This document shows, piece after piece, positions 1-64,000 of a stretch of 64,000 nucleotides of DNA. Origin of the DNA: Enterobacter cloacae complex sp. R_G8 (GTDB lineage: Bacteria; Pseudomonadota; Gammaproteobacteria; Enterobacterales; Enterobacteriaceae); contig NZ_CP102246.1 of NCBI RefSeq assembly GCF_024599795.1, forward strand, positions 1,302,001-1,366,000, given 5' to 3'. Made by a program: the position numbers and the translations under genes. The notes beneath the pieces were generated by a model. That model had not been told where the DNA came from. It saw only the letters and a list, made by a program, of their open reading frames with translations, and ran no database searches. Within the stretch, counting starts at the first letter, position 1; each line of letters starts with the position of its first letter.

Positions 1-677
1 CGGCGCTCAGCAAGGCCGATGTGGTGGTGGTGAACGGACTGGGGCTGGAGGGCTGGCTCGACCGGCTGGTGAAGGCTTCCGGATTTAAAGGCCAACTGGT
101 GGTGGCCTCAACCGGGGTGAAAACCCATACCCTGGAAGAAGACGGTAAAACCGTGACCGATCCGCATGCCTGGAACAGCGCGGCGAACGGGGCGCTTTAT
201 GCACAAAATATTCTGAACGGGCTGGTAAAAGCCGATCCTGAAGATAAGGCGGCGCTGGAGGCGACAGGTAAACCTTATATTGCGCAACTGACTCAACTGG
301 ACAACTGGGCCAAAACGCAATTCAGCCAGATCCCGCAGGCAAAACGTAAAGTGCTCACCAGCCATGACGCCTTCGGCTATTTCAGCCGCGCCTATGGCGT
401 GACCTTTATTGCGCCGCAGGGCTTGTCGTCAGAGAGCGAAGCCAGCGCGGCGCAGGTGGCTGAGATTATCAATCAGATAAAAGCGGACGGAGTGAAAACC
501 TGGTTTATGGAAAACCAGCTCGACCCACGCCTGGTTAAACAAATTGCCACGTCCACCGGTGCGCAGTCGGGGGGCGAACTTTACCCGGAGGCGCTGTCGG
601 CCAAAGGCGGCGTGGCGGATACTTACGTGAAGGCGTTTCGCCATAACGTGAATACCCTCGCCAGGAGCATGAAGTAA
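1..677 (+). CDS. Zn/Mn ABC transporter substrate-binding protein (5' truncated)
   Basis: The frame is open from base 3, so this is the C-terminal part of a gene starting upstream of the window. The visible part, about 225 residues, fits the cluster A-I metal-binding proteins (ZnuA/SitA/PsaA family) that capture Zn2+ or Mn2+ in the periplasm. Seen motifs are DPHAW (a His ligand), SHDAFGYFSRAYG (second His), FMENQLDP (Glu), and GGELYPEAL near the C-terminus, where many family members have an Asp ligand and this one has Glu. The permease and ATPase partners are not in the window. Metal preference cannot be decided from this fragment. A rho-independent terminator follows the stop codon, so it is the last gene of its transcription unit. 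Confidence 0.88.
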   Translation, partial: ALSKADVVVVNGLGLEGWLDRLVKASGFKGQLVVASTGVKTHTLEEDGKTVTDPHAWNSAANGALYAQNILNGLVKADPEDKAALEATGKPYIAQLTQLDNWAKTQFSQIPQAKRKVLTSHDAFGYFSRAYGVTFIAPQGLSSESEASAAQVAEIINQIKADGVKTWFMENQLDPRLVKQIATSTGAQSGGELYPEALSAKGGVADTYVKAFRHNVNTLARSMK

Positions 678-687
678 CCTTCTTCTC

Positions 688-714
688 AGCCGGTGCCTTC
701 GCATCGGCTTTTTT
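688..714 (+). terminator. Rho-independent terminator of the metal-binding protein gene
   Basis: An AGCCGgTGC / GCAtCGGCT stem with a CTTC loop is followed by six T residues, 10 bases after the stop codon. It separates the metal-transport gene from pncC. Confidence 0.85.
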
Positions 715-807
715 CTGAAGCCCCCTCGTAAAACATGATCCTCATCTCCATATCTGACGAGAAAGTGCTATCTTGTGCTGCACGTTTTTCTGATGCCCGG
801 AGCGAGA

Positions 808-1305
808 ATGACTGACCATGAATTGATGCAGCTTAGCGAAGTCGTAGGACTGGCGCTTAAGCAACGTGGCGCGACTATCACGACTGCCGAATCCTGTACC
901 GGTGGCTGGGTTGCTAAAGCGATTACCGATATTGCAGGCAGTTCCGCCTGGTTTGAACGCGGCTTTGTGACCTACAGTAACGAAGCTAAAGCGCAAATGA
1001 TTGGCGTGCACGAATCCACACTTGAACAGCATGGTGCGGTCAGCGAGCCGGTGGTGATTGAGATGGCAATTGGTGCGCTAAAAGCGGCGCGTGCGGATTA
1101 TGCCATTTCTATTAGCGGTATCGCGGGCCCGGACGGCGGCAGTGACGTGAAGCCTGTCGGCACCGTCTGGTTTGGTTTTGCCACCTCTAAAGGTGAGGGG
1201 ATCACTCGCCGGGAGTGCTTTAGCGGCGATCGTGAAAGCGTGCGTCGTCAGGCCACCGTTTATGCGTTAAAAACGCTCTGGCAACAATTTCTACAAAACA
1301 CTTGA
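808..1305 (+). CDS. pncC: Nicotinamide-nucleotide amidohydrolase PncC
   Basis: 165-aa CinA C-terminal domain protein, the E. coli PncC/YgaD orthologue. It deamidates nicotinamide mononucleotide to nicotinate mononucleotide in the pyridine nucleotide cycle in the cytoplasm. Diagnostic stretches are TTAESCTGGW near residue 30 (catalytic Ser), SGIAGPDGG and the C-terminal RRQAT helix. The start MTDHELM at 808 is chosen over an upstream in-frame codon at 775 because it matches the known N-terminus and has a GGAG about 6 bases upstream. Its stop codon (1303-1305) overlaps the -35 element of the recA promoter, so pncC directly abuts recA control sequence, as in E. coli. Confidence 0.96.
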   Translation: MTDHELMQLSEVVGLALKQRGATITTAESCTGGWVAKAITDIAGSSAWFERGFVTYSNEAKAQMIGVHESTLEQHGAVSEPVVIEMAIGALKAARADYAISISGIAGPDGGSDVKPVGTVWFGFATSKGEGITRRECFSGDRESVRRQATVYALKTLWQQFLQNT

Positions 1306-1329
1306 TACTGTATGACCATACAGTATAAT
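1302..1329 (+). promoter_or_regulatory. recA promoter with LexA (SOS) box
   Basis: A -35 TTGATA (1302-1307) and -10 TATAAT (1324-1329) are separated by 16 bp. Between them lies the LexA operator TACTGTATGACCATACAGTA (1306-1325), a CTGT-N8-ACAG palindrome differing by one base from the E. coli recA operator as I recall it. LexA binding would occlude RNA polymerase, giving SOS induction of recA and, by readthrough, recX. Confidence 0.95.
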
Positions 1330-1358
1330 TGCACCAACAGAACAGAAATCCACGGTGA

Positions 1359-2453
<1,095 letters not shown>

Positions 2454-2471
2454 GGCTTTCGTTTAAAAATG

Positions 2472-2496
2472 AAGGGCTGCTGATGCGGCCCTTTTT
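2472..2496 (+). terminator. recA terminator (probably leaky)
   Basis: A stem of AAGGGC-T-GC with GC-G-GCCCTT around a TGAT loop, then five T. It lies between recA and recX, where in E. coli an equivalent hairpin allows partial readthrough that limits RecX relative to RecA. Confidence 0.8.
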
Positions 2497-2521
2497 GCAT
2501 TTCTGAACCAGCAGGTTTTTT

Positions 2522-3022
2522 ATGAGTGAATCCACAACGCGTCGACCCGCTTATGCGCGATTACTGGACCGCGCGGTGCGGATCCTTGCCGTGCGTGACC
2601 ACAGTGAACAAGAGCTGCGGCGTAAACTGTCGGCCCCGGTGATGGGTAAAAATGGGCCGGAAGAGATTGATGCCACCGCGGAAGATTATGACCGGGTGAT
2701 TGCCTGGTGCTATGAGCATCACTATCTGGATGATGACCGTTTTGCTTCCCGGTTCCTGGCCAGCCGTGGCCGTAAGGGATACGGTCCGGCGCGTATCCGT
2801 CAGGAGTTGAACCAGAAGGGCGTTGCCCGTGAGTCCATTGAAAAAGCGATGCGCGACTGTGACACGGACTGGTGTGCGCTGGCAAAAGAGCAGGCGATTC
2901 GTAAATACGGTGAACCGCTGCCGCGTGAATTTTCAGAAAAAGTCAAAATCCAGCGCTTTTTGCTCTACCGCGGCTTTCTGATGGAAGATATTCAGGATAT
3001 CTGGCGTAATTTTGCCGATTGA
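2522..3022 (+). CDS. recX: Recombination regulatory protein RecX
   Basis: 166-aa RecX, composed of three-helix repeats. Seen are the N-terminal [14 protein letters not shown] helix, the [16 protein letters not shown] segment and the C-terminal FLLYRGF...IQDIW region. It binds within the RecA filament groove and inhibits RecA ATPase and strand exchange. It lies 68 bp downstream of recA with only the recA terminator between them and no clear promoter of its own, so expression most likely follows SOS-induced readthrough. Start at ATG 2522, preceded by GCAGG. Confidence 0.96.
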
Positions 3023-3153
3023 ACGCATGCGGGATTTTACTTCCCACCAAAGAAAACTTATCTTATTCCCACTTTTTCCAGTAGCAGGTCTGTCCAGGGG
3101 TTTACCGATACCGGCTTGCTACGACATTTCGTTAGCTTGATTTCAGGATAATT

Positions 3154-5781
3154 ATGAGCAAGAGCACCGCTGAGATCCGTCAGGCGTTTCTCGATTTTTT
3201 CCATAGTAAGGGACACCAGGTTGTTGCCAGCAGCTCCCTGGTACCGAACAACGACCCAACTCTGCTGTTTACCAACGCCGGGATGAACCAGTTCAAGGAT
3301 GTGTTCCTTGGTCTCGACAAGCGTAATTATTCCCGCGCCACAACCTCACAGCGTTGCGTGCGTGCGGGCGGTAAACACAACGACCTGGAAAACGTCGGTT
3401 ACACCGCGCGCCACCATACCTTCTTCGAAATGCTGGGTAACTTCAGCTTCGGTGACTATTTCAAACACGATGCGATTCAATACGCGTGGGAACTGCTGAC
3501 CGGTGAAAACTGGTTCAACCTGCCGAAAGAGCGTCTGTGGGTTACCGTCTATGAAACCGATGACGAAGCCTACGAAATCTGGGAAAAAGAAGTCGGTATC
3601 CCGCGCGAACGTATTATTCGCATCGGTGATAACAAAGGCGCACCTTACGCGTCTGACAACTTCTGGCAGATGGGTGACACCGGCCCTTGCGGTCCGTGCA
3701 CCGAGATCTTCTACGATCACGGCGACCACATCTGGGGTGGCCCTCCAGGCAGCCCGGAAGAAGACGGCGATCGCTACATTGAGATCTGGAACATCGTCTT
3801 CATGCAGTTCAACCGTCAGGCCGACGGCACCATGGAGCCGCTGCCGAAGCCGTCCGTGGATACCGGTATGGGCCTGGAGCGTATTGCGGCTGTGCTGCAG
3901 CATGTTAACTCCAACTACGAAATTGATCTGTTCAGCACCCTGATCAAAGCCGTTGCAGAAGTGACCGGCGCGACCGATCTGAACAACAAATCACTGCGCG
4001 TAATCGCAGACCATATCCGTTCCTGTGCGTTCCTGATTGCGGACGGCGTTATTCCGTCGAATGAAAACCGTGGCTATGTGCTGCGTCGTATCATTCGTCG
4101 TGCTATCCGTCACGGCAACATGCTGGGCGCGAAGGACACCTTCTTCTATAAGCTCGTTGGGCCACTGATTGGCGTAATGGGTTCTGCAGGTGACGAGCTG
4201 AAACGCCAGCAGGCGCAGGTTGAGCAAGTTCTGAAGACTGAAGAAGAGCAGTTTGCACGTACACTGGAGCGCGGTCTGGCGCTGCTGGATGAAGAACTCG
4301 CTAAGCTTAAGGGCGACACGCTGGATGGCGAAACCGCCTTCCGCCTGTACGACACTTACGGCTTCCCGGTTGACCTGACGGCGGACGTTTGCCGAGAGCG
4401 CAACATCAAAGTGGACGAAGCGGGCTTTGAAGCGGCGATGGAAGAGCAGCGTCGTCGTGCGCGTGAGTCCAGCGGTTTTGGCGCAGACTACAACGCGATG
4501 ATCCGCGTGGACAGCGCGTCTGAATTCAAAGGCTATGAAGCACTGGAACTGACCGGCAAAGTGACCGCCCTGTTTGTTGACGGCAAAGCCGTGGAGAGCA
4601 TCAGCGCAGGTCAGGATGCGGTTGTCATTCTGGATAAAACCCCGTTCTATGCGGAATCCGGTGGTCAGGTTGGCGATAAAGGCGAACTGAAAGGCAACGG
4701 TTTCAGCTTCAGCGTGAGCGACACCCAGAAATACGGCCAGGCGATTGGTCATCTGGGTAAACTGGTTTCAGGCTCCCTGAAAGTGGGCGAGGGCGTTCAG
4801 GCTAATGTCGACGAAGCGCGTCGTGCACGCATCCGTCTGAACCACTCGGCAACGCACCTGATGCACGCTGCACTGCGTGAGGTTCTGGGAACGCATGTTG
4901 CACAGAAAGGTTCTCTGGTTAACGACAAAGTGCTGCGTTTCGACTTCTCGCATTTTGAAGCGATGAAACCGTCTGAAATCCGTGCGGTGGAAGATCTGGT
5001 GAACGCGCAAATCCGCCGTAACCTGCCAATCGAAACCCACATTATGGATCTCGACGCGGCGAAGAAAAAAGGTGCGATGGCCCTGTTTGGTGAGAAATAT
5101 GACGACCGTGTTCGCGTATTGAGCATGGGCGACTTCTCTACCGAGCTCTGCGGTGGTACTCACGCATCACGTACCGGTGATATTGGTCTGTTCCGCATCG
5201 TTTCCGAATCCGGGACGGCGGCAGGGGTACGTCGTATTGAAGCGGTGACCGGTGAAGGCGCGATTGCCAGCCTGCATGCGCAGAGCGACCAGTTGCACGA
5301 CATTGCGCAGCTGTTGAAAGGCGATACCCAGAACCTGGGCGAGAAAGTGCGTGTTGCGCTGGATCGCACCCGCCAGCTGGAAAAAGAGCTGCAGCAGCTC
5401 AAAGAGCAGGCTGCGGCGCAGGAGAGTGCAAACCTCTCCAGCAAGGCTGTAGACATTAAGGGCGTTAAACTGCTTGTCAGCGATCTGGCAGGTGTTGAGC
5501 CTAAGATGCTGCGTACCATGGTCGACGATCTGAAGAACCAGCTTGGTTCGACAGTTATTGTGCTGGCAACGGTGGCAGAAGGTAAGGTTTCTCTGATTGC
5601 GGGCGTCTCTAAGGATGTGACCGACCGCGTTAAAGCAGGGGAATTGATTGGTATGGTCGCCCAGCAGGTGGGTGGCAAAGGTGGCGGTCGTCCGGACATG
5701 GCGCAAGCCGGTGGTACGGATGCGGCGGCACTTCCTGCGGCATTGGCCAGCGTTGAAAGCTGGGTAAGCGCGAAACTGTAA
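3154..5781 (+). CDS. alaS: Alanyl-tRNA synthetase
   Basis: 875-aa class II aminoacyl-tRNA synthetase that charges tRNA-Ala and edits mischarged Ser/Gly. The N-terminal catalytic core begins [18 protein letters not shown]; motif 2 region includes [19 protein letters not shown] and [15 protein letters not shown]. The editing domain carries HSATH near residues 565-569 and the CGGTH pair about 100 residues later, which ligate zinc. The C-terminal part has a Q/E-rich coiled coil ([16 protein letters not shown]) and the C-Ala domain ending in [15 protein letters not shown]. Full length compared with E. coli (876). It has its own 5' region of 131 bp after recX. Confidence 0.99.
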
Positions 5782-5799
5782 TAACTACAAAGCACAAAC

Positions 5800-5833
5800 A
5801 GACGCCATAGCGGTAACGTTATGGCGTCTTGTT
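5800..5833 (+). terminator. Terminator after alaS
   Basis: A perfect 10-bp inverted repeat AGACGCCATA / TATGGCGTCT with a 10-base loop, followed by TGTT. The T-run is short, so efficiency is uncertain. Confidence 0.65.
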
Positions 5834-5935
5834 CACTGCACTATCGATAACGATAAAGTCAGGTTGAGTTTGTGTATATCGGCTAAACTTACGTTTAACA
5901 GAATGTGATGCCGTGACTGCTTACACTTTACGTGT

Positions 5936-5965
5936 TTGTCATCGCTTACTTTTTGGCGTTATATG
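5936..5965 (+). promoter_or_regulatory. Candidate csrA promoter
   Basis: TTGTCA (5936-5941) and TATATG (5960-5965) are spaced 18 bp, about 60 bases before the csrA start. E. coli csrA is read from several promoters in this interval; this is the only one I would propose from sequence. Confidence 0.4.
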
Positions 5966-6022
5966 ATGGATAATGCCGGGATACAAGAGACCCGACTCTT
6001 TTAATCTTTCAAGGAGCAAAGA

Positions 6023-6208
6023 ATGCTGATTCTGACTCGTCGAGTTGGTGAGACCCTCATGATTGGGGATGAGGTCACCGTGACAGTTTTAGGGGTGAAG
6101 GGTAACCAGGTACGTATTGGTGTTAACGCTCCTAAAGAAGTATCTGTCCACCGTGAAGAGATCTACCAGCGTATCCAGGCTGAAAAATCCCAGCAGTCCA
6201 GTTACTGA
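6023..6208 (+). CDS. csrA: Carbon storage regulator CsrA
   Basis: 61-aa RNA-binding dimer that recognises GGA motifs in mRNA leaders and represses or activates translation of glycogen, motility and biofilm genes. The N-terminal [16 protein letters not shown] strand carrying the RNA-binding Arg residues, and the [22 protein letters not shown] core, match E. coli CsrA throughout. A strong AAGGAG lies 6 bases before the ATG. It sits alone between alaS and tRNA-Ser, as in E. coli. Relevant to this window because CsrA commonly controls biofilm functions, and a large adhesin locus is present at the other end; any direct link is inference. Confidence 0.99.
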
Positions 6209-6215
6209 TATTATC

Positions 6216-6239
6216 GCGTCTCGCTGTCGGGCGAGACGC
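6216..6239 (+). terminator. Hairpin after csrA
   Basis: A perfect 9-bp stem GCGTCTCGC / GCGAGACGC with loop TGTCGG starts 7 bases after the csrA stop. The downstream sequence is only moderately T-rich (CCTCTTGTCATTTTT). Confidence 0.6.
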
Positions 6240-6551
6240 AACCCCTCTTGTCATTTTTCCTGCTCAAAGTTACCGTTTAATTTCAATCGCTCTCTTTTTA
6301 ACCACTCCGTTACCCTTAACTCGTCGCAACACCGCCATTTCTGCACAGGTTTTCTGTGAAGATGCCAGCAAAATCCGCTTATAAAACACCCTCTTTGCGG
6401 CTTTTACATGCGAATTGCCTGTGATTTGTGCAAACGATAAAAGCTTTTGGAAAATTGTTTGACTTATAAGTCCCAGAAAGTAATATATGCGCCACGCAGC
6501 GACGAGAAGCTCTTAACGAGTCACTCGAAGCACTCGAAAGAGGCGTTGTGT
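6240..6551. other. Gene-free interval between csrA and the tRNA array
   Basis: About 310 bp without a plausible gene. It holds the tRNA-operon promoter at 6459-6486 and an AT-rich upstream stretch. The open frames crossing it on the minus strand are translations of tRNA antisense sequence. Confidence 0.7.
6459..6486 (+). promoter_or_regulatory. Promoter of the tRNA-Ser/tRNA-Arg operon
   Basis: TTGACT (6459-6464) and TAATAT (6481-6486) are 16 bp apart, followed by a GC-rich discriminator (GCGCC), the signature of stringently controlled stable-RNA promoters. The region upstream is A/T-rich. The first tRNA begins about 60 bases downstream. Confidence 0.75.
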
Positions 6552-6644
6552 GGTGAGGTGGCCGAGAGGCTGAAGGCGCTCCCCTGCTAAGGGAGTATGC
6601 GGTCAAAAGCTGCATCCGGGGTTCGAATCCCCGCCTCACCGCCA
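6552..6644 (+). tRNA. serV: tRNA-Ser (GCU)
   Basis: 93-nt class II tRNA with a GGTGAGG / CCTCACC acceptor stem, anticodon GCT in the CCCTGCTAAGGG arm, a long variable arm (TATGCGGTCAAAAGCTGCATC), the GGTTCGAATCC T-arm and an encoded GCCA end. It corresponds to E. coli serV in sequence and position. Confidence 0.98.
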
Positions 6645-6648
6645 TTTT

Positions 6649-6725
6649 GCATCCGTAGCTCAGCTGGATAGAGTACTCGGCTACGAACCGAGCGGTCGGA
6701 GGTTCGAATCCTCCCGGATGCACCA
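6649..6725 (+). tRNA. tRNA-Arg (ACG), copy 1
   Basis: 77 nt with acceptor GCATCCG / CGGATGC, anticodon loop CTACGAA (ACG, wobble A normally deaminated to inosine), GGTTCGAATCC T-arm and encoded CCA. Only 4 nt separate it from tRNA-Ser. First of four identical copies (argV/Y/Z/Q set). Confidence 0.98.
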
Positions 6726-6789
6726 TCTATTACTTCATATTGCTTTAGAAGTGATATGAATATCGAGCAGTACAGTAGTAAATCCCGAT

Positions 6790-6866
6790 GCATCCGTAGC
6801 TCAGCTGGATAGAGTACTCGGCTACGAACCGAGCGGTCGGAGGTTCGAATCCTCCCGGATGCACCA
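6790..6866 (+). tRNA. tRNA-Arg (ACG), copy 2
   Basis: Identical in sequence to copy 1, 64 nt downstream of it. Part of the same co-transcribed array; the spacer has no resemblance to the two later spacers except at its very 3' end. Confidence 0.98.
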
Positions 6867-6895
6867 TTTACTATTTCTGAAAGCAGTACCCTGAT

Positions 6896-6972
6896 GCATC
6901 CGTAGCTCAGCTGGATAGAGTACTCGGCTACGAACCGAGCGGTCGGAGGTTCGAATCCTCCCGGATGCACCA
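6896..6972 (+). tRNA. tRNA-Arg (ACG), copy 3
   Basis: Identical to copy 1. The 29-nt spacer before it is closely similar to the spacer before copy 4, pointing to a recent tandem duplication of a tRNA-plus-spacer unit of 106 bp. Confidence 0.98.
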
Positions 6973-7001
6973 TTTACTGTTTCTAAAAGCATTTCCCCGA
7001 T

Positions 7002-7078
7002 GCATCCGTAGCTCAGCTGGATAGAGTACTCGGCTACGAACCGAGCGGTCGGAGGTTCGAATCCTCCCGGATGCACCA
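7002..7078 (+). tRNA. tRNA-Arg (ACG), copy 4
   Basis: Identical to copy 1; last of the array. No clear intrinsic terminator is visible between it and yqaB. Confidence 0.98.
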
Positions 7079-7203
7079 TCTCTTCTGTTGTTCCCTTCGA
7101 TGTTTAGTTCTTAATCACTCTCGTTGTTATCACTTCGCAATCAGCGACAAAAACCCCCGTTTACGATAAAGTAATCCTTTGTTAATCGGTTAGCGAGAGC
7201 ACG

Positions 7204-7770
7204 ATGTACGCACAGTATGACGGTTTGATCTTCGATATGGATGGCACCTTGCTGGATACCGAACCCACGCACCGTAAAGCCTGGACAGACGTCCTTGGTC
7301 GTTACGGTATGCGCTTCGATCTCCAGGCGATGATTGCCCTCAACGGATCCCCTACCTGGCGTATCGCACAGGCCGTCATTGAGCTTAATCAGGCCGATCT
7401 CGACCCGCACCTGCTGGCGCGCGAAAAAACCGATGCAGTCAAAGCAATGCTGCTGGACACCGTGCGGCCTCTGCCGCTTGTTGAGGTGGTAAAAGCGTGG
7501 CACGGACGTCGCCCGATGTCGGTTGGCACGGGCAGCGAAAGTGCCATTGCCGAAGCGCTACTCAACCATCTTGGCCTGCGCCACTATTTTTCTGCTGTGG
7601 TTGCCGCCGATCATGTTAAAAATCACAAACCCGCACCGGACACCTTTCTGCTTTGCGCAGAACGAATGGGGGTGTCGGCAGCGAAATGCGTTGTGTTTGA
7701 AGATGCTGACTTTGGCATTCAGGCCGCGCGTGCAGCCGGAATGGATGCTGTGGATGTGCGCTTACTGTGA
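7204..7770 (+). CDS. yqaB: Fructose-1-phosphate / 6-phosphogluconate phosphatase YqaB
   Basis: 188-aa HAD-superfamily phosphatase, same length as E. coli YqaB, which dephosphorylates small phosphosugars. Motif I is FDMDGTLLDTE with nucleophile Asp11 and acid/base Asp13; motif II region is SVGTGSES; motif III Lys is in HVKNHKPAPDTFL; motif IV is VFEDADFGI. The helical cap between motifs I and II marks subclass IA. Start at ATG 7204, preceded by GCGAGAG. Its last four bases overlap the GTG start of yqaA, so the two are translationally coupled. Confidence 0.95.
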   Translation: MYAQYDGLIFDMDGTLLDTEPTHRKAWTDVLGRYGMRFDLQAMIALNGSPTWRIAQAVIELNQADLDPHLLAREKTDAVKAMLLDTVRPLPLVEVVKAWHGRRPMSVGTGSESAIAEALLNHLGLRHYFSAVVAADHVKNHKPAPDTFLLCAERMGVSAAKCVVFEDADFGIQAARAAGMDAVDVRLL

Positions 7771-8195
7771 GTGACGCGCTGTCACTTTTATCATTATTCG
7801 CCAGCAGTTTTTTAAGCGCTACGCTCTTACCGGGAAATTCGGAAGTGGTGCTGGTGGCGATGCTGTTGTCTGGCGTGAGTCAGCCCTGGTTGCTGGTGTT
7901 AATAGCAACAATGGGTAATAGCCTTGGAGGGCTGACTAACGTTATTCTTGGGCGTTTCTTTCCGCTGCGTGAAAAATCGCGCAGGCAGGAAAAGGCAGTC
8001 GGCTGGCTAAAACGCTATGGCGCTGCCACGCTGTTATTAAGCTGGATGCCTGTAATAGGCGATTTACTGTGTCTGCTGGCGGGATGGATGCGCATCTCCT
8101 GGGGGCCGGTGCTCTTTTTTTTGTGCCTTGGCAAGGCGTTGCGCTATGTTCTTGTGGCGTGGGCAACACTACAGGGTATGACGTGGTGGCACTAA
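7767..8195 (+). CDS. yqaA: Inner-membrane protein YqaA (DedA/VTT-like)
   Basis: 142-aa membrane protein with about four hydrophobic segments (near residues 5-25, 35-60, 88-110 and 115-138). It fits the YqaA group of the SNARE-associated/DedA-like proteins, with conserved LPGNSEVVL and NSLGGLTN stretches that may form re-entrant loops. DedA proteins flip or scramble lipids; YqaA itself has no proven function that I know of. GTG start overlaps the yqaB stop (GTGA), and the pair is conserved in E. coli. Confidence 0.92.
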   Translation: MSDALSLLSLFASSFLSATLLPGNSEVVLVAMLLSGVSQPWLLVLIATMGNSLGGLTNVILGRFFPLREKSRRQEKAVGWLKRYGAATLLLSWMPVIGDLLCLLAGWMRISWGPVLFFLCLGKALRYVLVAWATLQGMTWWH

Positions 8196-8278
8196 TTGGT
8201 GGAATGAATACGCGACCTTCAATCGTCAACCATTACAATTATGCTGAGTAACATTACTTTGACAGGCGGGAGGTCAAT

Positions 8279-9823
8279 TTGATCCCGGACGTATCACAGG
8301 CGCTGGCCTGGCTGGAAAAACACCCTCAGGCACTGAAGGGTATTCAGCGTGGTCTTGAGCGTGAAACGCTGCGCGTAAACGCGGATGGCAGCTTAGCGAC
8401 GACGGGTCACCCGAAGGCGTTAGGCTCGGCGCTGACACATAAATGGATCACTACCGATTTCGCTGAAGCACTGCTGGAGTTTATCACTCCGGTGGACGGT
8501 GATATTGATCATATGCTGACGATTTTGCGCGATATCCATCGCTACACCGCCCGTAATATGGGTGATGAGCGCATGTGGCCGCTCAGCATGCCCTGCTATA
8601 TTGAGCAAGGGCAGGAGATTGAGCTGGCGCAATACGGCACCTCGAATATCGGTCGACTGAAAACGCTATATCGCGAGGGTCTGAAAAACCGCTACGGCGC
8701 GTTGATGCAGACGATCTCAGGCGTACATTACAATTTCTCGTTGCCGATGGCTTTCTGGCAGGCGAAATGCGGTGAAACGGATAAGGACGCGATCTCCGCG
8801 GGCTACTTCCGCCTGATCCGCAACTATTACCGTTTTGGCTGGGTTATTCCTTATCTGTTTGGTGCATCGCCGGCAATATGCTCCTCGTTCCTGCAGGGGA
8901 AACCGACGACGCTGCCGTTCGAGAAGACCGAGTGCGGGATGTACTATCTGCCGTACGCCACCTCTCTGCGCCTCAGCGATCTTGGCTATACCAATAAATC
9001 GCAAAGCAATCTCGGTATTACGTTTAACGAATTGCAGGAATATGTGGCAGGATTGAAGCGGGCGATCAAAACCCCGTCGGAAGAGTACGAGAAAATCGGC
9101 CTCGAAAAAGACGGCAAACGTCTGCAAATCAACAGCAATGTGCTGCAGATTGAAAACGAACTGTACGCACCAATTCGTCCGAAGCGTGTGACGCGTAGCG
9201 GGGAAACCCCGTCGGATGCGCTGCAGCGCGGCGGGATCGAATACATTGAAGTGCGCTCACTGGATATCAACCCGTTCTCGCCGGTTGGTGTTGATGAGCA
9301 GCAGGTTCGCTTCCTGGATCTGTTTATGGTCTGGTGTGTGCTGGCCGATGCGCCGGAAATGAGTTCAGACGAACTGCTCTGTACCCGCACTAACTGGAAC
9401 CGCGTGATTCTCGAAGGACGCAAACCGGGCCTGACGTTGGGTATTGGCTGTGAAACGGCGCAGTTCCCGCTGCCGAAAGTGGGTAAAGATCTGTTCCGCG
9501 ACCTGAAGCGCGTGGCCCAGACAATGGACAGCCTTTACGGTGGCGAAGCGTATCAACAGGTCTGCGACCAGCTGGTGGAATGCTTCGATAACCCGGAGCT
9601 GACTTTCTCAGCGCGTATTCTGCGTTCTATGATTGATCAGGGCATCGGCGGAACAGGGCGTGCCCTCTGTGCGGAGTACCGTGAGATGCTGATGCATGAG
9701 CCATTAGAGATCCTGAGCGAAGCGGATTTTGTCGCGGAACGGGATGCGTCTGTTGTACGTCAGAAAGAGGTTGAAGCGGCAGATACGGAGTCGTTTGACG
9801 CGTTTCTGGCAAGGCAGGCTTAA
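8279..9823 (+). CDS. gshA: Glutamate-cysteine ligase GshA
   Basis: 514-aa class 1 glutamate-cysteine ligase, the first and rate-limiting enzyme of glutathione synthesis in the cytoplasm (ATP-dependent joining of Cys to the gamma-carboxyl of Glu; feedback-inhibited by glutathione in the family). Near-identical to E. coli GshA over its length, including [31 protein letters not shown] and [16 protein letters not shown]. The start codon is TTG at 8279, also used in E. coli, preceded by a good GGAGGT at 8270-8275. The E. coli protein has a few extra residues near position 165 that are absent here. Confidence 0.98.
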
Positions 9824-9832
9824 GCAGAAAAG

Positions 9833-9906
9833 AAAAAGGCCACATCGCTGTGGCCAAAATATACATCTCTGAATTCAGGGATGATGATAACAAATGCGCG
9901 TCTTTC
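9833..9906 (-). ncRNA. micA: MicA small RNA
   Basis: About 74 nt, read from the minus strand: it begins GAAAGACGCGCATTTGTTAT, continues through the conserved CATCATCCCTGAATTCAG core that base-pairs with ompA and other porin mRNAs, and ends in a perfect GGCCACA / TGTGGCC terminator hairpin followed by five T. It lies in the gshA-luxS interval divergent from luxS, as in E. coli. Hfq-dependent repressor of outer-membrane protein synthesis under envelope stress. Being opposite to the luxS leader, it can also pair with longer luxS transcripts. Confidence 0.95.
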
Positions 9907-9912
9907 ATATAC

Positions 9913-9940
9913 TCAGACGTGCATTCTGTAGAAGAGTTCA
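9913..9940 (-). promoter_or_regulatory. Sigma-E-type promoter of micA
   Basis: On the minus strand, GAACTC (9934-9939) and GTCTGA (9913-9918 plus flank) are spaced about 15 bp, matching the sigma-E GAACTT / TCTGA pattern, with transcription predicted to start about 7 bases downstream at the MicA 5' end (9906). Confidence 0.8.
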
Positions 9941-9976
9941 GTTTATTTTAAAAAAAATCACTATCGGAGGTGACGT

Positions 9977-10492
9977 ATGCCGTTATTAGATAGCTTTACT
10001 GTCGACCATACCCGTATGGAAGCACCTGCAGTCCGTGTGGCGAAGACCATGCACACTCCGCACGGCGACACGATCACCGTATTTGATCTGCGCTTCTGCG
10101 TGCCTAACAAAGAAGTGATGCCGGAAAAAGGCATTCATACGCTGGAACACCTGTTTGCAGGTTTTATGCGTGACCACCTGAACGGTAACGGCGTTGAGAT
10201 TATCGATATCTCTCCGATGGGCTGCCGTACCGGTTTCTACATGAGCCTGATCGGCCAGCCGGAAGAGAAGCGTGTCGCAGATGCGTGGAAAGCGGCCATG
10301 CAGGACGTGCTGAAGGTAAAAGAGCAGAACCAGATCCCAGAGCTGAACGTCTACCAGTGCGGCACCTACCAGATGCACTCTCTGGAAGAAGCCCAGGAGA
10401 TCGCGCGTCACATCATCGAGCGTGATGTTCGCGTCAACAGCAATGAAGAGCTGGCCCTGCCAAAAGAAAAACTGCAGGAACTGCACATCTAG
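9977..10492 (+). CDS. luxS: S-ribosylhomocysteine lyase LuxS
   Basis: 171-aa iron/zinc metalloenzyme of the activated methyl cycle; cleaves S-ribosylhomocysteine to homocysteine and DPD, the AI-2 precursor. Metal ligands are His54 and His58 in HTLEH and Cys128 in VYQCGTYQ; catalytic Cys83/Cys84-type residue is in PMGCRTGFY. Same length as E. coli. Start ATG 9977 follows CGGAGGTG. Its 5' region is antisense to MicA, which in E. coli leads to RNase III processing of the luxS leader. Confidence 0.99.
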
Positions 10493-10502
10493 TGCACCTT
10501 TT

Positions 10503-10534
10503 CCCTCTCCCGACGGGAGAGGGTAGGGTGAGGG
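10503..10534. repeat. Dispersed palindromic repeat, copy A
   Basis: A CCCTCTCCC / GGGAGAGGG palindrome with a GAC loop, followed by TAGGGTGAGGG, 10 bases after luxS. It belongs to a family with three other copies in this window (near 18137, 37958 and 48282). Probably ends the luxS transcript by its hairpin. Confidence 0.8.
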
Positions 10535-10546
10535 TTGCTTAACCCC

Positions 10547-11311
10547 ATGACCACAACGTCTACCTTCTCTTTTACCCATCGTCCCCTCGTTCCGTTTGCC
10601 CATGATTACGTTCATGGTGACAGCGAGCCGTGGCACCAGCACGATTGCGCACAGCTGCTGCACACCCTGAGCGGGGTGGTACGGGTAGATACCGCATCGG
10701 GCTGTTGGGTGGTTCCGCCGGGCCGGGGCGTCTGGCTACCAGCAGGAACGCAACACTCGCTTCGCATCACCGGCAACGTAGCGGCGCGCACGCTGTTTAT
10801 CGATCCGCTGGCGCGGGCCGATCTCCCTGCGACCTGCCAGATCGTGCAGATCTCGTCGCTATTACGCGAACTGATCCTTGTCTCCCTGCAGCTTGAGGAG
10901 TCTTACTCACCGGGAAGCCGGGACGAGCGGGTGTATGAGCTGATTCTGGATGAGATCCGTACGATGCCGGTATTGCCGTTTCATCTGCCGGAGCCGGAAA
11001 GCGAGCCGCTACGCCAGCTTTGTCAGCGGATCCGCCAGGCACCCGGCGAAAGCTGGAGCAGCACTGAGGCCGCGAGCACCGCAGGCATGAGCGAGCGCAC
11101 GATGAACCGCCACTTTCAGCAGCAGACCGGTTTACGCTACGCAGAGTGGTTGAGAAGGGCGCGCCTGCTGGAGGCGTTGCAACGGCTGGCACAGGGCCAG
11201 CCTGTGTTACGTGTGGCGCTGGATCTGGGCTACGGTAGCCACAGCGCCTTTACCGCGATGTTTCGCCGGGTGATGGGGATCTCACCCAGCGATTACTTCA
11301 AAGACAGCTAA
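10547..11311 (+). CDS. AraC-family transcriptional regulator (cupin type)
   Basis: 254-aa regulator. The N-terminal half is a cupin sensor (WHQHDCAQLLHTLSG, VVPPGRGVWLPAGTQHS); the C-terminal AraC HTH pair spans about residues 150-250 (SWSSTEAASTAGMSERTMNRHF; VALDLGYGSHSAFTAMFRRVMG). ATG 10547 is preferred over an in-frame TTG at 10535 that adds four residues; neither has an ideal ribosome site. It converges on the 2-isopropylmalate synthase gene, overlapping its 3' end by 14 bases. The effector is unknown, and regulation of that neighbour is only a guess from proximity. Confidence 0.88.
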   Translation: MTTTSTFSFTHRPLVPFAHDYVHGDSEPWHQHDCAQLLHTLSGVVRVDTASGCWVVPPGRGVWLPAGTQHSLRITGNVAARTLFIDPLARADLPATCQIVQISSLLRELILVSLQLEESYSPGSRDERVYELILDEIRTMPVLPFHLPEPESEPLRQLCQRIRQAPGESWSSTEAASTAGMSERTMNRHFQQQTGLRYAEWLRRARLLEALQRLAQGQPVLRVALDLGYGSHSAFTAMFRRVMGISPSDYFKDS

Positions 11312-12953
11312 CCGCATTGAACAGCGCCTGAAGCGAGGCGCGCGCCACGTCACTGTCAATGCCCACACCCCAGCGGCTGCTGCCGTCCTGGAACAGGCAG
11401 CGAATATAGGCCACCGAACGGCTGTCGCTGCGTTCCCCCAGCGTGTGTTCGTGGTAGTCCTTAATCACAAACGGGGTGGTGATCCAGCGGCTTAAGCCAC
11501 TGGCGGCCGCGGATAACAGCCCGTTGCCCTGGCCTTCAAGCTGGCGCGTTGCGCCCTGCGTCACGACACTTGCCGTCAAACGTAACTGACCATCCTGCTG
11601 ACTGTCGCTGCGATAAGATTGCAGGGCAAAGTGCGGGTCTGCGACCAGCCCGTAGCGGCTGCGAAACAGCTGCCACAGGGCGTGTTGCGTCATCTCTTTA
11701 CCGTGGCGATCGGTCTCCTGCTGCACGTGCTGGCTAAAATCCTGCTGCAGCGCGCGGGGTAATTTCAGACCATGATTCTGCTCGATGAGCCAGGCGCTGC
11801 CGCTTTTCCCGGACTGACTGTTAACCCGGATCACCGCTTCATACGTGCAGCCGATATCCTGCGGATCGACAGGCAGGTACGGCATCTCCCAGCGCTCGCC
11901 CGGTTTGCGGGCATCAAAGCCTTTTTTGATGGCGTCCTGATGAGAGCCCGAGAAGGCGGTATAGGCCAGCCGTCCCGCCCACGGATGGCGCGGATGCACC
12001 GGCAGCTGGTTGCAGGTTTCCACCACTTCTACCACCCGGTTCATATCGCTAAAGTCGAGATTCGGGCTGATCCCCTGGCTGTAGAGATTCATCGCCAGCG
12101 TCACCAGACAGACGTTGCCCGTGCGTTCGCCGTTGCCAAAAAGGCAGCCTTCCACGCGATCTGCGCCTGCCAGTACCGCCAGCTCTGCGCTGGCCACGCC
12201 GGTGCCGCGATCGTTATGCGGGTGTACGCTGATGCAAACATCGGCGCGGCGGCTAAAGCGGCGGCAAAAATACTCGATCTGATCGGCGTACACGTTCGGC
12301 GTGCTGACCTCCACGGTGGCCGGTAAGTTGATCACCATTGGCCGTTCGGCGCACGGCTGCCAGATCTCCGCCACCGCTTCACAAATCTCCAGGGCAAACT
12401 CCGGCTCGGTAAAGCAGAAGGTTTCCGGGGAGTATTCGTACTGCCAGCGGGTTTCCGGGTTCTCTTCGCAGAGTTTGCGGATAAGCCGCGTGGAGCGTGT
12501 TGCCAGCTCAACGATTTGCGCTTTCTCCAGGCCGAACACCAGGCGGCGGAACAGCGGGGCGGTGGCGTTATACAGATGGACGGTGGCCTGTTTCGCCCCG
12601 CGTAACGATTCAAAGGTGCGGACGATCAGGTCTTCCCGTGCCTGGGTTAATACCTGAATCGTGACGTCATCCGGGATGCGGTTCTCTTCAATCAACTGGC
12701 GAACAAAGTTGAAGTCGGTCTGCGAGGCGGAAGGAAAGGCGACCTCAATCTCTTTGAACCCACAGCTCAGCAGCAGATCCCAGAACTGCAGCTTGCGCGA
12801 GCTGTCCATGGGTTCGGCAAGGGCCTGGTTACCATCGCGTAAATCGGTTGAGAGCCAACGCGGCGCGTGGGTGATGCGTTGCTCAGGCCAGCGGCGGTCA
12901 GGAAGAGAAATAACGGGGTAAGGCTGGTACTTGTCGGCGGGTGTGTTCAGCAT
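11298..12953 (-). CDS. leuA: 2-isopropylmalate synthase (second type, LeuA2-like)
   Basis: 551-aa DRE-TIM metallolyase of the ~560-aa 2-isopropylmalate synthase type, distinct from the ~520-aa enzyme of the enterobacterial leuABCD operon. It condenses acetyl-CoA with 2-oxoisovalerate. Catalytic/metal motifs seen are STDLRDGNQAL near the N-terminus, HPHNDRGTG (metal-binding His pair) and GNGERTGN; the C-terminal 120 residues form the regulatory domain (EGQGNGLLSAAASGL). Start ATG 12953 has AGGAG 7 bases upstream; a longer start at 12977 lacks support. It is a lone gene inserted between luxS and emrB relative to E. coli. Activity on other 2-oxo acids cannot be excluded. Confidence 0.9.
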   Translation of the reverse strand: MLNTPADKYQPYPVISLPDRRWPEQRITHAPRWLSTDLRDGNQALAEPMDSSRKLQFWDLLLSCGFKEIEVAFPSASQTDFNFVRQLIEENRIPDDVTIQVLTQAREDLIVRTFESLRGAKQATVHLYNATAPLFRRLVFGLEKAQIVELATRSTRLIRKLCEENPETRWQYEYSPETFCFTEPEFALEICEAVAEIWQPCAERPMVINLPATVEVSTPNVYADQIEYFCRRFSRRADVCISVHPHNDRGTGVASAELAVLAGADRVEGCLFGNGERTGNVCLVTLAMNLYSQGISPNLDFSDMNRVVEVVETCNQLPVHPRHPWAGRLAYTAFSGSHQDAIKKGFDARKPGERWEMPYLPVDPQDIGCTYEAVIRVNSQSGKSGSAWLIEQNHGLKLPRALQQDFSQHVQQETDRHGKEMTQHALWQLFRSRYGLVADPHFALQSYRSDSQQDGQLRLTASVVTQGATRQLEGQGNGLLSAAASGLSRWITTPFVIKDYHEHTLGERSDSRSVAYIRCLFQDGSSRWGVGIDSDVARASLQALFNAVSCL

Positions 12954-13074
12954 GATGCGCTCCTGTTGTCTTTTCACTATCGTGAATCGATTTCAGGCGC
13001 GCTGCTTTATCGGACGTGACAATCGCTGTCGCGTTTTGGACAACAGCGCGGGTTTTGCCGGATGTGCACAAATC

Positions 13075-13104
13075 GTAGGCCCGGTAAGCGAAGCGCCACC
13101 GGGC
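13075..13104. repeat. REP-like palindrome
   Basis: GTAGGCCCGGTAAGCG with the imperfect complement CGCCACCGGGC, the pattern of enterobacterial REP elements (GCCGGGTGGCG...CGGCCTAC on the other strand). Located just downstream of emrB, where REP sequences typically stabilise or end transcripts. Confidence 0.75.
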
Positions 13105-13119
13105 TTTCCCCGCAGAGGG

Positions 13120-14667
13120 CTAGTGCGCGCCACCACCCCCACCACCGGCACCAAACGGCGGTCTGGCAAACCACACCAGTCCCAGCAGGACGATAAAGAT
13201 CCCCGCCGATATCCAGAAAATCTCGTTGGCCGAGATAATCAGCCCCTGGCTGGTGATCTGCTGGGCAATCCAGCCGGACGCCTGCTGCTCCGTCATGCCC
13301 ATCCCCTGAAGCTGGCTATACATCTGCTGCGCATTCGGGTTGTACGGGTTCACCGCTTCGGTCAGCTGCGCATGGTGCATCGATTCCCGGTTTGTCCACA
13401 GGGTGGTGGTAATCGATGTCCCGATGGAGCCCGCCAGCGTACGGGTGAAGTTCGACAGGCTCGACGCGGCCGCCAGACGCTCAGGCGGTAAGCCAGACAG
13501 CGTGATGGTGGTCAGCGGCATAAAGAAGCACGCTACCGCGAAGCCCTGAATAAACTGCGGCCAGGCAGAAGCGCCAAAGTCCATCCCCGGTTCAAAGGTA
13601 TACGCACGCCAGTAGAAGCACACCGCATACATAATGAAGCTGAAGGTCACCAGCCGACGCATGTCGAGCTTATGGGCAAAGCGGCCAATGATTGGCGACA
13701 GCAGCACCGGGATCACCCCAACAGGCGCAGACGCCAGACCCGCCCAGGTCGCGGTATAGCCATACACCTCCTGCAACAGCTGCGGCAGCAGAACAATCGC
13801 GCCGAAGTAGAGCATATAGGCGAGGCTGATACACAAACAGCCGATGGTAAAGTTTCGCGACTTAAACAGCGAGAGATCGACTATCGGGTTGTCGTCCGTC
13901 AGCTCCCAGACAATCAGGAAGCTTAGCGACACCACCGCGACAATGGTCAGGATGATGATCTCCTGCGAGTTGAACCAGTCCAGCTCTTTACCCCGGTCGA
14001 GCATGATCTGCAGACTGCCGATACCCAGGATCAGCAGCGCCAGCCCAATACTGTCGATTCGCCGCTGTTCGGTGCGGGTCTCGCGACCGCGCAGGGATTG
14101 CAGCGTCATCAGCACCACGACAGCGCCAATCGGGACGTTGATAAAGAAGATCCAACCCCAGTGGTAGTTATCGCTGATGTAACCGCCCAGAATCGGTCCG
14201 CAGATAGGCGCGACGATCACGGTCATTGACCAGAGCGCCAGCGCGACGGATCGTTTCGCGGGCGGGTAGTTGCTCAGCAGCAAACTCTGGGAGAGAGGGA
14301 TCAGCGGCCCGGCGACAATCCCCTGGATGACGCGGAAGAAAATCAGCATTGTCAGGCTGCTGGACATGCCGCACGCCCAGGAGGCCAGCACAAATGCCAC
14401 CGTTGACCACAGGAACAACTTCACTTCCCCGACGCGCTTCGCCAGCCAGCCGGTAATCGGAATGGAGATGGCATTCGCTACCCCGAACGAGGTAATGACC
14501 CAGGTCCCCTGGCTCAACGACGAGCCAAGGTTCCCGGCGATCGTCGGGATCGCCACGTTTGCGATGGTGGAGTCCAGCACCTGCATGAATGTCGCCAGCG
14601 ACAGCGCAATGGTCATAATGACCAGCTGCGCGCCTTCCAGCGGTTTTTGCGGCTTTTGCTGTTGCAT
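13120..14667 (-). CDS. emrB: Multidrug efflux MFS permease EmrB
   Basis: 515-aa DHA2-family proton-driven exporter with 14 predicted membrane segments; almost identical to E. coli EmrB (512). Seen features are the LDSTIANVAIPTIAG motif D1 after the first helix, motif A-like GWLAKRVGEVKLFL, motif C GPILGGYI, and a glycine-rich C-terminus (FGAGGGGGGAH). It pumps hydrophobic drugs and uncouplers through EmrA and TolC. ATG 14667 has GGTGAG upstream; a GTG three codons earlier (14676) is possible. It follows emrA by 16 bases in the mprA-emrA-emrB operon. Confidence 0.98.
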   Translation of the reverse strand: MQQQKPQKPLEGAQLVIMTIALSLATFMQVLDSTIANVAIPTIAGNLGSSLSQGTWVITSFGVANAISIPITGWLAKRVGEVKLFLWSTVAFVLASWACGMSSSLTMLIFFRVIQGIVAGPLIPLSQSLLLSNYPPAKRSVALALWSMTVIVAPICGPILGGYISDNYHWGWIFFINVPIGAVVVLMTLQSLRGRETRTEQRRIDSIGLALLILGIGSLQIMLDRGKELDWFNSQEIIILTIVAVVSLSFLIVWELTDDNPIVDLSLFKSRNFTIGCLCISLAYMLYFGAIVLLPQLLQEVYGYTATWAGLASAPVGVIPVLLSPIIGRFAHKLDMRRLVTFSFIMYAVCFYWRAYTFEPGMDFGASAWPQFIQGFAVACFFMPLTTITLSGLPPERLAAASSLSNFTRTLAGSIGTSITTTLWTNRESMHHAQLTEAVNPYNPNAQQMYSQLQGMGMTEQQASGWIAQQITSQGLIISANEIFWISAGIFIVLLGLVWFARPPFGAGGGGGGAH

Positions 14668-14683
14668 AACGCTCACCTTCGGA

Positions 14684-15856
14684 TTAACCGGCGTTTGCCT
14701 TCACGATGTCATCGATCAGCTTGTTGACCGGATCGAGGCTAATTTCACGGGCGTTACTTTCATAAGCCGGGGTGCTACGAACCTGGCTTGCCAGAATCTG
14801 ACCGTCGCGGTTGGCGGTATCTACCGTCACCAGCGTGGAGAGGCCAATACGCAGCGGATGGTCAGCCAGCTGTTTGGCATCCAGCTCGATACGCACAGGC
14901 AGACGCTGAACCACTTTGATCCAGTTACCGGTGGCGTTCTGCGCAGGGAGTAGCGAGAAGGCGCTGCCGGTACCCATATCCAGACCCACCACTTTACCGG
15001 TGTACTTCACGTCATCACCGTAAATGTCGCTGATAACGGTCGCCGTCTGGCCGATACGCATATGGGCGAGCTGCGTCTCTTTGAAGTTCGCATCAACCCA
15101 CAGATTGTCCGCCGGCACGACCGCCATCAGCGGCGTGGTTGGGCTAATCTGCGCGCCGGGCTGTACGGAACGACGGGAGACATAGCCGGTCATCGGGCTG
15201 ACGATTTTGGTACGCTGCAGGGCAAGCCATGCGTTACGGACTTCGGTCGCCGCCTGTTGTACCGCAGGCTGGTTTTCAAGGCTGGTGCCGAGAATCATCG
15301 CCTGGTTGGCGTTGTACTGCTGAATGGCCACATCCAGCTGCGCCTGGGCGCTGGCCACGGCGTCGCGGGCGTGCTGCAGCTCTTCACGGCCAATCAGGTT
15401 GGCGGTGCCGAGCGGCACACGGCGGTTAAGGTCGCTCTGTGCCTGGGCGAGTGCGGTTTTCTGCACGTCGATGTTGGCCTGCAGCTGCTTACTGTTGATC
15501 ATCAGCTGACGGGTCTGACGCACGCTGGAGGCCAGCGCGGTCTGTGCTTTTTCAAACGCCTGTTGGGCGTCGGTCGGATCCAGCGTGACCAGCACATCCC
15601 CTTTTTGCACAAAGTCGGTATTATCAGCCCAGACTTTCGTCACGCTGCCCGACACCTGCGCCATAATTTGTACCTGGTTCCCTGCCACGTATGCGTCGTC
15701 AGTCTCTTCAGCATGACGCAATACTAAAAACCAATAGATCCCATATGCCACGGCAATAATGATAAAGAGCAAGGTCAACAGAAGAAGGGCGCCCTTACGT
15801 TTGCCTTTCTTGTTGGCCGGTTGCTGCGGGGTTGTGTTCTCCGCATTTGCGCTCAT
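14684..15856 (-). CDS. emrA: Multidrug efflux membrane fusion protein EmrA
   Basis: 390-aa periplasmic adaptor, same length as E. coli EmrA. One N-terminal membrane helix (about residues 24-46: LLLLTLLFIIIAVAYGIYWF), then lipoyl half-motifs (VSGSVTKVWADNTDFVQKGD; IVSPMTGYVSRRSVQPGA) flanking a long alpha-helical hairpin rich in Q and A. Start at MSANAENTT (15856) agrees with the E. coli N-terminus; the ten additional upstream codons are not supported. Links EmrB to TolC. Confidence 0.98.
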   Translation of the reverse strand: MSANAENTTPQQPANKKGKRKGALLLLTLLFIIIAVAYGIYWFLVLRHAEETDDAYVAGNQVQIMAQVSGSVTKVWADNTDFVQKGDVLVTLDPTDAQQAFEKAQTALASSVRQTRQLMINSKQLQANIDVQKTALAQAQSDLNRRVPLGTANLIGREELQHARDAVASAQAQLDVAIQQYNANQAMILGTSLENQPAVQQAATEVRNAWLALQRTKIVSPMTGYVSRRSVQPGAQISPTTPLMAVVPADNLWVDANFKETQLAHMRIGQTATVISDIYGDDVKYTGKVVGLDMGTGSAFSLLPAQNATGNWIKVVQRLPVRIELDAKQLADHPLRIGLSTLVTVDTANRDGQILASQVRSTPAYESNAREISLDPVNKLIDDIVKANAG

Positions 15857-15984
15857 TGTTGTTCTCCACGATCTTCTTATTTTCACATCGGCTGCGCCGA
15901 CCTGTTGTCAGAAAGGCCAGCAGTGTCACGTGCTGGCCTGTCAGTTTTCTTTTTTAAATCTGGATATTCGAGCGTGTCGTCGCG

Positions 15985-16515
15985 TTAGCGCAGCGCCTCA
16001 AGGATAGCGCCGTCTTCATCCATCTGATCCAGACGGGTGAGCAGCTTGCGAGTGATGTGCTCAAGCTGGTCGCGCTCGGCGGTGCTGAGGACAGACCAGA
16101 GTTTGTGCAGGCAGTTATGCTGAGGTGGCAGCACCTCACGCAGGAATTGGTGACCTTTGTCGGTCAGTTGCAGATGCAGACAACGGCGGTCGTTGTCGCT
16201 TTCACGGCGCTCAATCCAGCCGCGTTTTTCCAGCTCATCAGCGATACGGGTGGCGTTAGTACGGGACGAACCCAGCGCGCAGCTCAACTCAGACGGCTGA
16301 ATACTGTGATTTTCCTGAGACTCCAGCGTAATCAACGCCATAAACAACGTCTCGTTAATCCCTTGAGCTTTCAGCATCTTATTACGGTTATCCAGCAGTT
16401 TCCCCTGCATGTGCATGCACAGGCGGGTCAGCAGGATTTCCTGATACGGGAAGTCCTCATGACGACTGGCGCGGAATTTAAGCATTTGTTCAATGGGCGT
16501 AAACGAACTATCCAT
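15985..16515 (-). CDS. mprA: MarR-family repressor MprA (EmrR)
   Basis: 176-aa winged-helix repressor, equal in length to E. coli MprA. The wHTH spans roughly residues 70-125 ([32 protein letters not shown], wing [16 protein letters not shown]). It represses the mprA-emrA-emrB operon and is released by uncouplers and salicylate-like ligands. It lies 128 bp upstream of emrA in the same direction. The upstream 300 bp carries its promoter but I could not settle on -35/-10 elements. Confidence 0.98.
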
Positions 16516-16829
16516 TTGGGCATAACCTCATTAATTACAGCCGATATAGTAACGATAGTGACAAATAATGTAAATGAATTATTTGTGCGGTTAAATCCGC
16601 CAAACTTATGCCACTATCAGAAAGCGCCGGGTAAGTCCGTGACCCGGTGAGCACAGAAAGAGAGGGGGGTGAACCCGCGAAAGAGAGGATGTGAGGACAG
16701 GGGTCTGAACTATTCATGCCGTTTGAAAATATGTCACCCACATTAAAATTTCTGGGATAAATGATTACGTTTACATTAACAGACTGAGGGGCCCCTTTAC
16801 ACCCTAAGAGGCCCAAAGCTATGTAAAAC
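16516..16829. other. Interval between mprA and ygaY; no gene seen
   Basis: 314 bp with no credible coding frame. E. coli has ygaZ and ygaH (branched-chain amino acid exporter) between these genes; neither is present here. A GGGGCCC...GGGCC-type inverted repeat near 16788-16815 could end one of the flanking transcripts, but it lacks a T-run. Confidence 0.6.
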
Positions 16830-18014
16830 TTAGTGAATGGCTTCCTGACGATGGTATCCACGCCACCATACTACCAGGTTTAGCGCGGCGACAACGGCCC
16901 CTGTCGCGCACACGCCTGTCCACCCGCCATGCTGCCACGCCGAGGCGGAAATTAACGAGCCTGCCGCACCGCCGATGAAGTAGCTGGTCATGTAACCGGC
17001 GGTGAGGCGATTTCGCGCCTCCGGCTTCACGCGGTAGATAACGGTCTGGTTTGTGATATGCACCCCCTGCACGGTGAGATCGAGCACCAGGATGCCGATA
17101 ATCAGCGCCAGCACGGAGGTATGACCGTACCAGATGGCCGCCCATGAGAGCAGAAGCAGCACCAGCCCGGCGCTGGTGGTCATGTGGGATTTGCCCTTAT
17201 CGGCCAGCCCGCCAGCCGGACGTGCGCCGAGCGCCCCCGCCGCACCGGCCAGACCAAACAGACCAATCACCCCTTCGGAATAGTTAAACGGCGGTGCGGC
17301 CAGCAGAAACGCCATCGACGTCCATAAGATGCTGAAGTTGGCGAAGGTGAAGCAGCCCAGCAGCGCGCGGGTACGCAGGAGTTTATCCCGGGTAAAGAGG
17401 CTGAACACGGAGGCCAGAAGCTGAGGATAGTTCAGGTGGTTCTCCTGCTTCACCTTTGGCAGGCCACGCCAGAGCGCCAGCGCCATCACCACCATCAGCA
17501 CGCTTGCTACCCAGTAGACGGTGCGCCAGCCGCCAAGGCTTGCCAGTAATCCTGCGACGGTACGCGCCAGCAAAATCCCCAGCAGCAGGCCGCTCATAAT
17601 AGTGCCCACCACTTTGCCACGCTTTTCCGGTGCGGCGAGGGTGGCGGCCAGTGGGACCAGAATTTGCGCCACCACGGAGAACAGACCCGTCAGCGCGGTG
17701 CCGATAATCATCATTGTTAAAGAGTGACTGCTGGCGGTGATCAGCATGCCGCCTGCGGCCAGCAGGGTCATGGAGACAATCAGCATCCTGCGCTCAAACA
17801 TATCCCCGAGCGGCACCAGGAACAGCAACCCGGCGGCATAGCCGAGCTGCGCGGCGGTGACAATAAAGCCGGCCGAGCTGGCTGAAAGGTTGAACGCCCG
17901 GGCGATGGTATCGAGCAGAGGTTGCGCGTAGTAGTTGCTGGCGACCGCCAGACCCGTTGCCACGGACATTAAAAGAATAAGCGCGGGGCTAAGCCCCTGA
18001 GATGTTTTTGTCAT
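16830..18014 (-). CDS. ygaY: MFS transporter, YgaY type
   Basis: 394-aa major-facilitator protein with 12 predicted helices. The N-half has NYYAQPLLDTIARAF after helix 1 and the motif A loop GDMFERRMLIV; the mid-protein loop is basic (RGLPKVKQENH). Position between proX and mprA matches E. coli ygaY, which is a broken gene in K-12; here the frame is intact. Substrate unknown; the family includes drug and sugar exporters. Confidence 0.82.
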   Translation of the reverse strand: MTKTSQGLSPALILLMSVATGLAVASNYYAQPLLDTIARAFNLSASSAGFIVTAAQLGYAAGLLFLVPLGDMFERRMLIVSMTLLAAGGMLITASSHSLTMMIIGTALTGLFSVVAQILVPLAATLAAPEKRGKVVGTIMSGLLLGILLARTVAGLLASLGGWRTVYWVASVLMVVMALALWRGLPKVKQENHLNYPQLLASVFSLFTRDKLLRTRALLGCFTFANFSILWTSMAFLLAAPPFNYSEGVIGLFGLAGAAGALGARPAGGLADKGKSHMTTSAGLVLLLLSWAAIWYGHTSVLALIIGILVLDLTVQGVHITNQTVIYRVKPEARNRLTAGYMTSYFIGGAAGSLISASAWQHGGWTGVCATGAVVAALNLVVWWRGYHRQEAIH

Positions 18015-18136
18015 GAGTTTAAGAAATCATTAGTTAAGTGATTATTTTTCCGGAAACAATAATAACCAATGATTGTGAAGGATGGGGGATTGTCGGGTGA
18101 TGGATTGTGCGGTTTTGGGGATGGTGCGGTCTGGTG

Positions 18137-18169
18137 CCCTCACCCTAACCCTCTCCCACAGGGAGAGGG
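18137..18169. repeat. Dispersed palindromic repeat, copy B
   Basis: CCCTCACCCTAACCCTCTCC followed by CACAGGGAGAGGG. The right part forms a CCCTCTCCC / GGGAGAGGG hairpin. It lies 33 bases after the proX stop and probably forms the 3' end of the proVWX message. Confidence 0.82.
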
Positions 18170-18202
18170 AACGATTAAGAGGGACGGGGTGAGGGGAAAA
18201 AC

Positions 18203-19198
18203 TTACTTCTGCGCCTCAAGCGCTTCCTTCACCCAGCCATCAAACTGCTGCTGGTGGGCTTTAATCCAGCCGTCAACATGGCCCTTCACATCCGCCTCAG
18301 ACGATTTGCCCGCGTGCATCATCGCATTCTGGGCGTTGATGTCCGCCAGCGGCAGCTTCATTACCGAGAACAGTTTTGCCGCGGCCGGGTTTTTCTCCGC
18401 CCAGGCTTTGTTGGCGACGATATGCATCGTATTCACCGGGAAGCCGTAGTTCATGCCGTTCGGCAGTTTGGTGTCGATATCTTTCTGCTCGCCCGGCAGG
18501 GAGGAGAACGGCACCTGCAGCCACACCACATCTTTACCTGGCTTCAGCACGTCGCTCACCCAGTACGGGGTCCAGGTGTAGTAGATCACCGGTTTGCCCT
18601 CTTTAAAGCGGGCGATGGTGTCGGCCATCATCGCCGAGTAGTTGCCGTGGCTCACATCGACGGTTTTCGCCAGGCCGTACGCCTTGTTCTGGTGGTTAAT
18701 CACCGCTTCACAACCCCAGCCCGGCGAGCAGCCCATCATATCGGCTTTGCCGTCGCCGTTAGTGTCGAACAATCTGGCGATCTTCGGATCTTTTAGCTGC
18801 TCAATATTGGTGATGTGGTACTGGTCGGCGGTTTTCTTGTCGATCAGATAACCCTGCGCCGCACCGGTCACGAAGGTGCCTTCACGGTAGAACTTCTTAT
18901 CACCGCCAGCCGCGGCGTACATATCGTCGTGCAGCGGCTGCCAGTTGACGGCAGTGAAGGTCGCATCACCGGAGGCAATCGAGGTGTAGCCGACGTTGTA
19001 ATCCACTTCGCTCGGCGTATTGACCGTATAACCCAGCTTCTCCAGCGCGCGGCTGACGATCAGCGTCTGGAAGCTCTCTTCCGAAATGGTGCTCTGCACC
19101 GGCTGTACGGTAATGCCTTTACCCGGCAGGTCCGCGGCGAATGCACTGGTGGAGACAAGGGTGGCAAACGCTGTGGCAAAAAGTACCTTATGTCGCAT
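18203..19198 (-). CDS. proX: Glycine betaine/proline betaine-binding protein ProX
   Basis: 331-aa periplasmic ligand-binding subunit of the ProU osmoprotectant importer. Signal peptide of 21 residues ending SAFA before ADLPGKG. The aromatic binding-cage residues lie in [10 protein letters not shown] and [10 protein letters not shown]. It contains the conserved [11 protein letters not shown] with two Cys. It lies 12 bases after proW, last gene of proVWX. Its neighbours confirm the assignment. Confidence 0.98.
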
Positions 19199-19210
19199 CG
19201 TTGTTCCTTA

Positions 19211-20275
19211 TTATCTGATGAATGGACGGGTGAGTAACCCGACAGGGCCGGTGGTATACCAGCGACGGTTGCCGCGACTGCGTGAATCACGACCGACAGC
19301 CTGGGTCAGGCGGTCAAGAATAATGGCGAGGATCACAATGCCGACGCCGCCGACGGTCGCCAGCCCCATATCGAGGCGGCCAATCCCGCGCAGCACCATC
19401 TGGCCCAGCCCGCCAACGGCAATCATTGAGGCAATCACCACCATCGACAGCGCCAGCATCAGCGTCTGGTTAACCCCCGCCATGATGGTGGGCATCGCCA
19501 GCGGGAGCTGAACTTTAAACAGCATCTGCCGCGGGCTGGCACCGAACGAACGGGAGGCCTCGATCAGATCCGCAGGTACCTGATTAATCCCGAGTATTGT
19601 CAGACGAATAATCGGCGGCAGGGCGAAGATAATGGTCACCACCACGCCCGGCACGTTGCCGATACCGAACAGCATCACGATCGGCACCAGATAGACGAAC
19701 GCTGGGGTGGTCTGCATCGCATCCAGCAGCGGCCGAACGATCTTCGCCGCCCGTGGACTGCGCGCCAGCCAGATCCCCATCGGCAAACCGATAACAATGC
19801 AGAAGAGCAGGGCGGTCAGCACCAGCGCCAGGGTGATCATCGCCTGCGACCATGCGCCAATGGCACCAATTGCAATCAACGAGATCAGCGTGGCGATCCC
19901 CATGCCTGCGCTACCAAACTGCCAGGCGATCAGCGAGAACAGCACAATCGCCACCGGCGCGGGCATGCCCAGCATTAGCTGCTGGAAGCCGTTGAGAATG
20001 TAATCCACCGGGACGCGGATCCCCTGGAAGACCGGACGGAAATGGGTGACCACCCAGTCGATCCCTTCCGTCACCCAGCTGTCCAGGGGGATCAGCGTTT
20101 TGTGGAACGGATCCATAATATTGAAGTGCTCTGGCGCCGGTGCTGGCGCATTATTGAGCCAGTCTGCCGCGCCACCGCCATCGGTCGGTGCTGGCGTGGA
20201 ACCCCACGCATCGGCAGATTGTGCAGCACTGTCTGCTGCCTCTGTGGTGCCCCACGGGTTAGATTGATCAGCCAT
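19211..20275 (-). CDS. proW: Glycine betaine/proline betaine ABC permease ProW
   Basis: 354-aa inner-membrane permease, same length as E. coli. The long N-terminal extension (about 100 residues, rich in A, P and D) precedes the BPD-transport core, whose EAA loop reads [20 protein letters not shown]. Seven or so hydrophobic segments follow residue 100. Start ATG overlaps the proV stop by 8 bases, so synthesis is coupled. Confidence 0.98.
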
Positions 20276-21470
20276 TGTTTGCCCCCTCGCGATCTAAAGC
20301 CTGCAGCAACATTCGTTTTGAAATGATGCCGACGTACTGTTGTTCTTCCCCAATAACCGGCACGGCACACGGTGCCTGGCCGACGTGAGAGAGCAACTCG
20401 CTGAGCGGCGTTTCGGCATCCACGGCGAGCGGAGCGTCAATTAACGCCGCATCAATTCCCTGGTTTTCGCTGAGCGCGGTTTTGAGAGAATCGATGGAGA
20501 CAACGCCGACAAATTTATTGCCGCGTTCAACCAGATAACCGTATTCACGGTCTTCGTCCTGCAGAAGCTTAAGGGCAGAGCGCGGACCGAAGCCTGGCGT
20601 TTTACGAATAATGCCGTTCGGGGTACGGCGGGCAATATCTTTGGCGCTAAACACCTGGCTAATATCCACGCCGCGGAAGAAGGTCCGCACATAATCATTT
20701 GCCGGATTATTCAGAATTTCATCCGGTGTACCGACCTGCACCACTTCGCCATTTTGCATAATGGCAATGCGGTCACCAATACGCATGGCCTCATCGAGAT
20801 CGTGAGAAATAAAGACAATGGTGCGCTGGTGTCTGGCCTGTAATTTTACCAGCTCATCCTGCATCTCGGTGCGAATTAAAGGATCAAGCGCCGAGAAGGC
20901 TTCATCCATTAATAAAATATCGGGATTAATGGCTAATGCGCGGGCTAAACCCACACGCTGACGCATACCGCCGGAAAGCTCATCCGGATACGCATGGGCA
21001 TAATTTTCCAGCCCTACCTGGCGCAATGCATCCAGCGCTTTTTCCTGCCGTTCACTGGCGGCAACGCCCGCTAATTCCATACCAAAGGCGGTATTATCCA
21101 GTACCGTCATATGCGGCATCAGGGCGAACGACTGAAAGACCATCGCAATCTTTTTTCTGCGCACCTCGCGGAGTTCGGCCTCTGATATTTTGGCAATGTC
21201 TACACCATCAATCAGGACCTGCCCACGGGTGGGTTCAATCAGGCGATTGAGAAGGCGAACCATAGTGGATTTACCCGAACCGGATAACCCCATGATGACA
21301 AAAATCTCGCCTTCTTCAATGGCCAGACTGGCGTCTTTAACGCCAAGCGACAGCCCGGTTTTTTCCAGAATTTGCTCTTTCGAAAGGCCTTTCTCAATAT
21401 ATTTGAATGCGCGCTGCGGATGCTCGCCAAATATTTTATAAAGATTCTTCACTTCTAATTTAATTGCCAT
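20268..21470 (-). CDS. proV: Glycine betaine/proline betaine ABC ATPase ProV
   Basis: 400-aa ATPase. Walker A is GLSGSGKST (about residues 58-66), signature [10 protein letters not shown], Walker [13 protein letters not shown], switch His in ISHDLDEAM. The C-terminal third holds tandem CBS domains ([18 protein letters not shown] and [17 protein letters not shown]), the ionic-strength sensor of this family. First gene of proVWX, read from the osmotically induced promoter at 21539-21566. Its ribosome site is weak, as in E. coli. Confidence 0.98.
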
Positions 21471-21803
21471 GCAATAGAGAGTGTCCTGTTATTTGTTTAT
21501 GTCGATATGATTACCATGGTAAATTGTTAACGGGCATAACCCTAACATACTCAGATTCTGAGGCAACCCTGGGTTTGCTTATGGGTGGAATTTTGCGGTA
21601 AGCGAAACGGCTGAATTTCCCATGAGTAAAGGGCTGAGCGCGATCTGCATTTTTCTGAATTTTTTGCTGCGGCATCGGGAGAATTCGCCTGGATCGGAGT
21701 GATTCAGGCGAATATGTCGTGGAGATGACAGTGTAGCTGAAGGAGAAATATCCGGAAGGAAACTGGAATAGTTATATTTAATTAATGAACGTTAAGGCGC
21801 TCA
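21471..21803. other. proU control region and nrdF downstream interval
   Basis: 333 bp without a gene. The proV-proximal half contains the promoter; the nrdF-proximal end contains a weak hairpin (AATGAACG...CGCTCATT, 21784-21805) that may end the nrd transcript. In relatives this AT-rich region plus the start of proV binds H-NS/StpA. Confidence 0.7.
21539..21566 (-). promoter_or_regulatory. proU (proVWX) osmoregulated promoter
   Basis: On the minus strand, TTGCCT (21561-21566), a 16-bp spacer and the unusual -10 TAGGGT (21539-21544). Both hexamers and the CAGAATCTGAGTATGT spacer match the E. coli/Salmonella proU P2 promoter as I recall it, where the poor -10 keeps basal activity low. Confidence 0.85.
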
Positions 21804-22772
<969 letters not shown>

Positions 22773-24917
22773 TTACAGCGCGCAGGACACGCAGCCTTCG
22801 ATTTCGGTGCCTTCCAGCGCAAGCTGGCGCAGGCGAATGTAATAGAGCGTTTTAATGCCTTTCTTCCAGGCATAAATCTGCGCTTTGTTGATATCCCGCG
22901 TGGTGGCCGTGTCCGGGAAGAAGAGCGTCAGCGACAGACCCTGATCCACGTGTCGGGTCGCCTCGGCGTAGGTATCGATGATTTTTTCCGGGCCAATCTC
23001 ATACGCGTCCTGATACAGCGCCAGGTTCTCGTTGGTCATAAACGGGGCAGGATAGTAAACGCGCCCGGTTTTGCCCTCCTTGCGGATCTCAATTTTTGAC
23101 ACAATCGGGTGGATGCTCGACGTGGCGTGGTTGATGTAGGAGATAGAGCCGGTGGGCGGTACCGCCTGCAGGTTCTGGTTATAGATGCCGTGGCGCATGA
23201 CATCGTCACGCAGCTGCTGCCACATTTCCCGCGTCGGCAGGGTAATCCCTGCACGGGCAAACAGTTTGCGCACTTGTTCGGTTTTCGGCTGCCAGTCACC
23301 CTCCAGATACTGACTGAAATATTCCCCGCTGGCATAGCGCGACTGTTCAAAGCCCGCGAAGCGCTGGTTGCGCTCGCGCGCCAGCATCATTGAGGTATGC
23401 AGCGCATGCCAGGTGATGGTGTAAAAATAGAGATTGGTGAAATCCAGCCCTTCCGGGCTACCGTAGGCGATGCCTTCCCGCGCCAGATAGCCGTGCAGGT
23501 TCATCTGCCCAAGACCGATGGCGTGCGATGCGGCGTTACCCGCCTCAATGGATGGCACGCTACGGATGTGGCTCATGTCGGACACCGCCGTCAGCCCGCG
23601 AATGGCCGTTTCTACCGTGCGGCCAAAATCCGGTGAATCCATGGTGTGGGCGATATTCAGCGATCCGAGGTTGCAGGAGATATCTTTGCCGATGTCGGCG
23701 TAGTCCAGATTCTCGTCATAGGCAGACGCACTGTTGACCTGCAAAATCTCCGAACAGAGGTTGCTCATATTGATGCGCCCGGCGATTGGATTCGCGCGGT
23801 TCACCGTGTCCTCGTACATGATGTACGGATAGCCGGACTCAAACTGAATTTCGGCAAGCCGCTGGAAGAAATCGCGGGCGTTGATGTATTTTTTGCGAAT
23901 GCGATCGTCGGCAACCAGTTCGTCGTACAGCTCGCTGATGGCCACGTCGCCAAATGCCTTGCCGTAGAGGCGTTCAATGTCATACGGCGAGAAGAGCGCC
24001 ATGTCGGCATTCTCTTTGGCCAGTTTAAAGGTGATATCCGGGATCACCACCCCAAGCGACAGGGTTTTGATACGGATTTTTTCGTCGGCGTTTTCACGTT
24101 TGGTATCCAGAAAACGCAGAATGTCCGGGTGGTGGGCGTGCAGGTAGACCGCCCCGGCCCCCTGACGCGCGCCAAGCTGGTTGGCATAGGAGAAGGCATC
24201 TTCCAGCATCTTCATCACCGGGATCACGCCGGACGACTGGTTCTCAATGCGCTTAATCGGCGCACCCGCTTCACGCAGGTTAGACAGCAAAAACGCCACG
24301 CCACCGCCGCGCTTTGAGAGCTGCAACGCCGAGTTCACCGCGCGGCCAATCGACTCCATATTGTCTTCAATTCGCAGCAGGAAGCAGGAGACCAGCTCGC
24401 CGCGCTGGGCCTTGCCGCAGTTAAGGAAGGTTGGCGTGGCCGGCTGGAAGCGCCCGGAGAGGATCTCATCCGTCAGTTGTTCAGCCAGGGATTCGTCGCC
24501 CTGGGCCAGCGTCAGCGCCACCATCACCACGCGATCTTCAAAGCTTTCAAGATAGCGTTTGCCGTCGAAGGTTTTCAGGGTGTAGCTGGTGTAGTACTTC
24601 CAGGCGCCAAGAAACGTCTGGAACCGAAAACCGCTGGCGTGGGCCCGCTCAAATAACCTGACCACAAAGGCGCGGTCGTAGCGGGCGAGCACGCGTTCTT
24701 CGTAATACCCTTCGTTGACCAGATAGTCGAGACGCGCGTTCTGGCTGGCGAACGTCATGCTGTTGGGACGGACGTGGGCGACAAAAAAGGCGTCCACGGC
24801 GTCATGATCTTTACCAAACTGGATGCGCCCCTCGCGATCGTAGAGGTTAAGCATCGCGTTTAAGGCGTGGTAATCCGGTGTCGCCTGCATTACGCGTTCT
24901 GCGGTTGTCGTTGCCAA
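22773..24917 (-). CDS. nrdE: Class Ib ribonucleotide reductase alpha subunit NrdE
   Basis: 714-aa catalytic subunit reducing ribonucleoside diphosphates. Active-site signs are the thiyl-radical loop region LGSLNIAHT, the substrate loop [25 protein letters not shown], and the C-terminal CVSC redox pair that accepts electrons from NrdH. It lacks the N-terminal ATP-cone of class Ia NrdA, in line with its shorter length. The first 28 bases overlap the end of nrdI. Confidence 0.99.
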
Positions 24918-25300
24918 AATTCGTTTACTCCTTTACGCACGTTCTCTACGTCCTGCTGTGTCCCCATCAGTTCAAAGCGATAGAGATACGGCACGCCGCA
25001 TTTTTGAGAGATGACATCCCCGGCGCGACCGAAGGCGTCGCCGAAATTACGATTGCCCGCCGCAATCACGCCGCGGATAAGCGCGCGGTTGTGGGGATCG
25101 TTGAGAAAGCGGATCACCTGACGCGGTACTGCGCCTGCCGTACCGCCGCCGCCATAGCTGGGAACCACCAGGATGTAAGGGTCGTCTACCCGAATACGCT
25201 CCCGCTCGTTGAGCGGAATGCGTACCGCAGGCAGCCCGACGCGCTCGATAAAGCGAAGCGTGTTTTCCGAGCTGCTGGAGAAGTAGACCAGCCCGCTCAT
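24890..25300 (-). CDS. nrdI: Flavodoxin-like protein NrdI
   Basis: 136-aa FMN protein; supplies the oxidant for assembling the manganese cofactor of NrdF. The FMN phosphate loop is FSSSSENT, followed by [16 protein letters not shown] and [14 protein letters not shown], all hallmarks of NrdI. Start ATG overlaps the nrdH stop by 4 bases; its 3' end overlaps nrdE by 28 bases, so the operon is tightly coupled. Confidence 0.98.
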
Positions 25301-25536
25301 GCCCTTGCGGCCTGCGCGGCGAGGCGATTAATCATATCCGGGCGGAAGCCAGACCAGCTGGTTTCCCCGGCCACTACCACCGGCAGCTGGCGAAATCCCT
25401 GGGCGCGCAGGGTATCGGCCGCCTCGGGCACCAGATCGATATTCACCATCTCAAAATCCACCCCGCGGCTTTCCATAGCGCGTTTGGTCGCGTGGCACTG
25501 AACACAATCGTTACGAGTGTAAATAATAATGCTCAT
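25297..25536 (-). CDS. nrdH: NrdH redoxin
   Basis: 79-aa glutaredoxin-like electron donor to NrdEF, reduced by thioredoxin reductase. Active site Cys11-Val-Gln-Cys14; the conserved WSGFRPDMI helps contact the reductase. The start [10 protein letters not shown] (25536) fits the E. coli N-terminus; a second ATG five codons upstream (25551) is possible and neither has a clear ribosome site. First gene of nrdHIEF. Confidence 0.96.
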
Positions 25537-25610
25537 GATTCGTATTTCCATTTAAAATGAGAGAACGGCGCGAAGCATCGCGTCAGGTTGTGTGTGTCTT
25601 GCTAAAAGGA

Positions 25611-25655
25611 ATACTAGATGTAGTTGTGATAAGTTTCAACCATACAAGATATGGG
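25611..25655 (-). promoter_or_regulatory. Paired NrdR-box candidates upstream of nrdHIEF
   Basis: On the minus strand, CCCATATCTTGTAT (25642-25655) and ACTACATCTAGTAT (25611-25624) each resemble the NrdR consensus (ACACwATATCTTGTgT type). Their centres are 31 bp apart, three helical turns, the spacing typical of NrdR operators. NrdR with dATP would repress the operon. Confidence 0.7.
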
Positions 25656-25732
25656 AAATTTAGATTGATGACGCCCCAATGTTGAGCACAGCGGGGCAGG
25701 GCGGGCTGTACGGATTTTTCAGGCTTTCAGGC

Positions 25733-25767
25733 AAAGAAAAGCCCCGGCACCAGAGGCAACCGGAGCT
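25733..25767 (-). terminator. ygaM terminator
   Basis: On the minus strand AGCTCCGG / CCGGGGCT (one G-T pair) with a 12-base loop, followed by TTTTCTTT, 15 bases after the ygaM stop. Confidence 0.8.
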
Positions 25768-25781
25768 GATAACGCGCGCGC

Positions 25782-26108
25782 TTACTTACGCAGGCTAAGC
25801 AGGGCGCCAACAAAAATGCCGACCGCCGCGACCGTGCCGAGCGTACACAGCGGTTTTTCACGGACGAAGGTAGTCGCGCAACTCGCCATGTCGCAGGCAG
25901 CCTGGGTGGCGCGTGAACGGCCATGTATACGGGCACGGGTTTCACGCAGCAGAGACTGAGCCTTACGTTTTGCGGCCTCCGCATCGTCCTTCGCATCGGA
26001 GCCCCAGGATTTCAGCACCTCTTCCAGCGTGTCCGCTAATTTGCTGACATCATTACGAATATCCTGAGCGTCGTCGTTAATATCGTTTCGGTTCGGTCTG
26101 TTAAACAT
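25782..26108 (-). CDS. ygaM: YgaM, ElaB/YqjD/DUF883 family
   Basis: 108-aa protein of the family of tail-anchored ribosome-binding inner-membrane proteins (ElaB, YqjD). The N-terminal 70 residues are amphipathic helix rich in D, E, K and A; a C-terminal GTVAAVGIFVGALLS segment (about residues 88-104) anchors it in the membrane. Start at MFNRPNRND with a perfect GGAGG 7 bases upstream, matching E. coli YgaM. Family members are stationary-phase induced by sigma-S. Confidence 0.93.
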   Translation of the reverse strand: MFNRPNRNDINDDAQDIRNDVSKLADTLEEVLKSWGSDAKDDAEAAKRKAQSLLRETRARIHGRSRATQAACDMASCATTFVREKPLCTLGTVAAVGIFVGALLSLRK

Positions 26109-26268
26109 ACGATCCTCCATAATTTTGTCTTCCGGTTTAGTTTAGTTCAGAAATTTAATATCTGAAGCGAGTCACGACTCATCAGGTCGTTTATGGAATA
26201 TTCTGAAAGCCCTGCTAATGCTGAATACTGTAAGGTTGCCGGGCAGGAAAAGATAACGAGGAAAAGAT

Positions 26269-26613
26269 ATGTATTTACGACCGGATGAGGTGGCACGCGT
26301 TCTTGAAAAAGCGGGATTCACCATGGATGAAGTGACGCCAAAAGCGTATGGCTATCGCCGTGGCGAGAATTATGTTTACGTGAATCGTGAAGCCAGAATG
26401 GGGCGTACCGCTCTCATTATTCACCCGACGCTGAAAGACAGAAGTCTGTCATTTGCTGAGCCTGCCTCGGATATTAAAACCTGCGATCACTACCAGCAAT
26501 TTCCGCTCTATTTAGGCGGCGAGACGCATGAGCATTATGGTATTCCGCATGGTTTTAGCTCGCGTATGGCGCTGGAGCGGTTTCTGAAAGGGCTGTTTGG
26601 CGACGCACAATAA
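26269..26613 (+). CDS. ygaC: YgaC, DUF2002 family protein
   Basis: 114-aa soluble protein without recognised catalytic motifs, orthologous to E. coli YgaC by length and position. It begins [17 protein letters not shown] and contains [20 protein letters not shown]. In E. coli it is reported as Fur-regulated; I see no clear Fur box here. Ribosome site GAGGAAAAG. Divergent from ygaM, convergent with alaE. Function unknown. Confidence 0.9.
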
Positions 26614-26617
26614 CTCT

Positions 26618-26639
26618 GCGACTGGCATACGCCAGTCGC
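26618..26639. terminator. Hairpin between convergent ygaC and alaE
   Basis: A perfect 9-bp inverted repeat GCGACTGGC / GCCAGTCGC with loop ATAC in the 32-bp gap between the two stops. No strong T-run on either side; probably a shared bidirectional end. Confidence 0.6.
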
Positions 26640-26645
26640 TTCATA

Positions 26646-27095
26646 TTATGCTTTTGCCTGGCTGTACTGGCTGACCCTGAAAAGGCGACGACAGTAGTCG
26701 AGGAAATAGCCGTACACCGCGCCCATCAACATCGAAACCACGATATTCGAGCTCACCGCCGCGGCAATCTGATGCCAGTCTGCACCTACCGTCAACAGGA
26801 TTGCCACATACACCGGCGACTGAAACGTCACATAAGCCAGCACATCCGCCAGGTTTTTCATCCAGCCAGACGGGCTGATGCGGCGGGCGAAGCGCATCAC
26901 GGCATCACGGTATAAACCATAAGGCCATGCGATAATAATGTTGACCGGGATCGCCACCAGACGAGATGAAAGTGACTGCTCAAAGGTCATCCCGGAGAGG
27001 AATATTTCAATCAGCATGTTCACGACGGAACAGTAGACAACCATCGCGAAAGTATCCGCTACCGCGTGGCGCAGGCGAGATTGCGGTGAGAACAT
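26646..27095 (-). CDS. alaE: L-alanine exporter AlaE
   Basis: 149-aa inner-membrane exporter with four predicted helices, same length as E. coli AlaE (YgaW). Conserved stretches are [32 protein letters not shown] and [18 protein letters not shown]. It exports L-alanine by proton antiport when dipeptides raise internal alanine. Start 27095 has AAGGAG; the longer frame from 27119 is not used. Confidence 0.96.
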
Positions 27096-27573
27096 GGCTG
27101 AACTCCTTGAGACGCACAAAAGTGATGTTCTTAGTGGTTTGGGTTGGTTTGTTTGACGTGTATAGCGTATCTCTCTGTCTTTAAACTAACAACTAGTGAT
27201 AAATTTTTATTTATGCGCGTTTTATCCACAAAATCCTCTTAAGTTGGTTGTTTTTTGCTCGCTTCGTTATTTTGTTTCTCGTATGTCTTTTTGTCGAGAA
27301 AAATCAATCAGTTGATTGGTTTGTTACAGAGGCGATAACGCGGAGCTCCGTGTGCAGTACACCGTCCTGTGATTTGTCTTAAAACTGACCGTTTATATTG
27401 GTGTAATGATTTATTTCACACACGCTGGCAACGCTTTTAGCGGATATATAAATGGCGTCTTTTAAGATATTTACAATAATGACAAAAAGCGTCGATGGGT
27501 GGATATTGCGTGAGAAATGAATTATTCTTCCCTTTGATTATACGACTCACCACTTAAAAGGTTTTCAAATAAT
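27096..27573. other. Intergenic control region between alaE and stpA
   Basis: 478 bp, clearly AT-richer than the flanking genes, with no credible coding frame. It should carry the divergent promoters of alaE and stpA and is the kind of sequence bound by H-NS and StpA. I see no confident -35/-10 pair. Confidence 0.6.
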
Positions 27574-27978
27574 ATGTCTTTGACGTTACAGAATCTTAAT
27601 AATATCCGAACTCTGCGTGCGATGGCGCGTGAATTATCCCTGGACGTTCTTGAGGAAATGCTGGAAAAAGTCAGGGTCGTTGCTGAAGAGAAACGTAGTG
27701 AGCAGGCGGAATTAGAGCAACAGCGTGCTGAGCAGCAGGAGAAAATTAATGCTCTGCTGGAACGGATGAAAGCCGATGGTATTTCACCGTCCGATCTGCT
27801 GGGTTCAGAGCTGGCGCACGCAGGTAAGACCGCGAAAAAACGTAAAGCCCGTGAAGCGAAATATCGCTTTATTGACCAGAATGGCGAAGAGAAAACGTGG
27901 ACCGGCCAGGGCCGTACGCCGAAGCCTATTGCCAACGCGCTGGAAAACGGTAAATCACTGGATGATTTTCTGATTTAA
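27574..27978 (+). CDS. stpA: H-NS-like nucleoid protein StpA
   Basis: 134-aa H-NS paralogue with RNA-chaperone activity. The N-terminal coiled-coil oligomerisation domain (to about residue 64, E/Q/K rich) is followed by a linker and the C-terminal DNA-binding domain, whose AT-hook-like loop is TWTGQGRTPKPI. Ribosome site is weak (AAAAGG about 13 bases upstream). Position beside alaE is as in E. coli. Likely silences AT-rich loci; proU in this window is a known target of H-NS/StpA in relatives. Confidence 0.97.
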   Translation: MSLTLQNLNNIRTLRAMARELSLDVLEEMLEKVRVVAEEKRSEQAELEQQRAEQQEKINALLERMKADGISPSDLLGSELAHAGKTAKKRKAREAKYRFIDQNGEEKTWTGQGRTPKPIANALENGKSLDDFLI

Positions 27979-27986
27979 TGCGTGAG

Positions 27987-28018
27987 CCGGGCGGAAGACT
28001 CCGCCCGGTTGTCTGTTT
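27987..28018 (+). terminator. stpA terminator
   Basis: A perfect 9-bp GC-rich stem CCGGGCGGA / TCCGCCCGG with loop AGAC, then TTGTCTGTTT, 9 bases after the stpA stop. The convergent small gene ends within its tail. Confidence 0.85.
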
Positions 28019-28196
28019 AGCAGACGCCGAAATCCCCTTCTTCGGTGTACAGCGCAACATCCGCTGCTTTCAGGGTATATTTCTCGCCCTGCTCATTGCT
28101 GGCCTGAACGGCCACAATGCTATCTCCATTCACTTCGAGCACTTTCAGTTTCGGGCCGCCCTGACGCGGTTGCACATAATCACCGACAGAAAACAT
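28017..28196 (-). CDS. Small DUF2158/YodC-like protein
   Basis: 59-aa frame beginning MFSVGDYVQPRQGGPKLKVL and ending TEEGDFGVC. The VGDxVxxxxGGPxxxV opening is the signature of DUF2158 (YodC) proteins, small beta-barrel-like proteins of unknown function. Strong support for translation comes from an ideal GAGGAGG 6 bases before the ATG. It ends at the stpA terminator, convergent with stpA, and starts 79 bases after the ygaP stop on the same strand, so it may be co-transcribed with ygaP. Not present at this position in E. coli K-12 as far as I recall. Confidence 0.8.
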   Translation of the reverse strand: MFSVGDYVQPRQGGPKLKVLEVNGDSIVAVQASNEQGEKYTLKAADVALYTEEGDFGVC

Positions 28197-28275
28197 AGAA
28201 CCTCCTCATCGTTTTAGCGATCTTCACTGTAGCCCACGTCACACGCCGGGTACAGTCTGGTTCATCGATTACTGC

Positions 28276-28797
28276 TTATGAAGTATGCCTGTTCCACGGC
28301 ATTACCTTGAGCAGTCTTGCCATGCCGCAAAAACCGGTCAGGCCAGCAAACAGGAGCCCGGCACCGACAAAACCGCTCAGCAGGAAAAAGCCGCTGGAGA
28401 GCGTATAGCCCAGCACCACGCCGCACAGTATCAGCAGCCCGGCAGCAATCTGCACCTGACGCATCAGCGGCAGCGGCTGGGATTTATCTTCCACGGTCGG
28501 CAGCCCGGCCTGTTTCCAGCCCTGAATACCGCCCTCGACCACCAAGGCCTGAGCAGGCGACGCCGCCTGGGCAAGCCGTGCGGCGTTGTTAGATGTTCTG
28601 GCCCCGGACTGGCAGTGAAAAATCACCGTTTCACCCGCCCCGGCGTTCAGTGCGCCGGGTAAGGTGTCCAGCGGCACGGACTGTGCGGCGGGAATATGCT
28701 CGCGGGCATATTCGTCAGGATCGCGAATATCAATCAGTTTTGCGCCGTCATTAATAAGCGCGTTTGCCTGCTGTGGCGTAATCAGAGGAAGAGACAT
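28276..28797 (-). CDS. ygaP: Rhodanese-like membrane protein YgaP
   Basis: 173-aa thiosulfate sulfurtransferase. The N-terminal rhodanese domain (about 1-105) has catalytic Cys62 in the loop HCQSGART; two C-terminal helices (about 112-134 and 138-158) anchor it in the inner membrane. In E. coli the partner repressor gene ygaV precedes ygaP; here the upstream 180 bp contain no such gene, so its redox/sulfide control appears different. Confidence 0.93.
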
Positions 28798-28975
28798 GGT
28801 GTTTCCTTACGGTCGTGTTTTGTGTAGTAGAGCATTTAAGGAAGGATTTAAGCCAGTGTAAAGAGGGTAAAGGCAGGTAAAAGCGCGCCAGTCGAATGGC
28901 AGTTACCCGTAAACTGGCTACGCTTAAAGAAGTGTCTTTTATAATTTTCAATTGGTTAGCTTGCACGGAGTCTTT

Positions 28976-29134
28976 ATGGGTTTTTGGCGTGTTGTTTTTA
29001 CGATTATTCTCCCGCCGCTGGGCGTACTGCTTGGCAAGGGCCTGGGCTGGGCATTTATCCTGAACATCCTTCTGACCATACTGGGCTACTTCCCAGGACT
29101 TATCCACGCGTTTTGGGTTCAGACGAGAAGCTAG
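28976..29134 (+). CDS. yqaE: YqaE, Pmp3/UPF0057 family membrane protein
   Basis: 52-aa protein with two membrane helices (residues about 3-24 and 27-48), almost identical to E. coli YqaE. Family members (yeast Pmp3) affect membrane potential and salt tolerance. Start at MGFWRVV with CGGAG upstream; eight upstream codons are not part of it. Its stop codon shares bases with the stop of the convergent LysR gene. Confidence 0.95.
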   Translation: MGFWRVVFTIILPPLGVLLGKGLGWAFILNILLTILGYFPGLIHAFWVQTRS

Positions 29135-30060
29135 GTACGCCACAGTAAGTCGCTGTAGATCCCGGTCAGTACGCCCTGCGGGCCGAACTGCTGTTTGATC
29201 CAGCGCGTAACCTGGCCGGTCGCCGCATGCTGTGTGGCAAGCAGCATGCGCGAATCCTGACGTGGGTTATTAATGCGTCGCGTCACCAGCATCCCGTCTG
29301 CCACGGCCTCCCGGGCCATGTATTCCGGCAAAAAGCCGATCCCTTCCCCCAGAATCTGACACTGGCACTTAGTGTTAAAATCCGGCACCAGAATCGCCTC
29401 CTGCCCGTGCAGCAGCCAGCCCACCTTCTTATTAATGGTGTGCGCGGTGTCCTCCACCATGATGTTCGGGTACAGGCGCAGCTGGCTTTCCGCGATCGGT
29501 TCCGGGACAAACGCCAGCGGGTGTTCCGGCGCGATGGCGAATACCCAGCGGATAGCGCCAATCTCCGTGTAATCAATGCCGCCGCCGTCAAGAAGCGTAT
29601 CCGGCGCGCCAATCGCGATATTGGCCTGGTTATTGATGATTGAGTCCCAGACGCCGTTATAGACCTCCGTGGTGACGGTGATCTGGCAGGTGGGAAACTG
29701 CTTTTTCAGCACCTGCAGCAGCCGCGCGGTATGGCGTGGGGTATACAAAAGCTGATTGATGCAGATGCGTACCCGCGCCTCGATGCCCTGAGAGATGGTG
29801 TCTATCCCACGCCTGATGGCATAGAAATCATTCAGCAGATCGGTGGCCTTGCGGTAAAAGTAAAAGCCGGACTCGGTCAACTCAATGCTGCGGGTGTTAC
29901 GCACAAACAGCACCACATCCAGCCCGGTCTCCATTCGTTTGATGGTGTAACTGATGGCCGACGTGGTCACACCCAGCTCGGCGGCGGCTTTGCTGAAACT
30001 GCCAAAACGCGCCGCCGTGGTGAAGGCCAGCAGATTCTCTTCAGTAAAGATGGAATTCAT
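29131..30060 (-). CDS. yahB: LysR-family regulator, YahB/AllS-like
   Basis: 309-aa LTTR. The winged HTH covers residues 5-65 (LLAFTTAARFGSFSKAAAELGVTTSAISYTIKRME). Effector-domain text such as NQLLYTPRHTARLLQVL, VYNGVWDSIINNQANIAIG and GIGFLPEYMA resembles AllS, activator of allantoin-derived oxamate/glyoxylate genes. ATG 30060 has CGGAG; twenty upstream codons are discarded. It is divergent from yahD and its operon, the classic arrangement of an LTTR with its target, and corresponds to E. coli yahB in that position. Confidence 0.88.
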   Translation of the reverse strand: MNSIFTEENLLAFTTAARFGSFSKAAAELGVTTSAISYTIKRMETGLDVVLFVRNTRSIELTESGFYFYRKATDLLNDFYAIRRGIDTISQGIEARVRICINQLLYTPRHTARLLQVLKKQFPTCQITVTTEVYNGVWDSIINNQANIAIGAPDTLLDGGGIDYTEIGAIRWVFAIAPEHPLAFVPEPIAESQLRLYPNIMVEDTAHTINKKVGWLLHGQEAILVPDFNTKCQCQILGEGIGFLPEYMAREAVADGMLVTRRINNPRQDSRMLLATQHAATGQVTRWIKQQFGPQGVLTGIYSDLLWRT

Positions 30061-30378
30061 ATTACGGCTCCGGGTTGCCATCAGTTTTGAACATATTTTA
30101 ACAGCGGCGCAACAACGCATTTGACGGCGGTCACAGTTCTGATGTTTAGCTACAGGCCTTGTTATGCAAGGCTTCTTTGGTCATAAGCAAAATGCCGTGA
30201 ATGGCCTGAAATAACGCTTACCCATAAGAAAAAGGTTGCACAGACGCACGTTTTAGCTGAACCGTTGAATTTAACTCAACAATGAATTGACTGTCGATGA
30301 ATGATTTTTAAGCGGATTCTTTTCTGAAAGGGCTGTTGCTATTCTCAGGTCATCAGCAACACACCATCGGGAGTCTGT
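30061..30378. other. yahB-yahD divergent control region
   Basis: 318 bp without a gene. Contains the LysR-type dyad at 30264-30280 and the candidate promoter just after it. Confidence 0.65.
30264..30292 (+). promoter_or_regulatory. Candidate LysR operator and -35 for yahD
   Basis: GTTGAATTTAACTCAAC (30264-30280) has GTTGA / TCAAC arms and an internal T-N11-A, the LTTR pattern. TTGACT (30287-30292) follows 7 bases later, with no good -10 at the right distance, as expected for an activator-dependent promoter. Confidence 0.4.
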
Positions 30379-30984
30379 ATGTCTGCGAATGAACTCGTGA
30401 CGGAATTTTTACTGGCGGCAGAGCAGGGTAATGTCGACGCGCTAAAAGCCTGCCTTGAGAAAGGTGTCGATATTAATGCCACCAATCGTCAGAAAAGAAC
30501 CGCCATTGTTATTGCCAGCCTGAAAAAACATTACCCCTGTGTCGCGTTATTAATTGACGCCGGTGCGGATATCGATAAACAGGACCAGACCTGTTTTAAC
30601 CCCTTCCTGATCAGCTGCCTGACCAATGATTTAACCCTGCTGCGGCTTGTTCTGCCCGCCAACCCGGATCTTGAGCGTCTGACGCGCTTCGGCGGGGTGG
30701 GAATTACGCCCGCCAGTGAGAAAGGGCATGTGGAGATTGTCCGCGAGCTGCTGGAAAAGACCGATATCAACGTTAATCACACCAACTTTGTCGGCTGGAC
30801 GCCGCTGCTGGAAGCTATCGTCCTGAATGACGGCGGCCCGAAACAGCAGGCGATCGTGAAGCTGCTGCTGGACCACGGTGCGAATCCGCACATGACCGAT
30901 AAATACGGTAAAACCCCGCTCGAACTGGCGCGGGAAAAAGGCTACCACGCGATAGCTGACCTGCTGCTGGCGGCGGGTGCGTAA
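30379..30984 (+). CDS. yahD: Ankyrin-repeat protein YahD
   Basis: 201-aa cytoplasmic protein, the length of E. coli YahD. It is made almost wholly of five ankyrin repeats; clear units are AAEQGNVDALKACLEKGVDINA, RTAIVIASLKKHYPCVALLIDAGADIDK, GVGITPASEKGHVEIVRELLEK, GWTPLLEAI...AIVKLLLDHGANPH and GKTPLELAREKGYHAIADLLLAAG. No signal peptide. Ankyrin repeats bind other proteins; no partner is known. Ribosome site GGGAG. It is 106 bases upstream of yahF, but a hairpin lies between, so it may be a separate leader gene of the locus. Confidence 0.9.
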   Translation: MSANELVTEFLLAAEQGNVDALKACLEKGVDINATNRQKRTAIVIASLKKHYPCVALLIDAGADIDKQDQTCFNPFLISCLTNDLTLLRLVLPANPDLERLTRFGGVGITPASEKGHVEIVRELLEKTDINVNHTNFVGWTPLLEAIVLNDGGPKQQAIVKLLLDHGANPHMTDKYGKTPLELAREKGYHAIADLLLAAGA

Positions 30985-30991
30985 TTTATTC

Positions 30992-31014
30992 GGCCAGCCT
31001 GTTTCCGGCTGGCC
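30992..31014 (+). terminator. Hairpin between yahD and yahF
   Basis: GGCCAGCC / GGCTGGCC perfect 8-bp stem with a TGTTTCC loop, then CTCATTTC. It may reduce readthrough from yahD into the yahF operon. Confidence 0.6.
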
Positions 31015-31090
31015 CTCATTTCAAACGTATTTTTCCGACGTGCATTTTGCACGACGGCGGCCCCCTTTTATCCGCATTCAGGAGAAAATA

Positions 31091-32632
31091 ATGCCCACAA
31101 AAATCGTGATTAAAAAGAACACGTATTTTGACTCCGTCTCATTAATGTCCGTTTCCACCAAAGCCAATAAATTGCCAGGCGTTGAGCAGGCGTTTGTGGC
31201 GATGGCGACGGAGATGAATAAAGGTGTATTAAAAAATCTCGGGTTGTTAACGCCAGAATTAGAGGATGCGAAAAACGGCGATCTGATGATCGTCATTAAA
31301 GGCGACGCGGCTAATGATGAAACCCTGGCGGCGATTGAAGCGTTATTCACCCGAAAAGAGCGCGAGGGCAACCATGAAGCACGCTACGCGACTCTGGCCA
31401 GCGCGAAAGCCCACCGTCCCGACAGCAACCTGGCGGTGATTTCAGTAAACGGCATGTTTGCGGCACGCGAAGCGCGCAAGGCGCTGGAAAACGATCTCAA
31501 CGTGATGCTCTTTTCCGATAACGTATCCCTCGACGATGAGCTGGCGCTCAAGCAGCTGGCGCACCAGAAAGGGCTGCTGATGATGGGGCCAGACTGCGGC
31601 ACTGCCATTATCAACGGCGCAGGACTGTGCTTTGCTAACGCGGTGCGCCGCGGCTCGATTGGCATCGTCGGCGCTTCCGGCACCGGCAGCCAGGAGCTGA
31701 GCGTGCGCATTCATGAATTTGGTGGCGGCGTGTCGCAGCTGATAGGCACCGGCGGGCGCGATCTCAGTGAAAAGATCGGCGGTCTGATGATGCTCGACGC
31801 CATCGACATGCTGGAGGCCGACGATGCCACCCAGGTCATCGTGCTGATCTCCAAACCGCCTGCACCCGCGGTGGCAGAAAAAGTGCTGGCGCGCGCCCGG
31901 GCCTGCCGCAAACCGGTCATCGCCTGTTTCCTTGGCCGCAACGAACCGCCCGCCGATGAAGACGGCCTGCAGTTTGCCCGCGGCACCAAAGAGGCGGCCC
32001 TGAAGGCCGTGCTGCTCACCGGTATCAACAAAGCGTCCCTTGACCTGCATCCGCTCAACTGGCCCCTGATTGAAGCGGTGCGCGCCCGTCTCACTCCGCA
32101 GCAGAAATACATTCGCGGTCTGTTCTGTGGCGGCACTCTGTGTGATGAAGCCATGTTCGCCGCGCTTGAGAAGTACGACGACGTCTACAGCAACATTCAG
32201 CCCGATCCGGCGAAACGCCTGCGCGACATTAACGTCAGTCAGGCTCACACCTTCCTCGATTTTGGGGATGACGATTTCACCAACGGCAAGCCGCACCCGA
32301 TGATCGACCCAACCAACCGCATCAGCCGCCTGCTGCAGGAGGCGCGCGATCCGGAAGTGGGCGTGATTGTTATGGACTTCGTGCTGGGCTTTGGTGCGCA
32401 TGAGGATCCGGTCGGCGTGATGCTCGATGCCATTAAAGAGGCGCAGGCGATTGCGAAAGCCGACAACCGTCCGCTGGAAATTCTCGGCTACGTGCTGGGT
32501 ACCGACCAGGATCCCCAGTCACTGGCGCAGCAGTGTCAGCTTCTGACCGATGCCGGCGTGATCTGGGCCAGCAGCAGTACCAACACCGGATTACTGGCAC
32601 GCGAATTTGTCTGCAAAGGGGAGAACGCCTGA
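31091..32632 (+). CDS. yahF: FdrA-family protein YahF (transcarbamylase subunit)
   Basis: 513-aa protein related to the alpha subunit of succinyl-CoA synthetase/NDP-forming acyl-CoA ligases, in the FdrA/YahF family. Rossmann-type stretches are VISVNGMFAAREARKAL, MMGPDCGTAIINGAGLCFAN and GSIGIVGASGTGSQELSVRIH. The FdrA paralogue is one of three proteins of oxamate transcarbamylase (AllF). ATG 31091 with AGGAG is chosen over an upstream frame start at 30977 because the extra 38 codons cover the hairpin and have no homologue. Its stop shares one base with the yahG start. Confidence 0.9.
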   Translation: MPTKIVIKKNTYFDSVSLMSVSTKANKLPGVEQAFVAMATEMNKGVLKNLGLLTPELEDAKNGDLMIVIKGDAANDETLAAIEALFTRKEREGNHEARYATLASAKAHRPDSNLAVISVNGMFAAREARKALENDLNVMLFSDNVSLDDELALKQLAHQKGLLMMGPDCGTAIINGAGLCFANAVRRGSIGIVGASGTGSQELSVRIHEFGGGVSQLIGTGGRDLSEKIGGLMMLDAIDMLEADDATQVIVLISKPPAPAVAEKVLARARACRKPVIACFLGRNEPPADEDGLQFARGTKEAALKAVLLTGINKASLDLHPLNWPLIEAVRARLTPQQKYIRGLFCGGTLCDEAMFAALEKYDDVYSNIQPDPAKRLRDINVSQAHTFLDFGDDDFTNGKPHPMIDPTNRISRLLQEARDPEVGVIVMDFVLGFGAHEDPVGVMLDAIKEAQAIAKADNRPLEILGYVLGTDQDPQSLAQQCQLLTDAGVIWASSSTNTGLLAREFVCKGENA

Positions 32633-34047
32633 TGACCACCTTATTCAACCAACCGCTGAACGTCATTAACGTCGGTATTGCGCTGTTCAGTGATGATCTT
32701 AAAAAACAGCACGTCCCCGTTACCCAACTCGACTGGGCACCGCCGGGGCAGGGCAATATGCAGGTCGTCGACGCGCTCGACCAGCTGGCCGCGGAGCCGC
32801 TGGCAGCGAAGATCGCCGCCGCCAACAAGATTGCGCTGGAGCGCATCATTCAGTCCCACCCGGTGCTGGTGGGGTACGACCAGGCGATTAACGTTGTGCC
32901 GGGGATGACCCGTACCACCATTCTGCATGCCGGTCCTCCGGTGAGCTGGGAAAATATGTGTGGCGCGATGAAAGGCGCTGTCACCGGCGCGCTGGTGTTT
33001 GAAGGGCTGGCGGACGATCTGGAGGCGGCGGCAAAGCTGGCGGCTTCAGGCGACATCACCTTCTCGCCGTGCCACGAGCACGACTGCGTGGGCTCGATGG
33101 CAGGCGTCACCTCCGCGTCGATGTTTATGCATATCGTTGAGAACAAAACCTACGGCAACCGTGCCTATACCAACCTCAGCGAGCAGATGGCGAAGATCCT
33201 GCGCATGGGCGCCAACGATCAGAGTGTTATCGACCGTCTGAACTGGATGCGCGACGTGCTCGGCCCAATGCTGCGCGACGCTATGAAGATTATCGGCGAA
33301 ATCGATCTGCGCCTGATGCTGGCCCAGGCGCTGCACATGGGTGACGAATGCCACAACCGCAACAACGCGGGCACCACGCTGCTGATCCAGGCACTGACGC
33401 CGGGGCTGATTCAGGCGGGTTACCCGGTGGCGCAGCAGCGCGAGGTGTTTGAGTTTGTCGCCAGCAGCGACTACTTCTCCGGCCCGACGTGGATGGCGAT
33501 GTGTAAAGCCGCGCTGGACGCCGCCCACGGCATTGAGTACAGCACGGTGGTCACCACCATGGCGCGTAATGGCTATGAGTTTGGTCTGCGCGTCTCTGGC
33601 CTGCCAGGACAGTGGTTCACCGGCCCGGCGCAGCAGGTGATTGGCCCGATGTTCGCGGGTTACAAGCCGGAAGACTCCGGGCTGGATATCGGCGACAGCG
33701 CCATCACGGAAACCTACGGTATCGGCGGCTTTGCGATGGCGACGGCCCCGGCGATTGTCGCGCTGGTGGGCGGCACGGTGGAAGAGGCCATCGACTTCTC
33801 CCGCCAGATGCGCGAAATCACCCTCGGTGAAAACCCGAACGTCACCATTCCGCTGCTGTCGTTTATGGGGATTCCAACCGCCATCGACATCACCAAAGTC
33901 GCGGGCAGCGGCATTCTGCCGGTGATTAACACCGCCATTGCCCACAAAGACGCGGGCATCGGCATGATTGGGGCGGGCATCGTTCACCCGCCGTTTAGCT
34001 GTTTTGAAAAGGCGCTGTTGACCTTCCGCGATCGCTACTTTTTATAA
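32632..34047 (+). CDS. yahG: DUF1116 protein YahG (transcarbamylase subunit)
   Basis: 471-aa DUF1116 protein of the YlbE/YahG type; YlbE (AllG) is a subunit of oxamate transcarbamylase in E. coli. Noted conserved stretches are PVSWENMCGAMKGAVTGALVFEG, FSPCHEHDCVGSMAGVTSASMFMH and HMGDECHNRNNAGTTLLIQAL; the Cys/His-rich CHEHDC could bind metal or substrate. ATG overlaps the yahF stop by one base (TGATG) with GGGGAG upstream. Substrate is not shown by sequence. Confidence 0.9.
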   Translation: MTTLFNQPLNVINVGIALFSDDLKKQHVPVTQLDWAPPGQGNMQVVDALDQLAAEPLAAKIAAANKIALERIIQSHPVLVGYDQAINVVPGMTRTTILHAGPPVSWENMCGAMKGAVTGALVFEGLADDLEAAAKLAASGDITFSPCHEHDCVGSMAGVTSASMFMHIVENKTYGNRAYTNLSEQMAKILRMGANDQSVIDRLNWMRDVLGPMLRDAMKIIGEIDLRLMLAQALHMGDECHNRNNAGTTLLIQALTPGLIQAGYPVAQQREVFEFVASSDYFSGPTWMAMCKAALDAAHGIEYSTVVTTMARNGYEFGLRVSGLPGQWFTGPAQQVIGPMFAGYKPEDSGLDIGDSAITETYGIGGFAMATAPAIVALVGGTVEEAIDFSRQMREITLGENPNVTIPLLSFMGIPTAIDITKVAGSGILPVINTAIAHKDAGIGMIGAGIVHPPFSCFEKALLTFRDRYFL

Positions 34048-34058
34048 GGCAAGCATCC

Positions 34059-35612
34059 ATGAAAAACATGAAACTGGAGTGGAAAAGAGGTGACTGGGCG
34101 GCATATTTCGGGTTGATGACCAACAACCTGACCAATTTGCTGACCATGATGGGGTTGCTCATTTTTGTCGTCGGCATCCCGAAGGAGATTGTTTATGGAC
34201 GCATCGCGCCGGCCTTCGGGCTGGCGGTGCTGGTGGCGAGCGTCTGCTACGCGTGGTTTGGCCTGCAAATGGCGCGTGCCACCGGACGAACGGACGTGAC
34301 TGCGCTACCGTCTGGCCCGAGCGCGCCGTCGATTTTTACCGTCACCTTTCTGGTCTTAATGCCGGTCTACCAGCAAACCGGTGACGCGGATTTTGCCATC
34401 CAGATTGGTCTGGTGTGGTGCTTTGTCGAGGCGATGATTCTGGCGGGCGGCTCCTTCCTCGGGGAGACCATCCGCAAGATGATCCCGCGAACCGTGCTGC
34501 TCTCGTGTCTGTCGGGCCTGGGCCTGCTGCTGCTGGCGATGAACCCGATGCTGCAGGCGTTTGAAGCGCCCACCGTGTCGTTCATCGTGCTGCTGCTGAT
34601 CTTCATTAACTGGTTTGGCAAAAAACCGATCTTCGCCAGGATCCCGACCGGTCTGCTGTTGTTGATTGCTGGCACGGTGTTAGCGTGGATCTCCGGCCTG
34701 CAAAGCCCGGAGGCAATTAAAGCCTCGATGTCCTCTTTCGGCTTTAACCCGCCCGAAGTCCATGTAGAAGGTTTCCTGCAGGGCTTGCCGCACGCGCTGC
34801 CGTATCTGGCGTCTGCCGTGCCGCTGGGGCTGGCGAACTACATCTTTGACCTGGAAAACATTGAAAGCGCCCACGCGGCGGGGGACGAGTACCCGACCCG
34901 CAAGGTAATGCTGGCGAACGGCCTGGCCTCCATGCTCGGCTGCCTGATGGGCAATCCGTTCCCGGTGACGGTCTACGTGGGTCATGCAGGCTGGAAAGCG
35001 ATGGGCGCCAGCATCGGCTACACGCTGGCCTCCGGCGTGACCATGTTTATCGTGCCGCTGTTCGGACTGGGGGCGTTTATGCTGGCCATCATTCCGATGA
35101 CCGCCATCGTGCCGATCCTGGTGTTTATCGGCGTTGTCACCGCCAACCAGGTGGTGAGGGAAACGCCCAAAGTGGAGGTGCCCGTGATTTTCATCTGCCT
35201 GTTCCCGTGGATCGCCAACTGGGCGCTGACCATGATGAACAGCGTGATGGGCGCGGCGGGCACTAACGCGACGAAAATCGGCACTGACGTGCTGCACAGT
35301 AAAGGGATCTACTACGAAGGGTTGGTGCATCTGGGCAGCGGCGCACCGCTCGCCAGCATGCTGTGGGGGTGTATCGCCATCTTCGCCATCATCAACAAAC
35401 CGCTGCGCGGGGCCGTTGCCGCCGCCGGTGGCGCGCTGCTGGCGCTGTTTGGCGTGATCCACGCCCCGGTGGTGGGCTTTGCCGAAGGCAGTTCGCTGAT
35501 GTTCGTGACCGCGTATCTGATGATGGGCGGCATGTTTGTGGTGAAGCATGTTCTCGACAGCCGGGAAGTGGCGAGCGCTGAGCCGGGTACTGTTGCGAAG
35601 GAAAACGTATGA
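34059..35612 (+). CDS. NCS2-like nucleobase/ureide permease
   Basis: 517-aa membrane protein with 12 or more hydrophobic segments. It resembles the xanthine/uracil permease (NCS2/AzgA) fold: TALPSGPSAPSIFTV early in the protein, and GNPFPVTVYVGHAGWKAMGAS in the position of the family's second half-helix. It lies 11 bases after yahG and its stop overlaps yahI (ATGA), so it is a true operon member. I do not recall a counterpart at this site in the E. coli K-12 yah cluster. It probably imports the compound that the operon degrades, plausibly a purine- or pyrimidine-derived ureide. Confidence 0.85.
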   Translation: MKNMKLEWKRGDWAAYFGLMTNNLTNLLTMMGLLIFVVGIPKEIVYGRIAPAFGLAVLVASVCYAWFGLQMARATGRTDVTALPSGPSAPSIFTVTFLVLMPVYQQTGDADFAIQIGLVWCFVEAMILAGGSFLGETIRKMIPRTVLLSCLSGLGLLLLAMNPMLQAFEAPTVSFIVLLLIFINWFGKKPIFARIPTGLLLLIAGTVLAWISGLQSPEAIKASMSSFGFNPPEVHVEGFLQGLPHALPYLASAVPLGLANYIFDLENIESAHAAGDEYPTRKVMLANGLASMLGCLMGNPFPVTVYVGHAGWKAMGASIGYTLASGVTMFIVPLFGLGAFMLAIIPMTAIVPILVFIGVVTANQVVRETPKVEVPVIFICLFPWIANWALTMMNSVMGAAGTNATKIGTDVLHSKGIYYEGLVHLGSGAPLASMLWGCIAIFAIINKPLRGAVAAAGGALLALFGVIHAPVVGFAEGSSLMFVTAYLMMGGMFVVKHVLDSREVASAEPGTVAKENV

Positions 35613-36565
35613 AAGAGCTTATGGTCGTCGCCATTGGCGGCAATAGCATTATCAAAGACAACGCCAGCCAGTCGGTAGAGCATCAGGCGCAGGCGGTTAA
35701 AGCGGTGGCAGAGTCGGTGCTGGAGATGCTGGCATCCGACTATGACATTGTGCTCACGCACGGCAACGGCCCCCAGGTGGGGCTGGATCTGCGCCGCGCC
35801 GAAATTGCCCACGAGCGGGAGGGACTGCCGCTCACGCCGCTGGCCAACTGCGTGGCGGATACGCAGGGTGGTATCGGCTACCTGATCCAGCAGGCGCTTA
35901 ACAACCGCCTGGCCGCGCGCGGTGAGCAAAAAGCGGTCACGGTCGTCACGCAGGTAGAGGTGGATAAAAACGATCCCGGCTTTACGCACCCGACGAAACC
36001 GATCGGCGCGTTCTTCAGCGAGGCGCAGCGGGATGAACTACAAATCGCCCATCCGGACTGGCATTTCGTAGAAGACTCCGGTCGGGGCTATCGCCGCGTG
36101 GTGGCCTCACCCCAGCCGCTGCGGATTGTCGAATCGGAGGCCATCAAAACCCTGACACAAAAAGGCTTTGTGGTGATCGGCGCGGGTGGCGGCGGGATCC
36201 CCGTTGTGCGCTCGGCGCAGGGCGATTACCAGAGCGTTGATGCGGTGATTGATAAAGATCTCTCCACCGCGCTGCTGGCGCGCGAGATCCGTGCCGACGT
36301 GCTGGTGATCACCACCGGGGTCGAAAAAGTGTGCATCCACTTTGGCAAGCCGAACCAGCAGGCGCTGGACACGGTGAGCGTGGCGCAGATGACCCGTTAC
36401 AAAGACGAGGGCCATTTCCCGGCGGGCAGCATGCTGCCCAAAATCGTCGCCTCGCTGGCGTTTTTACACCACGGCGGCAAGCGCGTGATCATCACCTCGC
36501 CAGACTGCCTGCCCGCCGCGCTGCGCGGGGAAACCGGTACCCATATTGTTAATGAAGGAAGATAA
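35609..36565 (+). CDS. yahI: Carbamate kinase YahI (ArcC family)
   Basis: 318-aa amino-acid kinase fold enzyme: carbamoyl phosphate + ADP to ATP, CO2 and NH3. Seen are the phosphate loop VAIGGNSII, LTHGNGPQVG, the insertion region with FVEDSGRGYRRVVASPQP, and GAGGGGIPVV / VIDKDLSTALLA. It corresponds to E. coli YahI. Its presence right after YahF/YahG supports their making carbamoyl phosphate, from which this enzyme recovers ATP. Start overlaps the permease stop by 4 bases. Confidence 0.93.
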   Translation: MKELMVVAIGGNSIIKDNASQSVEHQAQAVKAVAESVLEMLASDYDIVLTHGNGPQVGLDLRRAEIAHEREGLPLTPLANCVADTQGGIGYLIQQALNNRLAARGEQKAVTVVTQVEVDKNDPGFTHPTKPIGAFFSEAQRDELQIAHPDWHFVEDSGRGYRRVVASPQPLRIVESEAIKTLTQKGFVVIGAGGGGIPVVRSAQGDYQSVDAVIDKDLSTALLAREIRADVLVITTGVEKVCIHFGKPNQQALDTVSVAQMTRYKDEGHFPAGSMLPKIVASLAFLHHGGKRVIITSPDCLPAALRGETGTHIVNEGR

Positions 36566-36566
36566 G

Positions 36567-37946
36567 ATGAGTGAAAATAAAAGCCGCCGTGAATTCATCA
36601 GCCAGAGCGGCAAAATGGTCACCGCCTGTGCGCTGTTTGGCGCGACCGGTTCCGTCGCGTATGCTGCCGATTCCGCAAAGCCAACCTGCGAGACGGGCAA
36701 ACCGATGAACATCACCGCTAAACACTACTACCTGGACAACGTGCTGCTGGAGGCCGGATTTAACGTCGACGGCGGCGTGGCGACGAGCACCCGCACCGAG
36801 CTGAAAACGCTGGAGATCAAAGACGGGAAAATTGTCGCCCTGCGTGATAACAAAAATCACGCGGACGCCACCCTGCCGCACTATGACGCGGGCGGCAAGC
36901 TGATGCTCCCGGCGATGCGCGATATGCACATTCACCTGGATAAAACCTTCTACGGCGGTCCGTGGCGTTCGCTCAACCGCCCGGCGGGTACCACCATTCA
37001 GGATATGATCCGCCTTGAGCAGAAGCTGCTCCCCGAACTCCAGCCTTATACCCAGGAGCGCGCCGAAAAGCTGATCGATCTGATCCAGTCGAAAGGCTCC
37101 ACCATCGCCCGCAGCCACTGCAATATTGAGCCGGTCTCGGGCCTGAAGAATCTGGAGAACCTGCAGGCGGTGCTGGCGCGCCGCAAGCCCGGATTTGACT
37201 GCGAGATCGTGGCGTTTCCACAGCACGGCCTGCTGCTGTCGAATTCCGAACAGCTGATGCGCGAGGCGATGCAGGCCGGGGCGCACTACGTGGGCGGGCT
37301 GGATCCCACCAACGTTGACGGGGCGATGGAGAAATCTCTCGACACCATGTTCCAGATTGCGCTGGATTACGACAAAGGGGTGGATATTCACCTGCACGAA
37401 ACCAGCCCGGCGGGTGTGGCGGCGGTGAACTACATGGTCGAAACCGTGGAGAAAACCCCGCAACTGAAGGGCAAACTGACCATCAGCCACGCCTTTGCGC
37501 TGGCCACGCTCAACGAGCAACAGGTGGATGAGATTGCCACCCGCATGGCGGCGCAGCAGGTGACTATCGCCTCCACCGTACCCATCGGCACTCTGCATAT
37601 GCCGCTGAAGCAACTGCGTGAGAAGGGCGTGTTCGTGATGACGGGGACCGACAGCGTGATCGACCACTGGTCACCGTACGGTTTAGGGGACATGCTGGAA
37701 AAAGCGAATCTCTACGCCCAGCTCTATATCCGCCCTAATGAGCAGACGCTGTCCCGCGCTTTAGGTATCGCGACCGGTGACGTGCTGCCGCTGAACGACA
37801 AAGGTGAATGCGTCTGGCCGAAAGTGCAGGACGACGCCAGCTTTGTGCTGGTGGACGCCTCCTGTTCCGCCGAGGCGGTGGCGCGCATATCTCCACGCAC
37901 CGCGACCTTCCATAAGGGGAACCTTGTGTGGGGCTCTGTGGGTTGA
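36567..37946 (+). CDS. yahJ: Tat-exported amidohydrolase YahJ
   Basis: 459-aa amidohydrolase-superfamily enzyme of the cytosine deaminase-like group. Metal ligands are seen in MHIHLDKTF (His121, His123), HLHET (His275/277), SHAF (His308) and GTDSVIDHW (Asp362). The N-terminus carries a twin-arginine signal, S6-RREFIS, a hydrophobic stretch ending about AYA33, so the folded metalloprotein should act in the periplasm. One base after yahI, with AAGGAAG before the ATG. Orthologue of E. coli YahJ. It may hydrolyse a ring or amide outside the cytoplasm to yield the ureide the permease imports (inference). Confidence 0.9.
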   Translation: MSENKSRREFISQSGKMVTACALFGATGSVAYAADSAKPTCETGKPMNITAKHYYLDNVLLEAGFNVDGGVATSTRTELKTLEIKDGKIVALRDNKNHADATLPHYDAGGKLMLPAMRDMHIHLDKTFYGGPWRSLNRPAGTTIQDMIRLEQKLLPELQPYTQERAEKLIDLIQSKGSTIARSHCNIEPVSGLKNLENLQAVLARRKPGFDCEIVAFPQHGLLLSNSEQLMREAMQAGAHYVGGLDPTNVDGAMEKSLDTMFQIALDYDKGVDIHLHETSPAGVAAVNYMVETVEKTPQLKGKLTISHAFALATLNEQQVDEIATRMAAQQVTIASTVPIGTLHMPLKQLREKGVFVMTGTDSVIDHWSPYGLGDMLEKANLYAQLYIRPNEQTLSRALGIATGDVLPLNDKGECVWPKVQDDASFVLVDASCSAEAVARISPRTATFHKGNLVWGSVG

Positions 37947-37957
37947 CGTGCATTTCT

Positions 37958-37990
37958 CCCTCTCCCTGTGGGAGAGGGTTGGGGTGAGGG
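37958..37990. repeat. Dispersed palindromic repeat, copy C
   Basis: Same element as copies A, B and D in inverted orientation: CCCTCTCCC-TGT-GGGAGAGGG then TTGGGGTGAGGG, 11 bases after yahJ. Likely 3' end of the yah operon. Confidence 0.82.
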
Positions 37991-38010
37991 CATCAGGCCG
38001 CACTTTTGTA

Positions 38011-38040
38011 CGTCGGGTAAGGCGACGCCGCCACCCGACG
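38011..38040. repeat. REP-like palindrome
   Basis: CGTCGGGTAAGGCGACGCCG followed by CCACCCGACG: CGTCGGGT / ACCCGACG arms around GGCG-rich centre, a classical REP layout. It ends exactly where the convergent LysR gene stops. Confidence 0.75.
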
Positions 38041-38961
38041 TTACAGGTGATACCCCGACAATCGCAACTCCCGGTCAATCCACTCAACGAACTGCTGGAT
38101 CTTCCACGCGCGTTCATTCATATGCGGCATCACCAGATGGTGCGCATTAATGGCGATCCCCATCTCATCCGGCAGTACCTGCACCAGTGAGCCATCTTTC
38201 AGGTGGTCTGTCGCCATCATTTTGCTCTCAAGAATAAATCCCAGCCCCATGCGCGCCGCTTCAAAGCTCATATAGGAGCGGTCAAAGCTGAGGCTGAAGT
38301 TGAGCCAGGGCCTGTCGATATTGTGCCAGGCGAACCATTTTTCCCAGTTCACCAGCGTGCTGGTGGACGAGATGAGTGACTGTTGCAGCAGATCGGTGGG
38401 GGTGCTGATGGGGTGTTTTTGTGCATACTCCGGCGAGGCCAGCACCACCAGCGTGTCGTTTTTAATGGTCATCACCCGGTAAGCATCCCAGTCCGGGATA
38501 CCGTGGCGGATATCAATATCAATATTATCTCTGGCGAATTGCAGATTCTCATAGGAGCAGGTGAGATTGATGGTGATATCGGGATATTCGGCGCGAAACT
38601 TACCCAGGCGGCGTAACAGCCATGACAACCCGAAGGTGGGCGAGGAGTGCACCCGAAGCACGGCGTTATCTTTCTCTTTGACGATCTGATCGGTGGCGCG
38701 TCCGATGGCGCTCATCGCCGCCGAGACCTCCCGCAGATATTTTTCTCCCGTCGGGGTGAGCTGAACCCCTTTGCCACTGCGGATGAATAATTTCTTGCCC
38801 ATCCACGACTCCAGCGACGCGATCTGATGGCTGACCGCGGAGGGGGTGACATTGAGCTGTTCGGCCGCCTGATGGATGCTCAATGCGTTAGCGACGGCGA
38901 TGAATGCCTGCAAATTTCTGAGCGAGGGCAGTGATAACGTCTGGCGATCCTGCGCGGACAT
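38041..38961 (-). CDS. LysR-family regulator (GcvA-like)
   Basis: 306-aa LTTR. HTH at residues 14-72 (LRNLQAFIAVANALSIHQAAEQLNVTPSAVSHQIASLE); the effector domain with VHSSPTFGLSWLLRRLGKF and MGLGFILESKM places it with the GcvA/AmpR-like group that act on metabolic operons. It is divergent from the MFS-SDR-transketolase operon (216-bp gap), its probable target. Ribosome site CAGGAG. Inducer unknown. Confidence 0.88.
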   Translation of the reverse strand: MSAQDRQTLSLPSLRNLQAFIAVANALSIHQAAEQLNVTPSAVSHQIASLESWMGKKLFIRSGKGVQLTPTGEKYLREVSAAMSAIGRATDQIVKEKDNAVLRVHSSPTFGLSWLLRRLGKFRAEYPDITINLTCSYENLQFARDNIDIDIRHGIPDWDAYRVMTIKNDTLVVLASPEYAQKHPISTPTDLLQQSLISSTSTLVNWEKWFAWHNIDRPWLNFSLSFDRSYMSFEAARMGLGFILESKMMATDHLKDGSLVQVLPDEMGIAINAHHLVMPHMNERAWKIQQFVEWIDRELRLSGYHL

Positions 38962-39177
38962 AGCCTACTCCTGTCATGTTTATTGATAAAAAACATAACA
39001 TTGAGACGGCATGCGGGCAATTTTATCCCGATGTTATTTTTTTTGAGCTGTATCGCGAATCAAATTTATCTCAGCAATAAATGAGGTTTATTGAATGGTG
39101 TTTCATTTATGAGCCGATATATTGACCTTGAACGTAAAAATAAAACGACTCACGTTGTTCGAATAATGAGGTAAGTT

Positions 39178-40509
39178 ATGTCTCGTATAGAACAAGCTGT
39201 CCCCTACATAAACACGAAAAAAACCAATTACCGTTTCGTTGTGCTGGCATTAATTTTTATTGTGTATGCCATTAACTATGCTGACCGGACAAATATTGGT
39301 GCAGTACTGCCCTTTATCATTGATGAGTTTCATATCAATAATTTCGAAGCCGGTGCCATCGCCAGTATGTTCTTTTTGGGATACGCATTGAGCCAAATTC
39401 CGGCGGGCTTTTTTATCGCCAAAAAGGGTATTCGCGGCATGGTGGCGCTGTCGATATTCGGTTTCTCGGCGTTTACCTGGCTGATGGGTACGGCGACCTC
39501 TGTTCTGGGTCTGAAGTGTATTCGGCTGGGCCTGGGGCTAACGGAGGGGCCGTGCCCCGTCGGACTGGCCTCCACCATCAATAACTGGTTTCCCCCCAGG
39601 GAGAAGGCGACGGCCACGGGGGTCTACATCGCGGCCACCATGTTCGCGCCGATCCTCGTGCCGCCGCTGGCGGTGTGGATCGCCATGACCTGGGGCTGGC
39701 GTTGGGTCTTCTTCTCCTTCGCGATCCCCGGTCTGGTCATTGCCGTTCTGTGGTATCTGCTGGTGCGTACCAGACCATCGGAGAGCACATTTGTCTCTAA
39801 AGCCGAACTGGAGACCATTACTGCGGGCCAGGAGACGCCGGACGCCAGGCGGGAAAACATCGTGATTTCACCGGGCTTTGCACGTCTTGACCGCCTGATC
39901 CGCGTGCGGGACTTAGCCCCGGTGAGCACAGTGAAAGGGCTGTTTACCTCGAAGAATATCCTCGGCGACTGTCTGGCCTATTTCATGATGGTCAGCGTGC
40001 TGTATGGCCTGTTGACGTGGATCCCGCTCTATCTGGTGAAAGAGAAAGGCTTTACGTTTATGAGCATGGGGCTGGTCGCCAGTATGCCGTGCATCGGCGG
40101 GTTTATCGGGGCGATCTTTGGCGGTTACGTATCCGACAAACTGCTCGGCCGCCGGCGTAAACCGACCATGATGTTTACCGCCATCAGCACCGTGTTAATG
40201 ATGGTCATCATGCTGAATATCCCGCAAAGCACCGTTGCGGTTTGTGTGGGGCTGTTTTTTGTCGGCCTCTGTCTGAATATCGGCTGGCCTGCTTTTACGG
40301 CTTACGGTATGGCGGTTGCAGACAGTAAAACTTATCCCATTGCCGCGTCAATTATCAATAGCGGCGGGAATCTCGGCGGATTTGTTTCCCCGATGCTGGC
40401 GGGTTATCTGCTGGATAAAACAGGAAGTTTTAACTCTGTCTTTATTTATTTCGGTATTTGTGCAGCGATTGGCTTATTTATGATTATGTTGCTGGATGAG
40501 CCGAAATAA
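39178..40509 (+). CDS. MFS transporter, anion:cation symporter (ACS) family
   Basis: 443-aa, 12-helix transporter of the ACS family used for glucarate, galactonate, tartrate and similar organic acids. The INYADRTNIGAVLPFI opening after helix 1 and RLGLGLTEGPCPVG...NNWFPPREKATATGVY in the N-half are family signatures (compare GudP/DgoT). First gene of a four-gene operon; GAGGTAAG upstream of the ATG. Points to a sugar acid or hydroxy acid as the operon's substrate. Confidence 0.9.
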   Translation: MSRIEQAVPYINTKKTNYRFVVLALIFIVYAINYADRTNIGAVLPFIIDEFHINNFEAGAIASMFFLGYALSQIPAGFFIAKKGIRGMVALSIFGFSAFTWLMGTATSVLGLKCIRLGLGLTEGPCPVGLASTINNWFPPREKATATGVYIAATMFAPILVPPLAVWIAMTWGWRWVFFSFAIPGLVIAVLWYLLVRTRPSESTFVSKAELETITAGQETPDARRENIVISPGFARLDRLIRVRDLAPVSTVKGLFTSKNILGDCLAYFMMVSVLYGLLTWIPLYLVKEKGFTFMSMGLVASMPCIGGFIGAIFGGYVSDKLLGRRRKPTMMFTAISTVLMMVIMLNIPQSTVAVCVGLFFVGLCLNIGWPAFTAYGMAVADSKTYPIAASIINSGGNLGGFVSPMLAGYLLDKTGSFNSVFIYFGICAAIGLFMIMLLDEPK

Positions 40510-40545
40510 AAAAATAAATCCCTTTTATCAGAATGGAGTAAATAT

Positions 40546-41295
40546 ATGCTACTGAAAGATAAAGTCGCCGTTATTACCGGCGCGGCTTCTGTACGCGGTT
40601 TGGGTTTTGCCACGGCTAAATTATTTGCCGGGCAGGGTGCGAAGGTGGTGATTATCGATTTAGATGCCGAAGCCAGTCGGGCTGCCGCGGCGAATCTGGG
40701 TGAAGAGCATCTGGGCCTGGCGGCGAACGTCAGCAATGAATTACAGGTCAACGCCGCCATTGAGCAGGTGCTGGGAAAATACGGGCGTATCGATATTTTG
40801 GTGAATAACGCCGGTATTACTCAGCCGATCAAGCTGATGGAGATTAAACGCGAGAATTACGACGCGGTGCTGGACGTCAGCCTTCGCGGCACGCTGCTGA
40901 TGTCCCAGGCGGTGATCCCCACCATGCGTGCGCAGAAGTCGGGCAGCATTGTCTGCATTTCATCGGTATCAGCCCAGCGCGGCGGCGGTATTTTCGGTGG
41001 CCCCCATTACAGCGCGGCTAAAGCCGGTGTGCTGGGCCTGGCGAAAGCGATGGCCCGCGAGCTGGGACCGGATAACGTACGCGTCAACTGCATCACTCCC
41101 GGCCTTATCCAGACGGACATCACCGCAGGCAAGCTCAGCGATGAGATGAAAACCACCATCCTGGCGGGCATTCCGCTTAACCGCCTCGGCGACGCGCAGG
41201 ATATAGCCCGCGCCGCGCTGTTCCTTGGCAGCGACCTTTCGTCTTACTCCACCGGTATCACGCTCGACGTGAACGGCGGCATGCTGATCCATTAA
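40546..41295 (+). CDS. SDR-family oxidoreductase
   Basis: 249-aa short-chain dehydrogenase. Cofactor loop TGAASVRGLG (residues 11-20, with the two-residue insertion of the 'AASxRG' subgroup), NNAG at 87-90, catalytic Ser about 140, Tyr155 and Lys159 in YSAAK, then PGLIQTDIT. Asp after the second strand (IIDLD) suggests NAD over NADP. Probably oxidises a hydroxyl of the imported acid to a ketone before transketolase acts. It follows the transporter by 36 bases. Confidence 0.9.
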   Translation: MLLKDKVAVITGAASVRGLGFATAKLFAGQGAKVVIIDLDAEASRAAAANLGEEHLGLAANVSNELQVNAAIEQVLGKYGRIDILVNNAGITQPIKLMEIKRENYDAVLDVSLRGTLLMSQAVIPTMRAQKSGSIVCISSVSAQRGGGIFGGPHYSAAKAGVLGLAKAMARELGPDNVRVNCITPGLIQTDITAGKLSDEMKTTILAGIPLNRLGDAQDIARAALFLGSDLSSYSTGITLDVNGGMLIH

Positions 41296-41307
41296 GGAGA
41301 CCCGACG

Positions 41308-42153
41308 ATGACGGATACTACAGTTCAACAGGTTACCGCGGCGGCATGGCGTATTCGCCGCTATGCACTGCGCATGGGCGAAGTGCAGGGGCAGGGGTAC
41401 ATCGGGCAGGCGCTGGGCTATGCCGACGTACTGGCCACCGCGTTTACCCACGGTATGAACCTCAAGCCGGACGAGCCGGAGTGGGAAGGCCGTGACCGTT
41501 TTCTGCTTTCTCACGGTCATTACGCCATTGCCTGTTATGCCGCCCTGATTGAAGCGGGGATCATTCCTGAAGAGGAACTGGAGACCTACGGCTCGGACGA
41601 CAGTCGCCTGCCAATGTCCGGTATGGCAACTTACACGCCGGGCATGGAGATCTCCGGTGGGTCGCTGGGGCAGGGGTTAAGTATTGGGGTCGGCATGGCG
41701 CTGGGGCTGAAGCACAAGCAGAGCCCGGCATGGGTCGTTAACTCCATGTCGGACGGTGAGCTTGACGAAGGATCAACCTGGGAAGCGGCTATGTCTGCAG
41801 CGCACCATGGCCTGTCGAACCTGATCGTGCTGGTGGACATTAACCGCCAGCAGGCAGACGGCAACTCGCACAAAATTCTTGGCTTTGAGCCGCTGGAGGA
41901 TAAATGGACCTCGTTCGGCTGGTACGTGCAGCGCGTAAATGGCAACGATGTCCCTGCGCTGGTTGCGGCGTTTGATAACGCCAGACGCTATCCCGAAAAC
42001 CAGCCACGCGTCATTTTGTGCGACACGCTGATGGGCAAAGGTGTGCCTTTCCTCGAACAACGTGACAAGAACCATTTTATTCGCGTGGATGCTGACGAGT
42101 GGCAAAAGGCACTCGCCGTGCTGGATGCCAACAAACCTGAAGGAGTGCTGTAA
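41308..42153 (+). CDS. Transketolase, N-terminal subunit
   Basis: 281-aa pyrimidine-diphosphate-binding half of a split transketolase. TPP-binding motif SDGELDEGSTWEAAMSAAHHGLSNL...DINRQQADG (about residues 150-190) and LSHGHYAIACYAAL are seen. About half the size of TktA; the other half is the next gene, whose ATG overlaps this stop by one base, giving equal synthesis. AAGGAGA ribosome site 12 bases after the SDR gene. Confidence 0.92.
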   Translation: MTDTTVQQVTAAAWRIRRYALRMGEVQGQGYIGQALGYADVLATAFTHGMNLKPDEPEWEGRDRFLLSHGHYAIACYAALIEAGIIPEEELETYGSDDSRLPMSGMATYTPGMEISGGSLGQGLSIGVGMALGLKHKQSPAWVVNSMSDGELDEGSTWEAAMSAAHHGLSNLIVLVDINRQQADGNSHKILGFEPLEDKWTSFGWYVQRVNGNDVPALVAAFDNARRYPENQPRVILCDTLMGKGVPFLEQRDKNHFIRVDADEWQKALAVLDANKPEGVL

Positions 42154-43151
42154 TGAGCCAGATAACGGAGAAAAAACCGCGTTTAACCACGTCGGCCATG
42201 ATTGCCTCTATTGCGGAAGACGGCCAGGAGACGCGCTCTGCACCGTTCGGCCATGCGCTGGTGAAGCTGGCGGAACAGCGCCCGGAAGTTGTCGGTATGA
42301 CGGCGGATTTGTCGAAATATACCGATCTGCATATCTTTGCCCAGGCGTATCCGGAACGTTTCTTCCAGATGGGGATGGCGGAGCAACTCTTAATGGGCGC
42401 GGCCGGGGGAATGGCAAAAGAGGGGTTTATTCCCTTTGCCACGACGTATGCGGTCTTTGCCACACGTCGTGCCTACGATTTTATTCATCAGGTTATCGCC
42501 GAAGAGCATCTCAACGTGAAGATATGCGCTGCGCTGCCGGGATTAACCACGGGCTACGGTCCGAGCCACCAGGCGACGGAAGATATTGCGATTATGCGCG
42601 GTATTCCGGGGATGACCATCATCGATCCCTGCGATGCGATAGACACCGAACAGGCAGTACCGGCGATCGCGGCGCACAATGGGCCGGTGTATATGCGACT
42701 GCTGCGTGGCAAGGTGCCGGTGGTGCTGGACCAGTACAATTACCGGTTTACGCTGGGCAAAGCCGCGCTGCTGGAAGAGGGGAGCGACGTCCTGATCATC
42801 GCTTCAGGGCTGATGACCATGCGCGCGCTGGAGGCCGCAAAGCAACTGCGTAAGGATAACGTCAGCGTGGCGGTACTGCATTCGCCCACCATTAAACCGC
42901 TGGATGAGGAGACTATCCTGGCGCAGACCGCGAAACCTGGGCGGCTGGTGGTGGTCGCCGAAAACCACAGCACCGTAGGGGGGCTTTGTGAGGCCGTGGC
43001 GTCGCTGCTGATGCGTCATCGCGTGCATGTCGACTTTGATACCGTTGCGCTACCAGATGCTTTCCTGGATGCAGGTGCGCTCCCGACGCTTCACGAACGC
43101 TACGGGATCTCAACGGCAGCCATGGTGGAGAAGATCCGGCGCAGGCTTTGA
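42153..43151 (+). CDS. Transketolase, C-terminal subunit
   Basis: 332-aa pyrimidine-binding plus C-terminal domains of the split transketolase. Has the catalytic-Glu region FQMGMAEQLLMGAAGGMAKEGFIPFATTYAVF, SHQATEDIAIMRGIPGMTI and a lid domain with VVAENHSTVGGLCEAVAS. Together with its partner it should transfer a two-carbon ketol to an aldose phosphate acceptor or act on a short ketose-like acid; the donor is not evident because no kinase or aldolase is in the operon. Confidence 0.92.
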   Translation: MSQITEKKPRLTTSAMIASIAEDGQETRSAPFGHALVKLAEQRPEVVGMTADLSKYTDLHIFAQAYPERFFQMGMAEQLLMGAAGGMAKEGFIPFATTYAVFATRRAYDFIHQVIAEEHLNVKICAALPGLTTGYGPSHQATEDIAIMRGIPGMTIIDPCDAIDTEQAVPAIAAHNGPVYMRLLRGKVPVVLDQYNYRFTLGKAALLEEGSDVLIIASGLMTMRALEAAKQLRKDNVSVAVLHSPTIKPLDEETILAQTAKPGRLVVVAENHSTVGGLCEAVASLLMRHRVHVDFDTVALPDAFLDAGALPTLHERYGISTAAMVEKIRRRL

Positions 43152-43177
43152 TTCGCCAGACGGTTTAGTTGTCAACG

Positions 43178-43201
43178 GGCGAGGGGTGTTTTACCCTCGC
43201 C
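43178..43201 (+). terminator. Hairpin after the transketolase operon
   Basis: GGCGAGGG / CCCTCGCC perfect stem with an 8-base T-rich loop, 26 bases after the stop; a weak T-run follows. Confidence 0.55.
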
Positions 43202-43225
43202 TCTGTTGCAATGAAGGAGTCCGTG

Positions 43226-43960
43226 ATGGCACAAAATATCTACGACAACCCTGCCTTTTTTGAAGGTTACGCCCAGTTGCCGCGCTCGGTAGACGGCCTG
43301 AATGGCGCGCCGGAGTGGCCTGCGCTGAAAAGCATGCTGCCGGATCTACACGGCAAATCGGTTATCGATCTCGGCTGTGGCTATGGCTGGTTCTGCCGCG
43401 CAGCGCGTGAGCTGGGCGCTTCTGCGGTAACCGGCGTTGATATCTCCGAAAAAATGCTCGCCCGTGCGGCAGAGCTGACCCACGATGACGGGATTGTGTA
43501 TCAACGTAGCGATCTGGAATCGCTGGCGATGAAAGCGAACAGTTTCGATCTGGTCTACAGCTCGCTGGCGCTGCACTATCTGCCCGAGCTGAACACCCTG
43601 TTTGGCAACGTTCAGCGTGCGCTGAAACCTGGCGGCAGCCTGGTCTTTTCCATGGAGCACCCGATTTACACCTGCGCGACGCGTCAGGGCTGGCTGACCG
43701 ATGACGCCGGCGTGCGTTTCTGGGGCGTGAACCACTATCAGGACGAAGGCCAGCGCGTCAGCAACTGGCTGGCAGACGGCGTGATCAAGTATCACCGCAC
43801 GCTGGGCAGCACGCTTAACGCGCTGATCACCGCCGGGTTAACGGTAAGCGAAGTGAACGAATGGGGACCAACGCAGGCACAGATTGACGCCTGGCCCGCG
43901 CTGGCCGAAGAGGCAGACCGCCCGATGCTGGTGCTGATTTCCGCCCGTAAGGATCAGTAA
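43226..43960 (+). CDS. Class I SAM-dependent methyltransferase
   Basis: 244-aa methyltransferase of the type-11/UbiE-like group. Motif I VIDLGCGYGWFCRAARELGA (about 46-65), acidic end of strand 2 in GVDIS, motif post-I FDLVYSSLALHYL, and ALKPGGSLVFSMEHP. It begins MAQNIYDNPAFFEGY; ATG 43226 has AAGGAG. Substrate unknown. Its last 7 bases overlap the end of the convergent SDR gene. Confidence 0.88.
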   Translation: MAQNIYDNPAFFEGYAQLPRSVDGLNGAPEWPALKSMLPDLHGKSVIDLGCGYGWFCRAARELGASAVTGVDISEKMLARAAELTHDDGIVYQRSDLESLAMKANSFDLVYSSLALHYLPELNTLFGNVQRALKPGGSLVFSMEHPIYTCATRQGWLTDDAGVRFWGVNHYQDEGQRVSNWLADGVIKYHRTLGSTLNALITAGLTVSEVNEWGPTQAQIDAWPALAEEADRPMLVLISARKDQ

Positions 43961-44556
43961 CCGACCTTGTAAACGCGGCCGCTCTGCACGCCTTCCACGC
44001 TGCGGCGATAGGCTTGCGCCACGGTGGCGGCCGGCACGCTTTCAAAGCCCGGGAAGAAGCCGTCGTACGTTTCGACCGATTCGGTGAGAACCGTCGGGCT
44101 TATCAGGTTGATGCGGATCCCACGCGGCAGCTCGCAGGCGGCAGCGCGAACAAACCCTTCCAGCGCGGCATTCACCGTGGTGGCATTGACGCCCTGCGCG
44201 ATGGGCTCGTGCGCCACAATCCCGCTAATCAGGGTAATGGAGCCGCCATCGTTCAGGTAGTGCTGGCCGGTCAGCGCCAGGCGCACCTGTCCGAGCAGTT
44301 TATCCTGTAACCCCTGATTGAAATCGCTGTCCTTCATGGTGGCGAGGGGGCCAAAGTACAACCCGCCGCTGGCGGAGACAATCGCATCCACCGGGCCAAC
44401 CTTTTCAAACAGCGCCTGCACGCTCGCCTGCGACGTAATATCCACCTGCTCATCGCCCTGCGTGCGGCCCACGCGGATCACCTCGTGGCGGTGACCGAGC
44501 GCCTCCGTGACTGCACGACCGACCGTACCGCTGGCACCAATAATGATGATTTTCAT
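43954..44556 (-). CDS. Short SDR-family reductase
   Basis: 200-aa atypical short-chain dehydrogenase. NADP loop GASGTVGRAV at residues 7-16, ASGG near 64-67, and a C-terminal PTVLTES. The usual YxxxK is replaced by a stretch without an obvious YxxxK (VNATTVNAALEG), so catalysis by the standard triad is doubtful. AGGAGT upstream of ATG. Divergent from a LysR regulator that likely controls it. Confidence 0.85.
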   Translation of the reverse strand: MKIIIIGASGTVGRAVTEALGHRHEVIRVGRTQGDEQVDITSQASVQALFEKVGPVDAIVSASGGLYFGPLATMKDSDFNQGLQDKLLGQVRLALTGQHYLNDGGSITLISGIVAHEPIAQGVNATTVNAALEGFVRAAACELPRGIRINLISPTVLTESVETYDGFFPGFESVPAATVAQAYRRSVEGVQSGRVYKVGY

Positions 44557-44653
44557 AGCCGACTCCTCATGTTGTGAGCCTTCATTCTTTAATAAATTAA
44601 AAGTCGGATAAACTGGGCTAAAGTTAGAAGATTGCTAACCAGAGGTTTGTAAT

Positions 44654-45541
44654 ATGGATAAGCTTCGCGGCATGGAAACGTTTATCGCCGTGGTGGAAAG
44701 CGGCAGCTTCACCGGTGCGGCGTCCCGGCTGGATATGTCGTCGGTGATGGTGGGGAAGTACATTGCGCTGCTGGAATCACAGCTTGGCACCCGTCTGCTG
44801 GAGCGCAATACGCGACGTCAAAGCCTGACCGACGCCGGGCGGGTCTATTATGACGAGGCGAAGCGGGTGCTGGAGCAGGTGGCCATTGCCGAAAGCGCGG
44901 TGGAACGTCTGCGCGCCGCACCGGCGGGCACCCTGCGCGTGACGGCGCCTACGTCGTTTGGCGGTTGCGTTATCGCGCCGCTGACCGCCACCTTTTTGCA
45001 GCGCTACCCGGCAGTGCGTATCGAACTGGATCTCACCAACCGGATGGTGGATCTGGTGGAAGAGGGGGTCGATCTGGCCATTCGCATTGGTGATATCCGC
45101 AATGACGATTTGGTGGCGAAATACCTGTGCCCTTACAACATGGTGATCTGCGCGTCGCCGGATTATCTGGCGCGCCACGGTACGCCGCAAACGCCTGCCG
45201 ATCTGGTGGACCATCTCTGTCTTTCCCACACGGTATGGACCGCGCGTAACGAATGGCGGCTGCCGGGTGTGGAGGGCGAGGTGCGCTGGAAGCGCGATGC
45301 CGTTTTACGCTGCAACGACGGCTACGGCTTACGCATGGCGGCGCGCGCCGGGGCGGGGCTGCTGCTGCAGCCGGAGGTGCTGGTGGCGGAAGAGCTGGCA
45401 AGCGGCAGACTGGTTCGGGTTCTGGAGCCGTTTACACCCGCGCCAAGGCCGGTGCATTTACTGTGGCGTCAGGATTTACGTCCCCTCCCGAAGCTAACGG
45501 AATTTATTGCTCATATTCTGCTAAGATTGGGCACAATATAA
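44654..45541 (+). CDS. LysR-family regulator
   Basis: 295-aa LTTR of the CrgA/DmlR-like type (opening MDKLRGMETFIAVVESGSFT). HTH residues 4-62 with AASRLDMSSVMVGKYIALLE; effector domain includes GTLRVTAPTSFG and LDLTNRMVDLVEEGVDLAIRIG, diagnostic of that group. Divergent from the 200-aa SDR gene, with 97 bp between. It ends 19 bases before the aminotransferase gene. Confidence 0.9.
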   Translation: MDKLRGMETFIAVVESGSFTGAASRLDMSSVMVGKYIALLESQLGTRLLERNTRRQSLTDAGRVYYDEAKRVLEQVAIAESAVERLRAAPAGTLRVTAPTSFGGCVIAPLTATFLQRYPAVRIELDLTNRMVDLVEEGVDLAIRIGDIRNDDLVAKYLCPYNMVICASPDYLARHGTPQTPADLVDHLCLSHTVWTARNEWRLPGVEGEVRWKRDAVLRCNDGYGLRMAARAGAGLLLQPEVLVAEELASGRLVRVLEPFTPAPRPVHLLWRQDLRPLPKLTEFIAHILLRLGTI

Positions 45542-45560
45542 AAAAGAAGGTAATCAAAGA

Positions 45561-46742
45561 ATGTCTGCAAACAAACTCGCCAGCAGTGCGCAGGGCCTGC
45601 AATCTTCCGCCATCCGTGAATTATTAAAACATAGCAAAATGGCAGGCGTCATTTCGCTGGGTGGGGGTATTCCTAACCCGGCCTTGTTCGATCACGAAGG
45701 TCTGAAAATGGCCGCTGATGCCGTACTGTCGCAGCATTTTGGTGAAGCCTTCCAGTATGGTCTGACCGAAGGTGTGCCGGGACTGCGGGACGAGATCCAG
45801 CGCATCTGCGAAGGGCGCGGGATCCGCTGCAAAGCGGATGATGTGGTCGTGACCTCCGGTTCACAACAATCCCTCGACGTGCTGGCGCGCGCGTTAATTA
45901 ATCCGGGCGATACCGTCGTCGTCGAACGCCCAACCTATCTTGCCGCGCTGCAGGTCTTTGGTCTGGCGCAGGCGAATTTTGAATCGGTTGGCACCGATGG
46001 CGACGGCATGAAAGTGGATGAACTCGAAGCCCTGGTGGCAAATAAACCCATCAAAGCGGTTTATATTGTGCCGACATTCGGTAACCCGGGTGGCGTTACG
46101 CTGTCTGAGGCGCGCCGTAAACAGCTGGTGGAACTCTCGAAGCGCTATGACTTCGTGATTATCGAAGACGATCCGTACAGTGAAATTAATTACACCGACG
46201 AAGTTTTCCGCCCGTTAATTGCCCATGCCAACGATATCGGCAACGAAGAGAACGTGGTGTATACCTCAACCTTCTCTAAAATTCTCGCGCCGGGCACCCG
46301 TGTGGGCTGGGTGCTGGTACCAGAGTGGCTGAAGCGTGCGGTGGTGAATCTGAAGCAAACCACCGATCTGCACACCAGCACGCTGTCGCAGCTGATGACT
46401 TACGAATACCTGAAAACCGGGCGTCTGGCCGGGCAGATCAAAATGATCCGCGAAGCCTACCGTCAGAAGTATCAGACGTTCGCCAACGAACTGGAAGCCG
46501 AACTGGGCGATGTGATGTCGTTCCACAAGCCGAAGGGCGGCATGTTCCTGTGGGCGAATATGAAAAAGGGTAGTAATACCACGCGCTGGCTGGAAAAGAC
46601 GTTAAGCAACGGCGTAGTATTTGTGCCGGGTGAATTTTTCTACTGCAGTGAGCCAGACCACTCGACGCTGCGTATGTCGTTTGTCACGCCAACGGATGAA
46701 GAGCTGAAAGAAGCGGTTCGTCGCCTGAAAAAATCGCTGTAA
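45561..46742 (+). CDS. PLP-dependent aminotransferase (class I/II, 2-aminoadipate type)
   Basis: 393-aa fold-type I aminotransferase. ISLGGGIPNP opening and QYGLTEGVPGLRDEI are typical of the 2-aminoadipate/valine-pyruvate-like group; Asp203-204/Tyr206 in IIEDDPY hold the PLP ring nitrogen; the Schiff-base lysine is Lys240 in TSTFSKILAPGTRVGW; Arg of the C-terminal STLRMSFVTP binds the substrate carboxylate. Resembles the catalytic half of MocR-type proteins without the HTH. Ribosome site AAGAAGG. Own terminator after it. Exact amino acid unknown. Confidence 0.9.
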   Translation: MSANKLASSAQGLQSSAIRELLKHSKMAGVISLGGGIPNPALFDHEGLKMAADAVLSQHFGEAFQYGLTEGVPGLRDEIQRICEGRGIRCKADDVVVTSGSQQSLDVLARALINPGDTVVVERPTYLAALQVFGLAQANFESVGTDGDGMKVDELEALVANKPIKAVYIVPTFGNPGGVTLSEARRKQLVELSKRYDFVIIEDDPYSEINYTDEVFRPLIAHANDIGNEENVVYTSTFSKILAPGTRVGWVLVPEWLKRAVVNLKQTTDLHTSTLSQLMTYEYLKTGRLAGQIKMIREAYRQKYQTFANELEAELGDVMSFHKPKGGMFLWANMKKGSNTTRWLEKTLSNGVVFVPGEFFYCSEPDHSTLRMSFVTPTDEELKEAVRRLKKSL

Positions 46743-46749
46743 AAGACCT

Positions 46750-46790
46750 GCGCATAATGGCGTTCCTGCCGTTATGCGCAATACACGTTT
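46750..46790 (+). terminator. Aminotransferase gene terminator
   Basis: GCGCATAATGGC / GCCGTTATGCGC 12-bp stem (one wobble pair) with loop GTTCCT, starting 7 bases after the stop, followed by AATACACGTTTTGTT. Confidence 0.7.
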
Positions 46791-46830
46791 TGTTGAGGTG
46801 TATAACCGTACCGGGCCCGGCGGAGTGACG

Positions 46831-47250
46831 TTATTCCGTCGCATGGGCCAGCGTGCGATCTGAAGCATCGCCGCTGAGAGCCCGCGTGACTTCATGGATC
46901 CGCCAGATTTTCCCTTCACGCAGCGTCGCAAACAGGTAAACCTCGATCTCTGCCTGACGACCGTCAGGATACGTGACCGTCACGATATGCCGGTCAGCCA
47001 GAAGTTTGTCATGACAGGCTATCTCCACCACGGTGAAGGCGATCGTGCGAGTCTGCGAGCTGACGTGGCTCAGGTGCTGGATAAATCCCCGGTAATCAAG
47101 CGTGTGACCGTCCGTAACCTGCTGGTAATCGGGCGTAAAGACCTCTGCCGGATCGATATCGCCGTTGAATAAGCGGGTTAACAGGCACGCCATCTTTTCG
47201 CGCTGTGCGGCGTTGTCGGTATCGGCTATCAGGGATGTGATTATGCTCAT
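46831..47250 (-). CDS. NTF2-like (SnoaL-fold) protein
   Basis: 139-aa protein of the nuclear transport factor 2-like fold: cone-shaped alpha+beta barrel with helix MACLLTRLFNGDIDPAEVFTPDY, then strands such as TIAFTVVEIACHDKLLADRHIVTVTYPDG and KIWRIHEVTRAL. Such proteins bind or convert small hydrophobic molecules. No catalytic residues can be assigned. ATG 47250 with AAGGAGC. Divergent from an AraC regulator 98 bp away. Confidence 0.8.
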   Translation of the reverse strand: MSIITSLIADTDNAAQREKMACLLTRLFNGDIDPAEVFTPDYQQVTDGHTLDYRGFIQHLSHVSSQTRTIAFTVVEIACHDKLLADRHIVTVTYPDGRQAEIEVYLFATLREGKIWRIHEVTRALSGDASDRTLAHATE

Positions 47251-47348
47251 TAAGGGCTCCTTATGTGGTTTAGTCGCCATTATCCTTGACAGCCGAAGAC
47301 GCAGTTTCTGTAATACGCCGATGAATAACGATTTTCGGTCAACATGAC

Positions 47349-48080
47349 ATGGTCAGTACTGAGACGCTCCTTCATCCTGGCGGGTACCGAACCCCCTGGC
47401 ACAGCCATCGCGCTGGGCAGCTGTGGCGCATTGCAACGGGTCTGCTGGTGATTGAGTCACAGCGGGGGCGCTCGGTCGTACCGGCAAAACACATCGGCTG
47501 GATCCCGCCAGGTAATCAGCACGCCGCCTTTTCTGAAAGCGCGATAGAAGGCAGCGCCATCTATCTTGACCCCGCCTGCTGCACAAGGCTTCCCGATGTG
47601 CCCGCCCTGTTCGAGCCCGACGATCTTACCCATGCACTGTTTTCCCGCTTAAGCGTTGCTGAAAGCGAGTACGATCCGCGAAAGCTCACCCTGCTGCTGG
47701 ATGAGCTTGCCGTGGCACCCCAGGTGCACTTTACTCTGCCCGTGCCGACGGATCCGCGTCTGAAGGACGTGGTCAGGCATTTGCTGCAGTTTGTCGATGA
47801 TAATCAGACGGTTGAGAGCCATGCCCGCCAGGCGGGGATGAGCGTGCGTACGTTCAACCGTCGTTTTCGTGCCCAGACCGGAATGAACTTCGTTAACTGG
47901 CGGCAGCTGGCACGCGTGATGCAGGCAATGGAGTGGCTGGCCGCGGGGAAGCCGGTGGGGTGGATTGCGCTGTCCTGTGGCTACAGCAGCGTCAGCGCAT
48001 TTATTGAGGTTTTCAGAGCATGGACCGGTAAAACGCCGGGGCAGTGGGCGGTTAAAGAAGTCCCTTTTGGGCGAAGGTAA
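47349..48080 (+). CDS. AraC-family regulator (cupin type)
   Basis: 243-aa regulator: N-terminal cupin with WHSHRAGQLWRIATG and WIPPGNQHAAF; C-terminal AraC HTHs at about 135-235 (SHARQAGMSVRTFNRRFRAQTGMNFVNW; ALSCGYSSVSAFIEVFRAWTG). Similar in plan to the AraC protein at 10547. Probably regulates the divergent NTF2-like gene. No clear ribosome site in front of ATG 47349. Confidence 0.85.
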   Translation: MVSTETLLHPGGYRTPWHSHRAGQLWRIATGLLVIESQRGRSVVPAKHIGWIPPGNQHAAFSESAIEGSAIYLDPACCTRLPDVPALFEPDDLTHALFSRLSVAESEYDPRKLTLLLDELAVAPQVHFTLPVPTDPRLKDVVRHLLQFVDDNQTVESHARQAGMSVRTFNRRFRAQTGMNFVNWRQLARVMQAMEWLAAGKPVGWIALSCGYSSVSAFIEVFRAWTGKTPGQWAVKEVPFGRR

Positions 48081-48099
48081 TGCGCGTGGCGAGGCTTTG

Positions 48100-48237
48100 T
48101 CAGGGATATTCGATTCTCCTTCTCCCGATTTCTACGTTTTGTTGTAGATTCATCCAGCATTCAGTGCTGGTAGTGGTGTGATCGGTGTTTATTCTCTCTG
48201 CCAGTTCAGAGATACGTAATTTTTCCTGGTTATTCAT
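48100..48237 (-). pseudogene. Possible remnant of a HigA-type antitoxin
   Basis: A 45-residue frame, MNNQEKLRISELAERI...TECWMNLQQNVEIGRR. The IS-x-ELAxRI followed by a T-rich turn and (E/C)WMNLQ is the pattern of the C-terminal half of XRE/HigA antitoxins (ELAlRl...T-P-E-F-W-L-N-L-Q). The HTH half is missing and no HigB toxin is adjacent, so this looks like a decayed fragment. It could instead be chance. Confidence 0.4.
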
Positions 48238-48281
48238 CATTAACGTTCTGTTTATAAATATAAAATAGATGCGGTATGATG

Positions 48282-48314
48282 CCCTCATCCCGACCCTCTC
48301 CCACAGGGAGAGGG
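48282..48314. repeat. Dispersed palindromic repeat, copy D
   Basis: CCCTCATCCCGACCCTCTCC then CACAGGGAGAGGG, matching copy B at almost every base. It lies just downstream of the unrecognised 145-aa gene on the minus strand. Confidence 0.8.
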
Positions 48315-48325
48315 AGAAAACTACC

Positions 48326-48763
48326 TCAACCCAGCAACGCGATTCCAGCCTCCGTCCTCAGCCAGCGCGGGGCTTTTAGCTGGTCGGCAAAATATCCAGT
48401 AAGTTCAAAGAGCAAATCCCCCATCACGCGTGCGGATTCGGGCGTAAGCGCGCCACTAATCAACAGTTGGGTAATTTCCTCGCAGTAGCGGCAGAGCTGG
48501 TCGGATTCGGTGTTGAATACAGGCTCACGTTCGGGAAACCGATCGACGGTGAGACGTTCCTGTAGGTGCTCAGGGATAGGCTCCAGCAGCATTGGGCGGA
48601 GCAGGGCAAACGTCGAGGCAAGACGACCGCAGAGGGCTATTTTTCTCGCGGGATTGGTCTCTTCCACCAGCGCTTCGCAATAGCGTTGGCAATTGTCGGC
48701 AAGTTCGATGAAGTCGGTGTTGCAGTCGAAAGGGGTCGTGAAAAGTGCGTTACTGGTGGTCAT
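48326..48763 (-). CDS. Unrecognised 145-aa protein
   Basis: I do not recognise a family. The protein is predicted almost wholly helical and acidic, with three Cys in the N-terminal half (FDCNTDF, DNCQRYC) and one pair-like CRYC further on; no signal peptide and no membrane segment. Text such as ALVEETNPARKIALCGRLASTFALLRPML and GALTPESARVMGDLLFELTGYFADQL suggests two helical repeats. Starts at ATG 48763 with GGAAACTTTC-type weak upstream sequence. Flanked by the repeat (copy D) and two likely gene fragments, so it may be part of a small acquired segment. Confidence 0.65.
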   Translation of the reverse strand: MTTSNALFTTPFDCNTDFIELADNCQRYCEALVEETNPARKIALCGRLASTFALLRPMLLEPIPEHLQERLTVDRFPEREPVFNTESDQLCRYCEEITQLLISGALTPESARVMGDLLFELTGYFADQLKAPRWLRTEAGIALLG

Positions 48764-48784
48764 ATGAAAGTTTCCATTAAGTGA

Positions 48785-49018
48785 TTATGACACTGCCAGA
48801 GAAATGCCAATTTCCCGGGTGGCAGGACTGAACGGAGTTGGCATTACCGGCCTTAATGGACACCGGCGCGTCTTGCGACGCCCCCGCCCAGCCCACCATT
48901 GGAATGTAGCCAGACGCACGGCGCAACAAGAGCTGACGCCGCCATTAAGTTTAACCGGGATGCCAATCCCGACGCCAGATTTTGCTGGCGTGGGAGGAAC
49001 ATACGCCCGGTTAACCAT
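48785..49018 (-). pseudogene. Ash/Icd-like prophage-type fragment
   Basis: The frame includes PPTPAKSGVGIGIPVKLNGG and ends EIGISLAVS; SKSGxGIGxPVxLN and a closing 'EIGISL' are hallmarks of Ash/Icd-like small proteins of P4-type satellites and prophages. A second minus-strand frame over the same bases reads NLMAASALVAPCVWLHSNGG, also family-like, so the coding sequence seems split between frames. No ribosome site. Probably a decayed copy in an otherwise gene-free 327-bp gap. Confidence 0.4.
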
Positions 49019-49090
49019 AAAAAGAAGAAGGTTATCCAGGAAAAATCCAATCCTGTGAGGCGGCTTCAGGAAATGATGTAAGGCGTTTCA

Positions 49091-50290
49091 TCAACGCTCC
49101 CTCAGCGCTTCCTTCGCCCGGTTAAACGGCTTAATCATATAATCCAGCACCGTTTTCTCCCCGGTCTTGATATCCACCGTCGCAATCATCCCCGGCACAA
49201 TTGAGAAGTGCCTGCCTGCTTTATTCACCAGGTAATCCTGGCTGGTGCGGATAAACACCCGGTAATAGAACACTTCCGGCTTGGCTTCGTCCTGGATGGT
49301 GTCCGGGGAAATCGTCTCCACCACCCCGTGCAGCCCGCCGTAAATGGCGTAGTCGTAGGCGGTGATTTTGACCAGCGCCTCCTGGTTCGGATGGATAAAG
49401 GCGATATCGCGCGGCGAGAGGCGGGTTTCGATCAGCAGGTGATCGTCCACCGGCACGATCTCCATCAGCTCGCCGTTGGGCGGGATCACGCCGCCGATGG
49501 TGGTGACCTTGATGTTTTTCACGATCCCGCGCACCGGCGATTTCACCGTCAGGCGCGTGACGGAATCCTGACGGCCTTTCAGGATCGCCGAGACCATATC
49601 CACCTCCGCGTTGGCTTTCGAGAGCGCCTCGCGCGCCTGAACGTAATACTGCGAACGCAAGTCGGTGAGCTTCAGCTCCAGGTCACTTTTCTGCCGCTGC
49701 AGGCGCAGCACCTCTACGTGGCTGGCGGCCCCGGTTTTAACCAGCCGCTGGGTGATCGCCAGCTCCTTATTGGCGAGATCGAGCGCGGCGCGCAGCTCCC
49801 GCTGGGTATCCTCAAGCTGCGCGCGGCGGGAGTTGTAGAGCCGCGTTTCGTCGGCAATCAGCTCCGGCCATTCCTTCAGCGAAGGGGGGAACTTCAACGG
49901 CAGATCGTTCACCTCGGCATACAGGCGCGCGCTGGAGGCCAGCGAGGCACGGTAGCGTGCCGCACTTTCGCCGACGTTTGATTCTGAACGCGTGGGATCA
50001 AGGCGCGCCAGCACTTGTCCAGCCTGCACCTGATCGCCCTCGTGGACGTTCAGCTCGGTGAGGATCCCCCCGTCCAGCGACTGTAAAACCTGCTCGCGCG
50101 AGCTGGGGATCACTTTGCCGGTACCGGTTGAGACCTCATCCAGCATGCCAAACCAGGCCCAGATCCCGAGGACGATAAACAGCAGCAGAGAGAGGATCAC
50201 GATTCGTCGCGCGCCGGTGTAGCCGCTTTCAGAACCGAGCGCATTATCCAGATCGTCCATTGCCGCGGCATCACGCTGACTGATTTTCAT
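49091..50290 (-). CDS. bapD: Type I secretion membrane fusion protein (HlyD family, BapD-like)
   Basis: 399-aa adaptor of the adhesin export system. One N-terminal membrane helix (about 29-50), then GKVIPSSREQVLQSLDGGILTELNVHEGDQV (first lipoyl half), a long coiled-coil hairpin (about 110-260, many R/L/E/Q), second lipoyl half VKSPVRGIVKNIKVTTIGGVI, and a beta-barrel ending GMIATVDIKTGEKTVLDYMIKPF, typical of HlyD/LapC. Its first 20 bases overlap the exporter gene. Spans inner membrane to outer-membrane channel. Confidence 0.93.
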   Translation of the reverse strand: MKISQRDAAAMDDLDNALGSESGYTGARRIVILSLLLFIVLGIWAWFGMLDEVSTGTGKVIPSSREQVLQSLDGGILTELNVHEGDQVQAGQVLARLDPTRSESNVGESAARYRASLASSARLYAEVNDLPLKFPPSLKEWPELIADETRLYNSRRAQLEDTQRELRAALDLANKELAITQRLVKTGAASHVEVLRLQRQKSDLELKLTDLRSQYYVQAREALSKANAEVDMVSAILKGRQDSVTRLTVKSPVRGIVKNIKVTTIGGVIPPNGELMEIVPVDDHLLIETRLSPRDIAFIHPNQEALVKITAYDYAIYGGLHGVVETISPDTIQDEAKPEVFYYRVFIRTSQDYLVNKAGRHFSIVPGMIATVDIKTGEKTVLDYMIKPFNRAKEALRER

Positions 50291-52463
50291 TTTTCCACTC
50301 CCTTGCGGCGGCTGCCTGCTGTTGTTGCATGCGGCTGTTGTTCAGCGCCTGCGCTTTCGGGGCATCCATCACCAGCATGCCCTCCTTGAGCACCACTACC
50401 CGCTCGACCAGTTCCAGCACCGGCACGCGATGGGTGGCGACGATCAGCGTACGGTGGCCGAGCCAGGCGCTCAGACGCTGGATAAATTCCCGTTCGGTAT
50501 GCTCATCCAGCGAGGCGGTGGGTTCGTCCATCAGCACGATATTCGGGTCGCGCAGCAGCATGCGCGCCAGCAAAATCGACTGCCGCTGGCCGCCGGAGAG
50601 CCCCACGCCGTTCTCCATGATCGGATAGTCCAGCCCCTTCGGCAGCTTCTGCACAAAGCTCGCCGCGCCGGTTAACTCCAGCGCGGCGAAAATCTCGTCG
50701 TCGGTGGCGCGCGGCATGCCGAGGGTGATGTTTTCCCGCAGGGTGCCGTAAAACAGCCGCGCGTTCTGGGTCATAAAGCCGACGTTGCGCCGGACGTCGG
50801 CGACATCGAGGTGCGGCAGGCTGAGGTTGTCGAGCCGCAGTTCGCCGCCGGCCAGATCCATCCCGCCCGCCATCGCCTGCAGCAGGGTTGATTTGCCCGC
50901 GCCGTTACGCCCGAGGATCGCCACTTTCTCACCGGGCTTGATCTCCAGACGGTTGATGCGCAGCGCCATGCGCGGATCCTCCGGGTGATAGCGAAACTGC
51001 GCCTGCTCGAACAGGTAGTGACCGCGCAGCACATCCTGGCGGATCGGCGTCTCCTCGCGCTGGTTCTCGGTCGGCAATTGCATAATGCTGTCCAGCCCCT
51101 CTTTTGCCGCTTTCACCTGCTGCCAGCGGGCCAGCACGCCGCACAGCGTCGCCATGGGGGCGATCATGCGCGAGGCCAGCATCGAGGCGGCGACCACCGA
51201 ACCGGTGGTCAGCGTGCCGTCGATCACCATCGGCGCGCCGACCACGATCACGGCGGCGTAAACCAGGCTCTGGATGGTCATCCCCCAGCTGATCAGGTTC
51301 TGTGTCAGCTCGCGGGTGCGCAGGCCAGATTCCGCGGTGATCTGGATATAGCTGTTCCACTGCTGCAAAAAGCGGTTTTCCGCCTGCATCAGCTTGATGT
51401 CTTCCAGCCCCTGCACGCTCTCCACCAGCACCGCGTTGCGCAGGGTCGATTCATGGGCGGATTGTTTCGCCAGCTCCGCCAGCTTCTTCTGCAGCAGCAG
51501 ACCGGGCAGAACCATGATCACCGCCGCCACCGGGGCGATCCACGCCAGCTGCGGGGCGATAATCGCCAGCACCACCACAAACAGTAAGAAGAAGGGCAGA
51601 TCGACAATCGTCGAGATGGTGGAGGAGGTGACCATCTCGCGGATCTGCTCCAGCTCGCGCAGCTGGGAGATAAAGCTCCCGGTAGAGCGCGGGATGGCGC
51701 TGTTGCGCAGCCGCAGGGCGTGGCCGAACACGCGATCCGAGACGCGCAGATCCGAGCGCTTGCCCAGCAGATCCATAATGTGCCCGCGCGCCACGCGCAG
51801 CACGAAGCCAAACAGGGTGGCGATCAGCACCCCGATGGTCAGCACGTACAGCGTCGGGTAGGACTGGGCGGGGATGACCCGGTCGTACACCTGCATGGAA
51901 AAGACAATCCCGGAGAGCGACAGCACGTTGATAAACAGCGCGGCGAGCATCACCCAGCTGTAGGGGCGCAGGTCGCGCATCACCAGCCGGTAGAGCCAGT
52001 CCGGGCGGTATTTTGAGATATAGGCGTCCACCCGACTGTCCTTCAGCGCCGCCAGCGGACGCAGGGCGATGACGTGGCGGATGGCGGGCAGCATCGCCGT
52101 CATCGACAAACGGTTGGTGTAGGCCTGGTCGTCAAAGAAGCTGACCTCCAGCGTATCGTCGCCGTCGAAATGTTCGATTACCCCGACCCTGCCGTCGTTT
52201 AGCGCCACCACCACCGGCAGACGCCAGCTGTTGATCGACTGCTGGCTGGCGGTAAGCAGCTGAAACGACAGCCCCGCCTCGCGGGCGAGCTGGGTGAGGG
52301 CGGGCACCATCGGTTTACCTTTCAGCCACGGCGCACCCGCCAGCAGCGCGCCGGGAGAGCAGGCGACGCGGTAGCGCGTGGCGATAAAGCCAAAGGCCTG
52401 CGCCCACTGGGCCAGGGCGTCATCCGTCATGGGTTCAGCTTGCGGCATATCACGCTCTTTCAT
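50271..52463 (-). CDS. bapC: Type I secretion ABC exporter (BapC-like)
   Basis: 730-aa LapB-type exporter. The N-terminal ~135 residues form a C39-like domain lacking the catalytic Cys (ALAQWAQAFGFIATRYRV...), which recognises substrate instead of cutting. Membrane domain about 160-440 with six helices (SLSGIVFSMQVYDRVIP follows helix 1). ATPase: Walker A GRNGAGKST, signature LSGGQRQ, Walker B NIVLMDEPTASLD, switch ATHR. ATG overlaps the stop of the outer-membrane gene by 4 bases. Exports the giant adhesin encoded just upstream. Confidence 0.95.
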   Translation of the reverse strand: MKERDMPQAEPMTDDALAQWAQAFGFIATRYRVACSPGALLAGAPWLKGKPMVPALTQLAREAGLSFQLLTASQQSINSWRLPVVVALNDGRVGVIEHFDGDDTLEVSFFDDQAYTNRLSMTAMLPAIRHVIALRPLAALKDSRVDAYISKYRPDWLYRLVMRDLRPYSWVMLAALFINVLSLSGIVFSMQVYDRVIPAQSYPTLYVLTIGVLIATLFGFVLRVARGHIMDLLGKRSDLRVSDRVFGHALRLRNSAIPRSTGSFISQLRELEQIREMVTSSTISTIVDLPFFLLFVVVLAIIAPQLAWIAPVAAVIMVLPGLLLQKKLAELAKQSAHESTLRNAVLVESVQGLEDIKLMQAENRFLQQWNSYIQITAESGLRTRELTQNLISWGMTIQSLVYAAVIVVGAPMVIDGTLTTGSVVAASMLASRMIAPMATLCGVLARWQQVKAAKEGLDSIMQLPTENQREETPIRQDVLRGHYLFEQAQFRYHPEDPRMALRINRLEIKPGEKVAILGRNGAGKSTLLQAMAGGMDLAGGELRLDNLSLPHLDVADVRRNVGFMTQNARLFYGTLRENITLGMPRATDDEIFAALELTGAASFVQKLPKGLDYPIMENGVGLSGGQRQSILLARMLLRDPNIVLMDEPTASLDEHTEREFIQRLSAWLGHRTLIVATHRVPVLELVERVVVLKEGMLVMDAPKAQALNNSRMQQQQAAAAREWKNENQSA

Positions 52464-53863
52464 GGCTGGATCTCCACGGTCTGGATGGTGCGGTTATCAA
52501 GATCGAACGCATGGCTCAACTGCCCGGTGTTGTAGAGGCAGTTGAGCTGCAGCTGATGCAGCTGGCCAAGGGTCTGTTGCTGGGTAAAACGCGCCTGGTA
52601 GACCTCCTGCTCGGCGTTGAGCACATCGAGCAGCGGGCGTGAGCCCAAATCAAGATACTGCTGCTGGTACAGTTCGCGGGTGCGGGCGCTGAGCGCCTCC
52701 TGGCGACCCTGGATCTGCAGGGTGCTGAGCAGGCTCATCACCTGGCTGCGTGCCTCCAGCAGCTTCTGGCGAACCTCAAGGCGGGTGCGCTGAATGGTGG
52801 ATTGCGCCGCTTCCACCGCGTGCCCGGCGGCGTTGCGCCGGGCGGTGAGGCCGCCGCCCTGATAGAGCGGCATCTGCACTTTCACCCACGCGGAGTATTG
52901 CGTGCGATCCCGCGTTTCGTTACCCGCATAGCGGTCGTTGAGGTAGTGACGCACTTCCGGCTCCAGTGAGACGGTCGGGGTCATCTGGGCGTTGGCGTAG
53001 TCGAGGTTGGCCTGGGCGACGTTTGCCTGCGCCCAGGCCGCTAACACCGCAGGCACCAGACGATCGTCCGGCTCGGCGATGTCACAGCTGCGGGCCAGCT
53101 TTTGCGGAAAATCGTTCCCCACCTCGTTGAGGGAGTTCCAGCCGAGAAAACTCATCAGCGTGGCGCGGGCGCTGTCGAGGCTGGCCTGGTACTGCATCAG
53201 CTGGGCGCGGGCGCCTTCGATACGGGCATCGGTCTGCACCACGTCAGAGAGCGAGGTGGCCCCTTCGTCGTTACGCAGTCGGGTCAGCTTGCCAATCGAG
53301 GAGAGGGCGTCGAGCTGCTCTTTGGCGGTATCGACCATCTGCTGCCAGGTTTGCACTTCCACCATGGCGATGGCGGTATCGTGGGCGATGGTGTCGATGC
53401 TCACCAGCACGTTGGCCTGCTGCTGGGCAACCCCGGCGTTTTCGGCACGCACCTGGCTTGCCACCTTGCCAAAGTCGTACAGCATCTGGGAGAGGGAGAG
53501 CACCAGCGATGGCGTGAAGCCGTTATCATCGCCGTCATGGGTATAGCCGTTGTCCATTCCGGCGTTAATTTGCGGGTAGTATTTCGATTTGGCGACGTCC
53601 ACCTCTTCGCTCTGCTGGTAGAGCTTTCCCACCGCTTCACTGATGGCCGGGTGCCAGGTGACGGCGCGGTTGACGGCGTCGCCAAGCTGCAGCGTGCCGG
53701 GGGCGGCATTGCCCACCACAGGCGCCACGCGGCCATTCAGGGCGGGGAGTTCCTGCGTTTCGCGAAGTTGTCCGGTATTGATCATCGCCGCCGGATTAGC
53801 GGAGAGTGCGGGCACAGATATCAGGCAGCACGAGAGCCACCAGTAAGGCATCATCTTTCCCAT
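52460..53863 (-). CDS. bapB: TolC-family outer-membrane channel (BapB-like)
   Basis: 467-aa outer-membrane factor. Signal peptide of about 22 residues (PYWWLSCCLISVPALSA). TolC repeats: AVNRAVTWHPAISEAVGKLYQQSEEVDVAKSKYYPQINAG in the first half and QANLDYANAQMTPTVSLEPEV...MPLYQGGGLTARRNAAGHAVEAA in the second, each followed by a long helical hairpin. The outer-membrane member of the dedicated type I system. It lies 83 bases after the adhesin gene with a strong hairpin between. Confidence 0.94.
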   Translation of the reverse strand: MGKMMPYWWLSCCLISVPALSANPAAMINTGQLRETQELPALNGRVAPVVGNAAPGTLQLGDAVNRAVTWHPAISEAVGKLYQQSEEVDVAKSKYYPQINAGMDNGYTHDGDDNGFTPSLVLSLSQMLYDFGKVASQVRAENAGVAQQQANVLVSIDTIAHDTAIAMVEVQTWQQMVDTAKEQLDALSSIGKLTRLRNDEGATSLSDVVQTDARIEGARAQLMQYQASLDSARATLMSFLGWNSLNEVGNDFPQKLARSCDIAEPDDRLVPAVLAAWAQANVAQANLDYANAQMTPTVSLEPEVRHYLNDRYAGNETRDRTQYSAWVKVQMPLYQGGGLTARRNAAGHAVEAAQSTIQRTRLEVRQKLLEARSQVMSLLSTLQIQGRQEALSARTRELYQQQYLDLGSRPLLDVLNAEQEVYQARFTQQQTLGQLHQLQLNCLYNTGQLSHAFDLDNRTIQTVEIQP

Positions 53864-53906
53864 GTCATGTCCCTAATAAAAAATAAGTACAGCTTTATTG
53901 TTTATG

Positions 53907-53927
53907 CCCGGGCGCAGTGCGCCCGGG
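53907..53927 (-). terminator. GC-rich hairpin between adhesin and export genes
   Basis: Perfect 9-bp CCCGGGCGC / GCGCCCGGG stem with a 3-base loop, 20 bases after the adhesin stop. On the minus strand it is followed by ATAAACAATAAAG, without a T-run, so it may attenuate or protect the mRNA end more than terminate fully. Confidence 0.65.
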
Positions 53928-53946
53928 TCAGGTACTGCAGGTGCTA

Positions 53947-56900
53947 TCAGGTCACGATGTGTTGCTGGTTAACTAACTCGTCGTAGGTGGTCTGGACGTT
54001 ATCCAGCGTCACGAGCGTGGTATTGGTATAGGTGCTTCCTGTACCGTCACGGTCGATGGAGATCACGGTACTGCCATTGCTGTTCGTCACATGCAGGTAA
54101 TTACCAAGCGTTGACGCACTGCCGTTCCAGCCCACCAGCAGATCGCCGATGTCAATTTTGTCTCCCTGGGCCAGCGAGAAGTTGGTCCAGTGATCGCCGG
54201 CGGTACTGCTGACGTTACCCGCGGTGGCGTTGCCTGCGGTGCTGTTCAGCACCTGATAAATCAGCGTATCGCCGTACGCGGTGCCGGTAATGACATCGTT
54301 ATGCTCAGAACTGACGAACTGCGGCGCCATATTGATGGTCAGCGTGGCGTTGTCCGTATTGCCGTTGGCATCGGTGAGGGTGTAGTTGAAGACCTCCTTC
54401 GACGTGATGGTTGAGAGCGACACCCCGCTGTTGAGGGTGTAGGTGTAGTGGCCGTCTGCGCCAATCGCCAGCGTGCCGTAATGACCCGTGACGTTGACCA
54501 GCGTGCTGCCGGTGTAAGGATCCAGCGTGGTGGTGGTGCCGTCGTAGCCGGTAATGGTGACGCGGGTATCGACCGACTGCAGCTGATCCATCGCCCCGGC
54601 GGAATCCGTGCCGTCGAAGATATTGCCGTCAACGGTGTGGCCGCTGGTGGAGTCGAACTGGGTCAGCGAGTAGGTGGTACCGTTCACGCTCGGGGTGATG
54701 GTGATGTTGCCCACGCTCAGCCCCGGTACGCTGCCGGTATAGCTCAGCGTATAGGTCCCGGCATTCAGATCCAGCCCGGTCAGGGGAACGTCAATACTGC
54801 CGCCCAGCAGAGAGCCACCGCTGAAGGAGCCGGTGCGGATAACACCGTTGGCATCACTGATCGTCCAGTTCACCGTCAGTCCGCCCAGCGCCAGCAGCGA
54901 CGCGACGTCAAAGTGCAGCGACGCGCTATGCAGGGCGGTGTTCGGATCCACCACAAAGGTCCCGCTTCCGCTGCCCGTGGTGGTACCTAACAACGAGGTG
55001 GTCCAGCTGGCGCTGCCGACGGTGGTGTCAGCGTAGGCCGAGGTATGGTGTACCGACGTGACACTCATCTCGGTGCTGACATCGTTCACCGCATCCATTG
55101 CCCGCGCGGTTGGGGTAATGTTGAGCGAGCCCGTATCTTTCGCGCCGTTTGGTGCCGTAATGGTATAGACGAAGGTGTCCGGCGTGCTGATATGGTCCGC
55201 ACCCACGCCGTTTCGCAGGGTGTAGGTGTACTGACCGGACGAATCAATGGTCAGCGTGCCGTATTCTCCCTGAATGTCGGTTGTTCCACTGCTGTTAACC
55301 GCCACACCGTTCACTGCCGTCACCACCGTGCCATCCGGCACCGGATCGTTCGCCAGCACATCCCCCGTGGTGCTCTCTCCGATACTGGAGACGCTGTAGA
55401 CATGATCCTCCAGCACGCTCAGGGTGTAGGCCGTCAGCGCGGTGATCCCTGCCGCCGTATTGAGCAGGAACAAGTACTCCCCGCCAGGCAGGTTCAGCGT
55501 CAGCTGGGAGGAGGTGCCGCCCAGCAGCGGCGCACGCAGCCAGCCCGGCTCAACGCGCATCTGCTCGAAGGTCTGGGTCGCATTGTTGAACTTATAGACG
55601 TACAGGTCGAACACCGAGGCCAGGGCTACGCCCCCCACGGAGGCCTGAATCGTCATGGTGCGGGTCGTCCCTTCCTCCACGGTGTAGATGATCGGGTTGG
55701 TCATATCGTCCAGCAGGTTCAGCCCCAGCGTGTTGCCGAGATTGATCCCCACCAGGGTAAAGCCGCTTTGCGACGAGGTGCCGTTGTCGATGGCCTGGAC
55801 GGTGGTGTCGAAGGTCAGGGAAGCCGCGTCGTCTACGGCGACAATGCCATTCGCCACGCTGCCCGCACCGAGCGACAGCACGAGGTTCGCCGACGCGCTG
55901 ACACCGTTATGGGTGATGGTGTAGGTGAAGCTCTCCGTGCGGCCAATGACGGCTGCACTGGTGTCGGTGAGGTTGTAGGTGTAGCTGCCGTCGCGGTTGA
56001 TGGTTAGCGTACCGTACTGCCCCTGAATCACCGTGCCGTCGGCGTTGACGCTGGTGGTGACCCCCAGCGCGTTGGTCACGGCGGAGACGGTCGTACCTGC
56101 CGGGGCATTATCGCTGCCTGCGGTAGGATCGGTATCCAGGATCACGTTACCGTCCAGGCTGGTGTCGCCCGTGACGGTCCCGGCGCTGGTCTCTTTCACC
56201 GCCACATCCAGGCTGGTGTACGAGCCGGTTGCCAGCAGGTTGGTGTTGTAGCTCAGCACGCGATACTGGCCATCAGCCAGCCCGGTCAGGTTCAGCGACA
56301 CGCCGGTGGCCCCAAGGGTCAGCAGGTCGGCGAACTGCGGTTGTCCGGTATCCACGACGGTGGTCCAGGTGCCGTTGACGCTGTCGAAACGCTGCACCAC
56401 CAGCTCCAGGGTGTTGAGCAGCGAAAGCACGGCCCCCGTGGCGTTGGCATTCACCACAATATCCGCACTGCCGCCGCTGCCCACGTTGAACTCAACCTGG
56501 GCAGTATCGTTGCCCAGCAGGGTCAGCACGTTGCCCACGGCACCCACCAGCAGGAAGCCGTAGTCGCTGTACTGGCTGTTGGTGACGGTGGCGGTGGTGC
56601 TGAGCTCCAGCTCTTCAACGTTATTGCTGGCAGAGAGCGGCACCACCGGCGCAAGGACCGAGCCCGGCTGCGAGGTGTTACCCGCCGCATCGGTAGCCGT
56701 GATCTGCAGGGTCTGGCCTTCGGTCTGCTTGTTGAGGAAGGTGTAGCTGTAGGCGCCATTGCTGTCTGCGGTGGTGGTCACCGTTGACCCGTCCGCGAGG
56801 CGGATGGTGACGGTGCTGCCCGCTTCGGCCGTACCGGTCAATACGCTGCCGTCAGCGTTAAAGGTCCCGGCAGGCGCGGTTGGCGCCGTCACGTCGACGA

Positions 56901-59900
56901 TAACGGTTGTCGGAAGCGAGATCGGGCTGGTGCCGGCTGAGTTGGTTGCCGTGGCGGTAAAGGCGTGTGAGCCCTCGCTTAATGCCGGGGTCGTAAAACT
57001 CCAGTTACCGCTGGCATCGGCCACAACCGTACCCATCGACACGCCGTTGTTATACAGCGTGACGGTGGCGTTCGGCTGTGCGGTGCCGCTCAGGGTTGGC
57101 GTGGTGTCATCGGTGGTTTTACCGTTGGTCAGCCCTCCGGTAACGCTACCGACGTTATCGTCAATGTTGGCGATAACCGGAGCGTTCGGAATGTTGGTTG
57201 ATGGCGCAACCACCGAGGCGCTGACGCCAGCGTTACCGGCCTTATCGGTCGCGTAGACCAGCAGCGCTTCACCGTTGGTCTGCGCCGGGGTGAGGGTAGC
57301 GCTAAAGTTGCCGTTACCGTCTGCCGTCGCGGTACCGAGCACCGTGCCGGTACCGCTGGTGATGGTGACGGTGCTGCCCGCTTCCGCGGTACCGGTGACC
57401 TGGGTTCCGTTAGCGATCACCTTCAGGCTGGTCGGTGCACCCGGTGCCGTCAGGTCAACCAGGATTGTGGTCACGGTTGATGGCGCGCTGGTATTGCCCG
57501 CGGCATCGGTGGCGGTGGCGGTGAAGCTGTGCGAACCTTCCGTCAACGTGGTGGTGGTCTGCGCCAGCGTCCAGTTGCCGTTGGCATCGGCGGTGACCGT
57601 GCCCACCAGCGTGGTACCGTCGTAGATACGCACCGTCGCATTGGCTTCGGCGGTACCGCTCAACGCTGGTCGGGTGTCGTTGGTCGGGTTATTGCCCGTC
57701 ACCGGCCCGGTAACGCTGCCCACGTCGTCTACAATCGCGCTGATGACCGGCGCGGCTGGCGCGGTGGCATCCACGTTGATCACATACCCGGTGGTAGGTG
57801 CGCTGGCGTTGCCCGCCGCATCGGTGGCGGTGAACGTCAGGCTGTGCTGACCATCGCTGAGCGCCGGTGACGGAGTAAAGCTCCAGTTACCGCCGGTGGC
57901 GACAACGCTGCCAATCTGCACGCCATTATCGAAGATTTTCACCGTCGCGCCCGCTTCCGCCGTCCCGGTGAGGGTTGGCTGCGCGTCGTTGGTCAATCCG
58001 CCATTGGCGACAGGCGTAGCGGCATTGCCGACATCATCCACAATGCTGCTCAGCACCGGCTGCGCAGGCGGCGTGGTGTCGATGGTCAGGTTGAAGGTTG
58101 CTGACGGCGCGCTGGTGTTACCTGCCGCATCCGTCGCCTGAGCCGTGAAGCTATGTGGACCGGTTGCCAGCGTGGTGGTCAGCAGAATGCTCCAGTTTCC
58201 GCTGGCATCCGCGGTACCGGTGCCCACCAGCGTCGTTCCTTCATAAATATTCACCGTGGCAAACGGCTCGCTGGTACCAACGAGACGCGGAATGGTGTCG
58301 TCGGTGCTTTGTCCGGAGCTGACCGGGCCGGTGATCGTGCCCACGTCATCAACCGCCTGGCTGATAACCGGCGCGTTAGGCGCAGTGGTATCCACCACCA
58401 GCGTAAAGTCAGGCGATGCGGGGCTGACGTTGCCCGCCGCATCGGTGGCCGTGACGGTCCAGGTGTGGCTACCATTCGCCAGCGCGGTGGACGGGGTAAA
58501 GCTCCACGCGCCGCTGCCGTCAGCCTGGGCGGTACCGACCTGCTGGCCGTCCTGATAGACCGTGATGGTCGCGTTGGCCGCGGCTGTGCCGTTAAGGGTT
58601 GGGGTGGTGTCGTCCGTGCTCTGCCCGGAGGAGAGCGGTGTCTGAACGCTGCCCACGTTATCGCTCGCGGTCAAAATGGACGGCGCTGTCGGGGCGGAGG
58701 TATCCACCGTCAGGTTAATCGGTGCCGACGTGCTGCCGGTATTGCCTGCTGCATCGGTGGCGTTGAAGGTAATGGCATGTGGTCCTTCGGTGAGCGCCGT
58801 GCCCGGGGTGAAGGTCCAGTTCCCCTGAGCATTGACGACCGCGGTGCCAATCTCGCTGCCATCGACAATGATGTGCACCGTGGCACCGACTTCGCCCGTG
58901 CCGTTGAAGGTGGGTTTCGTGTCGTTGGTGCTGCTGCCGCTGGTGAGCGTCCCGGTGACCGGACCGACATCGTCAATCACGCTGGTGACTACCGGCGCGG
59001 AAGGACCGGCGGTATCAACCGTGAAGACGAAGACCGGCGAGTTGGCTGAGACGTTACCGGCGGCATCGCTGGCGTTGATGCGAATGTTATAGCTGCCATC
59101 TCCCAGCGCCGGATTAGGGGTAAAGCTCCAGTTGCCGTTGCTGTCTACCGGTGCGGTACCGATCTCCACGCCATTGTTCAGAATGTGGATGGTACTGCCG
59201 ACGGCGCCTGTCCCGCTGAGCGTTGGCGTCGTGTCATTGGTGACCTGGCCGGTGGTGAGGTTACCGACAATCCCGCCCGCCACGTTGTCGCTGACGGTTT
59301 CCAGCACGGGGACCGCTGGCGCCGTGAGGTCAACCACCACGCTCCAGGCGTTTGACGACAGGCTGATGTTACCCTGCGGATCGGTGGCCTTGACGGTGAA
59401 GCTGTGTGGCCCTTCGACGAGGGCGGTCTCAGGCGTAAAGCTCCACGCGCCGGTACCGTCCGCCGTGACGATGCCAATCTGCGTATTGCCATCAAAGATG
59501 GTCACCACGCTGTTCGCTTCCGCCGTACCGGAGAGGGTTGGCGTTGCATCGTTGGTGGTATTGCCGCTGACCACGGTTGTGGCGGTGTTGCCGACATCAT
59601 CGGTGACGTTAACAATCACCGGGGTGGTGGAGCTGGTGTCAACCACGATGGTGAAGCCTGCCGATGGTGCACTCTGGTTGCCCGCCGGATCGGTCTCACG
59701 GATGGTGAGGACGTTATTGCCCTCCGCCAGCGCGGACGGCGTGAAGCTCCAGTTACCCGTCTGGCCGACCACGGTGGTGCCCAGCAGGGTGCCGTTGCTG
59801 TAAATGGAGATGGTATCGCCCGCCGTGCCGCTACCGGTAAGGGTTGGGCGGTTGTCATTGGTGGTCTGCCCGTTTGTCAGTGGGCCGATGCCAGGGCTGA

Positions 59901-62900
59901 CATCATCGATAACCGCGCCAATAACAGGCGCGTCGGGCGCGGTGAGATCAACGGTGACGGTCGCCGCCGGTGAACGTCCGCTGGTTTCGCCATTCAGCGT
60001 GGCGGTGACCTCAAAGGTGTGCGGTCCTTCACCCAGCGGCAGAGCTGGCGTATAGGTCCAGTTGCCGTTTGCATCGGCGGTTACGGTTGGCAGCAGAACC
60101 TGCACACCGTCCTGGTAGACGGTAATTATGCTGCCTGGCTCTGCCGTCCCAACAAGGGTCGGCGTCGTGTCGTTGGTGGTTTTGTCTTTCACATCGCCCG
60201 TGACCGGGGCCGTATCGTCGTTGATGACCGTAATGACGGGCACGTCCGGGAGATTCGGCAGCGTACCAGTGACGGTATAGGAGGCTTCAGGACTGAGATT
60301 ACCTGCGGCATCCGTGGCGGTGATGGTCAGCGCCGCGCCGTCCTGCTGGGCCGGGCTGAGCGCCACGGAGAAGTTGCCGCCTGAGACTACCCCGGTACCG
60401 ATCACGTTACCGCTGGCGTCTTTGACGATAATGGTGGCGCCCTCTTCGCCGGTACCGGTCAGCGGCGTCCCCTGTGCGGCCACGTTGATATTGTCCGGCG
60501 CCGCCGGAAGCACGGTATCCACCGTAACGGCAAGCGGTGCAGAGCTTCCTGAAGCGTTACCCGCCGGGTCGACCGACGAGACGGTAAAGCTGTGTGGGCC
60601 TTCCCCCAGCGTGGTGTCGGCGGTCCAGCTCCAGGTACCGTCCGGCTGGACGGTGACCTGGACTGTGGATGGCGTACCGTCCACGCTGACAATCACGGTG
60701 GTGCCCGGCTCGCCGGTGCCGTTGAGGGTTGGCGTACCGTCGCGGGTGTAGAGCGTCCCGTTGGTGAGCTGGCTGTCTGTAACGCTGTTAATCAGCGGGA
60801 TCTCAGGATCAGTGGTATCGACGGTGACGGTATAGACCGGGCTGAGTGCGCTGACGTTACCCGCTGCGTCAACTGCCGCAACGGTGATGTTCAGCGGGCC
60901 ATCCGTCTGCGTGGGCAGGGTCAAAGACCATTCGCCGTTAACCACTACCACGCGTCCAAGCTCGACGCCGTTGTTGTAGACGATCACCGTTTCACCCGTC
61001 ACACCGGTTCCGCCGACGGTTGGCGTGGTATCGGTAGTAAAACCGCCATTCGGCTCACCGGCGACGGCGCTAATCACCGGGGTATCCGGTGCGAGGGTAT
61101 CGACAGTGATGGTGATCCCCGTAGAAGGGTCAGAGACGTTACCCGCCTCGTCGGTGGCGGTAGCGGTAAATTCGTGGCTGCCCTCGTCAATGGCGCTTTC
61201 AGGACGCCAGCTCCAGTTACCGTTGCCGTCTACCGTGACCGTACCCACGGCGGTTGGCGTGCCGCCATCAACGCTGTCGTAAATGGTAATCACGTCATTC
61301 GGCGTGCCGGTGCCACTCAGTACCGGACGCGGATCGTTGATGGTTTCGCCATCGGCCACCGGGCCGGTTATCTGGCTGACGCTGTCGGTAATCACCGGGA
61401 CCGCTGGCGCAGCCGGTGCGTCGGTGTCGATGGTGATGGTCACCGGCTGGGACGGGGCGCTTTCGTTGCCCGCGCCGTCCTTGTTGGTGACGGTCAGGGT
61501 AATGTCGTAGGTGCCGTTGGGCAGGTCGGTGGAGGGTGTCCAGCTCCAGTTGCCGTCGCCGTCCACCACGGCGTCACCGATTTTGTCGGTGCCGTTGTAA
61601 ATCGTCACCGTATCGCCCGGGTTACCGGTACCGCTCAGCGTCGGCGTGGTATCACGGGTGGTTTCCCCCGGGTTCAGCGACGTAGGTGCTGAGCCATCCG
61701 GGTTAACGGTGATGGCTGGCGTGTCTGGTGTGGCCGGTGCGACGGTATCAATCACCAGCTCGAACGGATCCGAAATCGAGGTATTCCCGGCGGCATCTGT
61801 GGCATGGATCGTCAGCGAATGCGGGCCGTCGGTGAGCGGCGTGGTAGGGGTAAAGCTCCAGCCGCCGCTGCCGTCGAGCGTTGCGGTGCCGAGCAGCGTG
61901 GTGCCGTCATACACGGTGATGACCGTGCCATCCGGGGCGCTGCCCTGAAGTAACGGCTGGGTGTCATCCGTGGTATCGCCGCTGTTGAGCGGGCCTTTAA
62001 CGTCTCCGGCATCGTCGGTGACGGTTGCCAGCGTCGCGACCGGCGGTGGGGTGGTATCAACGGTAAAGGTAAATCCACCGGATATCGGGCTGGTGTTACC
62101 GGCGACGTCGGTGGCGATCGCGGTCAGGGTATGCGTGCCGTCGCCAACCGGTGTGGTGGGCGTAAAGGTCCATGCGCCGCTGTTACCGACTACCGCCGTG
62201 CCGATATCGACGCCATCCAGACGGATGGTGATCGTTGAGCCGGGTTCGCCGGTACCGTTGAGCGTCGGCGTTGCGTCATTAGTGGTTTCGTTGACATCCA
62301 GCGGGCCGGTGCGCCCAGGCACATTATCCACAAGCTGGGTGATGGCGGGCGCATCAGGCGCCGTTCCATCAATGGTAATGGTCCAGGCATTTGATACGTT
62401 ACCGTTGCTTGATGTCGCCGTCAGTACATGGGCACCTTCGGCCAGCGGGGTGGATGGCGTAAAGGTCCACTGGCCGGATGATGGAACAACAACCGTGCCG
62501 AGGACGTCGCCGCCGCTATGGATGGTGATGGTCGAGCCGGGCTCCGCCGTGCCGTTCAGGGTAGGGGTGCGGTCATTGGTGATCCCATTCTGGCTGATGG
62601 GGCCTGTGACGCCGGGTTCATCATCCACCACAGAGAGGATATCCGGTGTCGTGTCCGGTGCGGTGAGGGTCGCCGCTGGACTCTGGTTGCCCGCCGCGTC
62701 AGTGGCTACCACCGAAAGCTGCTCGCCGTTTGTTTGGGCAGGCGAAAGGGTCGCAACAAAGTTACCGTTGCCGTCAGTGGTGGCGCGGCCAATCACGTCG
62801 CCGTTGCTGTTGGTGATGACGATTTTGCTGCCTGGCTCGGCGGTGCCGGTAACCTGGGTTCCCACCGGGTTAATGGCAATAACGGGCAGCGCCGGTGGCG

Positions 62901-64000
62901 TGGTATCCACGGTAAAGTTCACCGGCTGCGATTCTGCGCTCTGGTTACCCGCCGCATCGGTTTGTTTAATGGTGATCGAGTGCGGGCCTTCCGCGAGCGG
63001 GTTGTCTGGCCGGAGGCTCCAGGTGCCGTTGGGCAGTACGGTGGTTTTCCCTATCAGCACGCCGTTGTCATAGACCAGGATTGTGCCGCCAGGCTCTCCT
63101 CGTCCCGCCAGAAGTGGTTCAGAGGAGTCGGTGAACTGGCCAGCGGTAATCGCCCCTTTAATGGCCCCGGTCTCATCGCTCAGTACAATCGCCGTTGGCG
63201 CTGCCGGAGGGGTGAGATCCACGGTGAGGGTGAAGACCGGAGAGGCTGGCCCGGTGTTGCCGGCGGCATCGGTTGCCCGAACGGTAAACTGGTGGGTGCT
63301 TTCACCAAGATTGACCGGTGGGGTGAAGGACCATGTGCCGTTACTGGACACCACCGCAGTGCCAATAGCGACAGAGCCATCGTAAATGGTTACGGTGGAG
63401 CCGGCTTCTGCGGTACCCGAGAGCTGAGGACGCGGATCGTTAGTGCTGCCCCCGCTGTTTACCGTCCCTTTACCGGGGTCAATATCGTCCGTTGCGCTGG
63501 TGATGGTTGGGGCTCCGGGCGCAACCGTATCGACAACAAAACTGACGGCTGCGGATGCCGGGCTGGTATTGCCTGCCGCGTCGGTCGCGGTTGTGGTAAT
63601 GGTGTGGCTGCCGTTGGCAAGATCGGTGGTGGGGGTAAAGCTCCAGCTACCTTTGGCATCTACCTGGGTGGTGCCAATCGGCTTGCCGTTATCGTAAAAG
63701 GTGATGGTGCTGCCTGGCTCGCCGATGCCGCTGAAGGTCGGGCGGGGATCATCGGTACGCTCGCCGTTTTCCAGCGGGCCAGCCTTACTGCCGACATCGT
63801 CATTCACCAGCAGAATATCTGGAGCATCCGGGACGGTGATGTCCGGTGCGGTCACGGTTGTGCCCGGACTGGTATTCCCCGAGGGATCCGTTGCGGTGGC
63901 GGTGATTTGTTCGCCGTTGGTCAGCGGCGTGCCCAGGTCGATGGTGAATTTACCGTCGCTGCCGGTTTTGCCGGTGCCGATGACGTTGCCGTCGGCGTCT
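53947..64000 (-). CDS. bapA: Giant Bap-type biofilm adhesin (5' part outside window)
   Basis: At least 3,350 residues; the frame stays open to the window edge, so the N-terminus is missing. From about 64000 down to 56640 it is about 24 bacterial Ig-like modules (about 20 of ~100 residues and 4 shorter), each with a variant of TPTLSGTAEPGSTVTIY...GNWSFTP...ATDAAGNTS...VDTTAPAAP. The remaining 900 residues hold three composite units, each ending in a VCBS-like strand pair (GQYGTLTINRDGSYTYNL, GEYGTLTIDSSGQYTYTL, GHYGTLAIGADGHYTYTL). The last 110 residues (GDKIDIGDLLVGWNGS, then VTLDNVQTTYDELV) are the type I secretion C-terminus. Organisation matches Salmonella/Enterobacter BapA, a surface protein for biofilm and gut colonisation. 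Confidence 0.95.
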   Translation of the reverse strand, partial: DADGNVIGTGKTGSDGKFTIDLGTPLTNGEQITATATDPSGNTSPGTTVTAPDITVPDAPDILLVNDDVGSKAGPLENGERTDDPRPTFSGIGEPGSTITFYDNGKPIGTTQVDAKGSWSFTPTTDLANGSHTITTTATDAAGNTSPASAAVSFVVDTVAPGAPTITSATDDIDPGKGTVNSGGSTNDPRPQLSGTAEAGSTVTIYDGSVAIGTAVVSSNGTWSFTPPVNLGESTHQFTVRATDAAGNTGPASPVFTLTVDLTPPAAPTAIVLSDETGAIKGAITAGQFTDSSEPLLAGRGEPGGTILVYDNGVLIGKTTVLPNGTWSLRPDNPLAEGPHSITIKQTDAAGNQSAESQPVNFTVDTTPPALPVIAINPVGTQVTGTAEPGSKIVITNSNGDVIGRATTDGNGNFVATLSPAQTNGEQLSVVATDAAGNQSPAATLTAPDTTPDILSVVDDEPGVTGPISQNGITNDRTPTLNGTAEPGSTITIHSGGDVLGTVVVPSSGQWTFTPSTPLAEGAHVLTATSSNGNVSNAWTITIDGTAPDAPAITQLVDNVPGRTGPLDVNETTNDATPTLNGTGEPGSTITIRLDGVDIGTAVVGNSGAWTFTPTTPVGDGTHTLTAIATDVAGNTSPISGGFTFTVDTTPPPVATLATVTDDAGDVKGPLNSGDTTDDTQPLLQGSAPDGTVITVYDGTTLLGTATLDGSGGWSFTPTTPLTDGPHSLTIHATDAAGNTSISDPFELVIDTVAPATPDTPAITVNPDGSAPTSLNPGETTRDTTPTLSGTGNPGDTVTIYNGTDKIGDAVVDGDGNWSWTPSTDLPNGTYDITLTVTNKDGAGNESAPSQPVTITIDTDAPAAPAVPVITDSVSQITGPVADGETINDPRPVLSGTGTPNDVITIYDSVDGGTPTAVGTVTVDGNGNWSWRPESAIDEGSHEFTATATDEAGNVSDPSTGITITVDTLAPDTPVISAVAGEPNGGFTTDTTPTVGGTGVTGETVIVYNNGVELGRVVVVNGEWSLTLPTQTDGPLNITVAAVDAAGNVSALSPVYTVTVDTTDPEIPLINSVTDSQLTNGTLYTRDGTPTLNGTGEPGTTVIVSVDGTPSTVQVTVQPDGTWSWTADTTLGEGPHSFTVSSVDPAGNASGSSAPLAVTVDTVLPAAPDNINVAAQGTPLTGTGEEGATIIVKDASGNVIGTGVVSGGNFSVALSPAQQDGAALTITATDAAGNLSPEASYTVTGTLPNLPDVPVITVINDDTAPVTGDVKDKTTNDTTPTLVGTAEPGSIITVYQDGVQVLLPTVTADANGNWTYTPALPLGEGPHTFEVTATLNGETSGRSPAATVTVDLTAPDAPVIGAVIDDVSPGIGPLTNGQTTNDNRPTLTGSGTAGDTISIYSNGTLLGTTVVGQTGNWSFTPSALAEGNNVLTIRETDPAGNQSAPSAGFTIVVDTSSTTPVIVNVTDDVGNTATTVVSGNTTNDATPTLSGTAEANSVVTIFDGNTQIGIVTADGTGAWSFTPETALVEGPHSFTVKATDPQGNISLSSNAWSVVVDLTAPAVPVLETVSDNVAGGIVGNLTTGQVTNDTTPTLSGTGAVGSTIHILNNGVEIGTAPVDSNGNWSFTPNPALGDGSYNIRINASDAAGNVSANSPVFVFTVDTAGPSAPVVTSVIDDVGPVTGTLTSGSSTNDTKPTFNGTGEVGATVHIIVDGSEIGTAVVNAQGNWTFTPGTALTEGPHAITFNATDAAGNTGSTSAPINLTVDTSAPTAPSILTASDNVGSVQTPLSSGQSTDDTTPTLNGTAAANATITVYQDGQQVGTAQADGSGAWSFTPSTALANGSHTWTVTATDAAGNVSPASPDFTLVVDTTAPNAPVISQAVDDVGTITGPVSSGQSTDDTIPRLVGTSEPFATVNIYEGTTLVGTGTADASGNWSILLTTTLATGPHSFTAQATDAAGNTSAPSATFNLTIDTTPPAQPVLSSIVDDVGNAATPVANGGLTNDAQPTLTGTAEAGATVKIFDNGVQIGSVVATGGNWSFTPSPALSDGQHSLTFTATDAAGNASAPTTGYVINVDATAPAAPVISAIVDDVGSVTGPVTGNNPTNDTRPALSGTAEANATVRIYDGTTLVGTVTADANGNWTLAQTTTTLTEGSHSFTATATDAAGNTSAPSTVTTILVDLTAPGAPTSLKVIANGTQVTGTAEAGSTVTITSGTGTVLGTATADGNGNFSATLTPAQTNGEALLVYATDKAGNAGVSASVVAPSTNIPNAPVIANIDDNVGSVTGGLTNGKTTDDTTPTLSGTAQPNATVTLYNNGVSMGTVVADASGNWSFTTPALSEGSHAFTATATNSAGTSPISLPTTVIVDVTAPTAPAGTFNADGSVLTGTAEAGSTVTIRLADGSTVTTTADSNGAYSYTFLNKQTEGQTLQITATDAAGNTSQPGSVLAPVVPLSASNNVEELELSTTATVTNSQYSDYGFLLVGAVGNVLTLLGNDTAQVEFNVGSGGSADIVVNANATGAVLSLLNTLELVVQRFDSVNGTWTTVVDTGQPQFADLLTLGATGVSLNLTGLADGQYRVLSYNTNLLATGSYTSLDVAVKETSAGTVTGDTSLDGNVILDTDPTAGSDNAPAGTTVSAVTNALGVTTSVNADGTVIQGQYGTLTINRDGSYTYNLTDTSAAVIGRTESFTYTITHNGVSASANLVLSLGAGSVANGIVAVDDAASLTFDTTVQAIDNGTSSQSGFTLVGINLGNTLGLNLLDDMTNPIIYTVEEGTTRTMTIQASVGGVALASVFDLYVYKFNNATQTFEQMRVEPGWLRAPLLGGTSSQLTLNLPGGEYLFLLNTAAGITALTAYTLSVLEDHVYSVSSIGESTTGDVLANDPVPDGTVVTAVNGVAVNSSGTTDIQGEYGTLTIDSSGQYTYTLRNGVGADHISTPDTFVYTITAPNGAKDTGSLNITPTARAMDAVNDVSTEMSVTSVHHTSAYADTTVGSASWTTSLLGTTTGSGSGTFVVDPNTALHSASLHFDVASLLALGGLTVNWTISDANGVIRTGSFSGGSLLGGSIDVPLTGLDLNAGTYTLSYTGSVPGLSVGNITITPSVNGTTYSLTQFDSTSGHTVDGNIFDGTDSAGAMDQLQSVDTRVTITGYDGTTTTLDPYTGSTLVNVTGHYGTLAIGADGHYTYTLNSGVSLSTITSKEVFNYTLTDANGNTDNATLTINMAPQFVSSEHNDVITGTAYGDTLIYQVLNSTAGNATAGNVSSTAGDHWTNFSLAQGDKIDIGDLLVGWNGSASTLGNYLHVTNSNGSTVISIDRDGTGSTYTNTTLVTLDNVQTTYDELVNQQHIVT
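54430..56640 (-). repeat. Three composite VCBS-type units in the adhesin C-terminal region
   Basis: Within bapA the VCBS-like motifs lie near 54435-54490, 55210-55270 and 55968-56025, about 760 bp apart. Each is preceded by a different beta-rich domain of ~150 residues (for example YGFLLVGAVGNVLTLLGND and SGFTLVGINLGNTLGLNLLD, clearly related to one another) and a linker with NVILDTDP/DVLANDP/GNIFDGTD. Confidence 0.75.
56640..64000 (-). repeat. Tandem bacterial Ig-like module array in the adhesin
   Basis: About 24 modules, unit near 300 bp, counted by eye from the xDxxPxLxGT...G(S/A)TVTI core. Sequence between modules is divergent at DNA level (no long identical stretches noticed), indicating an old array under selection, although the shared GCATCGGTGGC-type segments (ATDAAGN) recur throughout. 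Confidence 0.8.

Follow-up and report, generated by a model that had tools for sequence, protein, structure and literature searches.

Clade-wide absence of the YahE/AllH subunit from a transcarbamylase-like yah operon of Enterobacter and related genera

The oxamate transcarbamylase of Escherichia coli, AllFGH (EC 2.1.3.5), was recognised as a carbamoyl transferase only in 2024 and is unrelated to the classical family of such enzymes. In the portion of the report drawn on here (PMC11326118), its substrate is oxalurate and AllH is needed for full activity: deletion of allH lowered oxamate from 17.7 to 1.2 mM, and allFG without allH gave 7% of the wild-type oxamate (2.9 ± 3.3 mM), so that this paralogous AllFG pair barely works alone. 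The host of these complementations was K-12 MG1655, which carries the yah paralogues; these paralogues may account for the 7% that remained, as well as for 16% in the allGH complementation. AllF, AllG and AllH were all present in the active preparation described there, for which AllF and AllH had been tagged; when AllH was the sole tagged subunit, AllF and AllG were not retained on the column, which suggests that AllH is loosely bound to them. The title of a 1965 paper, known through reference lists, names parabanic acid as an inducer of oxamate transcarbamylase. Parabanic acid is the ring form of oxalurate and is among the compounds on the Biolog nitrogen plates of PMC5491218.

E. coli also carries a chromosomal yahBCDEFGIJ cluster. 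Here we describe the orthologous locus of Enterobacter cloacae complex sp. R_G8, found within a window of 64,000 nucleotides (the whole stretch of DNA analysed), where the AllH-type subunit YahE is absent. The locus comprises the following features.

29131..30120, minus strand: yahB-like LysR regulator (AllS/PunR-like), divergent from the operon, with LysR domains
30379..30984, plus strand: yahD, ankyrin-repeat protein (Ank_2, 1.8e-32), heading the conserved gene order
30985..31090, no strand: yahD–yahF spacer, occupying the yahE position of other genera
31091..32632, plus strand: yahF, AllF/FdrA-like subunit (ATG at 31091; NF004760, 498 bits against a cut-off of 433)
32632..34047, plus strand: yahG, AllG/DUF1116 subunit (ATG at 32632; PF06545, 7.2e-90; PDB 3clq, 1.8e-195)
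34059..35612, plus strand: permease with an NCS2/SLC23/SLC26-type fold, outside any Pfam family
35609..36565, plus strand: yahI, carbamate kinase (NF009007, 608 bits against a cut-off of 266)
36567..37946, plus strand: yahJ, Tat-signal metal-dependent amidohydrolase related to AtzC/cytosine deaminase (ATG at 36567; NF005312, 692 bits against a cut-off of 447)

Re-reading of the coordinates confirmed the five tightly coupled genes of the original prediction (31091–37946) and its 106 bp between the end of yahD (30984) and yahF. The yahF and yahG genes overlap by one base, an 11-base gap separates yahG from the permease gene, which in turn overlaps yahI by four bases, and a single base lies between yahI and yahJ. 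The yah-cluster order of LysR, yahD, yahF, yahG, yahI and yahJ is found at the window locus. Of the 83 loci examined, 82 contain yahD; the remaining one, L063, is truncated on its upstream side. The NF004760, PF06545 and NF009007 matches support the FdrA/AllG/carbamate kinase operon that had been predicted, and the AllS-like regulator is also borne out: the best NCBIfam match of the LysR protein is AllS, though at 261 bits against a cut-off of 372 (PunR, 235 bits), and it shares 91% identity with the product of E. coli yahB across the matched stretch. The nearest named relative is E. hormaechei, whose YahG is 97% identical.

The locus resembles the E. coli AllF–AllG–AllH and AllK system, so far as that account describes it (PMC11326118), in its FdrA-type and DUF1116-type subunits, its adjacent catabolic carbamate kinase and an AllS-like regulator nearby; it differs in adding an ankyrin protein, an NCS2-type permease and a Tat-type amidohydrolase, and in that, of the AllFGH components, AllF/FdrA, AllG and the adjacent carbamate kinase are present but AllH is not. 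Its YahG is 41–50% identical to AllG of other cluster types. The E. coli chromosomal yah cluster has an orthologous order, with proteins 70–91% identical; the locus read contains yahE, as the original prediction had it, as well as yahC, and has no permease, whereas Enterobacter has the permease and no yahE. Some E. coli have second yah copies; those on a chromosome (L003) and on a ColV plasmid (L004) share LysR–yahD–yahF–yahG–permease–carbamate kinase with the window and differ in having yahE, in missing yahJ and in the insertion sequences downstream. An oxalurate-type cluster of Enterococcus faecalis (L147) combines YahD-like (33%) and YahJ-like (36%) proteins with FdrA, AllG and carbamate kinase, but there FdrA and AllG are fused, DUF2877 and allD are present, the transporter is of the MFS type and the regulator is PucR.

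YahF matched FdrA (PDB 3dmy) at 2.7e-86 and succinyl-CoA synthetase alpha at 2.1e-17. The GHAG segment of succinyl-CoA synthetase alpha contains its active-site phosphohistidine, and in the alignment with 2yv2 this segment stands opposite a gap in YahF. No aspartate/ornithine carbamoyltransferase Pfam domain was found in YahF or YahG at E up to 0.001, just Ligase_CoA, CoA_binding, Succ_CoA_lig and AllG.

As predicted, yahE is not between yahD and yahF, and the 106-bp spacer holds no detectable remnant of it, its similarity to seven yahE regions being no better than that of shuffled DNA. The genome search for DUF2877 that had been proposed alongside the prediction was carried out over the whole 4.95 Mb with PF11392, for which the E. 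coli control was positive, and with a 51-sequence AllH profile, which found the six known genes of five control genomes (a generous control, since several of these genes are rows of the profile itself); each search gave zero matches. So far as recognisable homologues of AllH are concerned, this genome therefore excludes the suggestion that the third subunit lies elsewhere. An unlinked third subunit does occur in Aeromonas cavernicola, whose sole AllH is on another contig. The spacer itself carries a hairpin at about 30992–31014, where four of the eight pairs are altered on both sides in one or more of 24 sequences (covariation counted without a shuffled control), a palindrome at about 31036–31056, seen by eye, and the block GGCCCCCTTTT at 31059–31069, of which 25 of the 27 loci without YahE, window included, have an exact copy, as against none of the other loci scanned.

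The absence of yahE is a trait of a whole clade. In 27 permease-bearing operons, from the window, Enterobacter, Lelliottia, Leclercia, Silvania and Huaxiibacter, yahD and yahF have no yahE between them, and in 53 permease-bearing operons of other genera they do; the same gene order recurs in 27 loci, the window counted, which is more than chance. The YahE-less clade comes out as a single group (9 rows, 100/99) on the tree of related clusters. The same tree shows five changes of the label 'no AllH' (5–5 over 200 bootstrap trees), so loss of AllH has been repeated among related clusters. In a sample of 60 genomes of the genus, AllG was found in 58 and AllH in 4. AllH lies about 1–2 kb from the genome's second AllG in G172, G200 and G204; in G181 it is about 2 kb from the genome's only AllG, which belongs to another cluster type. 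Clusters of another type without AllH occur in G205 and G169, also of the window's genus, while their close relative G181 has AllH; further AllH losses are seen in other lineages (G148, G455). Of 13 named genomes of the YahE-less clade, 12 lack AllH, and the exception carries it in a second cluster.

The permease matched no Pfam or NCBIfam model, and 0 of 29 permease members matched the Pfam xanthine/uracil permease (NCS2) model at E up to 0.01. Its structure model (pLDDT 76.5, medium confidence) gave 102 Foldseek matches at E<=0.001, with SVCT1 best (1e-7), UraA at 3e-6, SLC26 equally good and TM-scores of about 0.5. The hallmark of NCS2 (SLC23) proteins is a 7+7 inverted-repeat fold with short strands within two helices; the model shows a 7+7 inverted repeat, with strands at 85–87 and 303–305. 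This medium-confidence fold, together with the names of relatives, supports the predicted assignment as a probable NCS2-like, nucleobase-transporter-like permease. In Sulfitobacter and Limimaricola, genes for relatives of the permease are flanked by xdhABC and guaD. The permease is not a peculiarity of this operon or its lineage, as YahE-containing operons of many genera hold it in the same place. A survey of yah clusters had a divided outcome: among loci fetched by AllG, L030 and L031 have the permease and L032 and L033 are without it. Loci fetched by the permease demonstrate its occurrence but not its frequency; in E. coli, 138 of 5426 genomes have a permease match.

YahJ matched PDB 6nbo at 2.6e-44, and its HIH, HLH, SHA and GTD motifs align with AtzC; we take the four histidines and the aspartate of these motifs to be a metal site of the cytosine deaminase/AtzC type. 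No ring-opening enzyme besides YahJ is found within the operon, and an AtzD/barbiturase search of the genome gave no match in a run whose control was not working. The predicted Tat signal is present as SRREFI in YahJ, and RRx[FLIVMY] occurs in the first 30 residues of 77 of 77 YahJ sequences, from which export is predicted; a list of predicted Tat substrates includes E. coli YahJ in the part consulted (PMC7549933). AtzC (N-isopropylammelide isopropylaminohydrolase) shares the amidohydrolase family of YahJ and, on catabolic plasmids, the order DUF1116–carbamate kinase–hydrolase; it differs in being 30% identical to YahJ, in having no Tat signal, in the truncation of its DUF1116 neighbour and in the lack of a permease between. 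On the atrazine plasmid, a truncated yahG-like gene and a gene for carbamate kinase precede atzC.

Conservation was compared between operons with and without yahE. Median dN/dS over 351 non-independent YahE-less pairs was 0.051 for YahF, 0.048 for YahG, 0.062 for the permease, 0.058 for YahI and 0.056 for YahJ, and YahF and YahG, at about 0.05, are under strong purifying selection. For all six genes compared the median dN/dS was highest in the YahE-less clade, where the median dS was lowest too; because of these higher ratios there may have been some relaxation, most in YahG (0.048 against 0.017–0.030 in three YahE-containing groups). Clade-fixed differences from YahE-containing orthologues number 3 in YahF, 1 in YahG, 1 in the permease and 2 in YahI. 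Only that at YahF 452 falls at an otherwise fixed site among those of YahF, and the YahG difference falls at a variable site; no rewiring is visible. With Bosea set apart, the window proteins are 81–94% (permease), 63–90% (YahI) and 69–87% (YahJ) identical to those of YahE-containing operons.

We propose that the operon is a catabolic route from a urea-containing compound through carbamoyl phosphate to ATP, in which YahFG retains the same chemistry and YahE is accessory or replaceable, a reading to which we give about an even chance. In the periplasm, Tat-exported YahJ would hydrolyse a small N-heterocycle or its amino derivative; the permease would bring the product into the cell, YahF and YahG with phosphate would cleave an N-acylurea (R-CO-NH-CO-NH2; the known example is oxalurate) to an amide and carbamoyl phosphate, and YahI would convert carbamoyl phosphate into ATP, CO2 and ammonia. 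The yahE gene would have been lost in an ancestor shared by Enterobacter, Lelliottia, Leclercia, Silvania and Huaxiibacter, leaving the conserved non-coding spacer in its place. The predicted pathway of periplasmic hydrolysis, import and phosphorolysis fits these parts, in a presumed order of steps. YahFG is probably active without any AllH homologue; the genomic context leaves an N-acylurea substrate class evenly poised, and oxalurate itself is a rather unlikely substrate. For the N-acylurea class speak the action of AllFGH on oxalurate, the E. faecalis cluster, the naming of parabanic acid as an inducer and the xdhABC/guaD setting of the permease relatives. The retained chemistry of YahFG is favoured by the genome-wide absence of AllH beside a retained AllG, the repeated losses, purifying selection with few clade-fixed differences, the fast evolution of YahE and the loose hold of tagged AllH on AllF and AllG; the weakness of E. 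coli AllFG without AllH and the ligand-site look of the invariant AllH residues weigh against it. In this lineage, if YahFG kept its chemistry after the loss, YahE/AllH is best seen as accessory or replaceable and not as a catalytic part that the enzyme cannot do without.

It is also conceivable, though we think it unlikely, that YahFG of the clade needs a third partner and that an unrelated protein encoded elsewhere substitutes for YahE. A lineage-specific substitute would fit the finding that two different types of cluster have lost AllH in the window's genus; YahF and YahG have altered little since YahE was lost, E. coli AllFG needs AllH in the account cited (PMC11326118), and the only AllH of A. 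cavernicola is unlinked, so a partner may act in trans. Yet the intergenic gaps of the loci read give little space for an added gene, and the losses in G148 and G455 would each require a substitute.

YahE, where present, evolves fastest and is by far the least conserved: over the same 28 loci, chosen as non-redundant by YahE, median pairwise identity was 38.9% for YahE, 80.3% for YahF and 86.4% for YahG. Twelve AllH residues (N26, G169, G171, L172, T173, P174, D177, D178, G258, S261, G262 and G268) are nevertheless invariant in 54 sequences, with a similar set in 51 sequences and a TPxxDD-type motif; they look like a ligand site, which would be odd for a mere accessory. This pattern, the occurrence of AllH genes in fetched stretches that contain neither AllF nor AllG (L138, L152), the excess of AllH over AllG in G517 and the failure of tagged AllH alone to hold AllF and AllG would suit a YahE that was never part of the transferase and carried out a separate pathway reaction (e.g. 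on the amide product or another substrate), since given up by the clade. That account is quite improbable in view of the fall in oxamate on deletion of allH and of the joint presence of AllF, AllG and AllH in the active preparation, where AllF and AllH were tagged, both in the part of the E. coli report used here (PMC11326118).

That YahFG lost transferase activity after the loss of YahE, and now serves another purpose or is decaying, would accord with the AllH requirement given in that report and with the slightly higher dN/dS of the clade, but is very improbable given strong purifying selection on the six genes compared, a carbamate kinase that is intact and a gene order shared by loci from five genera. 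Of the prediction that YahFG works alone on a different ureide, the persistence of YahFG without YahE stands, but the different ureide, for which loss of a subunit might speak, is unsupported and highly unlikely, since no more than 3 clade-fixed differences are found in YahF and 1 in YahG, and operons with YahE make use of the same permease, YahI and YahJ.

Returning to YahFG as an enzyme that kept its chemistry, we tentatively suggest, at somewhat less than even confidence, that AllF and AllG may form the catalytic core as a stable two-subunit enzyme, that AllH/YahE may be dispensable and have been discarded several times, and that the yah-type operon may be an acylurea pathway and the source of atzC. 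The decayed yahG-like copy beside atzC suggests the source of a well-known herbicide-breakdown gene. The analysis also gives a candidate substrate class for an uncharacterised operon shared by E. coli and Enterobacter, and the clade-wide natural deletion, with the other two subunits hardly changed, offers a clean comparison of Enterobacter YahFG with Citrobacter YahEFG for the catalytic core.

The five coupled genes of the original prediction were confirmed when gene coordinates and families were re-read, as were the 106 bp gap between yahD and yahF and the lack of yahE there. Domain scans of the operon proteins identified FdrA, AllG, carbamate kinase and amidohydrolase (YahF, YahG, YahI and YahJ), while the permease matched none of the profile models. 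A LysR gene is oriented opposite to the yahD-yahJ genes, and the unit conserved across loci is LysR / yahD-yahF-yahG-permease-yahI-yahJ; since this conserved order starts at yahD, yahD is part of the unit. The closest named relative of the window YahG in the AllG/YahG tree set is from Enterobacter hormaechei (97% identity). Among named loci, as far as fetched, the LysR-MFS-SDR-transketolase set of the window also lies 3′ of yahJ only in L059, L069 and L072.

Features of the window and of compared loci (L-numbers)
Window 30985-31090: yahD-yahF spacer with covarying hairpin, palindrome and block GGCCCCCTTTT, only in YahE-less loci
Window 38041-43151: downstream LysR, MFS transporter, SDR dehydrogenase and two-part transketolase genes
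L003 3107-11540 (E. coli chromosome), L004 1804-11540 (E. coli ColV plasmid): LysR-yahD-yahE-yahF-yahG-permease-carbamate kinase, without yahJ, both beside insertion sequences
L147 811-13971 (E. faecalis): FdrA-AllG fusion of 1003 aa; DUF2877, carbamate kinase, allD, ankyrin protein and YahJ homologue nearby
L128 4697-5764: fusion of allophanate-hydrolase C-terminal domain and isochorismatase-type hydrolase, flanked by permease relative and FdrA
L143 5001-7488, L144 4986-7782, L148 5001-7782: truncated DUF1116-carbamate kinase-atzC segments

Scanning genome contigs with the permease confirmed 113 relatives; the best 80 of the 113 were compared together with the window and a pair of E. coli loci, 83 loci in all. 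The permease was the entry point to all of them except the window and L002 on the E. coli chromosome, so the set is uninformative on permease frequency. Between yahD and yahF, yahE (AllH, DUF2877) is absent in 27 loci, the window and 26 others labelled Enterobacter, Lelliottia, Leclercia, Huaxiibacter, Silvania or Enterobacteriaceae bacterium RIT714, and present in 53 (Citrobacter, Trabulsiella, Buttiauxella, Serratia, Providencia, Proteus, Atlantibacter, Pantoea, Herminiimonas, Bosea and others). One locus (L063) is cut off upstream, and two have AllH elsewhere; that of Shewanella morhuae lies past the carbamate kinase gene on the opposite strand, and that of Aeromonas cavernicola is on a separate contig from the yah locus. 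An iterated AllH profile split the loci cleanly, with zero weak matches. The permease is not special to the YahE-less operon, YahE-containing loci carrying it too; it has a match in 138 of 5426 E. coli genomes, and the two permease-bearing E. coli loci read (L003, L004) both have yahE. In Bosea and Shewanella, YahD can bear a long C-terminal extension (L126 8484-9887 and L127 8561-9829; >400 aa in total versus 201).

The permease structure model is of medium confidence (pLDDT 76.5, 21 sequences) and matches SVCT1, SLC26 and UraA with TM-scores of ∼0.5. Distant relatives bear the names xanthine or NCS2 permease; in Sulfitobacter and Limimaricola they are flanked by xdhABC and guaD, and in Peptoclostridium they adjoin DUF2877-fdrA-DUF1116-arcC. 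In the PDB, YahJ comes closest to N-isopropylammelide hydrolase and cytosine deaminases. A twin-arginine motif is present in every one of the 77 YahJ proteins inspected. A competitive index of 0.70 is reported for an ExPEC yahJ deletion mutant tested in mice (PMC7549933).

YahF can be aligned to FdrA (3dmy) and to succinyl-CoA synthetase alpha; a phosphohistidine acyl-CoA mechanism is unlikely, because YahF has an alignment gap where the latter carries its GHAG segment. N-acylureas are the common thread of several gene contexts. In E. faecalis, YahD-like and YahJ-like genes adjoin FdrA-AllG, DUF2877, carbamate kinase and allD. Going by their titles, older papers reportedly concern parabanic acid as inducer and an oxalurate pathway of S. 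faecalis. The other contexts are the G455 cluster, with its AH_C-isochorismatase fusion, and nitrifiers, whose allFGH adjoins triuret and biuret genes (PMC12625717). Parabanic acid arises from uric acid and singlet oxygen and is hydrolysed to oxaluric acid (PMC5703782); such substrates therefore occur in animals.

On three catabolic plasmids (of Pseudomonas sp. EGD-AKN5, 108,845 bp, the size of pADP-1; pTC1 of Paenarthrobacter aurescens; p3 of Agrobacterium leguminum), atzC is preceded by a truncated DUF1116 stretch (60–69% to YahG) and then a carbamate kinase gene (48% to YahI). The order is that of yahG-yahI-yahJ, without the permease, and AtzC is 30% identical to YahJ; this order suggests that atzC was derived from a yah-type operon. 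The arrangement is probably a single event, since these plasmids hardly differ in the segment they share (EGD-AKN5 versus pTC1: AtzC 99%, carbamate kinase 100%). Our search of the open literature found no paper treating atzC together with carbamate kinase.

From oxalurate and phosphate, the E. coli AllFGH enzyme makes oxamate and carbamoyl phosphate. Oxamate fell from 17.7 to 1.2 mM when allH was deleted, a triple mutant carrying allFG alone reached 2.9 ± 3.3 mM (7%), and with a tag on AllH only, AllF and AllG were lost in the wash (PMC11326118). An AllH gene elsewhere in the genome had been offered as one explanation of the local absence. We found none: the absence extends to the whole genome, which matched neither PF11392 nor a full-length AllH profile. 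Of 22 genomes searched with the latter, 17 gave no match, among them this one; all five expected to have AllH did match, some of their control genes being rows of the profile itself. PF11392 had no match in 56 of 60 Enterobacter genomes (AllG was found in 58) or in 12 of 13 named genomes tested from the YahE-less clade. In a family sample of 149 genomes AllG occurs in 34, 30 of them with AllH; the other four are two Enterobacter, G109 and G148. In a phylum sample AllG matched in 16 of 398 genomes, one below cut-off; each of the 16 was checked for AllH, which seven proved to have. The nine others are three Enterobacter, G455, G394, G222, G496 and G527 (these last four with distant DUF1116 genes without adjoining YahF), and G443, whose AllG match is the sub-threshold one. 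At L138 8069-8941 (an Aeromonas cavernicola contig) and L152 677-1648 (a Klebsiella plasmid that also has a permease relative and an amidohydrolase annotated as ring-opening), the stretch fetched contains a DUF2877/AllH gene and neither AllF nor AllG.

Judged from sequence, YahE loss is without visible change in the remaining YahFG enzyme. At 308 of 513 positions in YahF and 355 of 504 counted in YahG (the counted YahG beginning upstream of its likely ATG), the same residue is found in 95% or more of both the YahE-less and YahE-containing sets. Clade-fixed differences number three in YahF and one in YahG, and YahF 452 (Lys to Gln) is the sole one at an otherwise fixed site. Median pairwise dN/dS of six genes is 0.048–0.078 in the YahE-less group versus 0.017–0.052 in YahE-containing groups; the YahE-less group is highest for all six and has the lowest median dS too. 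The difference is largest for YahG (0.048 versus 0.017–0.030). YahE itself, where present, is the outlier, with a median pairwise identity of 38.9% (28 loci, chosen as non-redundant by YahE), and has invariant residues despite this; YahJ is next lowest, at 70.0% (23 of those loci).

In those YahE-containing operons that were inspected, yahE begins directly 3′ of yahD and overlaps or abuts yahF; a search of the spacer in the YahE-less clade found no yahE remnant. That spacer has a hairpin of eight pairs, four of which by raw count have both partners altered in some sequences, a second palindrome spotted by eye, and, in 25 of 27 YahE-less loci, the block GGCCCCCTTTT. Lying between the two genes, it could possibly be a terminator or an operator. 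Because conserved spacer elements replace yahE, its loss may have split the control of yahF from that of yahD.

The AllG/YahG tree, built from 53 proteins chosen among the loci collected and flagged for long branches (chiefly L146, L147 and L128), has 13 rows labelled as lacking AllH. This label needs five changes (5–5 in 200 bootstrap trees). Nine of the rows, the YahE-less yah clade, form one group (100/99); outside it are the clusters of G205 and G169 (both Enterobacter), G148 and G455. G181, a close relative of G205 and G169, has AllH; an isochorismatase-type gene lies 5′ of FdrA in G205 and G148, and 5′ of AllH in G181. The three changes around G205, G169 and G181 could be losses, or one loss and a regain. 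The operon described here is a real clade-wide variant of the FdrA-AllG transcarbamylase system, and AllH has been lost repeatedly in the wider family.
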